Origin: Anaerolineae bacterium
GTDB taxonomy: Bacteria > Chloroflexota > Anaerolineae > JAKLPW01
Length of the DNA: 56,196 nucleotides
Direction: 5' to 3'
Assembly: GCA_022013675.1 (NCBI GenBank)
Contig: JAKLPW010000276.1
Location: 1-56,196, forward strand
Shown here: piece by piece, positions 1 through 56,196 of the stretch
How the letters are laid out: each line of letters begins with the position of its first letter
Position numbering within the stretch: the stretch's first letter is position 1
Translations under genes and position numbers: made by a program
Notes under the pieces: generated by a model
The model's database searches: none
Told to the model about the DNA's origin: nothing
What the model saw: only the letters and a program-made list of their open reading frames with translations

Positions 1-2
1 CT

Positions 3-698
3 CTGGAGCAATTGGCGCTCATCTGCAAGGCGCTTAAGACGAGCCTGGGCGTCCGATTGGACGTGGGCGGGGAGAAGATCTTCCTGGTGGATGACCAGGG
101 ACGATGTCTCGATGGCATTGCAGCCTGTGCATGCATGGTGGCTCTGGCTCTGCAGGCCAATGATGGAGGAAATGTTGCGGTCCCAGTCAATCTCCCCTCT
201 GTCTTTGAGAAGTTGGTTGATCGCTACGGCGGTTCAGTAGTTCGCACCAAGTGTAACCTCCAGGCGCTGATGGAAGCCTCCAAGGCGGAGGGGATAGTCG
301 TGGCAGGAGACGGTGCGGGCGATTTCATCTTTCCTTCACTTGGCCCTGCTGTGGATGGTTTGATGGCTATCGCGAAGCTTCTGGAGTTTCTGGCAACGCA
401 ACATGCCTCCCTTTCCGAAGTCGTGGCTGCGTTACCATCTTATCACATAGCGCGAAGCAGAGTATCCTGTCCGTGGGAGAAAAAAGGTACCGTGATGCGA
501 CTGCTGAATGAACAGTACAAGGACGCGCAAGCTGAGCGCATTGACGGGATAAAGGTTCATTTTGGGGATGAATGGGTGCTGGTCTTGCCAGATCCTGATC
601 ATCCCGAGTATCACATCTACGCTGAGTCGGTGTCAGACGCCCAAGCTGAAGACCTGGCAAGCAAGTTTGTACGAATCGTTGAGGGACTACAAGACTAG
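3..698 (+). CDS. Phosphohexomutase (phosphomannomutase/GlmM-like), C-terminal part
   Basis: The reading frame is already open at the left edge, so the 5' end lies outside the window; an internal TTG at 12 is not a convincing start. The visible ~230 residues match domains III and IV of the alpha-D-phosphohexomutase superfamily. The segment LGVRLDVGGEKIFLVDDQGR resembles the third-domain strand that presents sugar-binding loops, and the end (FGDEWVLVLPDPDHPEYHIYAES) is the typical phosphate-binding C-terminal domain. Members interconvert hexose-1- and hexose-6-phosphates. In Chloroflexota such domains also occur fused behind a mannose-1-phosphate guanylyltransferase domain, so the whole protein could be a bifunctional GDP-mannose enzyme; the missing N-terminus would decide. 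It ends 8 bases before nadE, so the two are probably cotranscribed. Confidence 0.75.
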   Translation: MEQLALICKALKTSLGVRLDVGGEKIFLVDDQGRCLDGIAACACMVALALQANDGGNVAVPVNLPSVFEKLVDRYGGSVVRTKCNLQALMEASKAEGIVVAGDGAGDFIFPSLGPAVDGLMAIAKLLEFLATQHASLSEVVAALPSYHIARSRVSCPWEKKGTVMRLLNEQYKDAQAERIDGIKVHFGDEWVLVLPDPDHPEYHIYAESVSDAQAEDLASKFVRIVEGLQD

Positions 699-706
699 GC
701 GAATTC

Positions 707-1510
707 ATGTTCACGGGAAGGGAAGAGTTGATACTACTGGACGAACTAGATCTGGACACCGGTGAGGCAAGGGATACCATTGTTCGGTTCATACAGGAGG
801 AGTTTGGGAAAGCCGGATTCTCAAGAGCGGTCCTCGGCCTGTCTGGGGGCATAGACTCTGCTCTCGCCTGCTACCTGGCTGTCGAGGCGCTGGGGCCAGA
901 GAACGTGCGGGCACTCCTGATGCCATACGGTTCCGGTAACCCAGGCGGCGAGGCCGACGCTTGGTTGGTTATCGGCAAGCTGAGAATACCATGGGTGAAG
1001 ATTGACATCACACCGATGGTTGATCCCCTCGTGCGTTTATATCCCGAAATGAACGCTCGGCGCAAGGGAAACATCATGGCCCGCGCGCGCATGATTGTGT
1101 TGTATGATCAGTCAGAGGAGTTTCGTGGGCTTGTGGTCGGTACGAGCAACAAGACGGAGATCCTTCTGGGTTACTTCACCCTTTGGGCCGATTCGGCGGC
1201 GGCCATCAAACCGCTCGGAGATTTGTATAAGTGTCAGGTGCGTCAGCTCGCGAGAATTGTGGGTGTGCCAGAGCGTATTGTGCGCAAGGCACCATCGGCA
1301 GACCTGTGGGAGGGACAGACTGACGAGGGCGAGTTGGGGTTTAGCTACGATGTGGCTGATCAGGTGCTGTATCTGTTTCTGGAGGAGGAAAAGAGCGAAG
1401 AAGAGATCGTGGAACAAGGCTTCCCCCAAGGATTGGTGCGGCACGTACTGCAGCGCATGAGGGCAACTGCGTTCAAGCGGGGGCCAATTCCGACGCCGCG
1501 CTTGCGGTGA
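707..1510 (+). CDS. nadE: NH3-dependent NAD+ synthetase
   Basis: Catalyses the last step of NAD biosynthesis: ATP-dependent amidation of nicotinate adenine dinucleotide, in the cytoplasm. The ATP pyrophosphatase P-loop LGLSGGIDSA is at residues 43-52 and the family motif GTSNKTE at 145-151. At 267 residues with no N-terminal nitrilase domain, it should use ammonia rather than glutamine. The usual 'YGD' after the NKTE strand reads 'LWAD' here (about 159-162), a mild departure from the consensus; the following PLGDLYK is normal. The ATG at 707 follows the upstream mutase stop by 8 bases, with only a weak SD. The next 170 bases hold no gene except the tRNA remnant. Confidence 0.93.
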   Translation: MFTGREELILLDELDLDTGEARDTIVRFIQEEFGKAGFSRAVLGLSGGIDSALACYLAVEALGPENVRALLMPYGSGNPGGEADAWLVIGKLRIPWVKIDITPMVDPLVRLYPEMNARRKGNIMARARMIVLYDQSEEFRGLVVGTSNKTEILLGYFTLWADSAAAIKPLGDLYKCQVRQLARIVGVPERIVRKAPSADLWEGQTDEGELGFSYDVADQVLYLFLEEEKSEEEIVEQGFPQGLVRHVLQRMRATAFKRGPIPTPRLR

Positions 1511-1519
1511 GTTTCAGGT

Positions 1520-1575
1520 GAGAGGATTTGAACCTCCGACCTCACGGACTCGAACCGCGCGCGCTAGCTGGTCTG
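1520..1575 (-). pseudogene. Decayed partial copy of tRNA-Pro
   Basis: This stretch matches the intact tRNA-Pro at 2513-2586, same strand, at 44 of 46 aligned positions before a 1-base indel. It covers the T arm, variable loop, anticodon arm and part of the D loop. The acceptor stem is gone: the 3' flank CACCTGA has no partner upstream. The anticodon loop has drifted from TTCGGGT to TTCGAGT. The offset between the copies is exactly 1000 bases and the hicBA pair lies between them. This is the layout left when an element inserts at the 3' half of a tRNA gene, but no integrase remains, so the origin is inferred. Confidence 0.7.
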
Positions 1576-1685
1576 AACGGAGAACGCTTATCTATTCCCC
1601 TGGAAACTATCTGCGTACTGCGGTTCATTGCGGTGTTCAAAGTGAAGCCCACCGGTGAGTTGCGTCCACCGGGGATTCTGTCATG

Positions 1686-1952
1686 CTAAGCCCTGCGCTG
1701 TTTTCCCTTTGTCTTGACTTTTGCCCAGATCAGAAAGTCGTCGTAATCAACGTTGGCCAGTCTCAGGATGGAATCGAAGGTACCCTTGGGGATTTCCGGT
1801 TCCCCCATCTTCACGACAGTCACATCGTGGCCACCATCGGGGCGCTCTCTGCTGAGAGACATATGGCTACCCGTCTTTCGGGCGATTTCAAAACCACCCC
1901 GCTGAAGGGCTGCAATTATCTGATCACTCGAGAAGAGGCGTCGCTTAGTCAT
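1686..1952 (-). CDS. hicA: HicA-type mRNA interferase toxin
   Basis: An 88-residue HicA/YcfA protein with the small double-stranded-RNA-binding-like fold. Residues 8-34 (SSDQIIAALQRGGFEIARKTGSHMSLS) contain the family core, and His30 in the 'GSH' motif is the expected catalytic residue for translation-independent mRNA cleavage. I place the start at the ATG at 1952, because it overlaps the hicB stop (ATGA, 1949-1952) and gives the normal family length; a start at 2006 would add 18 unrelated residues. The C-terminus is longer and more basic than in many HicA proteins. It is translationally coupled to hicB, which should neutralise it. Confidence 0.85.
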   Translation of the reverse strand: MTKRRLFSSDQIIAALQRGGFEIARKTGSHMSLSRERPDGGHDVTVVKMGEPEIPKGTFDSILRLANVDYDDFLIWAKVKTKGKQRRA

Positions 1953-2245
1953 GCCCAGGCAGGAACGGGGAAGACCGCAGAATGAATGATGGCGTTGGGG
2001 GGACACGTGACCTTTTGGTCGGCAGACTCATTTGCGCGGTGAACTGCGATTCCCCTGTCCTTGAGAACCTGCTCACGTTCGCCTAAGTCCTCAAGGGTAT
2101 TCAGATAGACCAAGGTTGCCTCTTTGACGTTTGCAACCGCTTCCTCTTCACTGCGGCCAAAGCTTGCCGTTCCCAATTCCTGACACCTTGATATGTAGTG
2201 ATCTCCTTCGCGCGTGACCTCAAAGGTTACGATTATGTATTGCAC
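1949..2245 (-). CDS. hicB: HicB-type antitoxin
   Basis: A 98-residue HicB-like protein with the partly degraded RNase H fold: VQYIIVTFEVTREGDHYISR followed by CQELGTASFGRSEEEAVANV (the usual 'G..t.G.t.eEA..n..ea' pattern). The GTG start at 2243-2245 has GGGAGG 9-10 bases upstream; an ORF open to 2341 has no SD. The protein binds and inhibits HicA. I see no obvious C-terminal helix-turn-helix or ribbon-helix-helix domain, so autoregulation through DNA binding is uncertain. The order is antitoxin first, with a four-base overlap. Confidence 0.82.
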   Translation of the reverse strand: MQYIIVTFEVTREGDHYISRCQELGTASFGRSEEEAVANVKEATLVYLNTLEDLGEREQVLKDRGIAVHRANESADQKVTCPPNAIIHSAVFPVPAWA

Positions 2246-2381
2246 CGAGAACTGCCTCCCGCTTCCCGGCAATATCCATGTCCGGATATGTGCCCCGAAG
2301 CATTCATTCCGGATCGCGCTGTCTCGTCCCGCGCAATCCATATGGGCAGTCCCAACCCCTGCCCATGTGCTTCATGCATAT

Positions 2382-2408
2382 ATTATATCACACCTTGTCA
2401 AATGTCAC
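2382..2408 (-). promoter_or_regulatory. Putative hicBA promoter (extended -10)
   Basis: On the minus strand a perfect TATAAT (2382-2387) is preceded directly by TGA, giving an extended -10. GTGACA lies 15 bases further upstream (2403-2408) as a poor, closely spaced -35. This leaves a leader of about 130 nt before hicB. The remaining bases of the 2246-2512 gap show nothing I recognise. Confidence 0.4.
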
Positions 2409-2507
2409 GACTGCAGCCGCAACCCTGTAATTCGAAATTTAAAAGTGAACCAACCGAGGATCGCCATATCCGACCTGGATGGTAGATAGGCATTACCCGG
2501 TTGACCC

Positions 2508-2586
<79 letters not shown>

Positions 2587-2695
2587 ATGTCTGCTATTAT
2601 AGGCCAATTCGCTTGCTCTGCCAAATGCCAGCAGCCCGCGATTGCGTGGGAGGTGATTGATGCTTTGATCTGGGTGTGAGGGTAATTGCAGGAAC

Positions 2696-2714
2696 GCTGG
2701 GTCACGGACCCAGC
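2696..2714. other. Short perfect hairpin upstream of the DUF1848 promoter
   Basis: GCTGGGTC and GACCCAGC form an 8-bp perfect stem around a 3-base loop (ACG). No T tract follows on either strand, so it is not a standard terminator. It lies 34 bases upstream of the -35 box at 2748 and could be a protein-binding dyad or a leftover terminator. Confidence 0.35.
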
Positions 2715-2747
2715 TTGAGCAGTTGTGAGGCTGTTGGGACTGGCGAA

Positions 2748-2776
2748 TTGCACATGATCAGAAGAAGGGCTATACT
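2748..2776 (+). promoter_or_regulatory. Sigma-A promoter of the DUF1848 gene
   Basis: TTGCAC (2748-2753), a 17-base spacer, then TATACT (2771-2776). Transcription would start near 2783, giving a leader of about 33 nt that contains the AGGAGGT ribosome site of the gene at 2816. Confidence 0.7.
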
Positions 2777-2815
2777 AATCGGTGTGGTATTATCAGGTTT
2801 GCAGGAGGTTCCGCT

Positions 2816-3661
2816 TTGCCCCTGACCTTCCGTCTTGAGGACTACCCGCGCTACCTCGAAAGAGTTGGCGAAGCCACATACCTGGATGTGACACGACGTG
2901 CTGATCCGGCGCGCATTCAGAAGGTGTGGAACAACTTACTGGCTGTGGTGACTGTCTTTGGCGCCCCTTGGATCGTGCAGATATGGACCAAGGACCCAAT
3001 GGGCGTGTTGCGAAGAGGAGAGGGATTGCTTCGGAGGTTGCTGGACAGAGGGACCACCATCACGGCTCAGGTTACAGTAACGGGACTAGGGGGTACAGAG
3101 TGGGAACCCAGGGCGCCATCGGAGCCCTTTCATGGGGTATCGGCCCTGGCGGAGATAATTGGCGGACCGGAGCATGTCACCTGGCGCTACGACCCCATCA
3201 TACCTACTGTGCATAGTCTCGATCGCTTTCGAAATCTAGCTGAGGAGGCCGCCGGATTGGGTATCAGTCGTGGTGTGATCAACTTCATCGCCCAGCCTGG
3301 GCAGTACAAGCGGGTAGATGCTAGGTTGGCTGGCCCTTTGCCAGATTGGAACAAGGGCTTATCGTGGTATGATCACGCTTGGAAAGTGCAGACAGCACAG
3401 GAGATAGTAGCCGTAGCGAACGAGCTAGGCATCCGGATCGCTTGCTGTGCCGAGTCAGCGCAACTTTTGGGAGATGTCAAGAACCTGCGTCCGGCTGCCT
3501 GTGGAGACTATCACTGGTTCGCGGCATTGTCCGGGCGTGACCCGGGGCGGGTACCTTTCTCCGGGAGCCGTCTAAACTGCGGGTGTGCACTGTACTTTGA
3601 CGTAGGGACGTACGGGCAGTGGAAGCGATGTCACGGATGTCTCTATTGCTACGCTGGTTAG
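2816..3661 (+). CDS. DUF1848 family protein with C-terminal Fe-S-type cysteine motif
   Basis: The 281-residue protein matches DUF1848, a family of unknown activity. Recognisable blocks are 'QIWTKDP' near residue 57, 'TVTGLGGTEWEP' near 90, 'WRYDPI' near 124, and a C-terminal cluster LNCGCALYFD...YGQWKRCHGCLYCYAG. The last 30 residues hold five to six cysteines (CxC ... CxxCxxC), which look like an iron-sulfur ligand set. Some annotation sources describe relatives as radical-SAM-like or spore-photoproduct-lyase-like; I cannot confirm that. The TTG start has AGGAGGT six bases upstream. The gene is monocistronic, with its own promoter, and converges on the PfkB kinase (4 bases between stops). 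Confidence 0.8.
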   Translation: MPLTFRLEDYPRYLERVGEATYLDVTRRADPARIQKVWNNLLAVVTVFGAPWIVQIWTKDPMGVLRRGEGLLRRLLDRGTTITAQVTVTGLGGTEWEPRAPSEPFHGVSALAEIIGGPEHVTWRYDPIIPTVHSLDRFRNLAEEAAGLGISRGVINFIAQPGQYKRVDARLAGPLPDWNKGLSWYDHAWKVQTAQEIVAVANELGIRIACCAESAQLLGDVKNLRPAACGDYHWFAALSGRDPGRVPFSGSRLNCGCALYFDVGTYGQWKRCHGCLYCYAG

Positions 3662-3665
3662 GATG

Positions 3666-4511
3666 CTACGATCGGCGTACGAGTCCTTGAGCCATACGAT
3701 TCTCTGCCTGGGTGCGAGTGGGGATACTGGACAGGCCGCGGGCCTCCACGCTATACGACGCGACGGCGTTGGCGAAGCGAGCTGCTGCGTAGGGATCGCT
3801 GCCCTCTGATAGTGCAATGAGATAGGCCGAGGCAAAAACATCACCCGCGCCGGTCGGGTCCGTTTCCTCTGCGTAATAGGCTGGCAGACGACGAACGCCT
3901 TGCGGGGCGTAGACCACGGCTCCACGCCAGCCATCCGTCACCACTGCTAGTTTGGCCATCTCCAAGTAACTCTGCAGAAGAGATAGGTCACCACCTACGT
4001 CCTCTTCGCTGAGGATCAGGACATCGGCACGAGCCAGGATGTGGGGGGCACTGGTCCAGACTGTGTGTCTTACCCGACCGGAAGCATCCCAACTGCGCAT
4101 CCATCCCTGAGGCGTGACGCCTATCAGTGCCTGAGGGAAGAGGTCTACCAGATTCTCTCCTACCTCCATAGCTATTGGCCCTAGGTGAACCAATGGTGCA
4201 CTGTACCACTTCTCTGGTACATGCTCAGGTCTCAACGGAGGGGCCACGGATTGGATATATTGTTCTCGTGTTCCATTGGTGTATATATTCTCAAAGGTCG
4301 TCGTATCTTCTGCTGGCCAACATATTAGCTCGATGCCATCGAACACGGATCCCATCTCCATATCCTCTGCCACGCTGGTAATGACGCCGACGCGCAGTCC
4401 CAGGTTTCGCGCCGTTAACGCAGCATAGGTCACAGTTCCGCCCGGTATTATGGTGCCATCATGCTGTATGTCTCGGGTTATATGGCCGATCACGATGTAG
4501 TCAGGCAGCAT
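3666..4511 (-). CDS. PfkB-family carbohydrate kinase
   Basis: A ribokinase-fold sugar or nucleoside kinase of about 281 residues. The N-terminal strand is LPDYIVIGHITRDI, followed by 'GGTVTYAALTARNLG', the substrate-lid region. The PfkB signature 2, DPTGAGDVFASAYL, holds the anion hole and catalytic Asp. It is shorter than typical ribokinase (about 300 residues), and its substrate cannot be named from sequence. I prefer the ATG at 4511, which has GGAGA about 9 bases upstream, over the ATG at 4538, which has no SD. It is transcribed alone from a strong promoter at 4619-4647, divergently from the amidase gene. Confidence 0.82.
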   Translation of the reverse strand: MLPDYIVIGHITRDIQHDGTIIPGGTVTYAALTARNLGLRVGVITSVAEDMEMGSVFDGIELICWPAEDTTTFENIYTNGTREQYIQSVAPPLRPEHVPEKWYSAPLVHLGPIAMEVGENLVDLFPQALIGVTPQGWMRSWDASGRVRHTVWTSAPHILARADVLILSEEDVGGDLSLLQSYLEMAKLAVVTDGWRGAVVYAPQGVRRLPAYYAEETDPTGAGDVFASAYLIALSEGSDPYAAARFANAVASYSVEARGLSSIPTRTQAENRMAQGLVRRS

Positions 4512-4618
4512 AGGCGTTGCTCTCCGTGTTCTTTCCATTGCCGGCTAGGATGATTGTGATGTGAGATCTCGTAACTTTCCGCACTAGCTACTTGCTTTGC
4601 AGCGCAGAGACCAGCGCG

Positions 4619-4647
4619 ATTATACCCTTCCTGTGTGGATTGGTCAA
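4619..4647 (-). promoter_or_regulatory. Sigma-A promoter of the PfkB kinase gene
   Basis: On the minus strand TTGACC (4642-4647), a 17-base spacer, and TATAAT (4619-4624). The predicted start is near 4612, about 100 nt before the ATG at 4511. Confidence 0.72.
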
Positions 4648-4681
4648 GCTCGTGGTTACCCTTAACATCCTTATGTCCCAG

Positions 4682-4710
4682 TTGACGCGAGTTGCTGTTC
4701 GGGTTATGAT
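4682..4710 (+). promoter_or_regulatory. Sigma-A promoter of the amidase gene
   Basis: TTGACG (4682-4687), 17 bases, TATGAT (4705-4710); predicted start near 4717, 23 nt before the amidase ATG. It is divergent from the kinase promoter 35 bases away. Confidence 0.65.
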
Positions 4711-4739
4711 ACAAATGATTACGAAGAAGAAGAGGCTAT

Positions 4740-5492
4740 ATGGCCCGGAAATCAAGAAAGAGACACAACAGGCGGCGGAGTGAGGCTGCTGAGAGAGCTC
4801 TAAGCATAGTGCGCAACCTGATGCTAACTTTGCTTATGGGTATCGTGATCCTGGCTGTAATCTCTGTGCGGACCGAGCCTTCTTCTCTCGGCCTGGGTGA
4901 GGAAGGTGAGTCGTGGCTTGACTTGATTGGCTCTCGCCCCTCAACACCGCGCATTGGGATCATCGCTGGGCACTGGCAGTTCGATTCCGGAGCCATCTGT
5001 CCAGACGGGCTGCAAGAAGTAGACATAAATCTTGGAATTGCCCGGCTGGTAGTAGATACTCTGAGAGAGAGGGGGTACTTGGCCGAAGTGCTGCCCGAGT
5101 ACTCACGCAAACTCAAAGGGTATCGAGCGGTGGCTCTCGTTTCGCTGCATGCTGATTCCTGCGTGCACCATGTCTCGGGGTTCAAGGTTGCTGCCCGGGA
5201 GGGGCGTTCAGCAGCGGAACAGGACCGTCGTCTGGTGGAGTGTCTGTATGAGGGATATGGTAAGGCTACCGGTCTTTCCCGGCATGATCAGAGTATTACG
5301 GTAGACATGACCAGGTACCATGCTTTTCGGAGCATCTCACCCAAGACGCCAGCGGCCATCATTGAGATGGGCTTCATGGGCAGCGATCGGGAGTTGTTGA
5401 CTCAGCGGCAAGATCTGGTGGTGCAGGGTATCGTTGACGGAATACTCCTATTTTTAGATACGGGCGAAGAGGAAGTCTCTCCTACGGAATAG
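4740..5492 (+). CDS. N-acetylmuramoyl-L-alanine amidase (Amidase_3), membrane-anchored
   Basis: A zinc-dependent peptidoglycan amidase of 250 residues that cuts the bond between N-acetylmuramic acid and the stem peptide. A basic N-terminus is followed by one transmembrane segment (about 24-43), so the catalytic domain should be outside the membrane. The Amidase_3 zinc and catalytic residues are all visible: His78 (IIAGHWQ), Glu93 (LQEVDINLG), His137 (SLHADS) and Glu209 (AAIIEMGFMG). No SH3 or LysM cell-wall-binding repeat is attached. The ATG follows AAGAGG. The amidohydrolase gene begins 28 bases downstream and may be cotranscribed. Confidence 0.85.
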   Translation: MARKSRKRHNRRRSEAAERALSIVRNLMLTLLMGIVILAVISVRTEPSSLGLGEEGESWLDLIGSRPSTPRIGIIAGHWQFDSGAICPDGLQEVDINLGIARLVVDTLRERGYLAEVLPEYSRKLKGYRAVALVSLHADSCVHHVSGFKVAAREGRSAAEQDRRLVECLYEGYGKATGLSRHDQSITVDMTRYHAFRSISPKTPAAIIEMGFMGSDRELLTQRQDLVVQGIVDGILLFLDTGEEEVSPTE

Positions 5493-5520
5493 GAAAATGG
5501 ACAGAGGGGGGTAGGGCAGG

Positions 5521-6885
5521 ATGTCGACACTATTGGTACGTAATGCAGATCTACTGGTGACTATGGATCGGAATAGGCGAGAGATACCTGATGGCGCATT
5601 GCTCGTCCGTGATAATGTCATTGAAGCCGTGGGATCTAGTGAGGAATTGGCAACGGAGGCGGACAGGGTTATTGATGCAGAGGGCATGTTGATCATGCCT
5701 GGCTTGGTGAACACGCACCACCATCTCTACCAAACCCTGACACGTGCTTTGCCGGCCGCTCAGGATGCACTGCTATTCTCGTGGCTTGAGACTCTGTATC
5801 CGGTGTGGGGCGAGTTGACTTCCGAAGCGGTGTATACCAGCGCGATGATCGGGTTGGCCGAATTGGTTCTTTCCGGCTGCACTACTGCCAGCGATCATCT
5901 GTACTTATACCCTCACGATGCGTCACTGGAGGATGAGATAAGGGCGGCACGGGAACTAGGGGTTCGCTTTCATCCATGCCGAGGGAGCATGTCCTTGGGA
6001 CGAAGCAAAGGAGGATTGCCTCCGGATGATGTCGTACAGGACGAGGATGTCATCATGAAAGACTGCCAGCGTGCCGTTGAGGCTCATCATGACCCATCTC
6101 CTTTCTCTATGCTTCGCGTTGTGCTAGCGCCTTGTTCTCCCTTTTCTGTTTCGGCTGATCTGATGCGCAGTTCTGTGGAATTGGCGCGGGAGTATGATGT
6201 TTACTTGCATACGCACGTGGCGGAAACGAGAGATGAGGAGGAGTTCTGCCTGAAGCGTCTCGGTTGTAGGCCGGTGCGTTACATGGAGCGGCTAGGATGG
6301 GTAGGACCGGACGTCTGGTATGCTCATGCTGTACATCTCAACGAGGAGGAGATCAGAACTCTAGCTGATACGGGGACGGGTGTAGCACATTGTCCCAGTT
6401 CTAATATGCGGCTAGGCTCTGGCATCGCACCCGTACGGCGCATGCTGGAAGCGGGAGTGAAGGTTGGGTTGGCTCTAGATGGCAGTGCCAGTAACGACTC
6501 ATCTCACATGTTGGCCGAAGCTCGGATGGCGATGCTCCTTCAGCGGGTTGAATACGGGGCCGAGGCGATGAGCGCTAGACAGGCCCTCGAATTAGCGACG
6601 CTAGGAGGTGCGGCAGTGCTGGGGAGGAAAGACATCGGGTGCCTGGCGCCCGGGAAGGCAGCGGACCTGATCGGGTTCGATTTGCATTGTCTGGAGTACG
6701 CGGGCGCTCTGCACGATCCCCTGGCTGCCCTGATCTTCTGCACTCCTCGCAATGTGACCCTTTCGATAATCAATGGCAAGCTGGTTGTCGAGGACGGCGA
6801 GTTGGTCAAGACGGATCTTGTTCGCCTAGTAGCTAGACATAACGAGATCAGTAGGGAATTGGTAGTTAGAGCTGAGGCAAGCTAA
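5521..6885 (+). CDS. 8-oxoguanine deaminase-like amidohydrolase
   Basis: A 454-residue metal-dependent amidohydrolase of the AtzA/TrzN/guanine-deaminase branch. The metal ligands lie in VNTHHHLYQ (His66/His68), HTHVAET, HAVHL and LALDGSASND. The block THHHLYQTLTRALP...LFSWLETLYPVW plus GCTTASDHLYLYP is the pattern I associate with 8-oxoguanine deaminase, which turns free 8-oxoguanine into urate. Hydroxydechloroatrazine ethylaminohydrolases share much of it, so the substrate is a family-level inference. Residues 1-60 and the last 70 form the composite beta-sandwich. Its last 20 bases overlap the end of the convergent cinA gene. Confidence 0.72.
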   Translation: MSTLLVRNADLLVTMDRNRREIPDGALLVRDNVIEAVGSSEELATEADRVIDAEGMLIMPGLVNTHHHLYQTLTRALPAAQDALLFSWLETLYPVWGELTSEAVYTSAMIGLAELVLSGCTTASDHLYLYPHDASLEDEIRAARELGVRFHPCRGSMSLGRSKGGLPPDDVVQDEDVIMKDCQRAVEAHHDPSPFSMLRVVLAPCSPFSVSADLMRSSVELAREYDVYLHTHVAETRDEEEFCLKRLGCRPVRYMERLGWVGPDVWYAHAVHLNEEEIRTLADTGTGVAHCPSSNMRLGSGIAPVRRMLEAGVKVGLALDGSASNDSSHMLAEARMAMLLQRVEYGAEAMSARQALELATLGGAAVLGRKDIGCLAPGKAADLIGFDLHCLEYAGALHDPLAALIFCTPRNVTLSIINGKLVVEDGELVKTDLVRLVARHNEISRELVVRAEAS

Positions 6886-8098
6886 GTAGGGCGCGGCGGA
6901 GCATATCTAGTGCCGTGTTGCCTACCCATTTGATAGTGCTGGGGGTATGGATGGAGAAGGTGACCGCCTTCTGGATCTCAATATTTGGTCCCACCAGCGC
7001 CAGAGATGCTCCATAGGCGATGTCCGAATCATGGCCTTCTGGGGTCAGGACTGCCAGGCCGTAGTCCGCTCCGTGGACTTCGCGAGTCGCAGCGGCAACT
7101 ACTGAAGCCACAGCAGTATCGTATTCTTGTATGGTCCGTTCTGGTCCTATTTGAAGGCCCATCCGTTCCAAAAGGGAGGTAGTGCTGGAACTCAACGTGG
7201 TGCCTTTTATTACCTCAGGGCTGCCAGAGACGTTGCCCAATCGTTGAGTAACGATCCCAAGGTTCGTCTCGGCCAACGCAATAGTCTTTCCGTGTTCTCG
7301 CAAGAGGCGAACGATTACTTCTTCGAGCGTTTGATGGTCGGCACCGTAGATATAGTCCCCCAGGCGCGCACGTAGCTCTGCCTCGGAATGTGCAATTAGT
7401 CTATCAACTGTAGTCTCGTCATTTGCCTTGGCGGTAATGCGAACATCGGTTTGGCCTGGGTGAGCAGCCAGGCCAACCGTGGGATTGCTCTGGCGCATGA
7501 GGTCGCCGATTAGCTGGTCGACACGACTCTCACCGATACTGCACGTATGCAGCACCTTGCTCTTGATCACGCCTGTGAGCCCTAGTTTGTGGCGAAGGTA
7601 GGGGAGAACACGTGTCTCAGTCAGGTAGCGCATCTCGTAGGGAACACCGGGAAGAGTCACTATGGAAGTGCTTTCAGTTTCGACTATGAAGGCAGGGGCT
7701 GTACCCACAGGGTTCTCGATGGTAATGGCCCCTTTAGGAAGGTACGCTTGTTGTTGATTATTTTTTCCCATCAGCTGGCCACGCTTCTCGAAGAAGCATC
7801 GAATTTGGGCGAGGAGACGAGCGTCCAGTACCAGTTCGCGATCGGTGGCACGGGCCACTGCCTGGCGGGTCACATCGTCTACGGTGGGCCCCAGCCCTCC
7901 GGTAATGATTACCACATCCGAACGCTGCATGGCAGATCTGACGACAGCCGCTATGCGTTCCTCGTTGTCCCCTACGGTGGTCTGATAGTAGAGGTTTAGG
8001 CCGATTGCAGCCAATTGTTTTGCCAGGTAGGCCGCGTTCGTATCTACTATTTCGCCCAGCAGTAGCTCAGTACCAGTAGTGATAATCTCTGCGTGCAA
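6866..8098 (-). CDS. cinA: CinA-like protein with an altered C-terminal deamidase site
   Basis: The 410-residue protein has the CinA layout: an N-terminal MoCF/COG1058 domain (residues 1 to about 170, TTGTELLLGEIVDTN and ITGGLGPTVDD), a middle KH-like segment and a C-terminal PncC/CinA domain (about 255-410). Full CinA proteins combine ADP-ribose pyrophosphatase and NMN deamidase activities in pyridine nucleotide recycling. In this protein the highly conserved AESxTGG active-site motif reads AETNLGI (276-282), so the catalytic serine is missing, and the later 'G-I-A-G-P' loop is also unrecognisable. Deamidase activity is therefore doubtful. The TTG start has GGAG 9 bases upstream. It is the last gene of the ffh operon. 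Confidence 0.82.
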   Translation of the reverse strand: MHAEIITTGTELLLGEIVDTNAAYLAKQLAAIGLNLYYQTTVGDNEERIAAVVRSAMQRSDVVIITGGLGPTVDDVTRQAVARATDRELVLDARLLAQIRCFFEKRGQLMGKNNQQQAYLPKGAITIENPVGTAPAFIVETESTSIVTLPGVPYEMRYLTETRVLPYLRHKLGLTGVIKSKVLHTCSIGESRVDQLIGDLMRQSNPTVGLAAHPGQTDVRITAKANDETTVDRLIAHSEAELRARLGDYIYGADHQTLEEVIVRLLREHGKTIALAETNLGIVTQRLGNVSGSPEVIKGTTLSSSTTSLLERMGLQIGPERTIQEYDTAVASVVAAATREVHGADYGLAVLTPEGHDSDIAYGASLALVGPNIEIQKAVTFSIHTPSTIKWVGNTALDMLRRALLSLPQL

Positions 8099-8157
8099 TC
8101 TTATGCTCTCCTGGAAATTATCATGGAATGGATAGACAGGCGATGATCTTTGGCCCC

Positions 8158-9270
8158 TTACGTATAGTGTTGCTTTCCAACTCGTCTCAGTTTATCGACC
8201 ATCTGTTTGACAGACTGGGCACAGTCCATGGGACAGACGAGGGTCACGTCGTCGGTGTCTATGACGATGATGTTCTCGAGTCCGATAGTGGCGACCAGGC
8301 GGCCGGAGGAGAAAATGAGAGAGTTGCTGGTGTCGATGTCCAGATGCTCTCCGTTGCCAAGGGAGATGTTGCCTGCCTCATTGGCGATCATGATACTGGT
8401 CAAGGCGGCCCAGCTCCCGATATCGTTCCAGCCGATATCGCTGGGAATGACCACCACATCTTGGGCTTGTTCCATGACGGCGATATCAATGGTTTCCTTG
8501 CGTATCTTGCCCCAGGTTTTGGCAAGGATTTCCTTCTCCATCGATGTGCCCAGGACGGCGTCAATGGAGGCCAGGTGGGCATATATGTCAGGCTGCAGTC
8601 GCTGTATCTCACTCAGTATGTCTTCCGCACGCCAGATGAACATTCCACTGTTCCAGTAGTACTCACCACTGGCCACAAAAGCCTCTGCCTTGGTCTGGTC
8701 AGGTTTCTCTGTAAAGCGGAGCACTTGGTAGACGGGATTGCGCCCTATCCTCTCAACCAGATCACCCCTGTGGATGTAGCCAAAGCCAGTCTCCGCGTAG
8801 AGCGGGATGATACCGAGGGTCACAAAATGCCCTTGCGCAGCTTCCTCGACTGCGCTACACAGGATGCCACGGAAGGCTTCCTGTTTCTCGATTATGTGGT
8901 CCGCATGCAAGGAAATCATAATGGACAATGGATCTCGCTTGCGCATATGCAGAGCCGCCAAACCTACACAAGCTGCAGTCCCGCGAGGAGCCGGTTCGAC
9001 GATGTAGTTCGCCTCCGGAATCGCCGGGACCTGAGCTTTGATCTGCGATACGTGGTCGTTGGCAGTAACGATGTAGATGTGGTCGTCAGGAACGAACGGA
9101 CGGATTCGATCTACCGTTAGTTGGAGTGTGCTTTGTCCCCCGAAGAGGGGAAGCAGATGCTTAGGGTTGTGTCGTCGGCTGTAGGGCCAGAGGCGAGTAC
9201 CGCTTCCACCTGCAAGGATGGAGACAAATACGTGAGACATGTGGTTTCGATGGTGAGTTGAGTAAGGCAT
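8158..9270 (-). CDS. manC: Mannose-1-phosphate guanylyltransferase
   Basis: Makes GDP-mannose from GTP and mannose-1-phosphate for glycan synthesis. The nucleotide-binding signature GGSGTRLWPYSR is near the N-terminus; further family motifs are HADHII, RFTEKPD, YYWNSGMFIW and SDIGWNDIGSW. The length of 370 residues suits the single-domain enzyme without a phosphomannose isomerase cupin domain. I place the start at the ATG at 9270 because GGAGGGC precedes it by about six bases; the ATG at 9240 lies closer to the conserved core but has no SD. It lies between dprA (27 bases upstream) and cinA in the minus operon. Confidence 0.9.
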   Translation of the reverse strand: MPYSTHHRNHMSHVFVSILAGGSGTRLWPYSRRHNPKHLLPLFGGQSTLQLTVDRIRPFVPDDHIYIVTANDHVSQIKAQVPAIPEANYIVEPAPRGTAACVGLAALHMRKRDPLSIMISLHADHIIEKQEAFRGILCSAVEEAAQGHFVTLGIIPLYAETGFGYIHRGDLVERIGRNPVYQVLRFTEKPDQTKAEAFVASGEYYWNSGMFIWRAEDILSEIQRLQPDIYAHLASIDAVLGTSMEKEILAKTWGKIRKETIDIAVMEQAQDVVVIPSDIGWNDIGSWAALTSIMIANEAGNISLGNGEHLDIDTSNSLIFSSGRLVATIGLENIIVIDTDDVTLVCPMDCAQSVKQMVDKLRRVGKQHYT

Positions 9271-9297
9271 CATTGCCCTCCAGAAATGTGGCCGCAA

Positions 9298-10410
9298 CTA
9301 ATCAATTACGTACCGAACAGGTGCTTCACGTGCCAGTATGTAGTTCATACCTCCTACCTGTCGTACCATGCCTTTCAGCTCCATCATAGTAAGAACGCTG
9401 CTGACCTGGGGGATAGGTAGTCCCGTGGCGCGCCCTAGCTCGTCAATGTGAATGGGCTCAGCAGTAATGTAGCGAAGAAGATCTGACTCAGTGGAGTTGG
9501 ATGGGATGATTTCTTGTACTTCGACGTGTTGGCTGATGGTGGAGAGATTCAGCTCTTCCAAGATGTTGCCGACATTGGTGACGAGCTTAGCCTCACCTTG
9601 CTGGATGAGCCTGTTGGTGCCTGCGCAGGTAGACTTGAAGATACTCCCCGGCACTGCGAAAGTCTCACGGCCTTGCTCCAAGGCGTAATCCGAAGTGATG
9701 AGAGCTCCACTCCTCAGGCCAGCCTCGGTCACGAGAGTGCCCAGAGACATGCCGCTAATGATCCGATTTCGGGGAGGAAAGTTTTTCCCCTCTGGTTTTG
9801 TGCCCAGGCAGTACTCGGAAACCAATGCGCCGTGATCTGCAATGTCGCGCGCCAGTCGGGCGTTCTCCGAAGGGTAGACGATGTCAATGCCGCAACCAAG
9901 GACCGCAATGGTGCGACCACCGGCTTCCAGTGCTGCTCTGTGGGCATGGGAATCAATTCCCCGTGCCAGTCCGCTGACAACGGTAACTCCGTTCCGTGCC
10001 AAATTGCCGGCTATGCGCCGGGTGATCTCTTTGCCGTAAGTCGTGGCACGGCGGGTACCAACTACGGCCACAGCCCATTCATCCTGGGGCAAAATCGTCC
10101 CTTTGACGTATAGAACGTGAGGCGGATGCTTTATGTGCTGCAATCGCAGAGGATAGCCTGGGGATTCGACCGTGAGTACTTGCACGCCCGCTCGTTCGAT
10201 CTTCTCCATCTCGGCGTCCAGATCAATCCGATTGCGAGTGGACAGAAGGTTCTCTATCGCACGGCGGTTCAGGCCGATGCTTTGGAGTTCAACTGGAGAA
10301 GCGTGCCAGGCGGTTGCTAGATCTCCGAAGTGGCTCAACAATCTCCGTACACGTACAGGGCCGATCTGTTGAACGATGTTAAAGCCGACCCAATACTTGA
10401 TCTCCGGCAT
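9298..10410 (-). CDS. dprA: DNA-processing protein DprA (Smf)
   Basis: DprA protects incoming single-stranded DNA and loads RecA during natural transformation. This 370-residue copy has an N-terminal HhH/SAM-like segment (IGPVRVRRLLSHFGD), the Rossmann core with VAVVGTRRATTYG, VSGLARGIDSHAHRAAL, CGIDIVYPSEN and NRIISGMSLGTLVTEAGLRSGALIT, and a C-terminal winged helix (about residues 305-370). The ATG at 10410 has GGAGA four bases upstream; starting at 10449 would overlap rimM. Here it occupies the place after rimM where trmD usually sits in the ffh-rpsP-rimM cluster. No other competence gene is visible in the window. Confidence 0.93.
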   Translation of the reverse strand: MPEIKYWVGFNIVQQIGPVRVRRLLSHFGDLATAWHASPVELQSIGLNRRAIENLLSTRNRIDLDAEMEKIERAGVQVLTVESPGYPLRLQHIKHPPHVLYVKGTILPQDEWAVAVVGTRRATTYGKEITRRIAGNLARNGVTVVSGLARGIDSHAHRAALEAGGRTIAVLGCGIDIVYPSENARLARDIADHGALVSEYCLGTKPEGKNFPPRNRIISGMSLGTLVTEAGLRSGALITSDYALEQGRETFAVPGSIFKSTCAGTNRLIQQGEAKLVTNVGNILEELNLSTISQHVEVQEIIPSNSTESDLLRYITAEPIHIDELGRATGLPIPQVSSVLTMMELKGMVRQVGGMNYILAREAPVRYVID

Positions 10411-10432
10411 GATCTCTCCTCTACCCGAAGAG

Positions 10433-10984
10433 TTAGCGTAGGCCCTCAAGCAAGTGGACTGTAAGCCGGCCGGCTTCTAAGTCCACTTCTTGTACCACTT
10501 GCGCGATGGCGGGGATAAGAATCTCGTCTTCCTTGTTCTTAACTAAGTAGACCTCGTTGCTTCCGGTGAAGAGAACGTCATCTATAATGCCAAGGTATTC
10601 GTTCTCCTCTGTCCACACTTCGAGGCCGATTATCTGATGAACGTAATAAGTCCCTTCTTCAAGAGGTATGGCCTCATCATCCTTGATCTGGACCAGTTTG
10701 CCCCTTAGTCTTTCAACTGCTTCTCGTCGGTCCAGCCCTCGGAACTTTAAGACTATGTAGCGATTGTGTAAGCGACAGCCCTCCAGTTGAATCGGTTCGA
10801 GTTCTTCTCCAAGGTAGACTGTCTCAAGGAGTGAGAAGCGGTTTGGGAAATCGGTCAGGATGGTTGCCTTTACTTGCCCTCTCACTCCCCAGGGGGCCAA
10901 TATCCGTGCAATGACCATATGGCTGGGTGGATGCTCAGGCTCCATAATAGAGTCCAGATGTCCCTCAATGGATAAATCGGACAT
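10433..10984 (-). CDS. rimM: Ribosome maturation factor RimM
   Basis: RimM binds ribosomal protein S19 and helps 30S head assembly. The N-terminal RimM barrel starts at MVIARILAPWGVRGQVK; the C-terminal PRC-barrel carries YYVHQIIGLEVWTE, GIIDDVLFTGSNEVYLVK and ILIPAIAQVVQEVD. I choose the ATG at 10984, preceded by AGGAG four bases away, giving 183 residues (normal is about 170-185). An upstream ATG at 11062 would add 26 residues and has no SD. It lies between khpA and dprA in one minus-strand transcript. Confidence 0.9.
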   Translation of the reverse strand: MSDLSIEGHLDSIMEPEHPPSHMVIARILAPWGVRGQVKATILTDFPNRFSLLETVYLGEELEPIQLEGCRLHNRYIVLKFRGLDRREAVERLRGKLVQIKDDEAIPLEEGTYYVHQIIGLEVWTEENEYLGIIDDVLFTGSNEVYLVKNKEDEILIPAIAQVVQEVDLEAGRLTVHLLEGLR

Positions 10985-11068
10985 CTGGCTCCTTAGATCG
11001 TTATGACGCTCTCTCTTCACAGGTTTGCCCGGAAAATCTCCGCTAGGTTTGCTGTTTTTCATATGTGC

Positions 11069-11296
11069 TCATATGATATCCAGAGTGGAGCGTTTTCCCT
11101 CACATGTTGCAGCTACTCGGAGAAGAGAGCGCATGGCATTTGCGACTCGTCCTCGTCGCCCGATAACCACGCCCTTGTCCTCTGGTGCGACCTCTAATTC
11201 AAGCATCACAGAATAGCCACTGGAAACCGCATGCACGTGCACTTCATCAGGGTTAGGCACCAAAGCGCGCGCCATGTATTCGAGCAATTCCTTCAT
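11069..11296 (-). CDS. khpA: KH-domain RNA-binding protein KhpA
   Basis: A 75-residue single KH domain protein. The GxxG loop reads GVVIGRRGRVANAM, typical of the YlqC/KhpA family that sits between rpsP and rimM in many bacteria. In streptococci, KhpA with KhpB binds small RNAs and mRNAs and affects cell division; its role here is inferred from the family. The ATG at 11296 has GGAG six bases upstream; the ATG at 11302 overlaps that SD and is rejected. Confidence 0.9.
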   Translation of the reverse strand: MKELLEYMARALVPNPDEVHVHAVSSGYSVMLELEVAPEDKGVVIGRRGRVANAMRSLLRVAATCEGKRSTLDII

Positions 11297-11321
11297 CGCC
11301 ATCTCCTATCTACTCTGCCGC

Positions 11322-11597
11322 TTAGGAATTAGACGGGTTTGCAGACACCGCGAGTTTGTCAAGGATACCCAACCGCTCAAGCATGAAGCGTACGGGGTCG
11401 GTAGGTTGAGCTCCTTGGCTGAGCCAATACCGAGCGCGCTCTTCGTCTATCTGAACGGTTGGTGGGTCCGTTCGAGGGTTGTAGTGTCCAATGTTCTCTA
11501 TGAATTTGCCATCCCTTGGAGATCTCGCATCGGCGACCACCACCCTATAGCTTAGCTGCTTCTTGGATCCGACTTGGCGCAGACGTATCTTTACCAT
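11322..11597 (-). CDS. rpsP: 30S ribosomal protein S16
   Basis: A 91-residue S16 with the family opening [41 protein letters not shown] (only its first residues are needed for recognition). S16 binds 16S rRNA in the 30S body. A purine-rich GGAGGAG leader precedes the ATG. It follows ffh by 87 bases and precedes khpA by 25. Confidence 0.96.
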
Positions 11598-11643
11598 CCT
11601 CTTCTTCTTCTCCTCCTCGCTTTCAAGACTTCACAAAATGATC

Positions 11644-11665
11644 AATGATGCTATCAAGCATCATT
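11644..11665 (-). other. Hairpin in the ffh-rpsP gap
   Basis: AATGATGC and GCATCATT form an 8-bp stem around a six-base loop (11652-11657). AAAATGAT (11636-11643) can alternatively pair with ATCATTTT (11660-11667), so two mutually exclusive stems exist. No clean T run follows. It might adjust rpsP expression relative to ffh, or be an RNA processing site. Confidence 0.35.
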
Positions 11666-11684
11666 TTGTCTGGATGAACATCTA

Positions 11685-13007
11685 TTATCCGAACATAGAC
11701 AATATCCCACGTCCCCTGCCGCTGCCGAGTTGCTTCATCATCTTCTGCACTTGACGGAACTGGCGGAGCAATTGATTCAGATCCTGAGTAGTGGTTCCAC
11801 TTCCGCGTGCGATACGGCGCTTGCGGCTAGCGTTCAGGATACGTGGATTGCTACGCTCCTCAGGTGTCATAGAGTAGATCATAGCTTCAATGGTTTTAAG
11901 CCGTCTATCAGTGACGCCTTGCGGCATACCTTGACTGACGCTGCTAAAGCCGGGAATCATTTGCAGCACCTGGTCCATGGGACCTATCTTCTTGACCTCG
12001 TGCAACTGTTGCAGGAAGTCCTCCAGATTGAAGGTGGCCTTGCGGAGCTTCTGCTCCATACGGATAGCCTGTTCCTCATCGAAGGCTTCTTCTGCCTTCT
12101 CGATGAGAGTGAGCAGGTCCCCCATGCCCAATATCCGAGATGCCATCCGATCAGGGTAGAAGATCTCCAGTGCTTCCAGCTTCTCCCCCGCGCCCAGGAA
12201 CTTTATGGGCACGCCGGTGACCGAGCGCATGGAAAGAGCCGCGCCGCCTCGAGCATCACCGTCGATCTTGGTCAAGATCAGGCCGGTCAATCCTACTATT
12301 CTGTTGAACTCCTGGGCAACACGTACTGCGTCTTGGCCGGTCATGGAATCGGCAACCAGCAGCACTTCTGTTGGCGAGAGACGCCTCTTGATCTGTACTA
12401 GCTCGTTCATCATGGCGTCGTCTATATGCAAACGACCCGCTGTGTCCAGAATGACAGGACTCTGAGCCGATTTCCTGGCACTCTTGATGGCGTGGGAGCA
12501 GATATCCAATGGCTTGGCTTTGATGCCCTCACTATACACCGGGATGTCAAGCTGAGTGCCTAGCACCTCGATCTGTTCGATGGCGGCTGGACGGTAGACA
12601 TCAGCGGCTACCAACAAGGGATTTTGCCCGCTCTTGCGAAGGCGAAGGGCGAGCTTGGCAGCTGTAGTGGTCTTTCCTGATCCCTGCAATCCCACTAGCA
12701 TAATGACATGGGGAGTCGGTCCAGTGAGCTCCAGCTTGCCTGACTCACCCAGCAGAGCGATCAGCTCTTCATTGACGATTTTGATAACTTGTTGGGCCGG
12801 AGTGAGACTTTTCAGGATCTGTGTGCCGACGGCTCGTTCCGTGACACGCGCGATGAATTGCTTTACCACGCGAAAGTTGACGTCGGCTTCCAACAATGCC
12901 AATTTGACCTCTCGCAGGGCGACATCCACGTCTTTTTCGCCCAGCCGTCCCTTTCGAGACAGGTCCTTGAGAATGGCTTGTAATCTGTTGGACAGATTCT
13001 CAAACAT
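11685..13007 (-). CDS. ffh: Signal recognition particle GTPase Ffh
   Basis: Ffh binds signal sequences of nascent membrane proteins and, with SRP RNA and FtsY, delivers ribosomes to the translocon. The 440-residue protein has the N-domain helical bundle (1-85), the G domain with P-loop GLQGSGKTT (106-114), DTAGRLHID, the TKIDGDARGGAALS G4/insertion region, and the methionine-rich M domain (about 300-440) ending in a Gly/Arg-rich tail. It is first in the operon and has its own promoter at 13053-13081. No SRP RNA gene is visible nearby. Confidence 0.96.
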   Translation of the reverse strand: MFENLSNRLQAILKDLSRKGRLGEKDVDVALREVKLALLEADVNFRVVKQFIARVTERAVGTQILKSLTPAQQVIKIVNEELIALLGESGKLELTGPTPHVIMLVGLQGSGKTTTAAKLALRLRKSGQNPLLVAADVYRPAAIEQIEVLGTQLDIPVYSEGIKAKPLDICSHAIKSARKSAQSPVILDTAGRLHIDDAMMNELVQIKRRLSPTEVLLVADSMTGQDAVRVAQEFNRIVGLTGLILTKIDGDARGGAALSMRSVTGVPIKFLGAGEKLEALEIFYPDRMASRILGMGDLLTLIEKAEEAFDEEQAIRMEQKLRKATFNLEDFLQQLHEVKKIGPMDQVLQMIPGFSSVSQGMPQGVTDRRLKTIEAMIYSMTPEERSNPRILNASRKRRIARGSGTTTQDLNQLLRQFRQVQKMMKQLGSGRGRGILSMFG

Positions 13008-13052
13008 ACGGTATCACGTGCCTATGTCCCATGCTGACCTCAAAGCCATACT

Positions 13053-13081
13053 ATTGTAACGCACAACGTGCTTTTAGTCAA
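13053..13081 (-). promoter_or_regulatory. Sigma-A promoter of the ffh operon
   Basis: On the minus strand TTGACT (13076-13081), 17 bases, TACAAT (13053-13058). Predicted start near 13046, about 39 nt before the ffh ATG. Confidence 0.72.
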
Positions 13082-13171
13082 AAGTAGTGTTCATCCAGCG
13101 TTGGAGAGTTGTGGGGAACATGGGAGTATTTGATAATTTGATAAGGGGTACTATCCATTATCTGCAGGAGC

Positions 13172-13238
13172 ACGGGGCAGCACTACCAAAGTGCTGCCCC
13201 GTATTATGCCCTTCGCCAGAGACTAGAACGGTCTGGCG
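13172..13238 (-). terminator. Tandem hairpins behind the alaX-MBL transcript
   Basis: The outer hairpin is strong: 13 bp of perfect stem (13172-13184 with 13190-13202, core CGGGGCAGCACT) around a 5-base loop. A weaker 7-bp stem (13214-13220 with 13232-13238, CGCCAGA/TCTGGCG) lies closer to the gene. Neither is followed by a clear T tract, so termination may be weak or rho-assisted. They separate this transcript from the ffh promoter. Confidence 0.5.
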
Positions 13239-13252
13239 AGTTTGGTTGTCAA

Positions 13253-13411
13253 CTACTTCCACAGCAATGGCAAGGAGATGTAGAAGACCTCCGGTGTGAA
13301 GGTTGGTGTGGGCTCTGGAGTATTGGTAGCTGTCGGCTCCGCCGTTGGAGTGAACGTAGCAGTGGGTGCAGGAGTATTGGTAGCCGTTGGCTCCGGTTGG
13401 TAGAACGGTAC
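13253..13411 (-). pseudogene. Orphan Thr/Pro-rich linker and C-terminal hydrophobic tail, in frame after the MBL stop codons
   Basis: Directly after the MBL gene's TAG comes TGA, then 52 further codons in the same frame. They start VPFYQPEPTATNTPAPTATF, contain two copies of EPTATNTP, and end TPEVFYISLPLLWK before a TAG at 13253-13255. Thr/Pro-rich linkers ending in a short hydrophobic 'LPL' motif plus a basic residue are common at the C-termini of secreted Chloroflexota proteins. The stretch has no start codon or SD of its own. It is either the relic of a deleted secreted protein or a tail cut off from the MBL protein by the double stop. The rest of the 13008-13414 gap holds the hairpins and the ffh promoter. 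Confidence 0.6.
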
Positions 13412-13414
13412 TCA

Positions 13415-14269
13415 CTACTGTCGTGACATGCTTTCTTCCTTACGGATTTCGGCATACAGATGCTCCACGCCCAGTCGGACTTTCTGCGTCTCAACCAATC
13501 GTCTGTCAGCCGGAACAGGGAGGAGGTCGAGTATACCTGATTTCTCTACCGTGTCACGTCTAGTGGCTCCTTTCAGGAAGAACTCTCTAACTCGTTCTCG
13601 TGCACGTTGTAGGTACTCTGTCATGGCGAGTGTTGCTTCCATTCCGCAGATGGGACCGTGTCCGGGGATGATGATCTTCACATCCATGGCTCTGATTTTT
13701 TCCAATGCTTCGACCCACTGTTTGGTGTTCGCCTGTCCCATGAAAGGATGTTGACCACAGACGACAACATCGCCAGAGAACAGGATGCGCTGTTGAGGAA
13801 GGTAGACACCGATACTAGCAGGAGTATGCCCCCCGAGGTGAATCAGGCGGAGCTCTCGTTGGCCTTTGTACATTCGCAACTCCGAGGAGACTATCAACTC
13901 CGGTACTCTAGGACGGAGTATTTCTGACATTGCTGTGATATCCAGGTCCAGCATCTCGAAGTGCGTGGCCAGTCGCTGGTAGAAGGTCTCGTCATCATAG
14001 TCGCGCAGCTCTGTCCAGGCTAATTCATGAGCAACAACGGGGCAGTCGAAGGAAGAAGTGCCAAGGACACGGTCTAGATACTGGTCTGTGAGGATCATGA
14101 AGAGCACAGTATCACCAGCAATGCGTCGAATAGTACGTGCCCAGCCCCGCATTTCACCTGGCAGCATGAGAGTATCGACCAGTATAGCCCCTTCTGTGGT
14201 CGTAATTAGACCGGCGTTGATGTCTTGTGACCCCGTTTTCACGTAGATGCCCTCGGCCAGCTTATGCAT
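13415..14269 (-). CDS. Metallo-beta-lactamase-fold protein with degraded metal motif
   Basis: MBL-fold protein of 284 residues. The fold is clear from EGIYVKTGSQDINAGLITTTEGAILVDT, then IHLGGHTPASIGVYLPQQRILFSGDVVV and IIIPGHGPICG. The defining HxHxDH motif, however, reads TDQYLDRVLG (Asp62-x-Tyr64-x-Asp66-Arg67), so three of the four ligand positions are changed, while the downstream His, Asp and His remain. Hydrolase activity with two metals is unlikely. The ATG at 14269 has GGAGG four bases upstream. An ATG at 14299 overlaps the alaX stop (ATGA) and may be a coupled alternative. Partner or substrate unknown. Confidence 0.75.
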   Translation of the reverse strand: MHKLAEGIYVKTGSQDINAGLITTTEGAILVDTLMLPGEMRGWARTIRRIAGDTVLFMILTDQYLDRVLGTSSFDCPVVAHELAWTELRDYDDETFYQRLATHFEMLDLDITAMSEILRPRVPELIVSSELRMYKGQRELRLIHLGGHTPASIGVYLPQQRILFSGDVVVCGQHPFMGQANTKQWVEALEKIRAMDVKIIIPGHGPICGMEATLAMTEYLQRARERVREFFLKGATRRDTVEKSGILDLLPVPADRRLVETQKVRLGVEHLYAEIRKEESMSRQ

Positions 14270-14295
14270 GGCTCCTCCCATCTCTGTTATTGGCT

Positions 14296-15486
14296 TCATG
14301 ATGTAAGCTTCTGCAGAGCCAAGGCTAGCGCCCCATAGACTTCTTGGCTGGGTAACCCTCCTCCCTGTGCCAGGTTGGCTCTCCCTCCGCCTCCTCCGCT
14401 ACCGATTGCCTCGCAGGTCTCTCTGAGCAGTTCTCCCATGTCCATGGGTAGGTCGGAAGAGCGCGCGAAAAAGAGCCTACCCATGTCATTGACAGCTCCG
14501 AGAAGCGCTACGACTCCCTCTTCGTGCACGAGACGAAGGGCCAGAATGCGTACCTCCTGAGGGTCACGCCCTTCGAAGGCTTTCACGACGATCTTCCAAT
14601 GATCCTGGGGGTGAGCTTCAGACAGCAGGGATCGTGCTTCATGATCTAGAGCTTGCTCCCTGAGTGTCTTGAGAGACCGGTGACAGCTCTGTACTTCTGC
14701 CTGGAGACGCTCGACGGCTTCTAGAAGCTCCCATTCACCGATGCTGAAGCTCTGTGCCAGGTGGAGTATTGCGTTGTTCTTCTGTCGGTGGTCGCGCAGG
14801 GCGCGCCAGCCGCACAGGAATTCCACGCGGATCTTCTTGTGCTGCCGCTCCCACCGACGGACGAAGATCATTCCTGTCTCCCCGGTGGATTTGAGATGCG
14901 TTCCGCCACAGGCAGAGAGATCGAAGTCTTCTACCGCTACGACCCGCACCGTTCCCTTGACCGAGGGAGGTTTACGTAGCCCTGCTGTGGGGACTTCTTC
15001 TTGGGTCAGGGAGCGAATGATGACAGGACGATTTTGCAGCACGATCGTATTGGCACGATCCTCGACGCGAGTCATCTGTTCGGACGAAAGATGATCGGTG
15101 TTCAAGTCGATGGTAGATGTATCCTTACCTAAGTGAAAAGAGAGCGTTTGCGCTCCCGTTTCTGCCAGAAAAGCTTGAGAGAGGATATGTTGGCCTGTGT
15201 GTTGTTGCATGTGATCCAATCGCCTCTGCCAATCTATCTGGCCGCGTACTGAACCAAGAGGGAGGTTCCCAGTTATCAAGTGCACGATGTCCCCGTTTTC
15301 CTCATAGACATCAACAACTGACATCTCGTTGATGGTGCCGATGTCGTGAGGTTGGCCGCCAGACGTAGGGTAGAAGGCGGTTTGATCCAGGACGACGGCA
15401 TTGCGATCCTCCAGAGACCAACACCGGACTACATGGGCATCGAAAGTGCAGAGATAAGCGTCCGAGTGATATAGGTGTACTGTCAT
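14296..15486 (-). CDS. alaX: AlaX-type alanyl-tRNA editing protein with DHHA1 domain
   Basis: A free-standing trans-editing protein that deacylates Ser- or Gly-tRNA-Ala. The first ~240 residues resemble the AlaRS editing domain, with zinc ligands HxxxH (His96, His100 in QQHTGQH) and CxxxH (Cys193, His197 in ACGGTH). Its N-terminal barrel includes QTAFYPTSGGQPHD. A coiled region (about 245-290) leads to a C-terminal DHHA1-like domain ending in a glycine-rich GSGGGGGRANLAQGGG. At 396 residues it is the long AlaX form. It is transcribed with the MBL gene from the promoter at 15611-15639. The full alaS is not in the window. Confidence 0.88.
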   Translation of the reverse strand: MTVHLYHSDAYLCTFDAHVVRCWSLEDRNAVVLDQTAFYPTSGGQPHDIGTINEMSVVDVYEENGDIVHLITGNLPLGSVRGQIDWQRRLDHMQQHTGQHILSQAFLAETGAQTLSFHLGKDTSTIDLNTDHLSSEQMTRVEDRANTIVLQNRPVIIRSLTQEEVPTAGLRKPPSVKGTVRVVAVEDFDLSACGGTHLKSTGETGMIFVRRWERQHKKIRVEFLCGWRALRDHRQKNNAILHLAQSFSIGEWELLEAVERLQAEVQSCHRSLKTLREQALDHEARSLLSEAHPQDHWKIVVKAFEGRDPQEVRILALRLVHEEGVVALLGAVNDMGRLFFARSSDLPMDMGELLRETCEAIGSGGGGGRANLAQGGGLPSQEVYGALALALQKLTS

Positions 15487-15610
15487 AGGTCTTTCTGCTC
15501 CTCGTGGCTATCGTGATGCAGGGCCTTGCGCTGGAGGGTGCGCTAGAAGAATGTCTGTTTGAAGCTCTCGATTTCTCCGAGTATCATGAAGGCTCATCAC
15601 TGTAGCACTG

Positions 15611-15639
15611 ATTATAGCACAACCCCAATCGACTATCAA
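15611..15639 (-). promoter_or_regulatory. Sigma-A promoter of alaX
   Basis: On the minus strand TTGATA (15634-15639), 17 bases, TATAAT (15611-15616) preceded by TGC, so also an extended -10. The predicted leader is about 118 nt; I see no known riboswitch in it. Confidence 0.7.
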
Positions 15640-15804
15640 CCGCAAGTTGCTTTGGGATTTCGAAGCAAATCAGGCCATAGGGAAGAATCAAGTTACCAGT
15701 TCGACGATTGGCGTTAGAGGGCCGTCGGGTTACGGACTCGGCTTGAGCATATTGCTAGCAACTGGCAGTTGTCTTCTGCTTCGTTTTCACATAACGAAGT
15801 CAAC

Positions 15805-15833
15805 TTGCCAAGGCGCTAGTTTGAGAGTACAAT
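15805..15833 (+). promoter_or_regulatory. Sigma-A promoter of the pdxST operon
   Basis: TTGCCA (15805-15810), 17 bases, TACAAT (15828-15833); predicted start near 15840, about 69 nt before the pdxS GTG. Between this and the alaX promoter (15640-15804) I see nothing else. Confidence 0.7.
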
Positions 15834-15908
15834 TATGCTGGAAAGCGCGGGGCGGCAAAGCTATTGATACTAGATTGGCAAGAATTCCCAAGGAGGTCAG
15901 GAACAAAC

Positions 15909-16796
15909 GTGAAGAAGGAAACGGCTACGTGGAAGGTGAAAACTGGGCTGGCTCAGATGCTGAAGGGGGGTGTGATAATGGACGTGGTCACACCAGAGCA
16001 CGCACGCATTGCGGAGGATGCCGGCGCGGTGGCTGTGATGGCTCTGGAGAGGGTCCCCGCTGACATTCGCGCGCAGGGCGGGGTTGCACGCATGAGCGAT
16101 CCCGAGCTAATTCTCCGTATCATGGAGGAGGTCTCTATTCCGGTCATGGCCAAGGTACGTATTGGGCATTTCGTTGAGGCTCAGGTGCTGGAGGCTCTGG
16201 GCGTGGACTTCATTGACGAGAGCGAGGTTCTGACGCCTGCCGATGAGGAGTATCACGTCGATAAACATCAGTTCAAGGTTCCTTTCGTATGCGGATGTCG
16301 CAATTTGGGGGAAGCCTTGCGGCGTGTTGGTGAAGGAGCGGCCATGATCCGCACGAAGGGGGAACCAGGCACTGGCAATGTGGTGGAAGCCGTGCGACAT
16401 GCGCGAGCGGTCTTAGGCACTATACGTCGCCTTCAGGGTATGGCTTCTGAGGAATTGATGACTGCCGCGAAGGAGATGGGTGCCCCGTACGATCTGGTTC
16501 TTGATGTTGCTCGAACTGGAAAGCTGCCGGTAGTGAACTTTGCGGCTGGAGGTATCGCGACGCCGAGCGACGCGGCTTTGATGATGCAATTGGGGGTGGA
16601 TGGTGTCTTCGTCGGCTCAGGTATTTTCAAGTCTGAGGATCCGGCGACTCGGGCCAGGGCTATAGTGATGGCCACAACTCATTACGCTGACCCCAAGATC
16701 ATCGCTGATGTGTCTAGGGGATTGGGGGAAGCCATGCCGGGATTGGAAATCTCTGAGATCCCGGAATCAGAGCTGCTCGCCACTCGCGGATGGTAG
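15909..16796 (+). CDS. pdxS: Pyridoxal 5'-phosphate synthase lyase subunit PdxS
   Basis: Builds PLP from ribose 5-phosphate, glyceraldehyde 3-phosphate and PdxT-derived ammonia. The 295-residue protein matches PdxS almost throughout: [40 protein letters not shown], the catalytic-lysine region [24 protein letters not shown], and the phosphate loop [19 protein letters not shown]. The GTG at 15909 follows AGGAGGT by about 11 bases and gives the usual family length (about 293); the ORF extending to 15864 has no SD. pdxT follows 91 bases later, forming the usual two-gene unit. Confidence 0.96.
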
Positions 16797-16887
16797 CGTA
16801 ACTCCTCGGCGTTTTGTGAATAGAATATGAGAATCCGGAGATCTGGACACAGCAGTGATTTCTGATAGAGCGGGAGGCTGTGAACGA

Positions 16888-17481
16888 GTGAGAATTGGGG
16901 TACTGTCCCTGCAAGGGGCCTTCACTGAGCACATAGCTATGCTACGCGGTCTGGGAGTAGAGGGGACCGAAGTACGACTGCCGGGCCAGCTCAAGGAATT
17001 GGATGGGTTGATTATTCCTGGTGGGGAGAGTACTGCCATTGGCAAATTGGCCGTATCATACGGTCTTCTTGAACCATTAAGGCAAATGGGGCGCAAGGGG
17101 TGGCCTATCTGGGGCACATGCGCTGGTATGATCATGCTTGCGAGCGACATTGGCGGGGATCAGCCTTTGTTGGGCCTGATGGATATCTCCGTTCAGCGCA
17201 ATGCCTTCGGTCGGCAGGTGGACAGTTTCGAGATGGATCTCTCGGTACCAGCTTTGGCAAGCATTGAGCCGGAAAGCCAGCTCGTGGCGTTCAGGGCGGT
17301 TTTCATCAGGGCTCCGCTTATTCAGAGAGTGGGATCTGGGGTGGAAATCTTGGCGCGATTGGATGACGACGCGATTGTGGCTGCACGAGAGGGTAATCTG
17401 CTAGCGACGGCGTTTCATCCAGAGCTGGGCAGCGACGTCAGATTCCATAAGTACTTCTTGGCAATGGTGCGAGAGCGCTAG
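16888..17481 (+). CDS. pdxT: Pyridoxal 5'-phosphate synthase glutaminase subunit PdxT
   Basis: Class I glutamine amidotransferase that feeds ammonia to PdxS. The 197-residue protein has RIGVLSLQGAFTEHIAML at the N-terminus, the oxyanion-hole segment IIPGGESTAIGKL, the nucleophile elbow GTCAGM and the His/Glu of AFHPELGSD. The GTG at 16888 has GGGAGG ten bases upstream; the extension to 16855 is unsupported. The 12-subunit complex with PdxS is known for the family. Confidence 0.95.
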   Translation: MRIGVLSLQGAFTEHIAMLRGLGVEGTEVRLPGQLKELDGLIIPGGESTAIGKLAVSYGLLEPLRQMGRKGWPIWGTCAGMIMLASDIGGDQPLLGLMDISVQRNAFGRQVDSFEMDLSVPALASIEPESQLVAFRAVFIRAPLIQRVGSGVEILARLDDDAIVAAREGNLLATAFHPELGSDVRFHKYFLAMVRER

Positions 17482-17520
17482 ACGCTTGTTTATCGTGGGT
17501 GGGATGAAGGGTGTAGGGCG

Positions 17521-18534
17521 TTGATCAAGCCTTTTGGTCTTCGGGACGTTCTTTTGGTCAGAGATCTCCAGAGAAGAAGCACGATTCTGGATCTGGAGAG
17601 TGCTCTACTGGGGGAATACTCTTCACTGCGACTGGCATTGTTGGCCTACCTGTTTCATCCTGGGGTGGGCGCATTCACTTGTGTGCTGGATTCTAGCGGA
17701 CTAAAGAGATGCGAGAAGGGATTTGTCCAGGTACGCAAAAAGCCCGGATGCCCCGAATGGGATGTGGTCTATATTGCACCTGCTTTGGATGAGGTCGGAG
17801 ATGCTCTGACTATCTGGTATCGGCTTCTGACTGGGATTTCCCTCATCGCCGCTGAGGAGGGGATATTGCGCGTTTTTGCGAGGCCGGTGCGGGATGATCT
17901 GGTGGAGGGAGTGCTGAGGCAGGCTGGTTTCAATGTCTACGCCCGGGAGATGATATACCGAATTGGCGATTCGTCTGTCCCTACATGGCGGCGGGGGGAA
18001 AGATGGCGATCCGCGAGTGAGGACGATCGGGAGGAACTGGGCCATCTCTATAGGAGTGTGACTCCTCATCTGGTGCAACAGGCGGAAGGTAGACACCCAC
18101 AGGAAGGAAACGGATCGCTCTTCGGGCAACTAGGTTTCCCTGGAGAGGAAGCGTACATACTTAGTGGAGATTGCCTGGATGCTTACCTGCGGTTGAGAGG
18201 GGGACCCAAGGGATATTGGATTCAGTTACTTCTACGTGATAGTGGGGACTCTGATATGGCTGAAGTAGTATCAGAGGGTCTTGGCCTGTTGACCGGCCGT
18301 CCACCGCTGCCAGTCTATTGGGCTGTGAGGGGTTATCAGGGATACCTCCCGGCACTGTTGCGAGGTAAGGGGTTTGAGCCTGTGGCAACACGCTCTCTGA
18401 TGGTGAAGCACACCACGGCACGGGTGAAAGTGAAGAAGCACAAGTTGGTGTCCACTCTGGATAAAGGTATCAAGGTCACGCCGGGAGTCTCGCCGAGTGG
18501 AGGGGCTGCAACTCGGCTTGAGAAACGAGTTTAG
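17521..18534 (+). CDS. GNAT-like protein of unknown function
   Basis: A 337-residue protein I cannot assign to a characterised gene. The first ~150 residues and residues ~155-300 both have the alternating helix-strand look of acetyltransferase (GNAT) halves, for example 'EDDREELGHLYRSVTPHLVQQAEGRHP' and 'YWAVRGYQGYLPALLRGKGFEPVATRSLMVKHT', the latter like the last strands of a GNAT fold. A clear acetyl-CoA R/Q-x-x-G-x-G/A loop is missing. The last 35 residues are basic and low-complexity. The TTG start has only a weak SD. It lies 39 bases after pdxT and 34 before the R3H ATPase gene. Location suggests cotranscription, not function. Confidence 0.55.
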   Translation: MIKPFGLRDVLLVRDLQRRSTILDLESALLGEYSSLRLALLAYLFHPGVGAFTCVLDSSGLKRCEKGFVQVRKKPGCPEWDVVYIAPALDEVGDALTIWYRLLTGISLIAAEEGILRVFARPVRDDLVEGVLRQAGFNVYAREMIYRIGDSSVPTWRRGERWRSASEDDREELGHLYRSVTPHLVQQAEGRHPQEGNGSLFGQLGFPGEEAYILSGDCLDAYLRLRGGPKGYWIQLLLRDSGDSDMAEVVSEGLGLLTGRPPLPVYWAVRGYQGYLPALLRGKGFEPVATRSLMVKHTTARVKVKKHKLVSTLDKGIKVTPGVSPSGGAATRLEKRV

Positions 18535-18568
18535 AAGACCGGGTGACCGTGGTTTGAGGTGATCGTAG

Positions 18569-20107
18569 ATGGCGAGGGAGATAACAGATAACATTGATGC
18601 ATTGATTGACGTGCTCCCAGTCACTATAGCCGTTTCATTGCGTGAGGCAGATCGTTTCGAGGATTTGCTGGAGGTTGTTCTTGACTTGGGTCGCTTACCG
18701 GAGGCCCGTTTCACTGACCGTGAGTATGCTCTGGGCCCTGATGAGGTCACTCAGGAGGAGATTGACTACGTAGTTTCCCGTATCGGGAGCTTCGGTGATG
18801 ACAATCGGGCTGGCATCGAGCGTACTTTGCATCGTATATCGGTTATTCGCAACCGCAAGGGTCGTGCCGTGGGCCTCACCTGTCGTGTCGGACGTGCCGT
18901 TTACGGAACCATAGATATCATCCATGACATTGTAGAATCTGGTCAGAGTATCCTTCTGTTGGGACGACCGGGCGTGGGTAAAACAACCATGTTGCGGGAA
19001 GTTGCGCGCGTGTTGGCAGAACACAAGCGAGTGGTTATCGTGGATACTTCAAATGAGATCGGGGGGGACGGTGATATTCCTCATCCCGCCATCGGAAGAT
19101 CTCGTCGGATGCAAGTGGTGACCCCTTCCGCGCAACACGCAGTGATGATTGAGGCGATCGAGAACCATATGCCGGAAGTAATCGTCATTGACGAGATCGG
19201 TACAGAACTGGAAGCGGCTGCGGCCCGGACCATCGCGGAGAGAGGTGTGCAGCTCGTTGGCACGGCTCATGGCAACACGCTGGACAACCTGATGATGAAC
19301 CCTACTCTTTGTGACCTTGTGGGCGGTATCCAGACCGTGACTCTGAGCGATGAGGAGGCTCGGCGTAGGGGCACCCAAAAGTCAGTGCTGGAGCGAAAGG
19401 CTCCCCCCACTTTCGATGTTGTGGTGGAGATCCAGAACTGGAATCAGGTGGCGGCGAGACTTGATGTGGCCATGGATGTGGATGCTATTTTGCGTGGGCG
19501 GGCCATGTCCGCGGAGATACGATATCGTGATTCGTCGGGCAAAGTCATTGTACAAAAGGAGAAAAAGAGGGCAGATACTGACGAGAGCAGAGGGAAGGCT
19601 CTCGCAAAGAAGCGGGTGCCTGCCAATTCAGACATCTTTCGGACGCTGCGAGTGTACCCCTATGGGGCCAGCCAGAGCGGGCTGCGAAGGGCTGGTAGAA
19701 ACCTGAACCTCCCGGTGATCATAGTGGATAACCTGGGCGAGGCAGATATGCTTTTCACGTTGCGTAGCTACTACCAGAAGCGCCCCACTGTCATCAGCGA
19801 TGCGGAGCGTCGGGGAGTGCCGGTATATGTCCTGCGCAGCAACACGGTCCAATCCATGGAAACGTATCTGGCCGATATCTTTGGCTTGGATGTGGAGATG
19901 GACCCTGTGGCTCATGCCATGAAGGAGGCCCAGGAGGCTATCGAGAAGATACTATCAGGTGAGAGAGGTTCGGTAGAGCTATCAGCTCAGAATGCTTATG
20001 TCCGTCGACAGCAGCATGAGTTGGCCAGGGCTGCGGATCTGGTTTCTCGTAGCAAGGGTAAAGAGCCGCGTCGGTGCGTTCGGATTTATGAGAACAAAGG
20101 ATTATGA
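18569..20107 (+). CDS. SpoIIIAA/Ycf45-like AAA ATPase with C-terminal R3H domain
   Basis: A 512-residue nucleic-acid-related ATPase. Residues ~95-290 form a secretion-ATPase-like P-loop domain with Walker A GRPGVGKTT (132-140), Walker B VIVIDEIG and a sensor-like VGTAHGNTLDN, as in SpoIIIAA and plastid Ycf45. A middle region (about 355-430) is followed by an R3H single-stranded nucleic acid binding domain (about 450-505: QEAIEKILSGERGSVELSAQ...). The combination occurs in Chloroflexota, Cyanobacteria and plastids; the biological role is not established. Nothing else here suggests sporulation. Its stop overlaps the tmk start by four bases (ATGA), so the two are coupled. Confidence 0.82.
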   Translation: MAREITDNIDALIDVLPVTIAVSLREADRFEDLLEVVLDLGRLPEARFTDREYALGPDEVTQEEIDYVVSRIGSFGDDNRAGIERTLHRISVIRNRKGRAVGLTCRVGRAVYGTIDIIHDIVESGQSILLLGRPGVGKTTMLREVARVLAEHKRVVIVDTSNEIGGDGDIPHPAIGRSRRMQVVTPSAQHAVMIEAIENHMPEVIVIDEIGTELEAAAARTIAERGVQLVGTAHGNTLDNLMMNPTLCDLVGGIQTVTLSDEEARRRGTQKSVLERKAPPTFDVVVEIQNWNQVAARLDVAMDVDAILRGRAMSAEIRYRDSSGKVIVQKEKKRADTDESRGKALAKKRVPANSDIFRTLRVYPYGASQSGLRRAGRNLNLPVIIVDNLGEADMLFTLRSYYQKRPTVISDAERRGVPVYVLRSNTVQSMETYLADIFGLDVEMDPVAHAMKEAQEAIEKILSGERGSVELSAQNAYVRRQQHELARAADLVSRSKGKEPRRCVRIYENKGL

Positions 20108-20751
20108 GTTTGCTTATAACACTTGAGGGGCCGGACGGAAGCGGAAAGTCTACGCAGATCCAGTTATTGTATCGGTGTCTGGAGGAACAAGGCCACTCGG
20201 TGCTACTCAGCAGGGAACCGGGAGGCACTCCTATCGGAGAGCAGATACGAGCGGTGCTTCACGACGTCAGAAACACTGCGATGCTGCCTAACACGGAAAT
20301 CCTCCTTTACTCGGCTTCTCGTGCACAACATGTTGGTCAAGTCATTAGGCCCGCTCTGGAGAGAGGCGAAATGGTACTCTGTGATCGATATGCAGAATCC
20401 ACAATGGCGTACCAGGGGTGGGGTCATGGTTTGGACATCGAATTGCTGCGCACTATCACGGTTTTCGCTACGGGGGGGCTGAGGCCAGATCTAATCATCT
20501 ACTTGGATATTAATGTTGTAGAAGGGCTTCGACGGAAACTAGACGCTTTCGAGTCGGGTACGGCAGAATGGAACCGAATGGATCAGAAAGCACAGGCTTT
20601 CCATGAGCGGGTAAGGCGGGGTTACCTCATGATGGCCTCGCAAGAGCCAGAAAAATGGCTAGTCTTGGATGGAACCCGCTCGATAGCCGACATTCACCAG
20701 AAGATCGTTGACCGGGTGAGGCTTCTTTTAGCAGGGAACAGGAGGGACTGA
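20104..20751 (+). CDS. tmk: Thymidylate kinase
   Basis: Phosphorylates dTMP to dTDP. The 215-residue enzyme has P-loop EGPDGSGKST, SREPGGTPIGEQIR, the DR(Y/H) motif in CDRYAESTMAYQG and PDLIIYLDI. The lid stretch (about 144-165) is shorter in basic residues than in the E. coli type. Start and stop both overlap neighbours (ATGA with the ATPase gene, TGATG with the next gene), so translation is coupled. In Bacillus, tmk is also followed by the DarA/YaaQ gene, the same order as here. Confidence 0.95.
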   Translation: MSLLITLEGPDGSGKSTQIQLLYRCLEEQGHSVLLSREPGGTPIGEQIRAVLHDVRNTAMLPNTEILLYSASRAQHVGQVIRPALERGEMVLCDRYAESTMAYQGWGHGLDIELLRTITVFATGGLRPDLIIYLDINVVEGLRRKLDAFESGTAEWNRMDQKAQAFHERVRRGYLMMASQEPEKWLVLDGTRSIADIHQKIVDRVRLLLAGNRRD

Positions 20752-21080
20752 TGAAGCTAATCGTGAGTATCGTTCATAGGGATGACGCTGATCAGTTACT
20801 GAGGGCGCTGCAGCGAGAAGGGTATCAATCCACCAAAATCAGCACAACCGGGGGTTTTCTAAGAGCAGGCAATAGTACTATCCTAATCGGTACGGAAGAG
20901 AGCCTTCTAGAGGGAGCGCTCAAAACGATTAGAGAGAACTGTCATGTCCGAACAGAGTACGTGAATCCGCTGCCGCCCGTAATGGAACCGGGAGAGTTGT
21001 ATATTCCAAGACCTGTGGAAGTGCAGGTCGGTGGAGCCACGGTCTTTGTGATGGATGTGGATCGGTGGGAGAAGTTCTAG
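20751..21080 (+). CDS. Cyclic-di-AMP receptor-like protein (DarA/PstA family, PII-like)
   Basis: A 109-residue PII-like protein of the DUF970/YaaQ/DarA family. The start MKLIVSIVHRDDADQLLRAL and the block ISTTGGFLRAGNSTILIG, containing the nucleotide-contact loop 'T-GGFL--GN-T', are diagnostic. Firmicute members bind cyclic di-AMP. Binding here is inferred, and no diadenylate cyclase is in the window. The ATG overlaps the tmk stop by one base. The tmk-darA order matches Bacillus, supporting orthology. Confidence 0.82.
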   Translation: MKLIVSIVHRDDADQLLRALQREGYQSTKISTTGGFLRAGNSTILIGTEESLLEGALKTIRENCHVRTEYVNPLPPVMEPGELYIPRPVEVQVGGATVFVMDVDRWEKF

Positions 21081-21112
21081 GAATTGAAGGGACGAATCTC
21101 CTGCCCCAAGGT

Positions 21113-21493
21113 TCACAGATCCTCTGGGGGAATGTCTAGCTCAGGCATGGTGGACTCAATTTCCTCGGGTGTTTGGCCTGCTTCGAGGCGATCAGCTACC
21201 TCCGCAAACTCCGCGCTCAGATGTTCTCCCATTTCAGCGCTCATGCGCCGCATCCAGTGGCCAATAGTGCGAGGATTGTTTTCATCTATGTCCGATAATG
21301 TGCTCATGTCTGCCAACGATTCCAGTCTGGCCTCTTCTGATCGCACCACAGCAACACGGGAAATGAGCCTGCGCAGGTCTTGACTCCCACAGTGGGGGCA
21401 CCGAGGGGTTGTCATCTGCATCTTGGAGATACTCCTGACAAGAATCGATATTTGCTCGTGGCACGCGCTGCAGCGATACTCATAGATGGGCAT
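21113..21493 (-). CDS. FmdB-type zinc-ribbon protein
   Basis: A 126-residue protein. The first ~45 residues form the FmdB/CxxC zinc ribbon: MPIYEYRCSACHEQ...PRCPHCGSQDLRRLISRV, with two CxxC pairs. The acidic C-terminal half (about 60-126) has no match I know and looks helical. FmdB proteins are described as putative regulators with little direct evidence. The ATG at 21493 has GAGGAGG seven bases upstream. It is transcribed alone from the promoter at 21526-21554, convergent with the tmk operon. Confidence 0.8.
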   Translation of the reverse strand: MPIYEYRCSACHEQISILVRSISKMQMTTPRCPHCGSQDLRRLISRVAVVRSEEARLESLADMSTLSDIDENNPRTIGHWMRRMSAEMGEHLSAEFAEVADRLEAGQTPEEIESTMPELDIPPEDL

Positions 21494-21525
21494 TTTGGTT
21501 ATCCTCCTCATCAGTGACAGATAGC

Positions 21526-21554
21526 ATTATAGCCCGGAATGGAATGATGATCAA
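21526..21554 (-). promoter_or_regulatory. Sigma-A promoter of the FmdB-like gene
   Basis: On the minus strand TTGATC (21549-21554), 17 bases, TATAAT (21526-21531); predicted start near 21519, about 26 nt before the ATG. Confidence 0.7.
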
Positions 21555-21595
21555 ACTTGCGACATCGATCGTTTGTGCAACGAGGAGAGTGGTCT

Positions 21596-22216
21596 ATGAC
21601 CGAAGATCCATATGAACGAAAGGTCAATCCATTATTAGTGGTGATATCGGGGGCTTCCGCAGTTGGAAAAGATGCGGTGATCCGGCGTATGGAGGAGCTC
21701 GGTCACCCGTTTTGTTTTGTGGTGACTGCTACTACTCGAAATCGGCGCGAGGGAGAGATTGATGGTAGAGACTATTTATTCTTGACCGAGTACGAGTTCC
21801 TGCGCATGATCAAGCAGAACGAGTTCTTGGAACATGCCCTCGTATATGGACACTATAAGGGTATTCCTAAGCTGCATGTCAGGGATGCCTTAGCAGGTGG
21901 GCAGGATGTCGTAATGCGGGTGGATGTTCAAGGTGCGGCTACTATACGACATCTTGTGCCGCAGGCCGTGCTCATTTTCCTGACAACTTTCTCCGAGGAA
22001 GAACTCATCGGTAGATTGAAGACGAGAGGTACTGAATCCATGGAAGAGCTGTCTCTACGCATGAAGATGATACGCGAGGAGATGAAGAGGCGGGATGAGT
22101 TCGACTACATCGTGGTTAATGCGAATGGTATGCTGGATGATGCCGTCGAGGAGATCGTTTGCATCATTCGCGCCGAGAAATGCCGTGTTCACCAGCGTCC
22201 CGAGGTGGAGTTATAA
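21596..22216 (+). CDS. gmk: Guanylate kinase
   Basis: Phosphorylates GMP to GDP. This 206-residue protein has the guanylate kinase core: VVISGASAVGKDAVIRRM (P-loop variant), TATTRNRREGEIDGRDYLFL (GMP-binding segment), EFLEHALVYGHYKGIP, and the lid EELIGRLKTRGTES. The P-loop ends GKD instead of GKS/GKG. The ATG at 21596 has GGAG nine bases upstream; the ORF beginning at 21557 has no SD. In Firmicutes gmk also lies a few genes upstream of priA, as here. Confidence 0.93.
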   Translation: MTEDPYERKVNPLLVVISGASAVGKDAVIRRMEELGHPFCFVVTATTRNRREGEIDGRDYLFLTEYEFLRMIKQNEFLEHALVYGHYKGIPKLHVRDALAGGQDVVMRVDVQGAATIRHLVPQAVLIFLTTFSEEELIGRLKTRGTESMEELSLRMKMIREEMKRRDEFDYIVVNANGMLDDAVEEIVCIIRAEKCRVHQRPEVEL

Positions 22217-22320
22217 GCACCGGTAGTAATCGAGTGAATATGGCGAAGGTGTTTGTGCCAGAGTTAGGTGCTGAAGAGCGATTTTGAACTGGAAGCACGT
22301 GCTTGCGCAGGAGGTGCGTA

Positions 22321-23151
22321 ATGGTTGGCGGTGGCCGCATTCGCCGTTCTGTGATTGCTGGAAGTTGGTACCCGGGAACGGTTGATGTACTAGAGGGTAC
22401 AATAACACGCTACCTGGGCAATGTTGAACCGATGGGGTTGACGGGAGAACTGCTGGGTCTCATCGTTCCCCACGCCGGCTATGTCTACTCGGGGCAGGTG
22501 GCGGCTCATGCCTATAGGCAACTTGAAGGCATTTCTTTTGATCGCGTGGTGGTTGTTTCTCCTGTTCATCGGATGTTTGTAGGGCAGTATGGGGTAGTCG
22601 ACGCAGACTACTACGAAACCCCCCTTGGTTTGGTGGAGATCGACGCGCTGTGGGTGGATGCCTTGGCCGGCATGGTGACTGTGAATCAAGTATTGCGGGA
22701 CAGCGAGCATTCGCTAGAGATTCAACTTCCATTCCTTCAGCATATGCTGGGGGAGTTCAAACTCCTGCCGATCATGATGGGGGATCAGTCACTGGAGAGT
22801 TGTCGCATATTGGCGGAAGCTCTGGTGAGGGTCATGGGCGACGAACGAGCACTACTTGTGGCCAGTACTGATTTATCGCATTTCTATCGATATTCAATGG
22901 CCTTACAACTCGACGGTGTGGTTCAGAAGCACGTGCAGGAGTTCGACCCGGAGGGATTGGCTAGCGCCCTGGCAGCCCACAGATGTGAGGCTTGTGGGGG
23001 CGGCCCCATGGTGACGGTGATGCTGGCAGCTCGTTCAATGGGAGATAGCAAGGCCGTCGTGTTGAAGTACGCCAACTCTGGCGATGTGACCGGAGATCAT
23101 TCTCAGGTGGTGGGTTACTTGGCTGCTGCGATATGCAGGAGTTCTGGATGA
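22321..23151 (+). CDS. MEMO1 family protein (AmmeMemoRadiSam system protein B type)
   Basis: A 276-residue MEMO-fold protein, related to class III extradiol dioxygenases. Signatures are RRSVIAGSWYPG at the N-terminus, LIVPHAGYVYSGQVAAHAY, VVVSPVHR, DSEHSLEIQLPFLQHM, STDLSHFY and CGGGPMVTVM. In many genomes the MEMO gene accompanies an AMMECR1 domain and a radical-SAM enzyme; neither is visible here. Enzyme activity for bacterial members is unproven. The ATG at 22321 has a perfect AGGAGGT five bases upstream. It sits between gmk and priA. Confidence 0.88.
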   Translation: MVGGGRIRRSVIAGSWYPGTVDVLEGTITRYLGNVEPMGLTGELLGLIVPHAGYVYSGQVAAHAYRQLEGISFDRVVVVSPVHRMFVGQYGVVDADYYETPLGLVEIDALWVDALAGMVTVNQVLRDSEHSLEIQLPFLQHMLGEFKLLPIMMGDQSLESCRILAEALVRVMGDERALLVASTDLSHFYRYSMALQLDGVVQKHVQEFDPEGLASALAAHRCEACGGGPMVTVMLAARSMGDSKAVVLKYANSGDVTGDHSQVVGYLAAAICRSSG

Positions 23152-23178
23152 GCCTGGGTTGTCATACTCGTTCTCAAG

Positions 23179-23204
23179 CCTCATCCTGAGGCCTCGTCCT
23201 GAGG
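23179..23204. repeat. Tandem 13-bp palindromic repeat
   Basis: Two adjoining copies of CCTCRTCCTGAGG, followed by a partial CCTCAG. Each copy is an inverted repeat (CCTCA/TGAGG around TCC), and neighbouring halves (GAGGCCTC) also form palindromes. It lies in the 108-base gap between the MEMO gene and priA. It could be a small extragenic repeat or a weak RNA hairpin. Confidence 0.5.
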
Positions 23205-23259
23205 CCTCAGCGCGGGTTCTCGGTAACGGGTAGGATTGCCTACTCGGGAGGACGGTTTT

Positions 23260-25854
23260 GTGTCTGTCCAATGGGCTGATGAGTCGTGTCGAGAGAAAAG
23301 GTTTGCAGAAGTCGTCGTCAGGACGCCGCTGGGACGTAAGCTTACTTCCCAGCGGTCGGACGACGCAATCCAGAGCGAGGACTTGCTGCATCGGACATTT
23401 CATTATTTGATTCCGGTATCCTTGCGCGCTCAGGTATCTGTGGGACATCTTGTGTGGGTACCGTTTGGTACGCGCCATTTGCAGGGTGTAGTGGTAGGCC
23501 TGAGCGATGTCTCACCGGTGGCGGAAACCAAGGAGATAGCGCAGCTCCTTTTCCCCTATCCGCTTCTATCGCCAGAACGGATTAAGCTTGCTTACTGGAT
23601 GAGTGAGCGGTATCTTGCCCCTCTACATCAAACGATATGGTTGATGCTTCCTGCTGGTTTAGGGCAGGAGACGGAGACTTGTGTCGAGATAGCCGAGGCG
23701 GCCCACCTGCATGGTGATTGTACACCAGAGCAGCGCAAAGTATTAGAGTTCCTCTCGACACGGGGGCGAGTCACTACTCATCAGTTGGCGCGAGGTGTCG
23801 GTATTTCGAATTGGCGGGCGGTTTTAGCTGGTCTCGTCCGCAGGGGGATGGCGCGGACGTGGCAAGAGATTAAACCACCGCGGGTTCGCCGCGAGGTTGA
23901 AGCCTTCGTTCGCCTGACTCAGTATCCTAACGAAGGAGTGTGGCGTGCTCTGAATCGAGCGCCCAAACAGCGAGCGGTAGTAGAGTATCTGGCCGAGCAG
24001 CCTGCTGGATCTTGGACTCCCGTGCGAATGCTTTCTGAGGCGGTGCTAGCAAGTAGTGCGATAGTCAATGCCTTACAGGCAAAAGGGTTCATCGAGAAGG
24101 ATCGAAGAGATGTCTGGCGGGACCCTCTGGCAGGACGGGAGTTCGTGGCTACGGAAGCACCGAGGTTGATGCCAGATCAGAATCTAGTATGGGAGAGGAT
24201 TCGGCGGGGTCTTGATGATGGAGGTGGAGTCTATCTACTGCACGGCGTGACCGGCAGTGGAAAGACGGAGATCTATCTGCGAGCATTGGGACACGTGTTG
24301 CAGCGCGGACAGGGGGGCATTATCCTGGTCCCGGAGATAGCTCTGACGCCGCAGACTATTAGGCGTTTTGCCGCCCGGTATCGGGATCATTTGGCTGTTC
24401 AACACAGCAAACTCTCCCCAGGAGAGAGGTATGATCAGTGGGAACGGGTGAGACAGGCATTGGCCGATGTGGTCATCGGTCCTCGTTCGGCCCTATTCGC
24501 ACCGGTGAACAACCTTGGGCTCATAGTGCTGGCTGAGGAACATGAATCATCGTACAAGCAAGAGAACGCTCCACGTTACCACGCGAGGGATGTGGCTGTC
24601 AAGCTGGGAGAGCTGACGGGCGCAACGGTAGTGCTAGGAAGCGCGACACCAGCGCTGGAGTCCTACTATCGCGCCCAGAGGGGAGAGTATTCTGTTCTAA
24701 GGCTTCCCAGGCGCATTATGGGACATCGCAAACGGGTGGAAGCACAGGTGATGCGACATGGCATTGGTCGAGAACGTACGCGGGTTAAGGGGGTGGGCGT
24801 TGGATACGAGGACGCCGTGTACATGGAACTCCCGACTGTGCAGATCGTAGATCTGCGCCAGGAACTGCGTGCGGGCAATCATAGCATATTCAGTCGAGCA
24901 CTCCAACGTGCGATGCAGATGGCTCTTGATTCGCAACAACAGATCATCTTGTTCTTGAACCGGAGAGGGTCGGCGACATTTGTTATGTGCCGTGATTGCG
25001 GGAATGTGATCAAGTGCACACGGTGCGAAGTTCCTATGACCTATCATGGGGCGCGGGAGCAATTGATATGCCATCACTGCAACTGTCGTGCGCCGGTGCC
25101 AGGCACATGTCCCGAGTGCGCGAGCAAAAGAGTTAAGTTTTTTGGCGTAGGCACTCAGCGAGTGGAAAAGGCTGTTGGGGATCTGTTTCCTGATGCACGG
25201 ATTCTGCGATGGGATCGGGACGTCACGGGGCACAAAGGAGCCCACGAAGACCTCTTGCAGGCCTTTATTCATCATGAAGCGGATATTCTGATCGGTACCC
25301 AGATGATTGCGAAGGGATTGGATCTGCCTCTGGTTACTCTGGTGGGCGTTATCACTGCCGACACGGTGTTGAACCTTCCAGATTTTCGTGCTGGCGAGCG
25401 GACCTTCCAACTTCTAACTCAAGTTGCAGGTCGGGCAGGGCGGAGCATCCTGGGGGGTAAGGTCATCATTCAAAGCTACACACCCCAGCACTATGCGATC
25501 CAGGCAGCTAGTCAGCATGACTATGAGGCTTTCTACCGGCGTGAGATCGCGTTTCGCCGTGAGCAATGGTATCCTCCCCTTAGTCAACTCGTGAAGCTGG
25601 TCTATCTGGATAATAATCGCGTCAAGTGTCAGGATGAGACTCTGAGAGTGCATCGCATGTTGAGTAATCGAATTGAGCGGCTCGGTATGCCGGAAGTGGA
25701 GCTCATTGGCCCGGCACCGTGCTTCTTCGGGCGCACGAGAGGAAAATACCGGTGGCAGATCATAGTGCGTGGGGCAGAGCCTGGCAGGGTCGTTTCCGGT
25801 CTTTCGCTGATGCCAGGATGGCGGGTAGATGTGGATCCTGTAAGTGTGTTATAA
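23260..25854 (+). CDS. priA: Primosomal helicase PriA with an altered Walker B motif
   Basis: PriA restarts stalled replication forks by loading the helicase at D-loops. The 864-residue protein has the N-terminal DNA-binding part, Walker A GVTGSGKTE (329-337), ILVPEIALTPQ, VVIGPRSALFAP, GSATPALESY, and the eight-cysteine zinc region CRDCG...CTRC...CHHC...CPEC. Later motifs are ILIGTQMIAKGLDLPLVTLV and QVAGRAGR. The Walker B box, normally DEEH, reads AEEH (425-428; GCT at 24532-24534), so the magnesium-coordinating Asp is Ala. Everything else looks functional. The GTG at 23260 follows GGGAGG by eight bases; an upstream TTG at 23236 has no SD. Confidence 0.92.
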   Translation: MSVQWADESCREKRFAEVVVRTPLGRKLTSQRSDDAIQSEDLLHRTFHYLIPVSLRAQVSVGHLVWVPFGTRHLQGVVVGLSDVSPVAETKEIAQLLFPYPLLSPERIKLAYWMSERYLAPLHQTIWLMLPAGLGQETETCVEIAEAAHLHGDCTPEQRKVLEFLSTRGRVTTHQLARGVGISNWRAVLAGLVRRGMARTWQEIKPPRVRREVEAFVRLTQYPNEGVWRALNRAPKQRAVVEYLAEQPAGSWTPVRMLSEAVLASSAIVNALQAKGFIEKDRRDVWRDPLAGREFVATEAPRLMPDQNLVWERIRRGLDDGGGVYLLHGVTGSGKTEIYLRALGHVLQRGQGGIILVPEIALTPQTIRRFAARYRDHLAVQHSKLSPGERYDQWERVRQALADVVIGPRSALFAPVNNLGLIVLAEEHESSYKQENAPRYHARDVAVKLGELTGATVVLGSATPALESYYRAQRGEYSVLRLPRRIMGHRKRVEAQVMRHGIGRERTRVKGVGVGYEDAVYMELPTVQIVDLRQELRAGNHSIFSRALQRAMQMALDSQQQIILFLNRRGSATFVMCRDCGNVIKCTRCEVPMTYHGAREQLICHHCNCRAPVPGTCPECASKRVKFFGVGTQRVEKAVGDLFPDARILRWDRDVTGHKGAHEDLLQAFIHHEADILIGTQMIAKGLDLPLVTLVGVITADTVLNLPDFRAGERTFQLLTQVAGRAGRSILGGKVIIQSYTPQHYAIQAASQHDYEAFYRREIAFRREQWYPPLSQLVKLVYLDNNRVKCQDETLRVHRMLSNRIERLGMPEVELIGPAPCFFGRTRGKYRWQIIVRGAEPGRVVSGLSLMPGWRVDVDPVSVL

Positions 25855-25874
25855 GCGTGTGCTATAAGCAAGAT

Positions 25875-25931
25875 AAAAAGAGCACGGATCCGAGTTTTGT
25901 GGCCTACAGGGCCAACAAGAATCCGTGCTCT
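25875..25931 (-). terminator. Rho-independent terminator of the peptide permease operon
   Basis: An 11-bp stem (AGAGCACGGAT 25879-25889 with 25921-25931) encloses a second short GC stem. On the minus strand it is followed by TTTTT, as expected after the dppC-like gene. On the plus strand no T run follows, so it may only weakly stop priA transcription. Confidence 0.75.
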
Positions 25932-25952
25932 CTTGACTATTAACGCTTGTTG

Positions 25953-26996
25953 CTACTGAGATCCTTTCATTCGAGGATCGAGGGCGTCTCGCAGTCCGTC
26001 GCCTAGGAAATTGAAGGCGAACATGGTAAGTGCCAGAGCAATGGCTGGGAAGAGCACCAGATGTGGGTAAGATCGCATGGCTCTCGACCCATCTGAAATC
26101 ATAGCGCCCCAACTAGGGGTTGGCGGGTCTACTCCTAGACCTATGAAGCTCAGGAAAACCTCAGTCGTGATGTATCCTGGGATATACAGCGTGACTGTCA
26201 CAATCAGAGGGCCAAGAATGTTGGGAAGTATGTGGCGCGTGATTACGCGCATGTCTCGGGCTCCGATCATGTGCGAGGCCTCGACGAACTCTTTTTCTTT
26301 AAGGGAGAGTATTTGTCCTCTGGTGAGGCGTGCTATCCCCATCCATGCAGTGATTCCGATGCCCATGAAAATGAAAAGCATGCCGCCCCCTTCCAAGCCC
26401 AGTAGACCGTCCACGAAGTGGTTTACCTGGTTGAAGGTGTAGGCAACCGAGCCTGGCTGCTGCGCACTGCCGAAGCTGCTCTTGAAGAAGGCCATGAGCA
26501 GGATGATGAGCAGCATCGTTGGAAAAGCATACATGATGTCGACGATGCGCATCATGGTATTATCTACCTTGCCTCCATAGTAACCGGAGATAGACCCATA
26601 GATCAGGCCGATAAACAGCGCTGTTAAGGCGCCAACGAACCCTACAGGCAATGAGACTCGTGCCCCGTAGACGATGCGGCTAAACAGGTCCCTACCCAGG
26701 AAATCGGCTCCCAGGAGGAACTTGTTTGAAATGGTGGCGTAGGCCTCGACGTTTCCAGGCAGGAGAGGCGCTAGCCAAGTTGGGATTGTGTAGTTCTCGA
26801 CGGAGTCGCCTTCAGCGTAGTGCATGGGAGTGATCTGAGGGGCAAATACCGCTGCCAATATGAGCACGATGATGATAACGCCACCCATAATGGCGGCCTT
26901 GTTTTTTATCAAGCGGCGCCAGGCGTCCAGCCAGAGGTTCGCTACTCGTTGTTCTCTCTGTAGCATACGCGCCTGAGCACGTTCTTGTATTGTCAT
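25953..26996 (-). CDS. Peptide-type ABC transporter permease (DppC/OppC family)
   Basis: Inner-membrane permease of 347 residues, one half of the translocation channel of a peptide or nickel-type ABC importer. A cytoplasmic N-terminus carries the OppC_N helix (about 36-58). Residues 120-340 form the five-helix transport domain. The EAA loop, where the ATPase docks, is visible as EFVEASHMIGARDMRVITRHILPNILGPLI, followed by FLSFIGLGVDPPTPSWG. A ~35-residue insert (about 170-205, FFKSSFGSAQQPG...) lies between helices. The start has AGGAGG six bases upstream. No binding protein or ATPase gene is in the window. Confidence 0.92.
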   Translation of the reverse strand: MTIQERAQARMLQREQRVANLWLDAWRRLIKNKAAIMGGVIIIVLILAAVFAPQITPMHYAEGDSVENYTIPTWLAPLLPGNVEAYATISNKFLLGADFLGRDLFSRIVYGARVSLPVGFVGALTALFIGLIYGSISGYYGGKVDNTMMRIVDIMYAFPTMLLIILLMAFFKSSFGSAQQPGSVAYTFNQVNHFVDGLLGLEGGGMLFIFMGIGITAWMGIARLTRGQILSLKEKEFVEASHMIGARDMRVITRHILPNILGPLIVTVTLYIPGYITTEVFLSFIGLGVDPPTPSWGAMISDGSRAMRSYPHLVLFPAIALALTMFAFNFLGDGLRDALDPRMKGSQ

Positions 26997-27040
26997 TTCA
27001 ATCCTCCTTCAATCGGTGATAGACCGCTGAGGTTGGTATT

Positions 27041-27988
27041 CTACGTGTACCGGATCCTGGGATCCAGGAAAGCATAAGTGATGTCCACTAGCAAGTTGGC
27101 TGCGACGAGGAAGACGGCATAGAGCAGGATGGCACCCATGACCACGGGATAGTCACGGTTCCCTATGCTGACGATGAAATATTTTCCTAGTCCTGGGATT
27201 GCAAAAATCTGTTCCACCACAAATGATCCCGTGGTAACGGCAGCGAATAGGGGCCCCAGAACGGTGGCTACGGGAATGAAGGCATTCTTCATGGCATGTT
27301 TGACCATGACAGCTCGTTCCGAGAGACCTTTGGCGCGCGCGGTGCGGATGTAGTCTTCGCGGATGACCTGCAACATTGAGGCGCGGGTCAGGCGAGCAAT
27401 AATGGCTGACGATGGGAGCCCTAATGCGATGGCGGGCATGATCACTTGGGAAGGCTTGCCCCAGCCTGCAACGGGAACCCATTGGAGAATCAATGCGAAT
27501 ATCCAGATCAGTAGGGGGCCCAGAACGATATTGGGTACGGATACCCCAAAGATGGCTAACCCCATTCCCAGGTAGTCATAGACGGTGTTTTGCTTGAGGG
27601 CGGCCAGTACTCCCAAAGGTACGCCTAGACCCACGGAGATAAGCAGTGCCCAAACCCCCAGATTTAAGGAAACTGGCAGGTGAGATGCGATGATGTCATT
27701 CACGGTTCGGCTGCGAGACGTGAACGAAGGGCCGAGCTGCCCTTGGAAGAGGCCACCGTACTCGCCGTTAGGTTTCCTGGTGACGCCTAGGTAGTCTGTA
27801 AACTGCTTCCAGAGGGGCTGATCGAGGCCGTAGTGCTTCTCCAGGTTGGCGATGATCTCGGCGGGAAGGGCCTTCTCTCGATCGAAGGGGCCACCCGGAA
27901 GAGCGTGTGCTAACGAGAAGGTCACCACAGCGATGAAGAAAAGTACCGGAATTGTCCAGAACAACCGTCTTGCGATGTAGCGTCCCAT
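27041..27988 (-). CDS. Peptide-type ABC transporter permease (DppB/OppB family)
   Basis: The partner channel subunit, 315 residues with six predicted helices. The family blocks are complete: ALPGGPFD near the N-terminus, RTVNDIIASHLPVSLNLG, LAIFGVSVPNIVLGPLL, and an intact EAA loop EDYIRTARAKGLSERAVMVKHAMKNAFIP, then FVVEQIFAIPGLGKYF. The ATG at 27988 has GGAGGT seven bases upstream. It is clearly paralogous to the last 300 residues of the gene just upstream (28054-30975), suggesting a local duplication. Confidence 0.93.
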   Translation of the reverse strand: MGRYIARRLFWTIPVLFFIAVVTFSLAHALPGGPFDREKALPAEIIANLEKHYGLDQPLWKQFTDYLGVTRKPNGEYGGLFQGQLGPSFTSRSRTVNDIIASHLPVSLNLGVWALLISVGLGVPLGVLAALKQNTVYDYLGMGLAIFGVSVPNIVLGPLLIWIFALILQWVPVAGWGKPSQVIMPAIALGLPSSAIIARLTRASMLQVIREDYIRTARAKGLSERAVMVKHAMKNAFIPVATVLGPLFAAVTTGSFVVEQIFAIPGLGKYFIVSIGNRDYPVVMGAILLYAVFLVAANLLVDITYAFLDPRIRYT

Positions 27989-28025
27989 GTCTTGCACCTC
28001 CTGACAGGCTATTGAATACGCTTGA

Positions 28026-28034
28026 ATTATAGCA
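28026..28034 (-). promoter_or_regulatory. Possible internal promoter for the dppBC-like genes
   Basis: On the minus strand an extended -10, TGC-TATAAT (28026-28034), lies about 38 bases upstream of the dppB-like start. TTGATA is present 20 bases further upstream, too far for a good -35. The local sequence resembles the alaX promoter. If real, the permeases can be expressed without the fusion gene. Confidence 0.45.
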
Positions 28035-28053
28035 CTGACCTATCAACCGACTA

Positions 28054-30975
28054 TCAATGCGCTTGTGTTTTGGGCGCGGCCCGTGATATCCCTGGCTTCA
28101 GCAGGGCGAGAACGATCTCTGCCAGCAGGTCAACGGTTGCCAGGAGGATGGCGTAGAACAAGAGCGTATTGACGAGCACGGGGTAATCCTTGGCCTGGAT
28201 GGTGCTGACGAGATACTGACCCATGCCAGGGATGTCGAAGAGCTGCTCGACGACGAGAGAACTTGCCATCATGGCGGAGGACATGGAGCGTGCAAGGGGC
28301 AACAGAGAGAGCAGGGACATGCGAAGCGTCCGCCAGAGCAGGAGCCTGTGGGCGTGCTGCCGCTGGGGCATTGCCATGTCCGTGAAGAGCCTGCATTGCA
28401 GCTTCACCATGCTATCGCGCACCGACTGAGCGATCAAAGCGGCAAACCCCAGGCCCAGGGCAGCGCTCGGCAGTATCAGGTGACGCAGCTCTCCCCATCC
28501 AGTGGGGGGTAGCCAGGCAGTAGTGAAGGAGAGAGACCATAGTAACAGTGGCCCCAAGACAATGACAGGGATGGCGAGACCGAACGTTGCCATTCCTGTG
28601 AACAAATAGTCCCAGAAGCTGTCGGTCTTGTGTGCTGCAAGCGCGCCGCAAGAGACCCCCAATCCAATAGCGAATAGAGTGGCTGCTAGACCAAGCCCTA
28701 GAGATGCGGGGAGGTGCTGGCATAGGATGTCGTTGACGGTGCGTTCTGGGGGTATGTATGAGGGGCCAAGATCAAAGTGAAAGACGACGTTGCGCAAGTA
28801 GACCAAATATTGTTCCGCTGGTGAACTGCCTACTCTATAGTACTTCTCGATGGCCCCGATCGTGACCGACGACAGGTGCTTTAGGGAATCGAAGGGGCCA
28901 CCGGGGATGATACGTAGTGTGAAGAAAGCTACAAGAGAAAGAAAAATGATGGAGGCGGTCAGTCGTAGAATTCCTCGAACCCCTCTAGCTACCAGTTCAC
29001 GTTGTCGCTGGTAGCGTCGAAATTGCGTTCTCAGGTGGAAACTCGCTCGTTTCAGGCGCTCTCGATAATTGGCCGGTTGCACTTTGGCTACTCGAAGACG
29101 TAACTGTTCTTCGTGGGTGACACTGATCTCTTCCATGGCCACTTGACGAACTTCCTTGTGTGCGAAGCGAAACTTGCCGGCCATCGTTTCTTGTAGGAAT
29201 CTCAACCGAAGCAGTGCGTCGAGTGCACGAAGGGCTTCAGTCTGGTCGAGTCCGCTAGCACGCTGCACAGTCACGAAGTCGCATCGTTCTCCGGCAACAG
29301 CGGCTGTTAGCAGGAACTCCCGAGTGAAGGGATCAAGTCGTCTCAAGCGTGTCTGGAATAGCTCTCGTATGCTGTTGGGGATTCGCTTTTCGGTGGGTGC
29401 AGTGGATGGGCGGAGAAAGAGCGAACGGGTCAATTCGATGGTGAAGAGAGGATTACCTTCGCTTCTTCTGTGAATGCGTCTTTCCAGAACGTGTCCGCCG
29501 ATACCTTTGGTGATGTGTCGGACAAGCTGACCTGTTTGATCGGCATTCAGACGAGAGAGGGTCAAGTGCTTGGCTTGGCTCTTCACTTCCAGGTTGTGCA
29601 GCACGGCTTCCGCAGGAGGAGACAGTTCCTCGGCACGATAGGCCACTATGAAAAGAATGCGCTCGTCTCTGAGTGAGTGGACCAGGTATGCTAGCAGATC
29701 GCTGCTAGCCGCATCTGACCACTGACAGTCGTCCAGAAACAGAGTCGCCGGCCTTCGTTGAGTGATTTCTCTCAAGATAGCAGTCAGAAGCGGCGCTAGC
29801 TGCCGCAGTCTGTTTTCGGATCCCTCTGTCATCCGAGCAACAGATTTGCCCCAGCCTGATAGGTATTTCCGTAGATCCATCCAGCGATAACCACTGTCAG
29901 ACGGCGAGATGCTTTCCCACAAGGACAGAACTGCACGCAGAATAGGGATGAATGCCTGGTAGGGCAGGGGAGACTCCATGGGATAGCAGTGGCCAGCAAG
30001 AACAGCAATGCGTCTTGTAGTCTGGCGGGCCAGGAATTCCTCAATCAGACGTGTCTTGCCGATGCCTGCTTCCCCTTCCACCAGCAGTACTCTGGCCTGA
30101 CCTCTAATAACAGCGTCCAGGGAGTTGTTCAGGAGATTCAACTCTAGATCTCGATCAACCAGGGGTAGACGTTCCTCGCCGAGGAGAAAGGAAGTCTTCC
30201 ACTCGGGCAACTGCTCCTGTTTCAGGATACTCTCGCCCATCAAAAGAGCGTGGATCTCCTGTGTTTCGTCGCTAGGAGCGGTGCCAAGCTCAAGTTCCAA
30301 TACCTCACGGCACTTCTCGTAGGTACGGAGGGCGGCAGCGCGATTGCCTTCACGGTGATACAGGCGCATTAATGTGCAGTATGCACTTTCCTGAAGAGGA
30401 TCGGCTCGCAGAGCATCAAGGGAGTACTTGATGGCTTGCCCATAGTTGTGACGCTGTTGATGGTAGTATGCCAGTTGCTCCAAGAGCGAGATGTAGGCAA
30501 GATGCAAGGCTTCGCGTCTGAATCGGGTCCATACTGAGAAAGCCTCGTTCTCCTTGAGAATGAAGCCATCCAAAAAGCCTTCTCGGTATAGTTCAATGAC
30601 CCGTACCGCTCTGTTGATGGAGAGAGCGTCGGGGGCGGTGGATATCCCTTCCAGAGCATGCTCGAACTCCTCAACGTCTACCCAATAGTCGCTGCTATCG
30701 CTGAGCTGAACCCATTCCCATGTAGCGATGATATGATTGCTACCGGGTAGTGCTTGACGGAGTTTGTAGAGTGCATCGTTAAGGCTGCGGCGAGCGTGGC
30801 GTTCGTCACTATCTTCCCAGAACATGGTGGCTAGTTTCCCGCGAGATATGGGAGCCTGAGCTTCCAATGCCACGTAGAAGAGTAGCGCCATGGCTTTCTG
30901 GGACGTCAGCGCGATAGGCTGGCCGGCGTACTCGATTCGTGGAGATCCTAGGAGATAGAGCTTCAGGGTTGGCAT
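28054..30975 (-). CDS. Fusion: BTAD/STAND-ATPase transcriptional regulator joined to a DppB-like permease domain
   Basis: One unbroken 973-codon frame. Residues 1-95 are the OmpR-like winged helix of SARP/BTAD regulators (MPTLKLYLLGSPRIEYAGQP, then DERHARRSLNDALYKLR). Residues ~97-245 are the BTAD helical repeats (LDALRADPLQESAYCTLMRLY). About 265-635 is an AAA/STAND ATPase with Walker A VEGEAGIGKTR and Walker B TLFLDDCQWSD. A basic linker (635-665) leads, instead of TPR repeats, into a DppB-like membrane domain (665-960): RIIPGGPFD, RTVNDILCQHLP, FGLAIPVIVLGPLLLW, SSLVVEQLFDIPGMGQYL. Its EAA loop has decayed to QCRLFTDMAMPQRQHAHRLL (860-879). The ATG at 30975 has GAGGA six bases upstream. 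It probably leads the dppBC operon. I infer a membrane-tethered regulator. Confidence 0.85.
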   Translation of the reverse strand: MPTLKLYLLGSPRIEYAGQPIALTSQKAMALLFYVALEAQAPISRGKLATMFWEDSDERHARRSLNDALYKLRQALPGSNHIIATWEWVQLSDSSDYWVDVEEFEHALEGISTAPDALSINRAVRVIELYREGFLDGFILKENEAFSVWTRFRREALHLAYISLLEQLAYYHQQRHNYGQAIKYSLDALRADPLQESAYCTLMRLYHREGNRAAALRTYEKCREVLELELGTAPSDETQEIHALLMGESILKQEQLPEWKTSFLLGEERLPLVDRDLELNLLNNSLDAVIRGQARVLLVEGEAGIGKTRLIEEFLARQTTRRIAVLAGHCYPMESPLPYQAFIPILRAVLSLWESISPSDSGYRWMDLRKYLSGWGKSVARMTEGSENRLRQLAPLLTAILREITQRRPATLFLDDCQWSDAASSDLLAYLVHSLRDERILFIVAYRAEELSPPAEAVLHNLEVKSQAKHLTLSRLNADQTGQLVRHITKGIGGHVLERRIHRRSEGNPLFTIELTRSLFLRPSTAPTEKRIPNSIRELFQTRLRRLDPFTREFLLTAAVAGERCDFVTVQRASGLDQTEALRALDALLRLRFLQETMAGKFRFAHKEVRQVAMEEISVTHEEQLRLRVAKVQPANYRERLKRASFHLRTQFRRYQRQRELVARGVRGILRLTASIIFLSLVAFFTLRIIPGGPFDSLKHLSSVTIGAIEKYYRVGSSPAEQYLVYLRNVVFHFDLGPSYIPPERTVNDILCQHLPASLGLGLAATLFAIGLGVSCGALAAHKTDSFWDYLFTGMATFGLAIPVIVLGPLLLWSLSFTTAWLPPTGWGELRHLILPSAALGLGFAALIAQSVRDSMVKLQCRLFTDMAMPQRQHAHRLLLWRTLRMSLLSLLPLARSMSSAMMASSLVVEQLFDIPGMGQYLVSTIQAKDYPVLVNTLLFYAILLATVDLLAEIVLALLKPGISRAAPKTQAH

Positions 30976-31018
30976 TTCTTTCCTCTCCGATCTTACCGAG
31001 AGATCAATGATCATGCGT

Positions 31019-31027
31019 ATTATACCA
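31019..31027 (-). promoter_or_regulatory. Extended -10 promoter of the fusion-regulator gene
   Basis: On the minus strand TGG-TATAAT (31019-31027) gives an extended -10; no good -35 is seen 17 bases upstream. The predicted start is near 31012, about 37 nt before the ATG at 30975. The absence of a -35 suggests the promoter needs an activator, possibly the encoded protein itself. Confidence 0.5.
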
Positions 31028-31144
31028 CAAATGAGCAGATGATCGAGGCGAGCGTCGGGAGGTAGCAATTTGGTGTCTGAGAGAGTGGAAGAGGAGCGCG
31101 AGGGTTCTACTGCGGGGTGATGGACTTTGTGGAGATAAGTCATG

Positions 31145-31173
31145 TTGCGCTATCTCCTCGGAGATGGTATAAT
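31145..31173 (+). promoter_or_regulatory. Sigma-A promoter of the zinc-ribbon membrane protein gene
   Basis: TTGCGC (31145-31150), 17 bases, TATAAT (31168-31173), also extended by TGG. Predicted start near 31180, about 52 nt before the ATG at 31232. Confidence 0.7.
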
Positions 31174-31231
31174 GCGAGGCGTGGGGTTAGCATTGAGCCC
31201 CACTTTTTACAAGAGGCGCAGAGGAGGTTCT

Positions 31232-31528
31232 ATGGACAACAGGTCTACAGAGGGGATGGATTGCCCGAACTGTGGCGTTTACAACCCTGCTGGCCGGGCT
31301 GTATGCTGGCGATGCGACCGGGAATTGCCGAAGCCCAAAGAACAGAAGCGACGGAAACCATTCTGGAGTGGACAGTCTTGGGTGTATATATTGATGGCTG
31401 TCTTGATTCTCTTCTCCCTGCTGCAGCTTTGCGGCTTGCCCAGTGTACCGGGTGGGGATGAATCTGGATCCCTGCGTTTCTTTTTCTGTGAAGCAGATAG
31501 TTTGGTGAACCTGCTGCTGGTTATGTGA
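31232..31528 (+). CDS. Small zinc-ribbon protein with one transmembrane helix
   Basis: A 98-residue protein of unknown role. Residues 10-29 hold a zinc ribbon with two CxxC pairs (DCPNCGVYNPAGRAVCWRCD). A basic stretch (PKPKEQKRRKPFW) leads to one hydrophobic helix (about 46-65, YILMAVLILFSLLQLCGL) and a short tail. Such ribbon-plus-helix proteins are common in Chloroflexota, but no function is established. The ATG has GGAGGT three bases upstream and its own promoter. It is divergent from the fusion-regulator gene. Confidence 0.75.
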   Translation: MDNRSTEGMDCPNCGVYNPAGRAVCWRCDRELPKPKEQKRRKPFWSGQSWVYILMAVLILFSLLQLCGLPSVPGGDESGSLRFFFCEADSLVNLLLVM

Positions 31529-31621
31529 CGACAGGGTCAGGGGTTGGCACTAGCTTCGTTGACTTGGTGTCTGCGAATTTCTTGCTAACAATAAGCTGAG
31601 TTAGCTAGTCGATGAGCTTGT

Positions 31622-31870
31622 TCAGTGGTTAGCTATTAGTGCTTCGATGGCAAGGACGTCGATTGCGCGGAAGTCCTCTATCCATAGATTAGCATCCGGC
31701 AGCTCTGCCGGCATATAGCCGGTGGTGACGGCAACACAACTCATGTTTGCGGCGACAGCAGCACTCACTCCGCTAGGGCTGTCTTCAAAGACCACGCACC
31801 GACCTGGACGGACACCCAGCTTCTTCGCGGCCAGGAGAAATATCTCCGGATGTTTGTGAACCTGTTGCCT
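31622..31870 (-). pseudogene. C-terminal remnant of a HAD-superfamily (beta-phosphoglucomutase-like) phosphatase
   Basis: Minus-strand codons 31870 to 31622 read RQQVHKHPEIFLLAAKKLGV...GRCVVFEDSPSGVSAAVAAN and end ...AIDVLAIEALIANH before a TGA. This is the second half of a HAD-IA phosphatase: the 'KP.PEIFL.AA..LGV' helix and the motif IV 'VFEDSPSGV.AA..A'. The N-terminal half with the DxDxT nucleophile is absent; an in-frame TAA lies just before and no start or SD is present. The break coincides with the dacF promoter (31854-31883), suggesting a deletion joined the two. The rest of the 31529-31950 gap shows nothing. Confidence 0.75.
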
Positions 31871-31883
31871 TTACTGTTACAAT
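31854..31883 (+). promoter_or_regulatory. Probable promoter of the dacF-rluB-cmk operon
   Basis: TTGTGA (31854-31859), 18 bases, TACAAT (31878-31883); predicted start near 31890, 61 nt before the carboxypeptidase ATG. It overlaps the broken end of the HAD remnant. Confidence 0.55.
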
Positions 31884-31950
31884 CGCGTAGGTGGTTAGTA
31901 ATGCTAATGCTCCCCGCCTCTGCAATTGTGGAGCACCCACGAGGAAATGA

Positions 31951-33048
31951 ATGCGGCGATACTTACCAGTAGTGATTGCACTACTAAGCCTCTTGAATCT
32001 CGCTTTTCGACCGGCTGTTTTGACCGAGTCCGATTTCGCGCGCTATCAGGTCTCGCCTTACCAGATAGAGCAAATGGTGCCTCGTCCCATGCCAGAACTC
32101 AGTGCCAAAGCGGCGCTGCTGATGGATGGGACTTCGGGAACGATTCTGTATGCCAAGAGTGAACATGATCGTCTGGCTCCAGCCAGCACGACGAAGATGG
32201 TTACGGCATTGGTGGCTGTGCAAGGGGCTAATCTGGGAGATCATGTTGCTATCATGCCCAGCGATCTCTTCGTAGGCTCGTGCATGGGCCTGTCGACTGG
32301 CGAGGAGCCAACCATAGAGGAACTTCTGTACGCTTTGCTCTTGGTGTCGGACAATGCGGTGGCGGTGACCATCGCGCGGCATGTTGCCGGATCAGAGAAG
32401 ACCTTCGTGGGTCTTATGAACCAGTGGGTTACGGAGCATGGGCTCCAAGACACACACTTCTCCAACCCCCAGGGCTTCGATGAGACGATGCATTTCTCGA
32501 GTGCCTACGACCTGGCTATCATTGGGCGTCAATTGATTCAGAGTCGAATTCTGACCTCGATTGTGGCCACCAAGGAACAGTGGGCTGCGTCGCGCCTGTT
32601 GGAGAATACTAACGAGCTATTGGGCACGTATGCTGGTGCCAACGGTGTGAAAACTGGCACAACAGATGCCGCTGGCCAGTGCCTGGTGGCTTCGGCGAAG
32701 CGGGACGGGGGATGGGTTGTGGCGGTGGTGTTGGGCAGTCAGGATCGGTATGCTGATGCTCGAGCTTTGCTAGATTACTACTTCACCGGATACTTTCAGA
32801 CATCGTTGAGTCTGGAACCCTCTCCGTTGGCTAGAATTCAGATAGAGGGAGGAGAGTGGCGTCCTCTGGTTGTGCGAGATGATGCGCAGGTTCTCTTGAC
32901 TCGATGGCAGGTGGGATATTTACGCAGTTTCCTTTGGATTGATACGGCGAACCTATCTCCGGGCTTGGGAGAGGCAGTTGGACGGGTAACGTATGATCTG
33001 TTCGGTCAGACTGTTGCAGAACTCCCTGTCTACATAGGGGGCTACTAG
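31951..33048 (+). CDS. D-alanyl-D-alanine carboxypeptidase (PBP5/DacF family)
   Basis: A low-molecular-weight penicillin-binding protein that trims the terminal D-Ala from peptidoglycan stem peptides outside the membrane. The 365-residue protein starts with a signal peptide or anchor (about 4-22). The three active-site motifs are present: SxxK in LAPASTTKMV, SxN in LLVSDNAVAV, and KTG in NGVKTGTTDAAG. A C-terminal beta-domain follows (about 270-365), as in PBP5, but no terminal amphipathic anchor is obvious. The ATG has GAGG six bases upstream. rluB begins two bases after its stop; carboxypeptidase and rluB genes are neighbours in Firmicutes too. Confidence 0.9.
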   Translation: MRRYLPVVIALLSLLNLAFRPAVLTESDFARYQVSPYQIEQMVPRPMPELSAKAALLMDGTSGTILYAKSEHDRLAPASTTKMVTALVAVQGANLGDHVAIMPSDLFVGSCMGLSTGEEPTIEELLYALLLVSDNAVAVTIARHVAGSEKTFVGLMNQWVTEHGLQDTHFSNPQGFDETMHFSSAYDLAIIGRQLIQSRILTSIVATKEQWAASRLLENTNELLGTYAGANGVKTGTTDAAGQCLVASAKRDGGWVVAVVLGSQDRYADARALLDYYFTGYFQTSLSLEPSPLARIQIEGGEWRPLVVRDDAQVLLTRWQVGYLRSFLWIDTANLSPGLGEAVGRVTYDLFGQTVAELPVYIGGY

Positions 33049-33049
33049 G

Positions 33050-33811
33050 ATGGATCGTCTGTCGAAAGTGCTCGCGAACAGGGGGATTGCATCACGGCGG
33101 AGATGCGAAGAGCTGATCGAAGCCGGAAGAGTGCGGGTTAATGGTCAGGTCGTGATGAAGCAAGGCGTGCGAGTGGATCCGGAGAAGGATCGCATAACCG
33201 TTGATGGACGATTCGTGCGGGAAGTTCACAGTGTATATGTTCTATTGAACAAGCCTGTCGGGTATGTCTCGACCGCGAAAGATCCGCAGGGGCGTCCTAC
33301 AGTCCTCGATCTGGTGCCGATTGACCAGCGGATTTATCCCGTGGGTCGCCTGGATATGAGCAGTGAGGGCTTGCTGCTTATGACGAATGATGGCGCAATT
33401 GCGGATCGGCTAACTCATCCACGCTACGAGCACGAGCGGGAGTACTGGGCGTTGGTGGAGGGTAGGGACTTGGGTGAAGCGATTTCGCGGCTGCGAAAAG
33501 GCGTAGAGTTGGAAGATGGTAGTGCCCAGGCAACCTCCTCAAGCATTTTGCCTGACCAGGTAGTGAGGCGACAGCTTCTGCGTGGAGGTACGCAAAATGA
33601 AGGTACATCGGGTAGGTGGCTTCGGATCGTTATCCGTGAGGGGCGCAAGCGCCAGATTAGGCGTATGTGTGAAGCGGTAGGGAATCCGGTGGCGAGGCTT
33701 ATCCGGGTGAGAATGGGGCCCCTCCATTTGGGGGACCTGGCACCAGGGGCTTGGCGTTACTTGACCGATGATGAGGTGGAGTCTCTGTACAAGGCCGTGG
33801 GGATGCATTAA
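33050..33811 (+). CDS. rluB: 23S rRNA pseudouridine synthase (RluB/RsuA family)
   Basis: Converts a specific uridine of rRNA to pseudouridine. The 253-residue protein has an N-terminal S4 RNA-binding domain (MDRLSKVLANRGIASRRRCEELI), then VLLNKPVGYVSTAKDPQGRPTV and the catalytic aspartate in the VGRLDMSSEGLLLMTNDG motif. GRKRQIRRMCEAVGNPV is the family's C-terminal motif. It is RluB-like by its neighbourhood (cmk follows), but RsuA or RluE specificity cannot be excluded from sequence. Confidence 0.9.
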   Translation: MDRLSKVLANRGIASRRRCEELIEAGRVRVNGQVVMKQGVRVDPEKDRITVDGRFVREVHSVYVLLNKPVGYVSTAKDPQGRPTVLDLVPIDQRIYPVGRLDMSSEGLLLMTNDGAIADRLTHPRYEHEREYWALVEGRDLGEAISRLRKGVELEDGSAQATSSSILPDQVVRRQLLRGGTQNEGTSGRWLRIVIREGRKRQIRRMCEAVGNPVARLIRVRMGPLHLGDLAPGAWRYLTDDEVESLYKAVGMH

Positions 33812-33831
33812 AATGGTTACAGGATGAATAC

Positions 33832-34596
33832 ATGAATCTGGGTGGAAAGGCGGACGGAAAGCCGCTGAGGGTGTCGACAATCGCTATTGATGGGCCTGCT
33901 GCCTCCGGCAAGAGCACAGTAGGTGCTTGGTTGGCGAAATCGTTGGGATATCTGTACTTCGACACGGGAGTGATGTATCGCGCTATTACTTGGGCAGCGT
34001 TGAAACGCGGCATGCATATTGCGGATGAGGAGGCCGTTACCAGGTTGGCTGAGGAAGTGCGAATCGTTGTGTCTCGCCCTACTGAGGATGATGGACGTCA
34101 GTATACGGTACTGGCCGATGGTGAGGACATAACCTGGGATATACGCAAGGCGGAGGTCGACTGGGCGGTCTCACCTGTCTCTGCCTATCCCGGGGTGAGA
34201 AAGGCGTTGACAGCACAGCAGCGGCGCATAGGCCAGAAGGGTTGCGTGGTGATGGTCGGTCGAGACATCGGCACGGTCGTCATGCCCGAGGCGCATCTGA
34301 AGATATACCTTACTGCTTCTGCAGAGGAACGTGCGCGACGTCGCCATGTAGAACAGATTGCCCGAGGCCAAGAAAGTGATTATGACGAAGTGCTACGAGA
34401 TATGAAGCGCCGGGATCGGATCGACAGTAGACGAGAGACAGCCCCCTTGAGAGTGGCTGCGGACGCCATTGTGGTGGACAGCACGTCAATGAGCATTGAT
34501 AGTGTGCTGGCCCACATCAAGGGGCTGATACTCGATCGTTTCAAGATGCTAGCAGATGCAGGAGGCCCACTCGTTGAGTGCCAACAAGGTCTTTAG
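33832..34596 (+). CDS. cmk: Cytidylate kinase
   Basis: Phosphorylates CMP and dCMP. The 254-residue enzyme has P-loop AIDGPAASGKSTVGAWLAK, LGYLYFDTGVMYRAITWAALKRG, the CMP-binding insert with VSPVSAYPGVRKAL, and GRDIGTVVMPEAHLKIYLTASAEERARRR. It is about 25 residues longer than E. coli Cmk at the C-terminus (VECQQGL end). Its 3' end overlaps the likely plsC start by 23 bases. The rluB-cmk-plsC order is widespread in bacteria. Confidence 0.94.
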   Translation: MNLGGKADGKPLRVSTIAIDGPAASGKSTVGAWLAKSLGYLYFDTGVMYRAITWAALKRGMHIADEEAVTRLAEEVRIVVSRPTEDDGRQYTVLADGEDITWDIRKAEVDWAVSPVSAYPGVRKALTAQQRRIGQKGCVVMVGRDIGTVVMPEAHLKIYLTASAEERARRRHVEQIARGQESDYDEVLRDMKRRDRIDSRRETAPLRVAADAIVVDSTSMSIDSVLAHIKGLILDRFKMLADAGGPLVECQQGL

Positions 34597-35299
34597 CGAA
34601 GCTCGTATGTCCGTTAGGTTCCATCGTCTGCTGAACGGCGCGCTCAAGTTGCTCTTCTGGATTCTGCTGCGGTGCGAAGTACAGGGCTTGCAGAATGTAC
34701 CTCTGAGTGAGCCCATGTTGATCATCGTGAATCACATCAATTTTTTGGATGCTGTGGTCACGGCGGTGGTATTGCCCCGAGACATGTATCTGATGACCAA
34801 GATTGAGACCTTCAATGCCCCCGTTTTCAACTGGGTGATTTGGTGGTATGGAGTCTTCTCGGTGCGGAGGGGTGAGGTAGATAGGATGGCTCTACGGCAG
34901 GCCTTGAACATTCTCGAGGGAGGGGGTGTTCTTCTAGTTGCGCCAGAGGGGACTCGCAGTGGTGACGGCTTGATGCAGCAGGCCCGCAATGGTGTAGCCT
35001 ATTTGGCGACCAAGGCTGACGTTCCGATTTTGCCGGTGGCTGTGTGGGGGGTTGAGGAATTCTGGAAACGTTTTCCTCGTCTGAAAAGAACGAAAGTGAA
35101 CGTGCGAGTTGGAGTACCGTTCACTTTCCAAGCGAGTGAGTCGCGACTTCGCAGGAATGAACTGACTCAAATGACCGAGGAGGCGATGCTCCGATTGGCT
35201 GACTTGCTGCCGCCAGAATATCGGGGCTATTACAGCGAGGAGCTACCAACTAGCTGGGAGTACATTGAACCTTTCCATCTGGGGAGCGGAGGGGGGTAG
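34574..35299 (+). CDS. plsC: 1-acyl-sn-glycerol-3-phosphate acyltransferase
   Basis: Acylates lysophosphatidate to phosphatidate in phospholipid synthesis at the membrane. The 241-residue protein has a hydrophobic segment (about 12-28), acyltransferase motif I NHINFLD (HX4D), motif III-like APEGTRSGDG, and LPVAVWGVEEFW. I choose the TTG at 34574, which has GGAGG eight bases upstream inside cmk; ATGs at 34556 and 34607 have no SD. The next gene begins one base after its stop. Confidence 0.88.
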   Translation: MSANKVFSEARMSVRFHRLLNGALKLLFWILLRCEVQGLQNVPLSEPMLIIVNHINFLDAVVTAVVLPRDMYLMTKIETFNAPVFNWVIWWYGVFSVRRGEVDRMALRQALNILEGGGVLLVAPEGTRSGDGLMQQARNGVAYLATKADVPILPVAVWGVEEFWKRFPRLKRTKVNVRVGVPFTFQASESRLRRNELTQMTEEAMLRLADLLPPEYRGYYSEELPTSWEYIEPFHLGSGGG

Positions 35300-35300
35300 G

Positions 35301-36620
35301 ATGGTGGAAGGGGGGCTTGTCGCGGCTGTCTCAGAAGGAAGCCTTTCCGAAGAGATGGGTATACGCTCTGGAGATGAAGTCCTTTCCATTGATGGTCACG
35401 TGCTCCGCGATGTAATTGACTATCAGTACTATGCTGCGGAGGAAGACCTGGAAATGGTTGTTCGCCGAAAGGGGGTTACTCGCCACTTCTCTTTGCGAAG
35501 GAAGTATGGGGAGGACCTGGGAATCGAGTTCACCTCGCCGGTGTTCAATGGCATGCGACATTGCTCAAATCAGTGTGAGTTTTGCTTTGTTAATCAAATG
35601 CCCCCTGGCCTCCGACGAAGCCTGTATGTGAAGGATGATGATTATCGCTATTCGTTCCTCTATGGCAACTTCATTACTCTCAGCAATCTAACTGACAACG
35701 ACTGGGTGCGCCTGGCGCAGCAACGATTGAGCCCTCTGTACGTCTCTGTCCATGCCACGGACGCTGCCATACGGCGCAGGCTGTTACGCAATCCCACAAC
35801 TCCTGACATCGTGCCGCAGTTGATTCGCCTTGGCAATCTTGGAATCAAGGTACATGCGCAGATCGTTGTCTGTCCTGGAGTGAATGATGGGGATGTGTTG
35901 GAACAGACAATAACTGACCTGGTGGGACTTTGGCCGGTGGTTGTCTCGATTGCCATAGTCCCTGTTGGCCTGACCCGATTTTGCAAGGGGAAGATACGTA
36001 CCCTTGCCAGGGAGGACGCCTACAGGCTGATTGAGCGCTATGGTGCCGACCAGTCAGCCCGGTATCGATGTTTGTATGGGGTTGGCTTGGTTTACCTCGC
36101 CGACGAAGTGTATTTCCTGGCAGGCGAGCCTATGCCGGCGGCACACGAATACGATGACTATCCACAGTTGGAGAATGGGGTAGGGCTGACTCGGCTTTTC
36201 TTGGATGAGTGGGACGAGTTGAGAGCAGAGGTTACTGGTGGTAGCGCGACCTATGCGAATGTCGCGATTGCCACTGGGACTCTGTTTGCGCCGCTTATGG
36301 ATCAGATTGCTGGGGAGATGGAGCGGGTATTAGGTGTTGGTATCTCAGTTCACCCTGTTGTGAACCGTTTCTTCGGTTCGATGGTGACTGTAGCCGGCTT
36401 GCTTACGGGGCAGGACGTGGTGCATGCATTCCGTGGAAAGTCGAGGCCGGATTTGCTTCTGTTGCCCGGTGCCATGTTCGATAATGCGGGCCGCCGCCGT
36501 ACAATCGATGATTGGGATCAAGATCGAATAGCCGAGGAAGTGGGAACAACTATTATGGTTGCGGGGACGGTCCGCGAGATGCAAGTGGCTGTGGTGAGCA
36601 TTCAGCAGGACAGAGCGTAG
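35301..36620 (+). CDS. DUF512 radical-SAM-like Fe-S protein with N-terminal PDZ-like domain
   Basis: A 439-residue protein of the DUF512 family. The N-terminus is a PDZ-like domain (GLVAAVSEGSLSEEMGIRSGDEVLSIDGH), followed by a radical-SAM-type region with HCSNQCEFCFVNQMP (CxxxCxxC) and YVSVHATDAAIRRRLLRNP. The C-terminal DUF512 domain includes IATGTLFAP and LLPGAMFDNAGRRTIDD-type strands. The family is widespread in anaerobes and often sits next to EngA/Der; its biochemical role is unknown. The ATG at 35301 follows a GGGGGT tract; the ORF start at 35265 overlaps plsC. Confidence 0.88.
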   Translation: MVEGGLVAAVSEGSLSEEMGIRSGDEVLSIDGHVLRDVIDYQYYAAEEDLEMVVRRKGVTRHFSLRRKYGEDLGIEFTSPVFNGMRHCSNQCEFCFVNQMPPGLRRSLYVKDDDYRYSFLYGNFITLSNLTDNDWVRLAQQRLSPLYVSVHATDAAIRRRLLRNPTTPDIVPQLIRLGNLGIKVHAQIVVCPGVNDGDVLEQTITDLVGLWPVVVSIAIVPVGLTRFCKGKIRTLAREDAYRLIERYGADQSARYRCLYGVGLVYLADEVYFLAGEPMPAAHEYDDYPQLENGVGLTRLFLDEWDELRAEVTGGSATYANVAIATGTLFAPLMDQIAGEMERVLGVGISVHPVVNRFFGSMVTVAGLLTGQDVVHAFRGKSRPDLLLLPGAMFDNAGRRRTIDDWDQDRIAEEVGTTIMVAGTVREMQVAVVSIQQDRA

Positions 36621-36630
36621 GAGGAGTAAA

Positions 36631-38469
36631 ATGTGCGGGATTGTTGGCTATGTGGGACACAGAGATGCATCTTTGGTGGTATTGCAGGGGCTGAAGCGTC
36701 TGGAGTACCGAGGATACGATTCCGCTGGGATGGCTACGATACAGAGCGGTTGTATCGAAGTCCGCCGGAGCGTAGGGAAGCTGGCGGCGCTGGAGGTGGT
36801 CCTGAAATCGAAACCGATGCGGGGCAATGTTGGTATCGGGCACACACGCTGGGCGACGCACGGTGGTGTAACGGAGGAAAACGCTCATCCTCATATGGAT
36901 TGCCGGGGCGAGATAGTGGTAATTCACAACGGGATCGTGGAGAATTACCTGGAGATCAAGTCAACGCTTTTAGAGCGGGGACATGTCTTCCGTTCGCAGA
37001 CTGATACTGAGGTTATTGCTCATTTAATCGAGGAGTATCAGTTAGATGGGGCGGATCCAGTTACCGCAGCACGCCGCGCGATCTCTGACTTGCAAGGGGC
37101 CAACGCGGTAGTCATTCTAGATTCCAGGAGTCCCCAGGCAATAATAGTCGCCAGGGTGGGAAATGCCGGAGGTGTAGTCATTGGCATAGGTGAGAAAGAG
37201 ATGTTTATCGCCTCGGATATGCCAGCCATTCTGAGCTACACTCAGCAGTTGGTATTCCTTGAGGATCAGGAATTAGCGATTGTGGAAGCGGACGGTGCCC
37301 AATACATGGACCTGGACGGTCGGCCAATTCGCAAGGAGGTCAACACGGCACTCTGGGATCCCGTCGCAGCAGAGAAGGGTGGTTATCGGCACTTCATGCT
37401 GAAGGAGATCCACGAGCAGGCTCGTTCAGTGACCGACACAATTCGGGGACGTATAGATTTCGATGCAGGGAGAGTGAACCTGGATATCGGATTCACGAAA
37501 GAAGAGATTCTGTCCCTGGACAGGATTCACTCTGTGGCTTGTGGGACCGCATACTACGCGGCATTGGTGGGCAAGTTCATGATCGAGAAGCTAGCCCGTG
37601 TTCCCGTTGAGGTGGACTACGGTTCAGAGTTTCGCTACAGGGAGCCCCTCCTAGGTGCAAACAGTCTCTTGCTTGCTGTCACGCAGTCTGGGGAAACGGT
37701 GGATACACTGGCCGCCATGGAGGAAGCACGCCGTAGGGGGCTACTATCCATTGCGGTGGTGAACGTGGTTGGCAGCCAGGCCAGTCGATTGGCCGATGCC
37801 GTAATCCATCTCAACGCAGGGCCCGAGATTGGTGTGGCCTCCACCAAGGCATTTACTTCCCAGCTAGTAGCACAGTTCCTGCTGGCTCTATACCTTGCGC
37901 AGGAGAGAAAGACAATTGATGAAGCGGAGATTAGGAAGCATTTACAGCATCTGGCTGAGTTGCCAAACCTGGTGGGAAAGGTCTTGACTGATGGCGAGCA
38001 GTATCAGACATTGGCCCAGAAGTACTTCAGACGCCAGGATTTCCTCTACTTAGGGCGGGGCATTAATTATCCTATTGCTCTGGAAGGCGCTTTGAAACTA
38101 AAGGAAATCTCTTACATACATGCTGAAGGGTACCCCGCAGGTGAGATGAAGCATGGTCCCATTGCCCTGATTGATGAGAACATGCCTGTGGTGGCGCTCG
38201 TGGCTCGGGATGTGGTGCGCAGCAAGATGTTGAGCAATATAGAGCAGGTCAAAGCCCGGGGTGGAATAGTCATAGCCGTAGCCAGTGAGGGCGACAATGA
38301 AGTAGCTAGCAAGGCAGATCACATGATAACTGTGCCGATAACGTCGCCGTTGCTGACGCCGGTGCTGATGGTCTTGCCGCTGCAACTCTTGGCCTATCAC
38401 ATCGGTGTCCGACGCGGATGCGATGTAGACCAACCGAGGAACCTTGCTAAATCGGTGACAGTGGAGTAA
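36631..38469 (+). CDS. glmS: Glutamine-fructose-6-phosphate aminotransferase (isomerizing)
   Basis: Makes glucosamine-6-phosphate, the entry to UDP-GlcNAc. The 612-residue enzyme starts MCGIVGYVG, with the N-terminal nucleophile Cys2 of the class II glutaminase domain (HTRWATHGGVTEENAHPH, NGIVENY). Two SIS domains follow (about 285-430 and 455-600), with CGTAYYAALV, VTQSGETVDTLAAM, GVASTKAFTSQLVAQ, and the C-terminal DQPRNLAKSVTVE that forms the ammonia channel lid. GGAGG lies six bases before the ATG. The 10-base gap to the upstream gene leaves no room for a glmS ribozyme. Confidence 0.96.
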   Translation: MCGIVGYVGHRDASLVVLQGLKRLEYRGYDSAGMATIQSGCIEVRRSVGKLAALEVVLKSKPMRGNVGIGHTRWATHGGVTEENAHPHMDCRGEIVVIHNGIVENYLEIKSTLLERGHVFRSQTDTEVIAHLIEEYQLDGADPVTAARRAISDLQGANAVVILDSRSPQAIIVARVGNAGGVVIGIGEKEMFIASDMPAILSYTQQLVFLEDQELAIVEADGAQYMDLDGRPIRKEVNTALWDPVAAEKGGYRHFMLKEIHEQARSVTDTIRGRIDFDAGRVNLDIGFTKEEILSLDRIHSVACGTAYYAALVGKFMIEKLARVPVEVDYGSEFRYREPLLGANSLLLAVTQSGETVDTLAAMEEARRRGLLSIAVVNVVGSQASRLADAVIHLNAGPEIGVASTKAFTSQLVAQFLLALYLAQERKTIDEAEIRKHLQHLAELPNLVGKVLTDGEQYQTLAQKYFRRQDFLYLGRGINYPIALEGALKLKEISYIHAEGYPAGEMKHGPIALIDENMPVVALVARDVVRSKMLSNIEQVKARGGIVIAVASEGDNEVASKADHMITVPITSPLLTPVLMVLPLQLLAYHIGVRRGCDVDQPRNLAKSVTVE

Positions 38470-38477
38470 AGTGTGGC

Positions 38478-39659
38478 ATGCGAATCGTGATGGTAGGTCC
38501 CTTCGGGTTGCGTCCAAAGGGAACTATGAACGTGCGGGCATTGCCTTTGGCCAAGGCTTTAGCTGCGCGAGGCCATAAAATCGACATAATACTTCCCTCG
38601 TGGCACTTGCCCGAGGACTCAGGGAAATCCTGGGAGGAGGAGGGGGTGGGCATACGGAACGTACCGCTCCCTCCTAGGTTGCCGGGTGTGTGGCATCTGT
38701 GGGTGGCTGGGCGTATGTTGCGCCAAGTGCTGGCTTTGAACCCTGACGTCGTACATTGCTTCAAACCTAAGGCCTACTCTGGCATAGTGGCGCTGAACCT
38801 TTGGGGCCTCCAGCGCCTGGGTGTTTTTACGGGCCGGATTGTGGTGGATAGCGATGACTGGGAAGGGAAGGGGGGGTGGAACGAGATTGAGGGATATAGT
38901 GCATTCCAGCGGATTGTCTTCGCCTGGCAGGAAAGATGGGGTCTGATTCACGCCAACGCCATTACCGTTGCGAGCCGCGCACTTGAGACGCTGACGTGGG
39001 GGTTGGGTGTTTCGCCTTCCGCAGTACATTATCTGCCTAACGGGAGCGCTTCTGGTAAGCTGGAAGAAGGTGATGGAGGCTGGGTAAGAGACAAGTATGG
39101 TCTCGAGGGCCGCCCTGTGATTCTGCTCTATACTCGTTTCTTTGAATTCAGCATCGAGAGGCTCATCGAGATCATGCGTCGTGTCGTGACTCAAGTACCC
39201 ACAGTGCGGTTGCTGGTTGTTGGGCGAGGGCTGTTCGGCGAAGAAGAGCGCTTCCTGGATTTGGCTCGTGCTGCTCATATTGGTAGTGCCGTGATCTATG
39301 CGGGCTGGGTTGAGCACAAAGACCTAGCTGACTACTTTGCTGCTTCGGATGTTGCCATCTATCCGTATGATGACACGCTAATCAACAGGACTAAATGCTC
39401 TGTGAAGCTGATCGAGTTGCTTGCGGCGGGCTTGCCCGTTGTCGCTGATCGTGTGGGGCAGAACAGAGAGTACATAAAAGATGGGGTTTCAGGCATACTC
39501 GTTGAGAACAGGATGGACACTTACGCGGATGCGGTGGTCAGGCTTCTGAGTGATGCTGAATTGCGGAGTAGGCTTGGGGTTGCTGCGCAAAAGAGCGTTT
39601 GGAGTGATTATAACTGGGGCAGACTTGCTGCTGTGGCAGAGAGGGCTTACGGAGAATGA
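38478..39659 (+). CDS. GT4 family glycosyltransferase
   Basis: A 393-residue GT-B glycosyltransferase. The N-terminal nucleotide-free Rossmann half starts RIVMVGPFGLRPKGTMNVRALPLAKALAARGH; the C-terminal half has LLVVGRGLFGEEE, VIYAGWVEHKDLADYFAASDVAIYPYDD and the glycosyltransferase signature KLIELLAAGLPVVADRVGQNREYI. Donor and acceptor cannot be told from sequence. Its stop overlaps the vanZ-like start by four bases (ATGA), and it follows glmS by 8, so it probably belongs to the same transcript and to envelope glycan synthesis. Confidence 0.88.
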   Translation: MRIVMVGPFGLRPKGTMNVRALPLAKALAARGHKIDIILPSWHLPEDSGKSWEEEGVGIRNVPLPPRLPGVWHLWVAGRMLRQVLALNPDVVHCFKPKAYSGIVALNLWGLQRLGVFTGRIVVDSDDWEGKGGWNEIEGYSAFQRIVFAWQERWGLIHANAITVASRALETLTWGLGVSPSAVHYLPNGSASGKLEEGDGGWVRDKYGLEGRPVILLYTRFFEFSIERLIEIMRRVVTQVPTVRLLVVGRGLFGEEERFLDLARAAHIGSAVIYAGWVEHKDLADYFAASDVAIYPYDDTLINRTKCSVKLIELLAAGLPVVADRVGQNREYIKDGVSGILVENRMDTYADAVVRLLSDAELRSRLGVAAQKSVWSDYNWGRLAAVAERAYGE

Positions 39660-40150
39660 TGGGTATCTCAGATAAACGGCTCTGGGTTAGCAGAATTGCA
39701 GGTCGATTCATTCACTACTGGCTGCCGGTGATCGCGTGGATGGCGTTGATCTTCATAGTGTCCGATCAGCCTCAGTTGCCTCACTATCCTACTGGCATGA
39801 TTGATCTACTGCTGAAGAAGTTGGGGCACCTGACCGAATATGCAGTGCTGGCAGTTCTTGTTCAACGAGCGTTGGCTCAGGGAGGGGCCTGCTCCACCGT
39901 TCCTGTATTGCCGTGTCTGTTGTCTATCGTCTATGCTCTGTCAGATGAATACCATCAGCTTTTCGTGCCAGGCCGCAACGGGAATCTGTGGGACGTTGGA
40001 GTGGATACTCTTGGAGCAGTGACCGGACTAGCTCTCTACGCTCGGTGTAGACTGTGGCGACCAGGCCGAAATCAGGATCTCCCCGAAAAGCTGGTCCTGA
40101 TGCACGTGAATCTGACGGCGCTTGATGAGCTCGAGGATAGCCAGGAATGA
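39656..40150 (+). CDS. VanZ-like membrane protein
   Basis: A 164-residue protein with the VanZ/phosphotransbutyrylase-like fold: about four helices (22-38, 60-80, 85-100, 120-135), with the conserved HLTEYAVLAVL and DEYHQLFVPGRNGNLWDVGVDTLGAVTG. VanZ gives low teicoplanin resistance in enterococci, but most homologues have unknown roles. Its last 123 bases overlap the 3' end of the convergent scpA gene. The overlapped part encodes only a hydrophilic tail (about residues 125-164). Confidence 0.85.
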   Translation: MMGISDKRLWVSRIAGRFIHYWLPVIAWMALIFIVSDQPQLPHYPTGMIDLLLKKLGHLTEYAVLAVLVQRALAQGGACSTVPVLPCLLSIVYALSDEYHQLFVPGRNGNLWDVGVDTLGAVTGLALYARCRLWRPGRNQDLPEKLVLMHVNLTALDELEDSQE

Positions 40151-40801
40151 CACAATGATCTCCATCCTGGATGACGAGGATCCGAGGAAATGCTGGAAGC
40201 TGAAGCGTCGCCGTTGTCGAGTGAGATGCATGATGTATTCGATCTTGTCTTCCACTCGGATAGTGAGGGGGGCAACCACGTGGTTCACAGCGATGGCAGG
40301 AGGGTGAGCTTCGAGGGCCTGTTTCATGCCCTCAAGAAGGTCCGCAAGGGATAGCCCCTCTAGGCAAATGCGGTGCTGCATTTTGGGAGGTGGTGCCAAT
40401 CGGGGATACGCCCGCAACCCGGATTCTCGTTTCTGGCGAAGAAGCCCAGCGATTTCCTTGAACCTTTTGTACATTCTGAGCTGGCGTGCCAGTTGCTCGC
40501 CCGGATCTTCCTCCTCCTCTCCTTCCAGGGTAGGAGGCCTGGGCAGCAACATGCGCGATTTGATCAGCAAGAGACGCGCAGCCACGACTAGAAAGTCGAC
40601 GATAGCCTCAGGTCGAACCTCTTCTATCAGTCGCAGGTGAATCAGGTATTGGTCTGTAATGGCTGCCAGGGAAACCCGTGTGATGTCAAGCTCCTGCTTC
40701 TCAATGAGCTTGAGAAGCAGGTCCATGGGTCCTTCATAGAGCTCGATCTTGACCACATATCCCGACGTAGTATCCCCTGTGAGACCGCTTGGATTGCTCA
40801 T
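40028..40801 (-). CDS. scpA: Segregation and condensation protein A
   Basis: ScpA is the kleisin that bridges the SMC heads in chromosome condensation, working with ScpB. The 257-residue protein has the N-terminal kleisin helix block YVVKIELYEGPMDLLLKLIEKQELDI, the conserved FLVVAARLLLIKSRMLLP, an acidic linker EGEEEEDPGEQLARQLRMYKRFKEIAG, and the C-terminal winged helix (about 180-245). scpB, normally adjacent, is absent here. The -10 box sits only 7 bases before the ATG, so the mRNA may be leaderless; a GTG at about 40756 is an alternative start. Confidence 0.93.
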   Translation of the reverse strand: MSNPSGLTGDTTSGYVVKIELYEGPMDLLLKLIEKQELDITRVSLAAITDQYLIHLRLIEEVRPEAIVDFLVVAARLLLIKSRMLLPRPPTLEGEEEEDPGEQLARQLRMYKRFKEIAGLLRQKRESGLRAYPRLAPPPKMQHRICLEGLSLADLLEGMKQALEAHPPAIAVNHVVAPLTIRVEDKIEYIMHLTRQRRRFSFQHFLGSSSSRMEIIVSFLAILELIKRRQIHVHQDQLFGEILISAWSPQSTPSVES

Positions 40802-40808
40802 CCGTGAG

Positions 40809-40837
40809 ATTATACTCTAGCAAGGCTGGTTTGTCTA
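40809..40837 (-). promoter_or_regulatory. scpA promoter implying a leaderless mRNA
   Basis: On the minus strand TAGACA (40832-40837), 17 bases, TATAAT (40809-40814). The predicted start is at about 40802, at or one base before the scpA ATG (40801). Confidence 0.62.
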
Positions 40838-40890
40838 TTTTGCACTGAAGCTCATTCCGTACTGCTACAATTTCCCCTTTTTAATCGGAA

Positions 40891-40919
40891 TTGTGTTTCC
40901 GAGCATGGAGTGGTATAAT
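40891..40919 (+). promoter_or_regulatory. Sigma-A promoter of aspS
   Basis: TTGTGT (40891-40896), 17 bases, TATAAT (40914-40919), also extended by TGG. Predicted start near 40926, giving a leader of about 21 nt with AGGAGA; too short for a T-box. Confidence 0.72.
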
Positions 40920-40946
40920 GGTCGCTAAACCTCTAGGAGATAGGCA

Positions 40947-42713
40947 ATGCTCAAGACACACAAATGCGGAGAACTTCGAGAGCAGCACGTGGGCACACGC
41001 GTGACGTTGGCTGGATGGGTGCATCGACGACGTGATCATGGAGGCCTAACCTTCGTTGACTTGAGAGACCGATGGGGCGTCGTTCAGGTGGTTTTTAATC
41101 CAGACGGTAGTCCCGAGGCTCACCAGGTCGCTGCTGATCTGCGCCCTGAATATGTCATGCAGATTACGGGAACAGTACGCCTTCGCCCTGACACCATGAT
41201 CAATCCCAGCCTATCCACGGGGGAGATTGAAGTATTGGCTGAGGATGCGCGAATACTCAATGCTTCCAGGACGCCTGTTTTCTATATCAACAAAGACGAG
41301 AATGTGGATGAATCGTTGCGTCTGCGCTATCGCTATCTCGACCTGAGAAGGGAGCGTATGCAGCGTAATATCATCTTTCGCCATCGGGTTGTGAAGTTCA
41401 TTCGGGACTTTTTGTCAGAGAGGGAATTCGTGGAGATCGAGACGCCTATTCTGATCAAGAGCACCCCGGAAGGGGCAAGGGACTACATTGTGCCGAGCCG
41501 ATTGCATCCTGGGGAGTTCTATGCTCTCCCTCAATCACCTCAGCAACTTAAGCAATTGCTCATGGTAGCTGGCTTTGAGAAATACTTTCAGATCGCACGC
41601 TGTTTCCGGGATGAGGACCAGCGCGCTGATCGACAACCGGAGTTCACGCAATTGGACCTCGAGATGTCTTTCGCCGATCAGGAGGATGTCATCAGGTTGG
41701 CGGAAGAGATGTTCATTGCCCTGGTGGGCGATGTCTGTGACAAGCGAATAATGCAGATTCCTTTTCCCAGGCTCACCCACGCGGAGGCTCTGCAGAGATA
41801 TGGAAGCGACAAGCCCGATCTGCGCTTTGGGCTGCCTCTAGTTGATCTGTCCAGTCTGGTCGCACAGAGTGAGTTTCGTGTTTTTCAGCAAGTGCTGGAG
41901 CAAGGGGGACAAGTCAAGGGACTGCGAGCGCCCGGATGTGCGGGGTATTCGCGCCGCCAGTTAGACGATCTGGCCGACGTGGCACGCCGCCATGGTGCGC
42001 AGGGGGTGATTCATCTCGCATTGACACCAGAGGGAGTGAAATCGCCCGTGGCCAGATTTCTATCCCCTAGGGAGATTGAGGGAATCGTGGCAGGCACCGG
42101 AGCCCAGAGCGGGGACCTGGTGATCATTGTGGCAGACCAACCAGCTACGGCCGCGACTGCCCTGGGACAGCTACGTCTGGAATTTGGGCGACGTTTGGAG
42201 CTTGTGGATGACGATGTGCTAGCCTTTGCGTGGATTGTTGAGTTCCCTCTGTTGGAGTGGAGTGAGGAAGAGGAACGTTACACCGCAGTACATCACCCAT
42301 TCACTGCTGCGCTAGATGAGGATTTGCCACTTCTGGAGACAGAGCCACATCGTGTGCGTGCGAAGGCGTATGACATTGTGGCAAATGGCTGGGAGATTGG
42401 TGGCGGCAGCATACGAATACATCAGCGAGAGATCCAGGAACGGATGTTCCGCGCCATTGGGTTTACAGAGGAGGAGGCCCGTAGCCAGTTTGGGCATCTC
42501 CTGGAGGCATTTGAGTATGGCGCTCCACCTCACGGTGGTATAGCTCCGGGGATAGATCGCCTGGTAATGCTTTTGGCTGGAGAGCCAAATATCAGAGAAG
42601 TCATTGCTTTTCCGAAGTCTCAAAGCGCAGCCGATCTGATGATGGGAGCCCCATCACCAGTTTCGGAGGCGCAACTGCGGGATCTCCATTTGCGCTTGGA
42701 CTTGGAAGAGTGA
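40947..42713 (+). CDS. aspS: Aspartyl-tRNA synthetase
   Basis: A class II aminoacyl-tRNA synthetase of 588 residues. The N-terminal OB-fold anticodon domain is [30 protein letters not shown]. Motif 2 is [25 protein letters not shown] and motif 3 [28 protein letters not shown]. The ~120-residue GAD insertion domain (about 290-410) shows it is the bacterial type. Whether it is discriminating or also charges tRNA-Asn is not decidable here. It is monocistronic, between its promoter and that of the 6S-like RNA. Confidence 0.95.
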
Positions 42714-42744
42714 GGAGGAACGCGGGAAGGTGATTGGGATTGAT

Positions 42745-42773
42745 TTGCCCGCATCCTGATTTTGTGCTACAAT
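42745..42773 (+). promoter_or_regulatory. Sigma-A promoter of the 6S-like RNA
   Basis: TTGCCC (42745-42750), 17 bases, TACAAT (42768-42773). The predicted start, near 42780, falls exactly at the first base of the long closing stem of the RNA. Confidence 0.7.
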
Positions 42774-42779
42774 GTGATT

Positions 42780-42960
42780 GCGTTGCCCTGCGGTGCGCGT
42801 GATTGTCCATATCAGTTTTGAGCCAACACAGGTTTTGCGGGAGTCTGTCTCAGAAGGGGCGTCGTAATCTCTGCGGAGAGAAGACATAACCGACGGCAGA
42901 CACCCATATCTGCGAAAGCAGGTTCAAAACACATGGCACACGACACTGCGGGGAACGCGC
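42780..42960 (+). ncRNA. ssrS: 6S-like regulatory RNA candidate
   Basis: A gene-free stretch of about 180 nt with its own promoter folds into a rod. The closing stem pairs 42780-42795 with 42944-42958 (GCGTT, one bulged G, CCCTGCGGTG; 15 bp with two G-U pairs). Next is an internal bubble (42796-42814 opposite 42931-42943), then a 10-bp stem (GTTTTGAGCC 42815-42824 with GGTTCAAAAC 42921-42930), then a branched terminal part with a TCTCT/AGAGA hairpin. Length, closing stem, central bubble and terminal stem fit 6S RNA, which mimics an open promoter and binds RNA polymerase. I recognise the shape, not a specific sequence match. Confidence 0.55.
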
Positions 42961-42980
42961 TTTTAGTGTGGCAGTGCGGA

Positions 42981-43019
42981 CGAGGGGAGCAATTCGAGAG
43001 AAGAGCTCTCCTCGTTTTT
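42981..43019 (+). terminator. Rho-independent terminator of the 6S-like RNA
   Basis: CGAGGGGAGC (42981-42990) pairs with GCTCTCCTCG (43005-43014), 10 bp with one G-U, followed by TTTTT (43015-43019). No coding region lies between it and the promoter at 42745, supporting a free-standing RNA gene. Confidence 0.85.
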
Positions 43020-43133
43020 GTGTGGTTCTAGTTGACGCCTGATGGCGAAGAGATCCTCGGTAGGTCATATCTCTGAGTAGTCACTGTCCGAACGGGTTGT
43101 GGTTCTCCTGCGTTGGCGAGTCTCACTTTCTGC

Positions 43134-43162
43134 TTGACATCTGTTAATCTGTGTGTTATGCT
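43134..43162 (+). promoter_or_regulatory. Sigma-A promoter of the second MBL gene
   Basis: A consensus TTGACA (43134-43139), 17 bases, TATGCT (43157-43162). Predicted start near 43169, so the gene must begin downstream, at the GTG at 43193. Confidence 0.75.
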
Positions 43163-43192
43163 AATCCGCGAACTCGGAAAAGGAGAAGAATT

Positions 43193-44038
43193 GTGAGGCG
43201 AGAGCGGGTTGCGGACGGCGTCTACGCTTTTATAAGCGATATGTACGCGCAAGTGAACTGTGGGGTTATCCTTACGGAGAAGGGAGCCGTGGTTATAGAT
43301 ACGTTGCCCTTTCCTCAGGAGACTCGCCAGGTTCTGCGATTTATTCACGAACACCTAGGGCCTGACAGCGTTCGATATGTCATCAACACGCAATCCCACG
43401 CTGACCACATACACGGCACGTATTTATTCGGCGGAGCAACGGTCATTGCACATGAGAACTGTCGCGTCGAGTTGGAGACTTGGGGGGCAGAAAGCTTGGA
43501 AGAAGCCAAGAGAGAGGTACCAGAGCTTGGGGAAGTTGAGTTACGACTGCCTGACCTGACTTTCACGGATAGCCTGAGATTGGATATAGGAGGAAGACGG
43601 ATCCGCCTGTTGCATGTGCCAGGACACACGAGTGGCTCCATTGCCGTCTTCGTGGAAGAGGCCAAAGTCCTTTTTGCGGGAGATACAGTTATGCCTGTAC
43701 CCTATATCCGGTGGGGGAATTGGAGGGAGTATCGAGAATCTCTGAGCCGTATGAGGTTACTGAAGGCCGACGTAGTCGTTCAGGGTCATGGAGAAGTGTT
43801 GTTGCGTGGAGAGATGCGAGAGTCGATTGACTCCAGCATCGAGTATCTTGACTACATCAATGCAATGGTAACTGATTTTGTAAATCAGGGTGCAACAGAA
43901 GAAGAGGTAGAGCAGGTTGATATAGAGTCCTGTGGAAAGTCACGCATCCCTCTACATGGCCTTGTCATTCAATTGCACAGGGACAACCTGAGCTATCTGT
44001 ATCGAACCTTGCGGGAGCAGAAAGTGGCTTTTCCCTAG
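43193..44038 (+). CDS. Metallo-beta-lactamase-fold hydrolase with QxHxDH motif
   Basis: MBL-fold protein of 281 residues. The metal motif reads TQSHADHIHG, that is Gln67-x-His69-x-Asp71-His72: the first histidine is glutamine, as in the GOB-type variants, while the others stay. The remaining ligands are present: VPGHTSGSI (His), LFAGDTVMP (Asp) and VVQGHGEVL (His). A ~60-residue helical C-terminus follows. At least one metal should bind; the substrate is unknown. The GTG at 43193 has AAGGAG about eight bases upstream and lies just after the predicted transcription start, so the ORF extension to 43151 is rejected. It is distantly similar in layout to the MBL protein at 13415. Confidence 0.82.
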   Translation: MRRERVADGVYAFISDMYAQVNCGVILTEKGAVVIDTLPFPQETRQVLRFIHEHLGPDSVRYVINTQSHADHIHGTYLFGGATVIAHENCRVELETWGAESLEEAKREVPELGEVELRLPDLTFTDSLRLDIGGRRIRLLHVPGHTSGSIAVFVEEAKVLFAGDTVMPVPYIRWGNWREYRESLSRMRLLKADVVVQGHGEVLLRGEMRESIDSSIEYLDYINAMVTDFVNQGATEEEVEQVDIESCGKSRIPLHGLVIQLHRDNLSYLYRTLREQKVAFP

Positions 44039-44127
44039 TTGACGACATTCGCCGCAGTTCGAGGAAGAACCAAACAGAGCTGTTACGAGAAGTATACTCA
44101 TTGGAAACAAGCAATTTGAAAGAGCGA

Positions 44128-44547
44128 TTAGTCTGAAATCACCAGATCCAAGGGATGAGCAAGCATGATCCTTGTTGCCAGTTTGAAGGAAAGCTGGTTC
44201 CAGAAGTCCAGGCGGTTACCCGGGACAGTGACTGCAAGGCAAGTTGCCCCTCGTTTCTTGAAGCGCTTGGCGATTTCTCGTACTAATGCAGTGCCGATTC
44301 CTCTCCTATGGTAGTCGGGATGGACCGAGACAATGTGAATGAGTGCTCTTGAGCCGTCATAGACACCCTTGATCATCCCCACTGGATGGCTATCCTCTTC
44401 AGCCACTAAGAATTCGGCGGCTTTGCAAGCCTGCACACGCAGCATCGCCTCTGGGCCCTCCGATGCAGGGTCGCCGTATTGAAGATTCGCGCGAAGTATC
44501 TCCACAAGCACATCGCAATCTGTGGGACTGAAGTCCCTGATGATCAT
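44128..44547 (-). CDS. GNAT family N-acetyltransferase
   Basis: A 139-residue acetyl-CoA-dependent acetyltransferase of the RimI-like type. The acetyl-CoA loop is VHPDYHRRGIGTALVREIAKRF (consensus R/Q-x-x-G-x-G/A), preceded by EFLVAEEDSHPVGMIKGVYDG and followed by AVTVPGNRLDFWNQLSFKL, the usual last strand-helix with a Phe-Trp pair. The substrate is unknown. GGGGA precedes the ATG by four bases. It is transcribed alone from 44622-44650. Confidence 0.88.
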   Translation of the reverse strand: MIIRDFSPTDCDVLVEILRANLQYGDPASEGPEAMLRVQACKAAEFLVAEEDSHPVGMIKGVYDGSRALIHIVSVHPDYHRRGIGTALVREIAKRFKKRGATCLAVTVPGNRLDFWNQLSFKLATRIMLAHPLDLVISD

Positions 44548-44621
44548 GGTTTCCCCTCTTTTCTTATTGCTTTACTGTCTGTCGTCTTTCTGCTGAGTCC
44601 TGCCTGTATCACCTAGGCCAT

Positions 44622-44650
44622 ATTCTACATCTTGGTTGACTTGTTGTCAA
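44622..44650 (-). promoter_or_regulatory. Sigma-A promoter of the GNAT gene
   Basis: On the minus strand consensus TTGACA (44645-44650), 17 bases, TAGAAT (44622-44627); predicted start near 44615, about 68 nt before the ATG. Confidence 0.68.
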
Positions 44651-44701
44651 TCCCTATTGGTCGCAATCGTCTTTCGGATAGACTGAGTACCGCCGCAGCG
44701 C

Positions 44702-44797
44702 TTACACCAAGGCGCGAGCACAAGGCAATCTCCCTTCAAGTAGAACCGAGCGGATTTCCTGTCTGACGGTTGCTTCTGTGGCTGAAGCCATGATCAT
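44702..44797 (-). pseudogene. Truncated remnant of a small helical protein
   Basis: With AAGGAG upstream, the minus-strand ATG at 44797 opens a 31-codon frame reading MASATEATVRQEIRSVLLEG from its third residue, then RLPCARALV, and stops at TAA. In the next frame the following codons read LGVSAAAVLSLSERR. Together, 'EIR..LLEGRLPCARA' plus 'LGVSAAAV' resembles a small conserved family of about 80 residues (helical, possibly DNA-binding), broken by a frameshift or small deletion. The family memory is soft, so the call is tentative. The rest of the 44548-44959 gap holds only the two promoters. Confidence 0.4.
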
Positions 44798-44887
44798 GAT
44801 TCTCCTTGTCTCTTTGATCTTGGGGTGTCATTGGGAGTCCCAGCATAATAACTGATTTGAGAGTCAGTGTCAAAAGCGAAGAGAGGA

Positions 44888-44916
44888 TTGACAGTCCCTC
44901 GGTTCTCCGATATACT
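44888..44916 (+). promoter_or_regulatory. Sigma-A promoter of mutS
   Basis: Consensus TTGACA (44888-44893), 17 bases, TATACT (44911-44916); predicted start near 44923. It lies inside the upstream ORF extension, which rules out a mutS start at 44867. Confidence 0.75.
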
Positions 44917-44959
44917 GATTATGATTTACGAGTGGTTAGATCCTTGCCTGGAGGAAGTT

Positions 44960-47572
44960 GTGTCTGTAACTCCAATGCGGCGACAGTATCTTCAGATAAA
45001 GAAGGGACATCCAGATGCGATCCTGATGTTTCGATTGGGCGACTTTTATGAAGCCTTCGATGAGGACGCTGAGACCGTTGCGCGCGTGTGTAATATCGTA
45101 CTGACATCTCGTCCTATAGGGAAGGGGCAACGTGTTCCGTTGGCTGGAGTGCCGCACCATGCAATAGAGAACTACATTGCCAAGTTGATACAGGCGGGGC
45201 ATAAAGTAGCGATCTGTGACCAGGTAGGTGACGGGCCAGTGAAAGGCTTGATGCCGAGAGATGTCATTCGAGTTATCACGCCGGGAACGCTGATAGAGGT
45301 TGGCTTGTTGGACGAAAGGCGAAACAACTACCTGGTTGCTCTGGCTACGGACCCGGAGAACGCTGGGATCGCCTACGTGGATATCACAACAGGCGAATTC
45401 GCTGCTACGCAGATTTGTGGGCCTGACATTAGCTTGGCTGTGCAAGAAGAGCTAGAGAGGCTAAATCCGGCCGAATTGCTTCTGGCGGAAGAAGAGGGCG
45501 GATTCTCTTCGTTGAAGCATATACCTTATCCTATCACTTTCTATGATGCTTGGCGGTTTGAGTATGGCAATGCGCGCAACGCATTGCTGGAACACTTCGG
45601 AGTGGCGTTGCTGGCCGCGTATGGGTGTGAGGATTCTCCCCTGGCGATTCGAGCGGCGGGCGCGATTATCGAGTATTTGAGGAAGACTCAGAAATCTGCT
45701 CTGAGCCAACTGGTATCATTATCGACGTATTCCACGGCCAATTATATGAGTTTGGACGTGGCTACTCGGCGGAATCTGGAACTTCTTGAGACGATCGCAG
45801 ATCGCTCGGTAAAGGGGTCCTTGTTGGGCGTCTTGGACGCTACGATGACCCCCATGGGTGGGCGTTTGCTACGCAGATGGATCAGTCAGCCCTTGCTGGA
45901 AATCGAACCATTGAAGGAGCGGCTATCGGCCGTTAAACTCCTATACGACGACATATCTCGGCGAACAGAGTTGAGGAATGTCTTGAAGAAAGTGCGGGAC
46001 CTTGAAAGGGTGGCCAATCGTGTGCTGCAGCGCATAGTGCGACCGCGAGAGTTGCGGGCTCTACAGGTTGCTCTAGAAGCTGTCCCTCAGATATGTGAGG
46101 CAGTCGTTGCTCTGGGAGATAGTAACTCATCGCTAGATACGGCCTCTGAAACACGTGCGCGCCCTTATCCTCTTTCCAGTGATGCTTGGGATGTATGCCG
46201 GGAGGTCACCGATTTCATCGAGCGGACAATCGTACCGGAACCTGCCGCAAGAGCGACCGAAGGGGGAGTGATAGCACAGGGGTTCTCGCCTGAATTGGAT
46301 GAGATCGTCGCAGCAGCCCATGAAGCAAAGCAGTGGGTTGTCGACTTGGAGCAAAGAGAGCAGGAGCGAACCGGGATTAAATCGTTGAGAGTACGATACA
46401 ATAAGGTATTTGGGTATTACATCGAAGTAAGCAAGTCCAATCTTGGTCGTGTACCTGCGAACTACATTCGCAAGCAAACCCTGGTTAGCGCGGAGCGATA
46501 CATACTCCCTGAACTCAAGGAGAGGGAATCTCTCATACTAAGCGCTCAAGATCGGGCTGCTGAACTGGAGGGGCGTATCTACCAGGAGGTATGTGACGAA
46601 ATCGCACGTTATGCGGCGAGAATCCTGGACGATGCTCGTGCCATGGCTTACTTGGATGTGTATGCTTCACTGGCAGATGTGGCTCAGCGTAACAGGTACG
46701 TTTGTCCGGTCTTGACCCAGGAGAACAGCATTGACATCGTGGGGGGGCGACACCCGGTGGTGGAACTGATGCTGGATGATCCTTTTGTGCCCAATGACAC
46801 GCATCTTGATGATGATGAGTTGATCCTGATTATCACTGGACCTAATATGAGTGGCAAGTCCACATACCTGCGACAAGTGGCGCTGATCGCGCTCATGGCA
46901 CAGATAGGCTCCTTTGTGCCAGCGGAGCGCGCCACGATTGGTTTAGTGGATCGGATTTTCACCAGGGTGGGGGCACAGGATCAGATTGCAGCGGGGCAGA
47001 GTACATTCATGGTGGAGATGATAGAGACCGCGAACATACTGAATCATGCTACGTCTCGTAGTCTGTTGATTCTCGATGAGATTGGAAGGGGCACCAGTAC
47101 GTATGATGGAATCTCCATAGCCTGGGCGGTTGCGGAGTACATTCACAGTCACTCGACACTGCACGCGAAGACACTCTTTGCTACGCACTACCACGAGTTG
47201 ACGGAGTTGGAGAAGATCCTCCCAGGTGTACGTAACTATAACGTTGCCGTGGTGGAGGAGGGCGACCGAGTTGTGTTTCTGCATAAGATTATCCCCGGTG
47301 GCGCTGATCGCAGCTATGGTATCCACGTGGCCAGGCTGGCCGGCATACCTCCGACTGTCATCGTACGCGCTCAGGAGATGCTGGAGAAACTGGAGGGGGA
47401 CAACCATCGAGTCTCCCTTGAGCCGCGTGATGCAGAGAAGGGTCATCAGTTGAGCCTTTTCTCAACTGCAAGTCCAGTCTTGGAGGAACTGAAAGGTCTA
47501 GACGTGATGGCTATGTCGCCGCTCGATGCTCTAAACACCCTGTACGAGCTCCAACAGAAGGCCCAACGTTAG
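44960..47572 (+). CDS. mutS: DNA mismatch repair protein MutS
   Basis: Recognises mismatches and small loops. The 870-residue protein is MutS1 type: the mismatch-reading Phe-x-Glu lies in FRLGDFYEAFDED near the N-terminus. The connector and lever domains follow. The clamp segment has FGYYIEVSKSNL. The ATPase has Walker A TGPNMSGKSTYLRQ, Walker B ILDEIGRGTSTYDG and the family helix FATHYHELTELE. The C-terminal dimerisation tail is short. I place the start at the GTG at 44960 (GGAGG five bases upstream), which gives the standard VTPMRRQYLQIK opening. No mutL is in the window. Confidence 0.95.
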   Translation: MSVTPMRRQYLQIKKGHPDAILMFRLGDFYEAFDEDAETVARVCNIVLTSRPIGKGQRVPLAGVPHHAIENYIAKLIQAGHKVAICDQVGDGPVKGLMPRDVIRVITPGTLIEVGLLDERRNNYLVALATDPENAGIAYVDITTGEFAATQICGPDISLAVQEELERLNPAELLLAEEEGGFSSLKHIPYPITFYDAWRFEYGNARNALLEHFGVALLAAYGCEDSPLAIRAAGAIIEYLRKTQKSALSQLVSLSTYSTANYMSLDVATRRNLELLETIADRSVKGSLLGVLDATMTPMGGRLLRRWISQPLLEIEPLKERLSAVKLLYDDISRRTELRNVLKKVRDLERVANRVLQRIVRPRELRALQVALEAVPQICEAVVALGDSNSSLDTASETRARPYPLSSDAWDVCREVTDFIERTIVPEPAARATEGGVIAQGFSPELDEIVAAAHEAKQWVVDLEQREQERTGIKSLRVRYNKVFGYYIEVSKSNLGRVPANYIRKQTLVSAERYILPELKERESLILSAQDRAAELEGRIYQEVCDEIARYAARILDDARAMAYLDVYASLADVAQRNRYVCPVLTQENSIDIVGGRHPVVELMLDDPFVPNDTHLDDDELILIITGPNMSGKSTYLRQVALIALMAQIGSFVPAERATIGLVDRIFTRVGAQDQIAAGQSTFMVEMIETANILNHATSRSLLILDEIGRGTSTYDGISIAWAVAEYIHSHSTLHAKTLFATHYHELTELEKILPGVRNYNVAVVEEGDRVVFLHKIIPGGADRSYGIHVARLAGIPPTVIVRAQEMLEKLEGDNHRVSLEPRDAEKGHQLSLFSTASPVLEELKGLDVMAMSPLDALNTLYELQQKAQR

Positions 47573-47634
47573 CTAAGGCGAGAGTCGCTGACATGGGGTG
47601 CTATTTGAGGGCTTGCGCGGGTAGGTCTGTATGG

Positions 47635-47660
47635 GGTCGGGATGAGAAGCCCGACCTTTT
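47635..47660 (+). terminator. Rho-independent terminator after mutS
   Basis: GGTCGGG (47635-47641), an 8-base loop and CCCGACC (47650-47656), followed by TTTT. It separates mutS from the membrane protein gene at 47677. Confidence 0.7.
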
Positions 47661-47676
47661 GTCATGAGGTGGAAAC

Positions 47677-50163
47677 ATGCGTTTCATGCGAACGCAATTG
47701 TCAAGGATCTCTTATGCTGGGGGATGGCAGCGGTGGTCCTGTATAGCCATAATCGTAGCTGGGATGCTCTTCTTCCTTACGCGGAGCTGGTCGCTTCGGG
47801 TTGAGGGCATTGCTCAGGATAGGCTGAACCGCGCCTTGCCTCCTCTGAAAACGAGCGGCCCGGTCTCTCAGAGTTTTATGGCGGCTAGGTCTAACCTTTG
47901 CGCCATTGAAGTGTTGCTGGTACGGTACGAGGGCCAGGCTCAAGATAGAGAACGGTACATGACGATGCGTCTCCGTGCTGGCTCGGGAGATGGCCCCATT
48001 GTGGCTGCCATATCGGTGGACATATCTCAGATGGAGCACAACGATCCCGTGCTCTTCTCCTTCACTCCACTGAAGGAGTCGAGGGGACACTCCTATTTCC
48101 TAGTTATTGAGAGCGGCGCAGGGAACGATGCTAGCCTGTGGTACGAGGAAGAGAATGCCTATGGGGACGGTGCGCTTTTCCTGGACGGTGAGGCTACTGA
48201 AGGAGATCTTCGATTCAAGACGTTCCATGAGTACACCCCAGGCATGGTGTGCGCTGACCTGCTGAATCTGGGCACTGCGTGGGGCTGGTTGCTTCTCCTT
48301 GCGATGGGAGTCCTGTTCTTGCCGAGTCTGTTGTTCGTTTCTCTGGAAGACTCATTAGTGAAGGGGGGGCTATTCTGTCTGTTGTCAGTTACTGCTTCTC
48401 TAAGCTTGGCGCTGGTGCCCTTGATCTTGCTCTGGGGCACAGTCCTGAACTTGCATCTCGCTGCTTGGATGCCGCCTATCCTGGGTCTGTTAGCTGTTCT
48501 GGGGATTATTTACCGACTTCGTCAGAAGGGATTCGTTGGGCTCAGAAGGCGAGGTTTGTCGCGAGAGTTGGCAATCCATCTCAGTAGTGCGGCCCTTCTG
48601 GGACTCCTGGTGGCCTTGCGGTTCTTGCAGATACGTGATGTCAATTTACCGCTTTGGGTGGACTCCGTGCATCACACGATGATAACCCAGCTAATTAGGG
48701 ATATTGGCCGGCTACCGCAAACATATCGACCCTTCATGCCCGTGGATAACTTCATTTACCATTTTGGGTTTCATAGTGTGGCGGCTACGATTGGGTGGCT
48801 TACTGGGGCAGCGAGCCAGGAAATCGTTCTTGTTCTGGGGCAAGTCCTGAATGTCTTGTGTGCTACGTCCGCCTACTTGCTGGCGACGCGGGTGTGTCGT
48901 AGTCGTTGGGCAGGAGTATTCACCTTCGTTCTTGTGGCGTTCATCTCCGCCATGCCCGCTTACTACGTTAGTTGGGGAAGGTACACGCAACTGACTGGCA
49001 TGGTAATCCTGCCGGTAGCCATGATAGCTTTCATGCGAGTTCCTGAGAGTAGGGAGCATTGCTGGCGTGATGTGATTTTGGCAGCTCTCTTGGCGGCCGG
49101 ATTGTTCTTGATCCACTACCGGGTGACTATCTTCTACGCGAGTTTCTGCCTGGTGTATACTGCAATCTGGGCCTGGGGCAAGCGTTCAAATTCAGAATGG
49201 CTGGTTCGTGGTTTGAAGAGCATCCTCGCAACGTTGGGTTGTGCCACCGTGTTTGTGAGCCCTTGGGTTTACCGACTGGGTGTAGGGTTTATCTTTCCAT
49301 GGGGTACCTTCACGTCCAGATTAGCGGGGGAAGCGGGATACAGCGACATGCCGTGGGGTCTCTTATGGTCGGGTAACAACCGTCTTTTGCTGTTGATGGC
49401 TGCCGGGGGGCTGCTGTTGGCTATCTGGCAGAAGAAGCGTGACCTGATCGTTATGGGGCTTTGGGTATTGATCACATTCGTGCTTCTGAATCCTACTCTC
49501 TGGGGCGGCACATCGACCTGGTTGGTGACGAACGCTTCGCTGGTGATTTCTCTTTATCTGCCGGTGGGGGCGCTGGCGGGCTATTTCCTGGCATCTGTTG
49601 TAGAGAAGGTCTCCGACAGGGTGCCGTTGGGGTGGAAAACGGTATGGAGATGTACCCTGGCCTGTGTTCTGGCGCTGGTGTCGGTATGGGGCGCATGGAG
49701 TTCAGTCAACGTGGTCAATCCAGTGACTGTCTTAGTGAACGACGCCGACATGATAGCTTACGACTGGATCAAGGCAGAGATCCCGGAGGACGCTGTCTTT
49801 CTGGTGAATGCTCGGCCGTGGCAACTGGGCATGTACATGGGTACGGACGGCGGATGGTGGATCCCCTTGCTTACCGGACGAGATACCACGATGCCGCCTG
49901 TGCTGTACACAATGGGTTCGCCCGACTATGTAGAGCACGTGAGTCGTATCGCCGATCTCACCCAACGGGTAGCACTGGATGATGCGACTATGTTGGACTT
50001 GTTGCGTCAAGCGGGAGTGACACATGTATACATTGGTGCAAAGGGAGGTCCCATTACCCCGAGTAGCCTGCTCTTTAGTCCGCACTACCGCAGGGTGTAT
50101 AGCTCGGGTGAGGTGTGGATCTTCAAGTTCATGGGGTGCAGATTTATGCCCAGGACAGTTTGA
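47677..50163 (+). CDS. Large polytopic membrane protein, GT-C glycosyltransferase-like
   Basis: An 828-residue protein with an N-terminal helix (about 22-37), a ~140-residue soluble domain (about 50-195), some 12-13 hydrophobic helices (about 200-690) and a ~130-residue C-terminal soluble domain. A loop with [19 protein letters not shown] and [19 protein letters not shown] looks like the first luminal acidic loop of GT-C lipid-linked sugar transferases. The C-terminal domain ([20 protein letters not shown]...) resembles the dwelling-loop domains of such enzymes. I cannot name donor or acceptor, or a characterised relative. The ATG has GAGGTGG five bases upstream. Confidence 0.6.
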
Positions 50164-50188
50164 CCGGAGGATGCGTCTCTGCTATCAT
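50160..50188 (+). promoter_or_regulatory. Sigma-A promoter of trmFO
   Basis: TTGACC (50160-50165), 17 bases, TATCAT (50183-50188), at the very end of the upstream gene. Predicted start near 50195, 28 nt before the trmFO ATG. Confidence 0.62.
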
Positions 50189-50222
50189 CTTGATGGGCTT
50201 ACTTCGATTGAGAGAATACTGC

Positions 50223-51701
50223 ATGTCGCAAGAAGTGATCGTCATAGGGGGAGGGCTGGCTGGTTCTGAGGCTGCCTGGCAGGCGGCACAGTCTGGCGTG
50301 TCCGTAACTCTGTATGAAATGCGTCCCGTGGAAATGACGCCAGCTCACCAGACTGACCATCTGGCCGAGCTGGTTTGCAGCAATTCATTGGGATCCAATT
50401 TGCTAGACAGAGCTGCTGGTTTGCTCAAGCAGGAGTTGCGCAAGCTAGGGTCGATTATCTTGAGGTGTGCGGATGAAACCGCTGTACCAGCAGGGGGAGC
50501 GCTGGCCGTGGGTAGGGAGGCTTTCTCAAGCCTGGTTACAGAACGCATTGGATCTCATCCGCTAATACGCATAATTCGAGAGGAGGCGCGGGAGATACCA
50601 GCGGATGTGCCCACTGTCATTGCTACTGGCCCTCTGACGTCGCCTGCGATGGCCGAATGTCTCCAAGATCTCACGGGCCAGGAACATCTCTACTTCTACG
50701 ATGCCATGGCGCCCATCGTAGCATTGGAATCAATCGACAGAAGCAAAGTTTTCAGAGCATCGCGCTATGGGCGTGGTGATGATGACTACATCAATTGCCC
50801 GATGACAAGAGGGGAATACGAGCGTTTCGTAGACGATCTGCTGCGCGCGGAGACGATCAGACTTCGCAGTTTTGAAGAGGAGGATGAAAAGTTCTTCGAG
50901 GCTTGTTTGCCGGTAGAGGTCATTGCGCGTCGGGGACGGGATGCCCTGGCTTTTGGCCCGTTGAGGCCGGTGGGCCTTGTAGATCCGCGTACAGGGAAGC
51001 GACCACATGCGGTTGTGCAATTGCGTCAGGATGATATGGCCGGAACACTGTACAACATGGTCGGGTTTCAGACCAATCTGAAGTGGTCTGAGCAAAAACG
51101 GGTTTTTTCTTTGATCCCTGGGTTAGAAGGTGCCGAGTTTGTACGATATGGACAGATGCATCGAAACACGTTCATAAATGGCCCTGCCTTGCTGGAGGCT
51201 ACTATGCAGTGCCGTAGCGCGAAGCACCTATTCTTAGGGGGGCAGATTACCGGCACAGAAGGGTACATAGGTTCTACGGCGAGTGGTTTGCTGGCGGGGC
51301 TCAATGTGGCTCGATATGCAGCGGGTGCCTCTTTGATCGTTTTGCCTCACACGACAATGATTGGGGCTTTGTGCTGCTATGTGTCGAGTGCGAGAATGAA
51401 GACTTTCCAGCCCATGAAAGGCAACTTCGGTATCCTACCGCCCCTTGGAAGGAAGATACGCCGGAAGTCGGAGAGGAATACTGCTTACGCCGAACGTGCT
51501 CTCATTGATTTGGGCGAGATGATAAGAGAATGCGATTTGGACGTAGATATGTGTCGGCAAGACATGTTTCTGGCCGTTGCTTCTTCTCTTGATCGGATAC
51601 CTGGTCAGCTACAGGCGCCACGAGGGTCCAATTCTGGGGAAAGTGAGGGGCAAACTGAGGGGAAGTCGGGTGTTTCGTCAAGAGCAGTTGATTTCGCGTA
51701 G
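50223..51701 (+). CDS. trmFO: Folate/FAD-dependent tRNA (m5U54) methyltransferase
   Basis: Methylates U54 in the T loop of tRNA, using methylenetetrahydrofolate and FADH2. The 492-residue protein has the FAD-binding [19 protein letters not shown], then [21 protein letters not shown], and the C-terminal [25 protein letters not shown] (GidA-like family). A ~30-residue hydrophilic tail ([16 protein letters not shown]...) exceeds the usual end. The ATG at 50223 begins [11 protein letters not shown], the normal start; the ORF extending to 50115 lies within the upstream gene. The SD is weak (GAGAG). Confidence 0.93.
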
Positions 51702-51756
51702 TCATCCAATGCAGCCACATATATAGAAATAATATGCTTGCAAGGGGATTGAGGCT

Positions 51757-52644
51757 ATGCGAAATGCAGTGATCATCAGTAGGCTACTCATTGTACTTGT
51801 CTTAATGACGTGCTTCATACCAATGGGGTGTTCGTCTGGGGAAACAGACCAGTTCAGCGGGAAGAGAGCGTTCAAGCATGTGCAGGCGCAGTGTAAGATC
51901 GGACCAAGGCCACCAGGTTCTGAAGCACTGCGGGAAACTGGGGACTACATCATTCGGCATCTGCGTGATTTGGGCTGGGAAGTGAGAACGCAGGAGTTTA
52001 TCAAGGAAGGCGTTGATCTACGCAATATCATCGCGATCAGAGGGGAGGGGCCAGTGGTTATCTTGGGAGCCCACTACGACACTCGTCCCATTGCTGATCG
52101 AGAACCCAGTGATCGCAAACCCCCTGTCATGGGGGCAAATGACGGGGCGAGTGGGGTTGCGGTTCTGCTAGAGATTGCCAGAGTCTTGAACGTTGAGGCA
52201 GTTGAGCATCAGGTCTGGCTTGTTTTCTTCGACGCAGAGGACAGCGGCAATATCGGTGAGTGGGGCTGGTCCGTTGGTGCCTGGTATTTGGCCAACTCAT
52301 TGACCATCAGACCTGCCTACGTAGTCATCGTTGATATGGTAGGCGACATCGATCAGCAGATCTATTGGGAATGGTCTTCAACCCGCTGGCTGCAAGAAAA
52401 GGTGTGGGGGATAGCTGACGAGTTAGGCTACAGCTCTGTTTTCATCCCAAGGTACAAACACAGTGTTATCGACGATCACACGCCTTTCCTGTACTACGAC
52501 ATCCCTGCTATAGTCATCATTGATTTTGACTACCCATATTGGCATACCAGCCATGACACAGAGGATAAGGTCTGTTCTGAAAGCCTGGAAAGAGTGGGGA
52601 GAGTCTTGGAGATGCTCCTGGAGGCGGGGGCAGATGAGTATTAG
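51757..52644 (+). CDS. M28-family zinc peptidase / glutaminyl cyclase-like lipoprotein
   Basis: A 295-residue exported zinc enzyme. The N-terminus is a signal peptide ending in CFIPMGCSSG, a plausible lipobox with Cys25. The M28 ligands are visible: GAHYDTRP (His, Asp nearby), GANDGASGVAVLLE (Asp), FFDAEDSG (Glu/Asp), VDMVGD (Asp) and WHTSHDTEDK (His). The pattern around 'ANDGASG...D' and the short size resemble glutaminyl-peptide cyclotransferases as much as aminopeptidases, so the reaction is undecided. It sits between trmFO and hflX; hflX follows by 15 bases. Confidence 0.8.
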   Translation: MRNAVIISRLLIVLVLMTCFIPMGCSSGETDQFSGKRAFKHVQAQCKIGPRPPGSEALRETGDYIIRHLRDLGWEVRTQEFIKEGVDLRNIIAIRGEGPVVILGAHYDTRPIADREPSDRKPPVMGANDGASGVAVLLEIARVLNVEAVEHQVWLVFFDAEDSGNIGEWGWSVGAWYLANSLTIRPAYVVIVDMVGDIDQQIYWEWSSTRWLQEKVWGIADELGYSSVFIPRYKHSVIDDHTPFLYYDIPAIVIIDFDYPYWHTSHDTEDKVCSESLERVGRVLEMLLEAGADEY

Positions 52645-52659
52645 TGAGGAGAAAATAGT

Positions 52660-53940
52660 TTGAAGCAAAACACCCGCGCTACTGGTTCGCCCGTCCAGCG
52701 CGCATTCTTAGTGGCTGCGCAAACGCGCAGCCAGCCATCGCAGTGGTTAATGGAAGACTCGCTCAAAGAGCTAGAGCAACTCGCGCACACTGCGGGTCTG
52801 GAAGTGGTGGGTCAGGCCCAACAACATATGCGTAGCATCAATCCGGCCTCCTACATAGGTAAAGGCAAAGTTGAGGAGCTGGGCCTTCTAAAGAGAGAAC
52901 TGGACTACGATGTAGTCGTTTTTGATGACGAACTCTCCCCGGGGCAACTGCGGAACCTGGAAGACACTCTGGAGGTCGTGGTACTCGACCGCACGGCTCT
53001 GATCCTGGATATCTTCGCCAAGCACGCTCGTACCAAGGAAGGTGCCTTGCAGGTTGCATTGGCGCAGTATGAGTATCGCTTGCCGAGGTTAACCAAACAA
53101 TGGAGCCACCTCTCTAGACAGGGAGTGGGCGGAGTGGGTCTTCGCGGGCCCGGCGAGACACAGTTGGAGACCGATCGCCGTGACATCGGTCGGAGGATCT
53201 CGCAACTCAAGTCAGAGCTGGAGCAGGTCAGGATACACCGCAGCCTCTATCGAAATCGTCGCAAGAGAGCTGGTATCCCTGTTGTTGCGATAGTGGGATA
53301 CACAAATGCAGGGAAGTCTACCTTACTGAACCAGCTTTCCGGGGCGAATGTGTTGGTAGAGGACAAACTGTTTGCAACTTTGGATCCAACGACGAGACGC
53401 ATTGCTCTGCCCAGTGGAAGGGAAGTGCTGATCACCGATACCGTAGGCTTCATACAGAAGCTCCCGACGCAACTGGTAGCTGCTTTCCGCGCCACTCTTG
53501 AGGAGGTGACTGAAGCGGAGCTGCTGTTGCATATAGTTGACATAACGCACCCCAATGTGCAACAGCAGATGAGCACGGTTGAGCAACTACTGACCGATCT
53601 AGGTGCTAGTGACAAAGCGATGATTGTGGCCCTCAACAAGATCGACAAGCTGCCCGATCCTGATCTGGCCCAGGAAGTGACACAGAGCTACCCTCACAGC
53701 GTTGCCATCTCCGCACTGCGTGGTATGGGGACAGAAGAACTGTTAGAGGGAATTGAGCAAGCGTTGATCAAGCAGATGGCCCAGATCACGGCACTGATTC
53801 CGTATGGTTCTGGGGAGCTTGTCTCTCTTTTCCACAGACAGGGAGTAGTGGAGAGTGAGAAGTATCAAGAAGGTGGGACTCTAGTAACGGGAATGATACC
53901 CGTTTGGCATGTGGCAGCATTCGATCGCTATCTGCAGTAG
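52660..53940 (+). CDS. hflX: Ribosome-associated GTPase HflX
   Basis: HflX splits stalled ribosomes under stress. The 426-residue protein has the N-terminal HflX domain (INPASYIGKGKVEELG, VVFDDELSPGQLRNLE), the linker motif SRQGVGGVGLRGPGETQLETDRR, and a G domain with VGYTNAGKSTLLNQLSGA (G1), DTVGFIQKLP (G3) and ALNKIDKL (G4). The TTG start has GGAGA about seven bases upstream. Its stop lies 18 bases from the end of the convergent repeat protein. Confidence 0.94.
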   Translation: MKQNTRATGSPVQRAFLVAAQTRSQPSQWLMEDSLKELEQLAHTAGLEVVGQAQQHMRSINPASYIGKGKVEELGLLKRELDYDVVVFDDELSPGQLRNLEDTLEVVVLDRTALILDIFAKHARTKEGALQVALAQYEYRLPRLTKQWSHLSRQGVGGVGLRGPGETQLETDRRDIGRRISQLKSELEQVRIHRSLYRNRRKRAGIPVVAIVGYTNAGKSTLLNQLSGANVLVEDKLFATLDPTTRRIALPSGREVLITDTVGFIQKLPTQLVAAFRATLEEVTEAELLLHIVDITHPNVQQQMSTVEQLLTDLGASDKAMIVALNKIDKLPDPDLAQEVTQSYPHSVAISALRGMGTEELLEGIEQALIKQMAQITALIPYGSGELVSLFHRQGVVESEKYQEGGTLVTGMIPVWHVAAFDRYLQ

Positions 53941-53958
53941 GTTCCATACATCTGTCAA

Positions 53959-56196
53959 CTATGGGACTACCTTCACTGGAATCCGGGTTTCTGACTCTTC
54001 TACGGTCACCGTGACGAAGAGATCATTCGGCTGAGGCAGAGTCGATTCATGTAGACTGACTCCAATGCGAATCTGTTTGCCTGGCTTCACGGTACAGGCG
54101 TTGCGCTGGAGAGTCAGTTCCGAACTACTTGATCTGAGTTGAGCACGCGCCACCGCCTGACCCTCATTCCTCAAGGTCAACTGACCTACGGCATCTTCTG
54201 TTTCGTTTGTCCGTGTCAGTAACAGAGGAGATGGACGGATCTCCAACCGGGGCTCAAGCACAATACCAAAGCAGAGGTCCATCACAGCCTGACCGCCATT
54301 AGTATCAACAACAATAGCATCCTTCTCCGAGACAGATCCCTTGGGCAACCCTTTGGGCCATGCTTTCACTCTAACAGATTGGGACCTTCCCGTGGGGCAA
54401 TCGAACGAGGAAGGCTCAATGGCGAGCCACTCTACCCTTGACTGTATTTGTCCAGATAGAGTGCCCAGCCCGTGGTTGAAGATAGTAAAAGAGCCTTCGA
54501 TCTCAGCATGATTGATACTCGTACCCAAGTCAAGCACGGAAACGTCCAGAGCAAGTCGCGGAGAGGCAATCGTGATCGCGATCGGAACGTCTTCGCGCCC
54601 TCCGTTGCTCGCTATGTGTAGCGAGCCCTCAGCCATTTCCGTCTCGCTTGGTAAAGCTAGTGTGTAAGCAGTAAGTCTCACCTCACTAGTTTTCCCGGTT
54701 TCACTTAGGCCTTCTGTGGGCTCAATCTCGACCCAAAGGCTGTCAGTCTTGATGTCCCAACTCAGGATACCGGTACCTTCGTTCCGTATCAGAAGGGATC
54801 TGCTGACCGGCTCAGGCATACCAACGATACCAAAGTCCAGGACGGAGGGGGTGAGCGCCAGGAGGGGCTTCAGAATGTCCAGTCTAGTGCCTATATCCGC
54901 TGTACCGTCGTTAGATGCAATGCGGACCGCTTCCGGTAGAGTCAAGCTCAAGCCACGAGAAAAAGCAGCAGTATCTGCCGTGACAGTCAACTGCACAGAT
55001 TGTCCTGGGGCACACACGAAGTACTCCGGTGAGATCGTCAACCACTCCAGCAGACTCTCAGCGTGGGCTTCTAGAGGTGCTGACCCCACATTCGAGATGG
55101 GCAAGAGAAGTTGAGAAACTTGGCCTAGAGGGACATCTTGGAAGTGCAATGACTCCTTGGATACTGATAACTGGGGAGCAAGGATCTCCGTTTGCGCAGA
55201 TACCATCCGTTCCCCAGCGTTGGTCTCGATCGACAGGGCTGTCAATTCGCGTATGGTTCCTTGACTCAGTTCGGTCGTGTCGATCACGATTGTATGCGAG
55301 ACATGCTCGCCAGGGTTGCAGAGTATCGTATCGGGCTCAACACACAGCCAGGGAATCTGAGTACGGACAACTCCTCGCAGTATACCGTCGCCTACGTTAC
55401 TGAGATTGATGGTTTTTTCTGCGGCCTGGCCTCGTAGGAGGGGACCGAAGTCTACGTGAGTGGTTTCCAGCTTGAGGGATGGCTGCACACGCCGGACGCG
55501 CACTTCGATGCGCTCTTGTCCGACATCGCTGTCCAAGAGCAAGGCCCTGGGCTCGACTAGTTTGCCTTTGGGCAATTTCCCAGTCAGCAGCGCAAGACTG
55601 AGCTGCAATGTTTGATGAGGTGGACAGCGGAATGCTTCCTTCGATACTCTGAGCCAGGAGACGCGGCTACGCAGAGTTCCTTTCAACAAACTATCGCCGT
55701 CGTTGAATATGGTAACCTGGCGAAGGAGTTCTCCGTCTCCCTGGACACGACCGAAGTCCAACACCTTCTCTTTCACCCTCAGAGTAGGGCCTTGTACCAC
55801 TGCTGCGCGGGCACCTATCCATTGCCGCCGACCGGAGTTGGTCTCCACGGAAAGAGCCTGAGGCTCATTAGTTGTCTCGGGGGGAAGGCTCTTTGCCAGC
55901 ACGCTGACTACAAGTTTGGAAGCCTGCTGAGGCTTACAGCGGAAAGTGCCTTTGGACACAGTTATCCAAGGCACGTGGCTCATGAGGCGTCCAACTAGCT
56001 GTCTTTTTCCCGTGTTACGTACTGTTACCACTACCTTTCGAAGTTCATGCGGGTCCATTTCGCCCAGGTCAAGGTAACGCGGACTGACTCGCAACTGAGG
56101 TGGTTCGGCGTGGCGTGAAACGACCCGGGTTGGAGCTTCCTCTCTGGGTTCGTGGCTGCGTGGTTTTTCTGCACGCTGCAATTTCTGGACCGGGAC
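53959..56196 (-). CDS. Protein of seven Ig-like (ASH/BACON-type) repeats, N-terminus outside the window
   Basis: The frame stays open to the right edge (codons read VPVQK before the TTG at 56181), so the start lies outside. The visible 745 residues are seven tandem repeats of about 103 residues. Each follows P.L.V....LDFG.V..., a '(N/R)xGxxxLxGxLxSxxxWLxVxxxxFxCxPG' block and a final '...NGG...' strand. This is the beta-sandwich pattern of ASH/BACON-type domains that mediate protein or carbohydrate binding. In Chloroflexota, such arrays often follow a kinase or a zinc-ribbon domain; that part cannot be seen. No signal peptide is visible. The last repeat has lost the WL and Cys positions. Confidence 0.72.
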   Translation of the reverse strand, partial: VPVQKLQRAEKPRSHEPREEAPTRVVSRHAEPPQLRVSPRYLDLGEMDPHELRKVVVTVRNTGKRQLVGRLMSHVPWITVSKGTFRCKPQQASKLVVSVLAKSLPPETTNEPQALSVETNSGRRQWIGARAAVVQGPTLRVKEKVLDFGRVQGDGELLRQVTIFNDGDSLLKGTLRSRVSWLRVSKEAFRCPPHQTLQLSLALLTGKLPKGKLVEPRALLLDSDVGQERIEVRVRRVQPSLKLETTHVDFGPLLRGQAAEKTINLSNVGDGILRGVVRTQIPWLCVEPDTILCNPGEHVSHTIVIDTTELSQGTIRELTALSIETNAGERMVSAQTEILAPQLSVSKESLHFQDVPLGQVSQLLLPISNVGSAPLEAHAESLLEWLTISPEYFVCAPGQSVQLTVTADTAAFSRGLSLTLPEAVRIASNDGTADIGTRLDILKPLLALTPSVLDFGIVGMPEPVSRSLLIRNEGTGILSWDIKTDSLWVEIEPTEGLSETGKTSEVRLTAYTLALPSETEMAEGSLHIASNGGREDVPIAITIASPRLALDVSVLDLGTSINHAEIEGSFTIFNHGLGTLSGQIQSRVEWLAIEPSSFDCPTGRSQSVRVKAWPKGLPKGSVSEKDAIVVDTNGGQAVMDLCFGIVLEPRLEIRPSPLLLTRTNETEDAVGQLTLRNEGQAVARAQLRSSSSELTLQRNACTVKPGKQIRIGVSLHESTLPQPNDLFVTVTVEESETRIPVKVVP

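What the first reader, a model, noticed from the sequence alone, without database searches (positions are those of the whole stretch)
28054..30975. A BTAD/STAND-ATPase transcription factor fused to a DppB-like ABC permease domain
One uninterrupted frame joins a winged-helix/BTAD/ATPase regulator (residues 1-635) to a six-helix DppB-like domain (665-960). The usual TPR array of this regulator class is replaced by a membrane domain, which would tether a DNA-binding protein to the membrane. Because the permease half recognises the same class of ligand path as the adjacent dppB-dppC pair, a plausible reading is a one-component peptide sensor that controls its own transporter operon. I know of no described system of this kind, though unpublished or database relatives may exist.
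Basis: partly seen in the sequence, partly recalled or inferred. Interest (0 to 1): 0.87.

Follow-up and report, generated by a model that had tools for sequence, protein, structure and literature searches.

The report
Gene regulator fused to dead permease
A bacterial gene-activating protein has swapped its usual sensor for a membrane-transporter part that can probably no longer transport, and it sits directly upstream of the matching transporter genes, whose promoter carries what looks like its DNA-binding site; if it works as it looks, the cell reads transporter state through a transporter relic wired to a transcription factor.

Summary
In detail: window 28054-30975 (-) is one 973-aa frame joining a winged-helix/BTAD/STAND-ATPase regulator (AfsR-like) to a complete six-helix OppB/DppB-type permease, followed by dppB-dppC. 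Three findings change the interpretation. (1) The permease half has specifically lost its ATPase-coupling (EAA) loop: 1 of 31 residues match the adjacent DppB there, against 110 of 277 elsewhere. All five positions corresponding to residues that contact DppD in E. coli DppB are changed. It is therefore probably a pseudo-permease, not a transporter. (2) Between the fusion and dppB lies a textbook SARP/BTAD operator-promoter, TTGATAG-N4-TTGATAG-N8-TATAAT. In the 3.94-Mb assembly this pattern (up to 3 mismatches) occurs twice, each time directly downstream of one of the genome's only two BTAD genes. (3) The cognate binding-protein and ATPase genes are on another contig in the ancestral order without dppBC, so dppBC were relocated next to the fusion. 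The fusion is a singleton: no junction-spanning homologue was found in the genomes searched. A chimera is unlikely but reads were not available. Best reading: a membrane-tethered SARP-type activator with a pseudo-permease sensor, controlling dppBC. The ligand and the signalling step are inferred, and "peptide" is unsupported.

The parts
28054..30975 (-). fusion gene: SARP/BTAD-STAND regulator + OppB/DppB-type pseudo-permease, 973 aa
   Evidence: open frame, SD, Pfam/NCBIfam, AlphaFold and Foldseek
30682..30975 (-). winged-helix DNA-binding domain, residues 1-98 (recognition helix about residues 58-75)
   Evidence: Trans_reg_C match below its cut-off; Foldseek to AfsR SARP 8k60/8hvr; conserved columns kept
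30247..30681 (-). BTAD, residues 99-243
   Evidence: PF03704 67 bits; one of only two BTAD genes in the genome
29647..30162 (-). STAND ATPase (AAA_16), residues 272-443; Walker A GEAGIGKT 301-308, Walker B LFLDD 412-416
   Evidence: PF13191 87 bits; 48 of 56 highly conserved family columns kept over the regulator half
29080..29388 (-). STAND winged-helix/arm region, residues 530-632, after which TPRs would normally follow
   Evidence: homology to TPR-bearing regulators ends near residue 650; AlphaFold helices
28081..28995 (-). OppB/DppB-type six-helix permease domain, residues 661-965
   Evidence: 37% identical to adjacent DppB; NCBIfam; TM-score 0.85/0.89 to OppB 8z21
28303..28395 (-). degenerate EAA/coupling loop, residues 861-891 (1 of 31 identical to adjacent DppB)
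   Evidence: no EAA motif in other frames; lowest internal pLDDT block
28026..28057 (-). SARP-type operator and promoter of dppB: TTGATAG-TCGG-TTGATAG-GTCAGTGC-TATAAT (DR1 28057-28051, DR2 28046-28040, extended -10 28031-28026)
   Evidence: geometry as described for SARPs in PMC10936776 and PMC4393881
27041..27988 (-). dppB (OppB-type permease, intact EAA loop), true start probably ATG 27988
   Evidence: 60-78% identical to orthologues in same-class genomes; SD AGGAGG 28002-27997
25953..26996 (-). dppC (OppC-type permease)
   Evidence: BPD_transp_1 and OppC_N; mostly 69-75% identical to orthologues
31019..31027 (-). extended -10 promoter element of the fusion gene (TGGTATAAT)
   Evidence: sequence inspection

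Best explanation
The gene encodes a membrane-tethered, SARP-type (AfsR-like) STAND transcription activator whose C-terminal TPR sensor has been replaced by an OppB/DppB-derived pseudo-permease. The pseudo-permease keeps the six-helix fold but has lost the ATPase-coupling loop, so it should not drive transport. I propose that it responds to the transporter (pairing with DppC/DppB, or meeting a loaded binding protein) and passes this to the STAND ATPase, which lets the BTAD/winged-helix dimer bind the 11-bp direct repeat in the dppB promoter and recruit RNA polymerase to dppBC. Shown by sequence: intact fusion, intact regulator motifs, loss of coupling residues, operator geometry and its genome-wide exclusivity to BTAD genes, relocation of dppBC. 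Inferred: membrane insertion, DNA binding, activation of dppBC, and everything about the signal.
For: Fusion and domains. Regulator half keeps 48 of 56 conserved columns, including Walker A/B and GNP. Permease half: EAA segment 1/31 identical to the adjacent DppB against 110/277 elsewhere; of columns invariant in the orthologue group 1/21 against 60/118 (Fisher 6e-5), while four other DppB-like proteins keep 14-18 of 21. E. coli DppB D235, T239, K243, H254, N258, which contact DppD (PMC12136057), are L, M, Q, R, M here and all kept in the window's DppB. Constraint on the domain: codon-position divergence from dppB 0.53/0.33/0.68; neutral drift to this divergence gives about 9 stops (minimum 2 in 300 runs), 0 observed. 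Operator: 11-bp direct repeat, 3' copy 8 bp from -10, the published SARP geometry; a 20-base pattern with up to 3 mismatches occurs twice in 3.94 Mb, each time directly downstream of one of the only two BTAD genes, reversed-pattern control 0. In 40 BTAD genes of relatives, similar sites with other half-sites lie 16-34 nt after the stop in three and 40 nt upstream in one (4 observed, 0.85 expected), with the excess confined to 11-bp spacing. dppBC missing from the otherwise conserved SBP-SBP-dppD-dppF operon of this genome. Precedent: idle MalFGK2 holds the STAND regulator MalT at the membrane (PMC10427625).
Against: Single genome, a 526-contig MAG; no homologue with this architecture found. 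The permease half is on a very long branch (3.43 against 0.1-0.3 for orthologues) and its periplasmic scoop region is also partly degraded, so retained contact with a binding protein is uncertain. No operator-like site in front of the binding-protein/ATPase operon. The operator pattern was defined on the window site, and the second site was seen in a smaller scan before the genome-wide scan. No experimental data.
Confidence: 0.6

Rival explanations
1. Vestigial fusion: a duplicated dppB became fused to a regulator that had lost its TPR array; the regulator half still controls dppBC, but the permease half is only a membrane anchor or is decaying, without sensing.
For: Very long branch; coupling loop lost and several otherwise invariant residues changed; no orthologue to show conservation of the domain.
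Against: No stops or frameshifts at a divergence where neutral drift would give about 9; second codon positions conserved over third; loss concentrated in the coupling loop while the predicted fold matches OppB at TM 0.85-0.89 (the alignment used holds DppBs, so this is partly built in).
Confidence: 0.22
2. Assembly chimera or mis-join that accidentally fuses a BTAD gene to a dppB-like gene.
For: 526-contig MAG with 5.8% contamination; no relative carries the fusion; third-position GC shifts from 0.57 to 0.66 at the junction; gene order on the two sides is not conserved in relatives, so synteny could not test it.
Against: No repeat at the junction; in-frame join exactly at domain boundaries with a full-length permease; the permease half lacks the coupling loop found in every free-standing DppB examined, which a random mis-join would not explain; dppB next door has the same third-position GC (0.66).
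Confidence: 0.06
3. Transceptor in the strict sense: the fused permease still works in transport, pairing with DppC in place of DppB, and reports flux to the attached regulator (like CbrA).
For: Overall OppB fold, about 40% identity outside the EAA loop; adjacent dppC; CbrA both transports and signals (PMC7096432).
Against: All five residues corresponding to DppB-DppD contacts are changed; a complete separate dppB with an intact loop is adjacent.
Confidence: 0.07

Closest known systems
AfsR and other 'large' SARPs (SARP-NOD-TPR; PMC10936776)
   Same: Winged helix + BTAD + STAND/NOD in the same order; operator of two direct repeats spaced 11 bp with the 3' repeat 8 bp from -10.
   Different: TPR sensor replaced by a six-helix ABC permease domain; membrane-bound; beside transporter genes rather than antibiotic genes.
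MalT (STAND regulator of E. coli) and its control by MalFGK2 (PMC10427625)
   Same: STAND activator whose activity is tied to an ABC importer and to the membrane.
   Different: MalT is soluble, has a LuxR-type C-terminal DNA-binding domain (general knowledge), and is held non-covalently through the ATPase MalK; here a permease is covalently attached and lacks its ATPase contact.
CbrA / CrbS transporter-coupled histidine kinases (SLC5-STAC; PMC7096432, PMC9100948)
   Same: Transporter-type domain used as the input of a signalling protein in one chain.
   Different: Secondary symporter and histidine kinase, not an ABC permease and a DNA-binding regulator.
CadC/ToxR-type membrane-bound one-component regulators (general knowledge)
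   Same: OmpR-type winged helix fixed to the membrane.
   Different: Single membrane helix and periplasmic domain; no STAND ATPase, no permease fold.
E. coli OppB/DppB (8z21, 8z1v; PMC12136057)
   Same: Full-length permease fold (TM 0.77-0.89).
   Different: ATPase-coupling loop and C-terminal DPR motif lost; fused to a regulator.

Membership tests
Large SARP (AfsR type) | N-terminal winged helix followed by BTAD | tested here: met
   BTAD over cut-off; Foldseek to AfsR SARP and EmbR; the Pfam winged-helix match is below its cut-off
Large SARP (AfsR type) | NOD/STAND ATPase after the BTAD with Walker A and B | tested here: met
   AAA_16 87 bits; GEAGIGKT and LFLDD present
Large SARP (AfsR type) | C-terminal TPR sensor | tested here: not met
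   replaced by a permease domain; no TPR match past residue 250
Large SARP (AfsR type) | Binds direct repeats spaced 11 bp, 3' repeat 8 bp from -10 | tested here: inconclusive
   such a site is present in the dppB promoter and exclusive to BTAD genes; binding not tested
OppB/DppB ABC importer permease | BPD_transp_1 fold over the full length | tested here: met
OppB/DppB ABC importer permease | EAA/coupling loop contacting the ATPase | tested here: not met
   1/21 invariant residues kept; five contact residues changed
OppB/DppB ABC importer permease | Transport activity with DppC, DppD, DppF | not testable with these tools
   needs complementation or reconstitution
Transceptor (transporter-derived receptor) | Transporter domain controls the attached signalling domain | not testable with these tools
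   architecture only

The most novel reading that the evidence does not exclude
A one-component transcription factor whose sensor is a coupling-dead ABC importer permease, controlling the genes of the live permease pair to which it is related: an ABC-derived transceptor built on a SARP-STAND regulator.
Probability: 0.45. Interest if true: 0.85.

Novelty: new variant of a known kind. Interest (0 to 1): 0.72.

Why it matters
STAND regulators sense through exchangeable C-terminal modules, and MalT shows that an ABC importer can gate one by non-covalent capture. A covalent fusion with a coupling-dead permease would be a hard-wired version of that logic and would make it directly testable which part of an importer's conformational cycle can be read by a transcription factor. 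The finding that 11-bp direct repeats sit right after BTAD genes also offers a way to predict targets of the many uncharacterised BTAD-STAND regulators in this phylum.

Tried and rejected
Junction-spanning homologues: none among 60 relatives, 396 class and 400 phylum genomes, the genome and viral contig collections, or plasmids. The genome-contig scan reaches close relatives only, and in the class and phylum searches only 6 candidates per genome were scored. A 957-aa frame with a permease match (G586, L109) proved to be an SBP and a permease either side of a stop codon. Synteny test for a chimera failed: priA and the rluB-like gene are not neighbours in relatives. Compensating frameshifts as the cause of the lost coupling loop: rejected, no EAA motif in the other frames. 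Internal start giving a free permease: no candidate start. A one-mismatch repeat on C163 appears to lie inside a coding region. Paper searches found no BTAD-permease fusion. Rfam found no regulatory RNA near the operon.

Full report
Observation. The window is the whole of contig C212 of an unnamed 3.94-Mb, 526-contig MAG (93% complete, 5.8% contamination). Window 28054-30975 (-) is one frame of 973 codons with a good ribosome-binding site and an extended -10 element upstream. Pfam finds BTAD (99-243), AAA_16 (272-443) and BPD_transp_1 (773-964), all over cut-off; NCBIfam OppB/NikB models cover residues 667-966 almost end to end. The full-length AlphaFold model has mean pLDDT 83.5 but pTM 0.48, so the relative placement of the halves is undefined. 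The permease half alone has pTM 0.79 and matches E. coli OppB at TM 0.85/0.89. The regulator half matches the AfsR SARP domain and STAND ATPases.

Is it a real gene? The junction DNA has no second copy in the assembly (longest foreign exact match 17 bp). The regulator half ends where TPRs begin in its relatives and the permease half starts at the N-terminal end of the permease and runs to its C-terminus. No in-frame start codon lies between residues 632 and 724. The permease half also has a feature no free-standing DppB examined here has (below), which a random mis-join would not produce. Read coverage could not be checked, and gene order around the locus is not conserved enough in relatives to test it by synteny.

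The permease half is a pseudo-permease. It groups with the DppB orthologues of the same class (support 97/93) but on a branch of 3.43 changes per site, against mostly 0.1-0.3; the place of so long a branch is unsure. Its identity to the neighbouring DppB is 110/277 outside the EAA (ATPase-coupling) segment and 1/31 inside it. For columns invariant in the orthologue group it keeps 60/118 outside and 1/21 inside (Fisher 6e-5). Four other DppB-like proteins, three from the same genome and one from the same phylum, keep 14-18 of those 21. In the E. coli DppABCDF structure, DppB residues D235, T239, K243, H254 and N258 contact DppD (PMC12136057). The window's DppB has D, T, K, H, N at the same spacing; the fusion has L863, M867, Q871, R882, M886. 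No EAA motif appears in the other frames. The conserved C-terminal DPR is KPG. The domain is not plainly decayed: differences from dppB by codon position are 0.53/0.33/0.68, and neutral drift to this divergence would leave about 9 stop codons (minimum 2 in 300 simulations) where none is seen.

The transporter. The window's DppB and DppC are mostly 70-78% identical to orthologues in same-class genomes, where the order is SBP1-dppB-dppC-SBP2-dppD-dppF, preceded where checked (L067) by a LysM gene and an ECF sigma factor. In this genome contig C138 holds LysM-sigma-SBP1-SBP2-dppD-dppF with only 156 bp between SBP1 and SBP2, and the window pair is the only close DppB found. The simplest reading is that dppBC have been moved out of the operon to a place directly behind the fusion gene. 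The substrate is unknown: the family includes oligopeptide, nickel and sugar carriers, and in two relatives a glycosidase-like gene follows dppF.

The operator. The 56 bp between the fusion's stop codon and dppB contain TTGATAG-TCGG-TTGATAG-GTCAGTGC-TATAAT, then AGGAGG and an ATG at 27988. SARP targets are described as direct repeats spaced 11 bp with the 3' repeat 8 bp from the -10 element (PMC10936776, PMC4393881); this site fits exactly and is the only one in the window. In the whole assembly the pattern TTGATAN5TTGATAN6TGNTATAAT with up to 3 mismatches occurs twice, with none for the reversed-pattern control. The second site, with 2 mismatches, follows the terminator of the only other BTAD gene, a BTAD-STAND-TPR regulator on C79. 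The pattern was written after both sites had been seen in a smaller scan; what the genome-wide scan adds is that there is no third. Around 40 BTAD genes of relatives, sites of the same geometry but other half-site sequences occur 4 times (0.85 expected), three of them 16-34 nt after the regulator's stop codon and one 40 nt upstream, and the excess is confined to 11-bp spacing. This supports, without proving, that the fusion protein acts on the dppB promoter.

Mechanism. The best-supported account is a membrane-tethered SARP-STAND activator of dppBC whose sensor is a pseudo-permease. In E. coli the idle MalFGK2 importer holds the STAND regulator MalT at the membrane and releases it on transport (PMC10427625). 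Here a permease is covalently attached, so a change on pairing with DppC/DppB or on meeting a loaded binding protein could be passed to the ATPase. Domain content, coupling loss, operator and relocation are shown by sequence; membrane insertion, DNA binding, the partner and the signal are inferred. The main rival is that the permease half is a mere anchor or is decaying.

Novelty. The parts are known (large SARP, STAND, OppB fold), and transporter-derived sensors are known for SLC5-coupled histidine kinases. A BTAD-STAND regulator fused to an ABC permease was not found in any genome searched or in the paper searches. I file it as a new variant of the large SARP/STAND regulators; it fails two defining tests (the TPR sensor of a large SARP, the coupling loop of a permease), so it is a plain member of neither family.

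Noticed in passing
L103 (G000:C138) 3258-4907 and 1431-3101, gap 3102-3257: The SBP1-SBP2 gap where dppBC are missing holds a strong terminator-like hairpin and a palindromic CAGCTATCAGC...GCTGATAGCTG repeat resembling a small mobile or REP-like element; the repeat is not found in the window.
   Followed up: partly
L078 (G000:C79) 7908-7939, - strand: Second SARP-type site (TTGACAC-N4-TTGATAC-N8-TATACT), just after the terminator of a BTAD-STAND-TPR gene, in front of a short gene and genes for large beta-helix and CBM96/PPC proteins.
   Followed up: partly
L138, L163, L166 (downstream of BTAD genes), L148 (upstream): 11-bp direct repeats with a -10 element next to BTAD genes of other genomes, with different half-site sequences; a possible general way to find targets of BTAD-STAND regulators.
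   Followed up: partly
window 31233-31528, + strand: Short divergent frame encoding a zinc-ribbon-like CxxC...CxxC motif followed by a hydrophobic stretch; no Pfam match for the longer frames covering it.
   Followed up: no
window 42782-42958, + strand: 6S RNA by Rfam, 60.8 bits.
   Followed up: no
window 53959-56181, - strand: Protein with several HYDIN/ASH/DUF1573-type Ig-like domains running to near the contig end.
   Followed up: no
G000 C138 and C26 contig ends (L103 1-412, L104 7884-8819): Both contig ends carry the start of dppF, so they may be overlapping ends of one locus or two copies.
   Followed up: no
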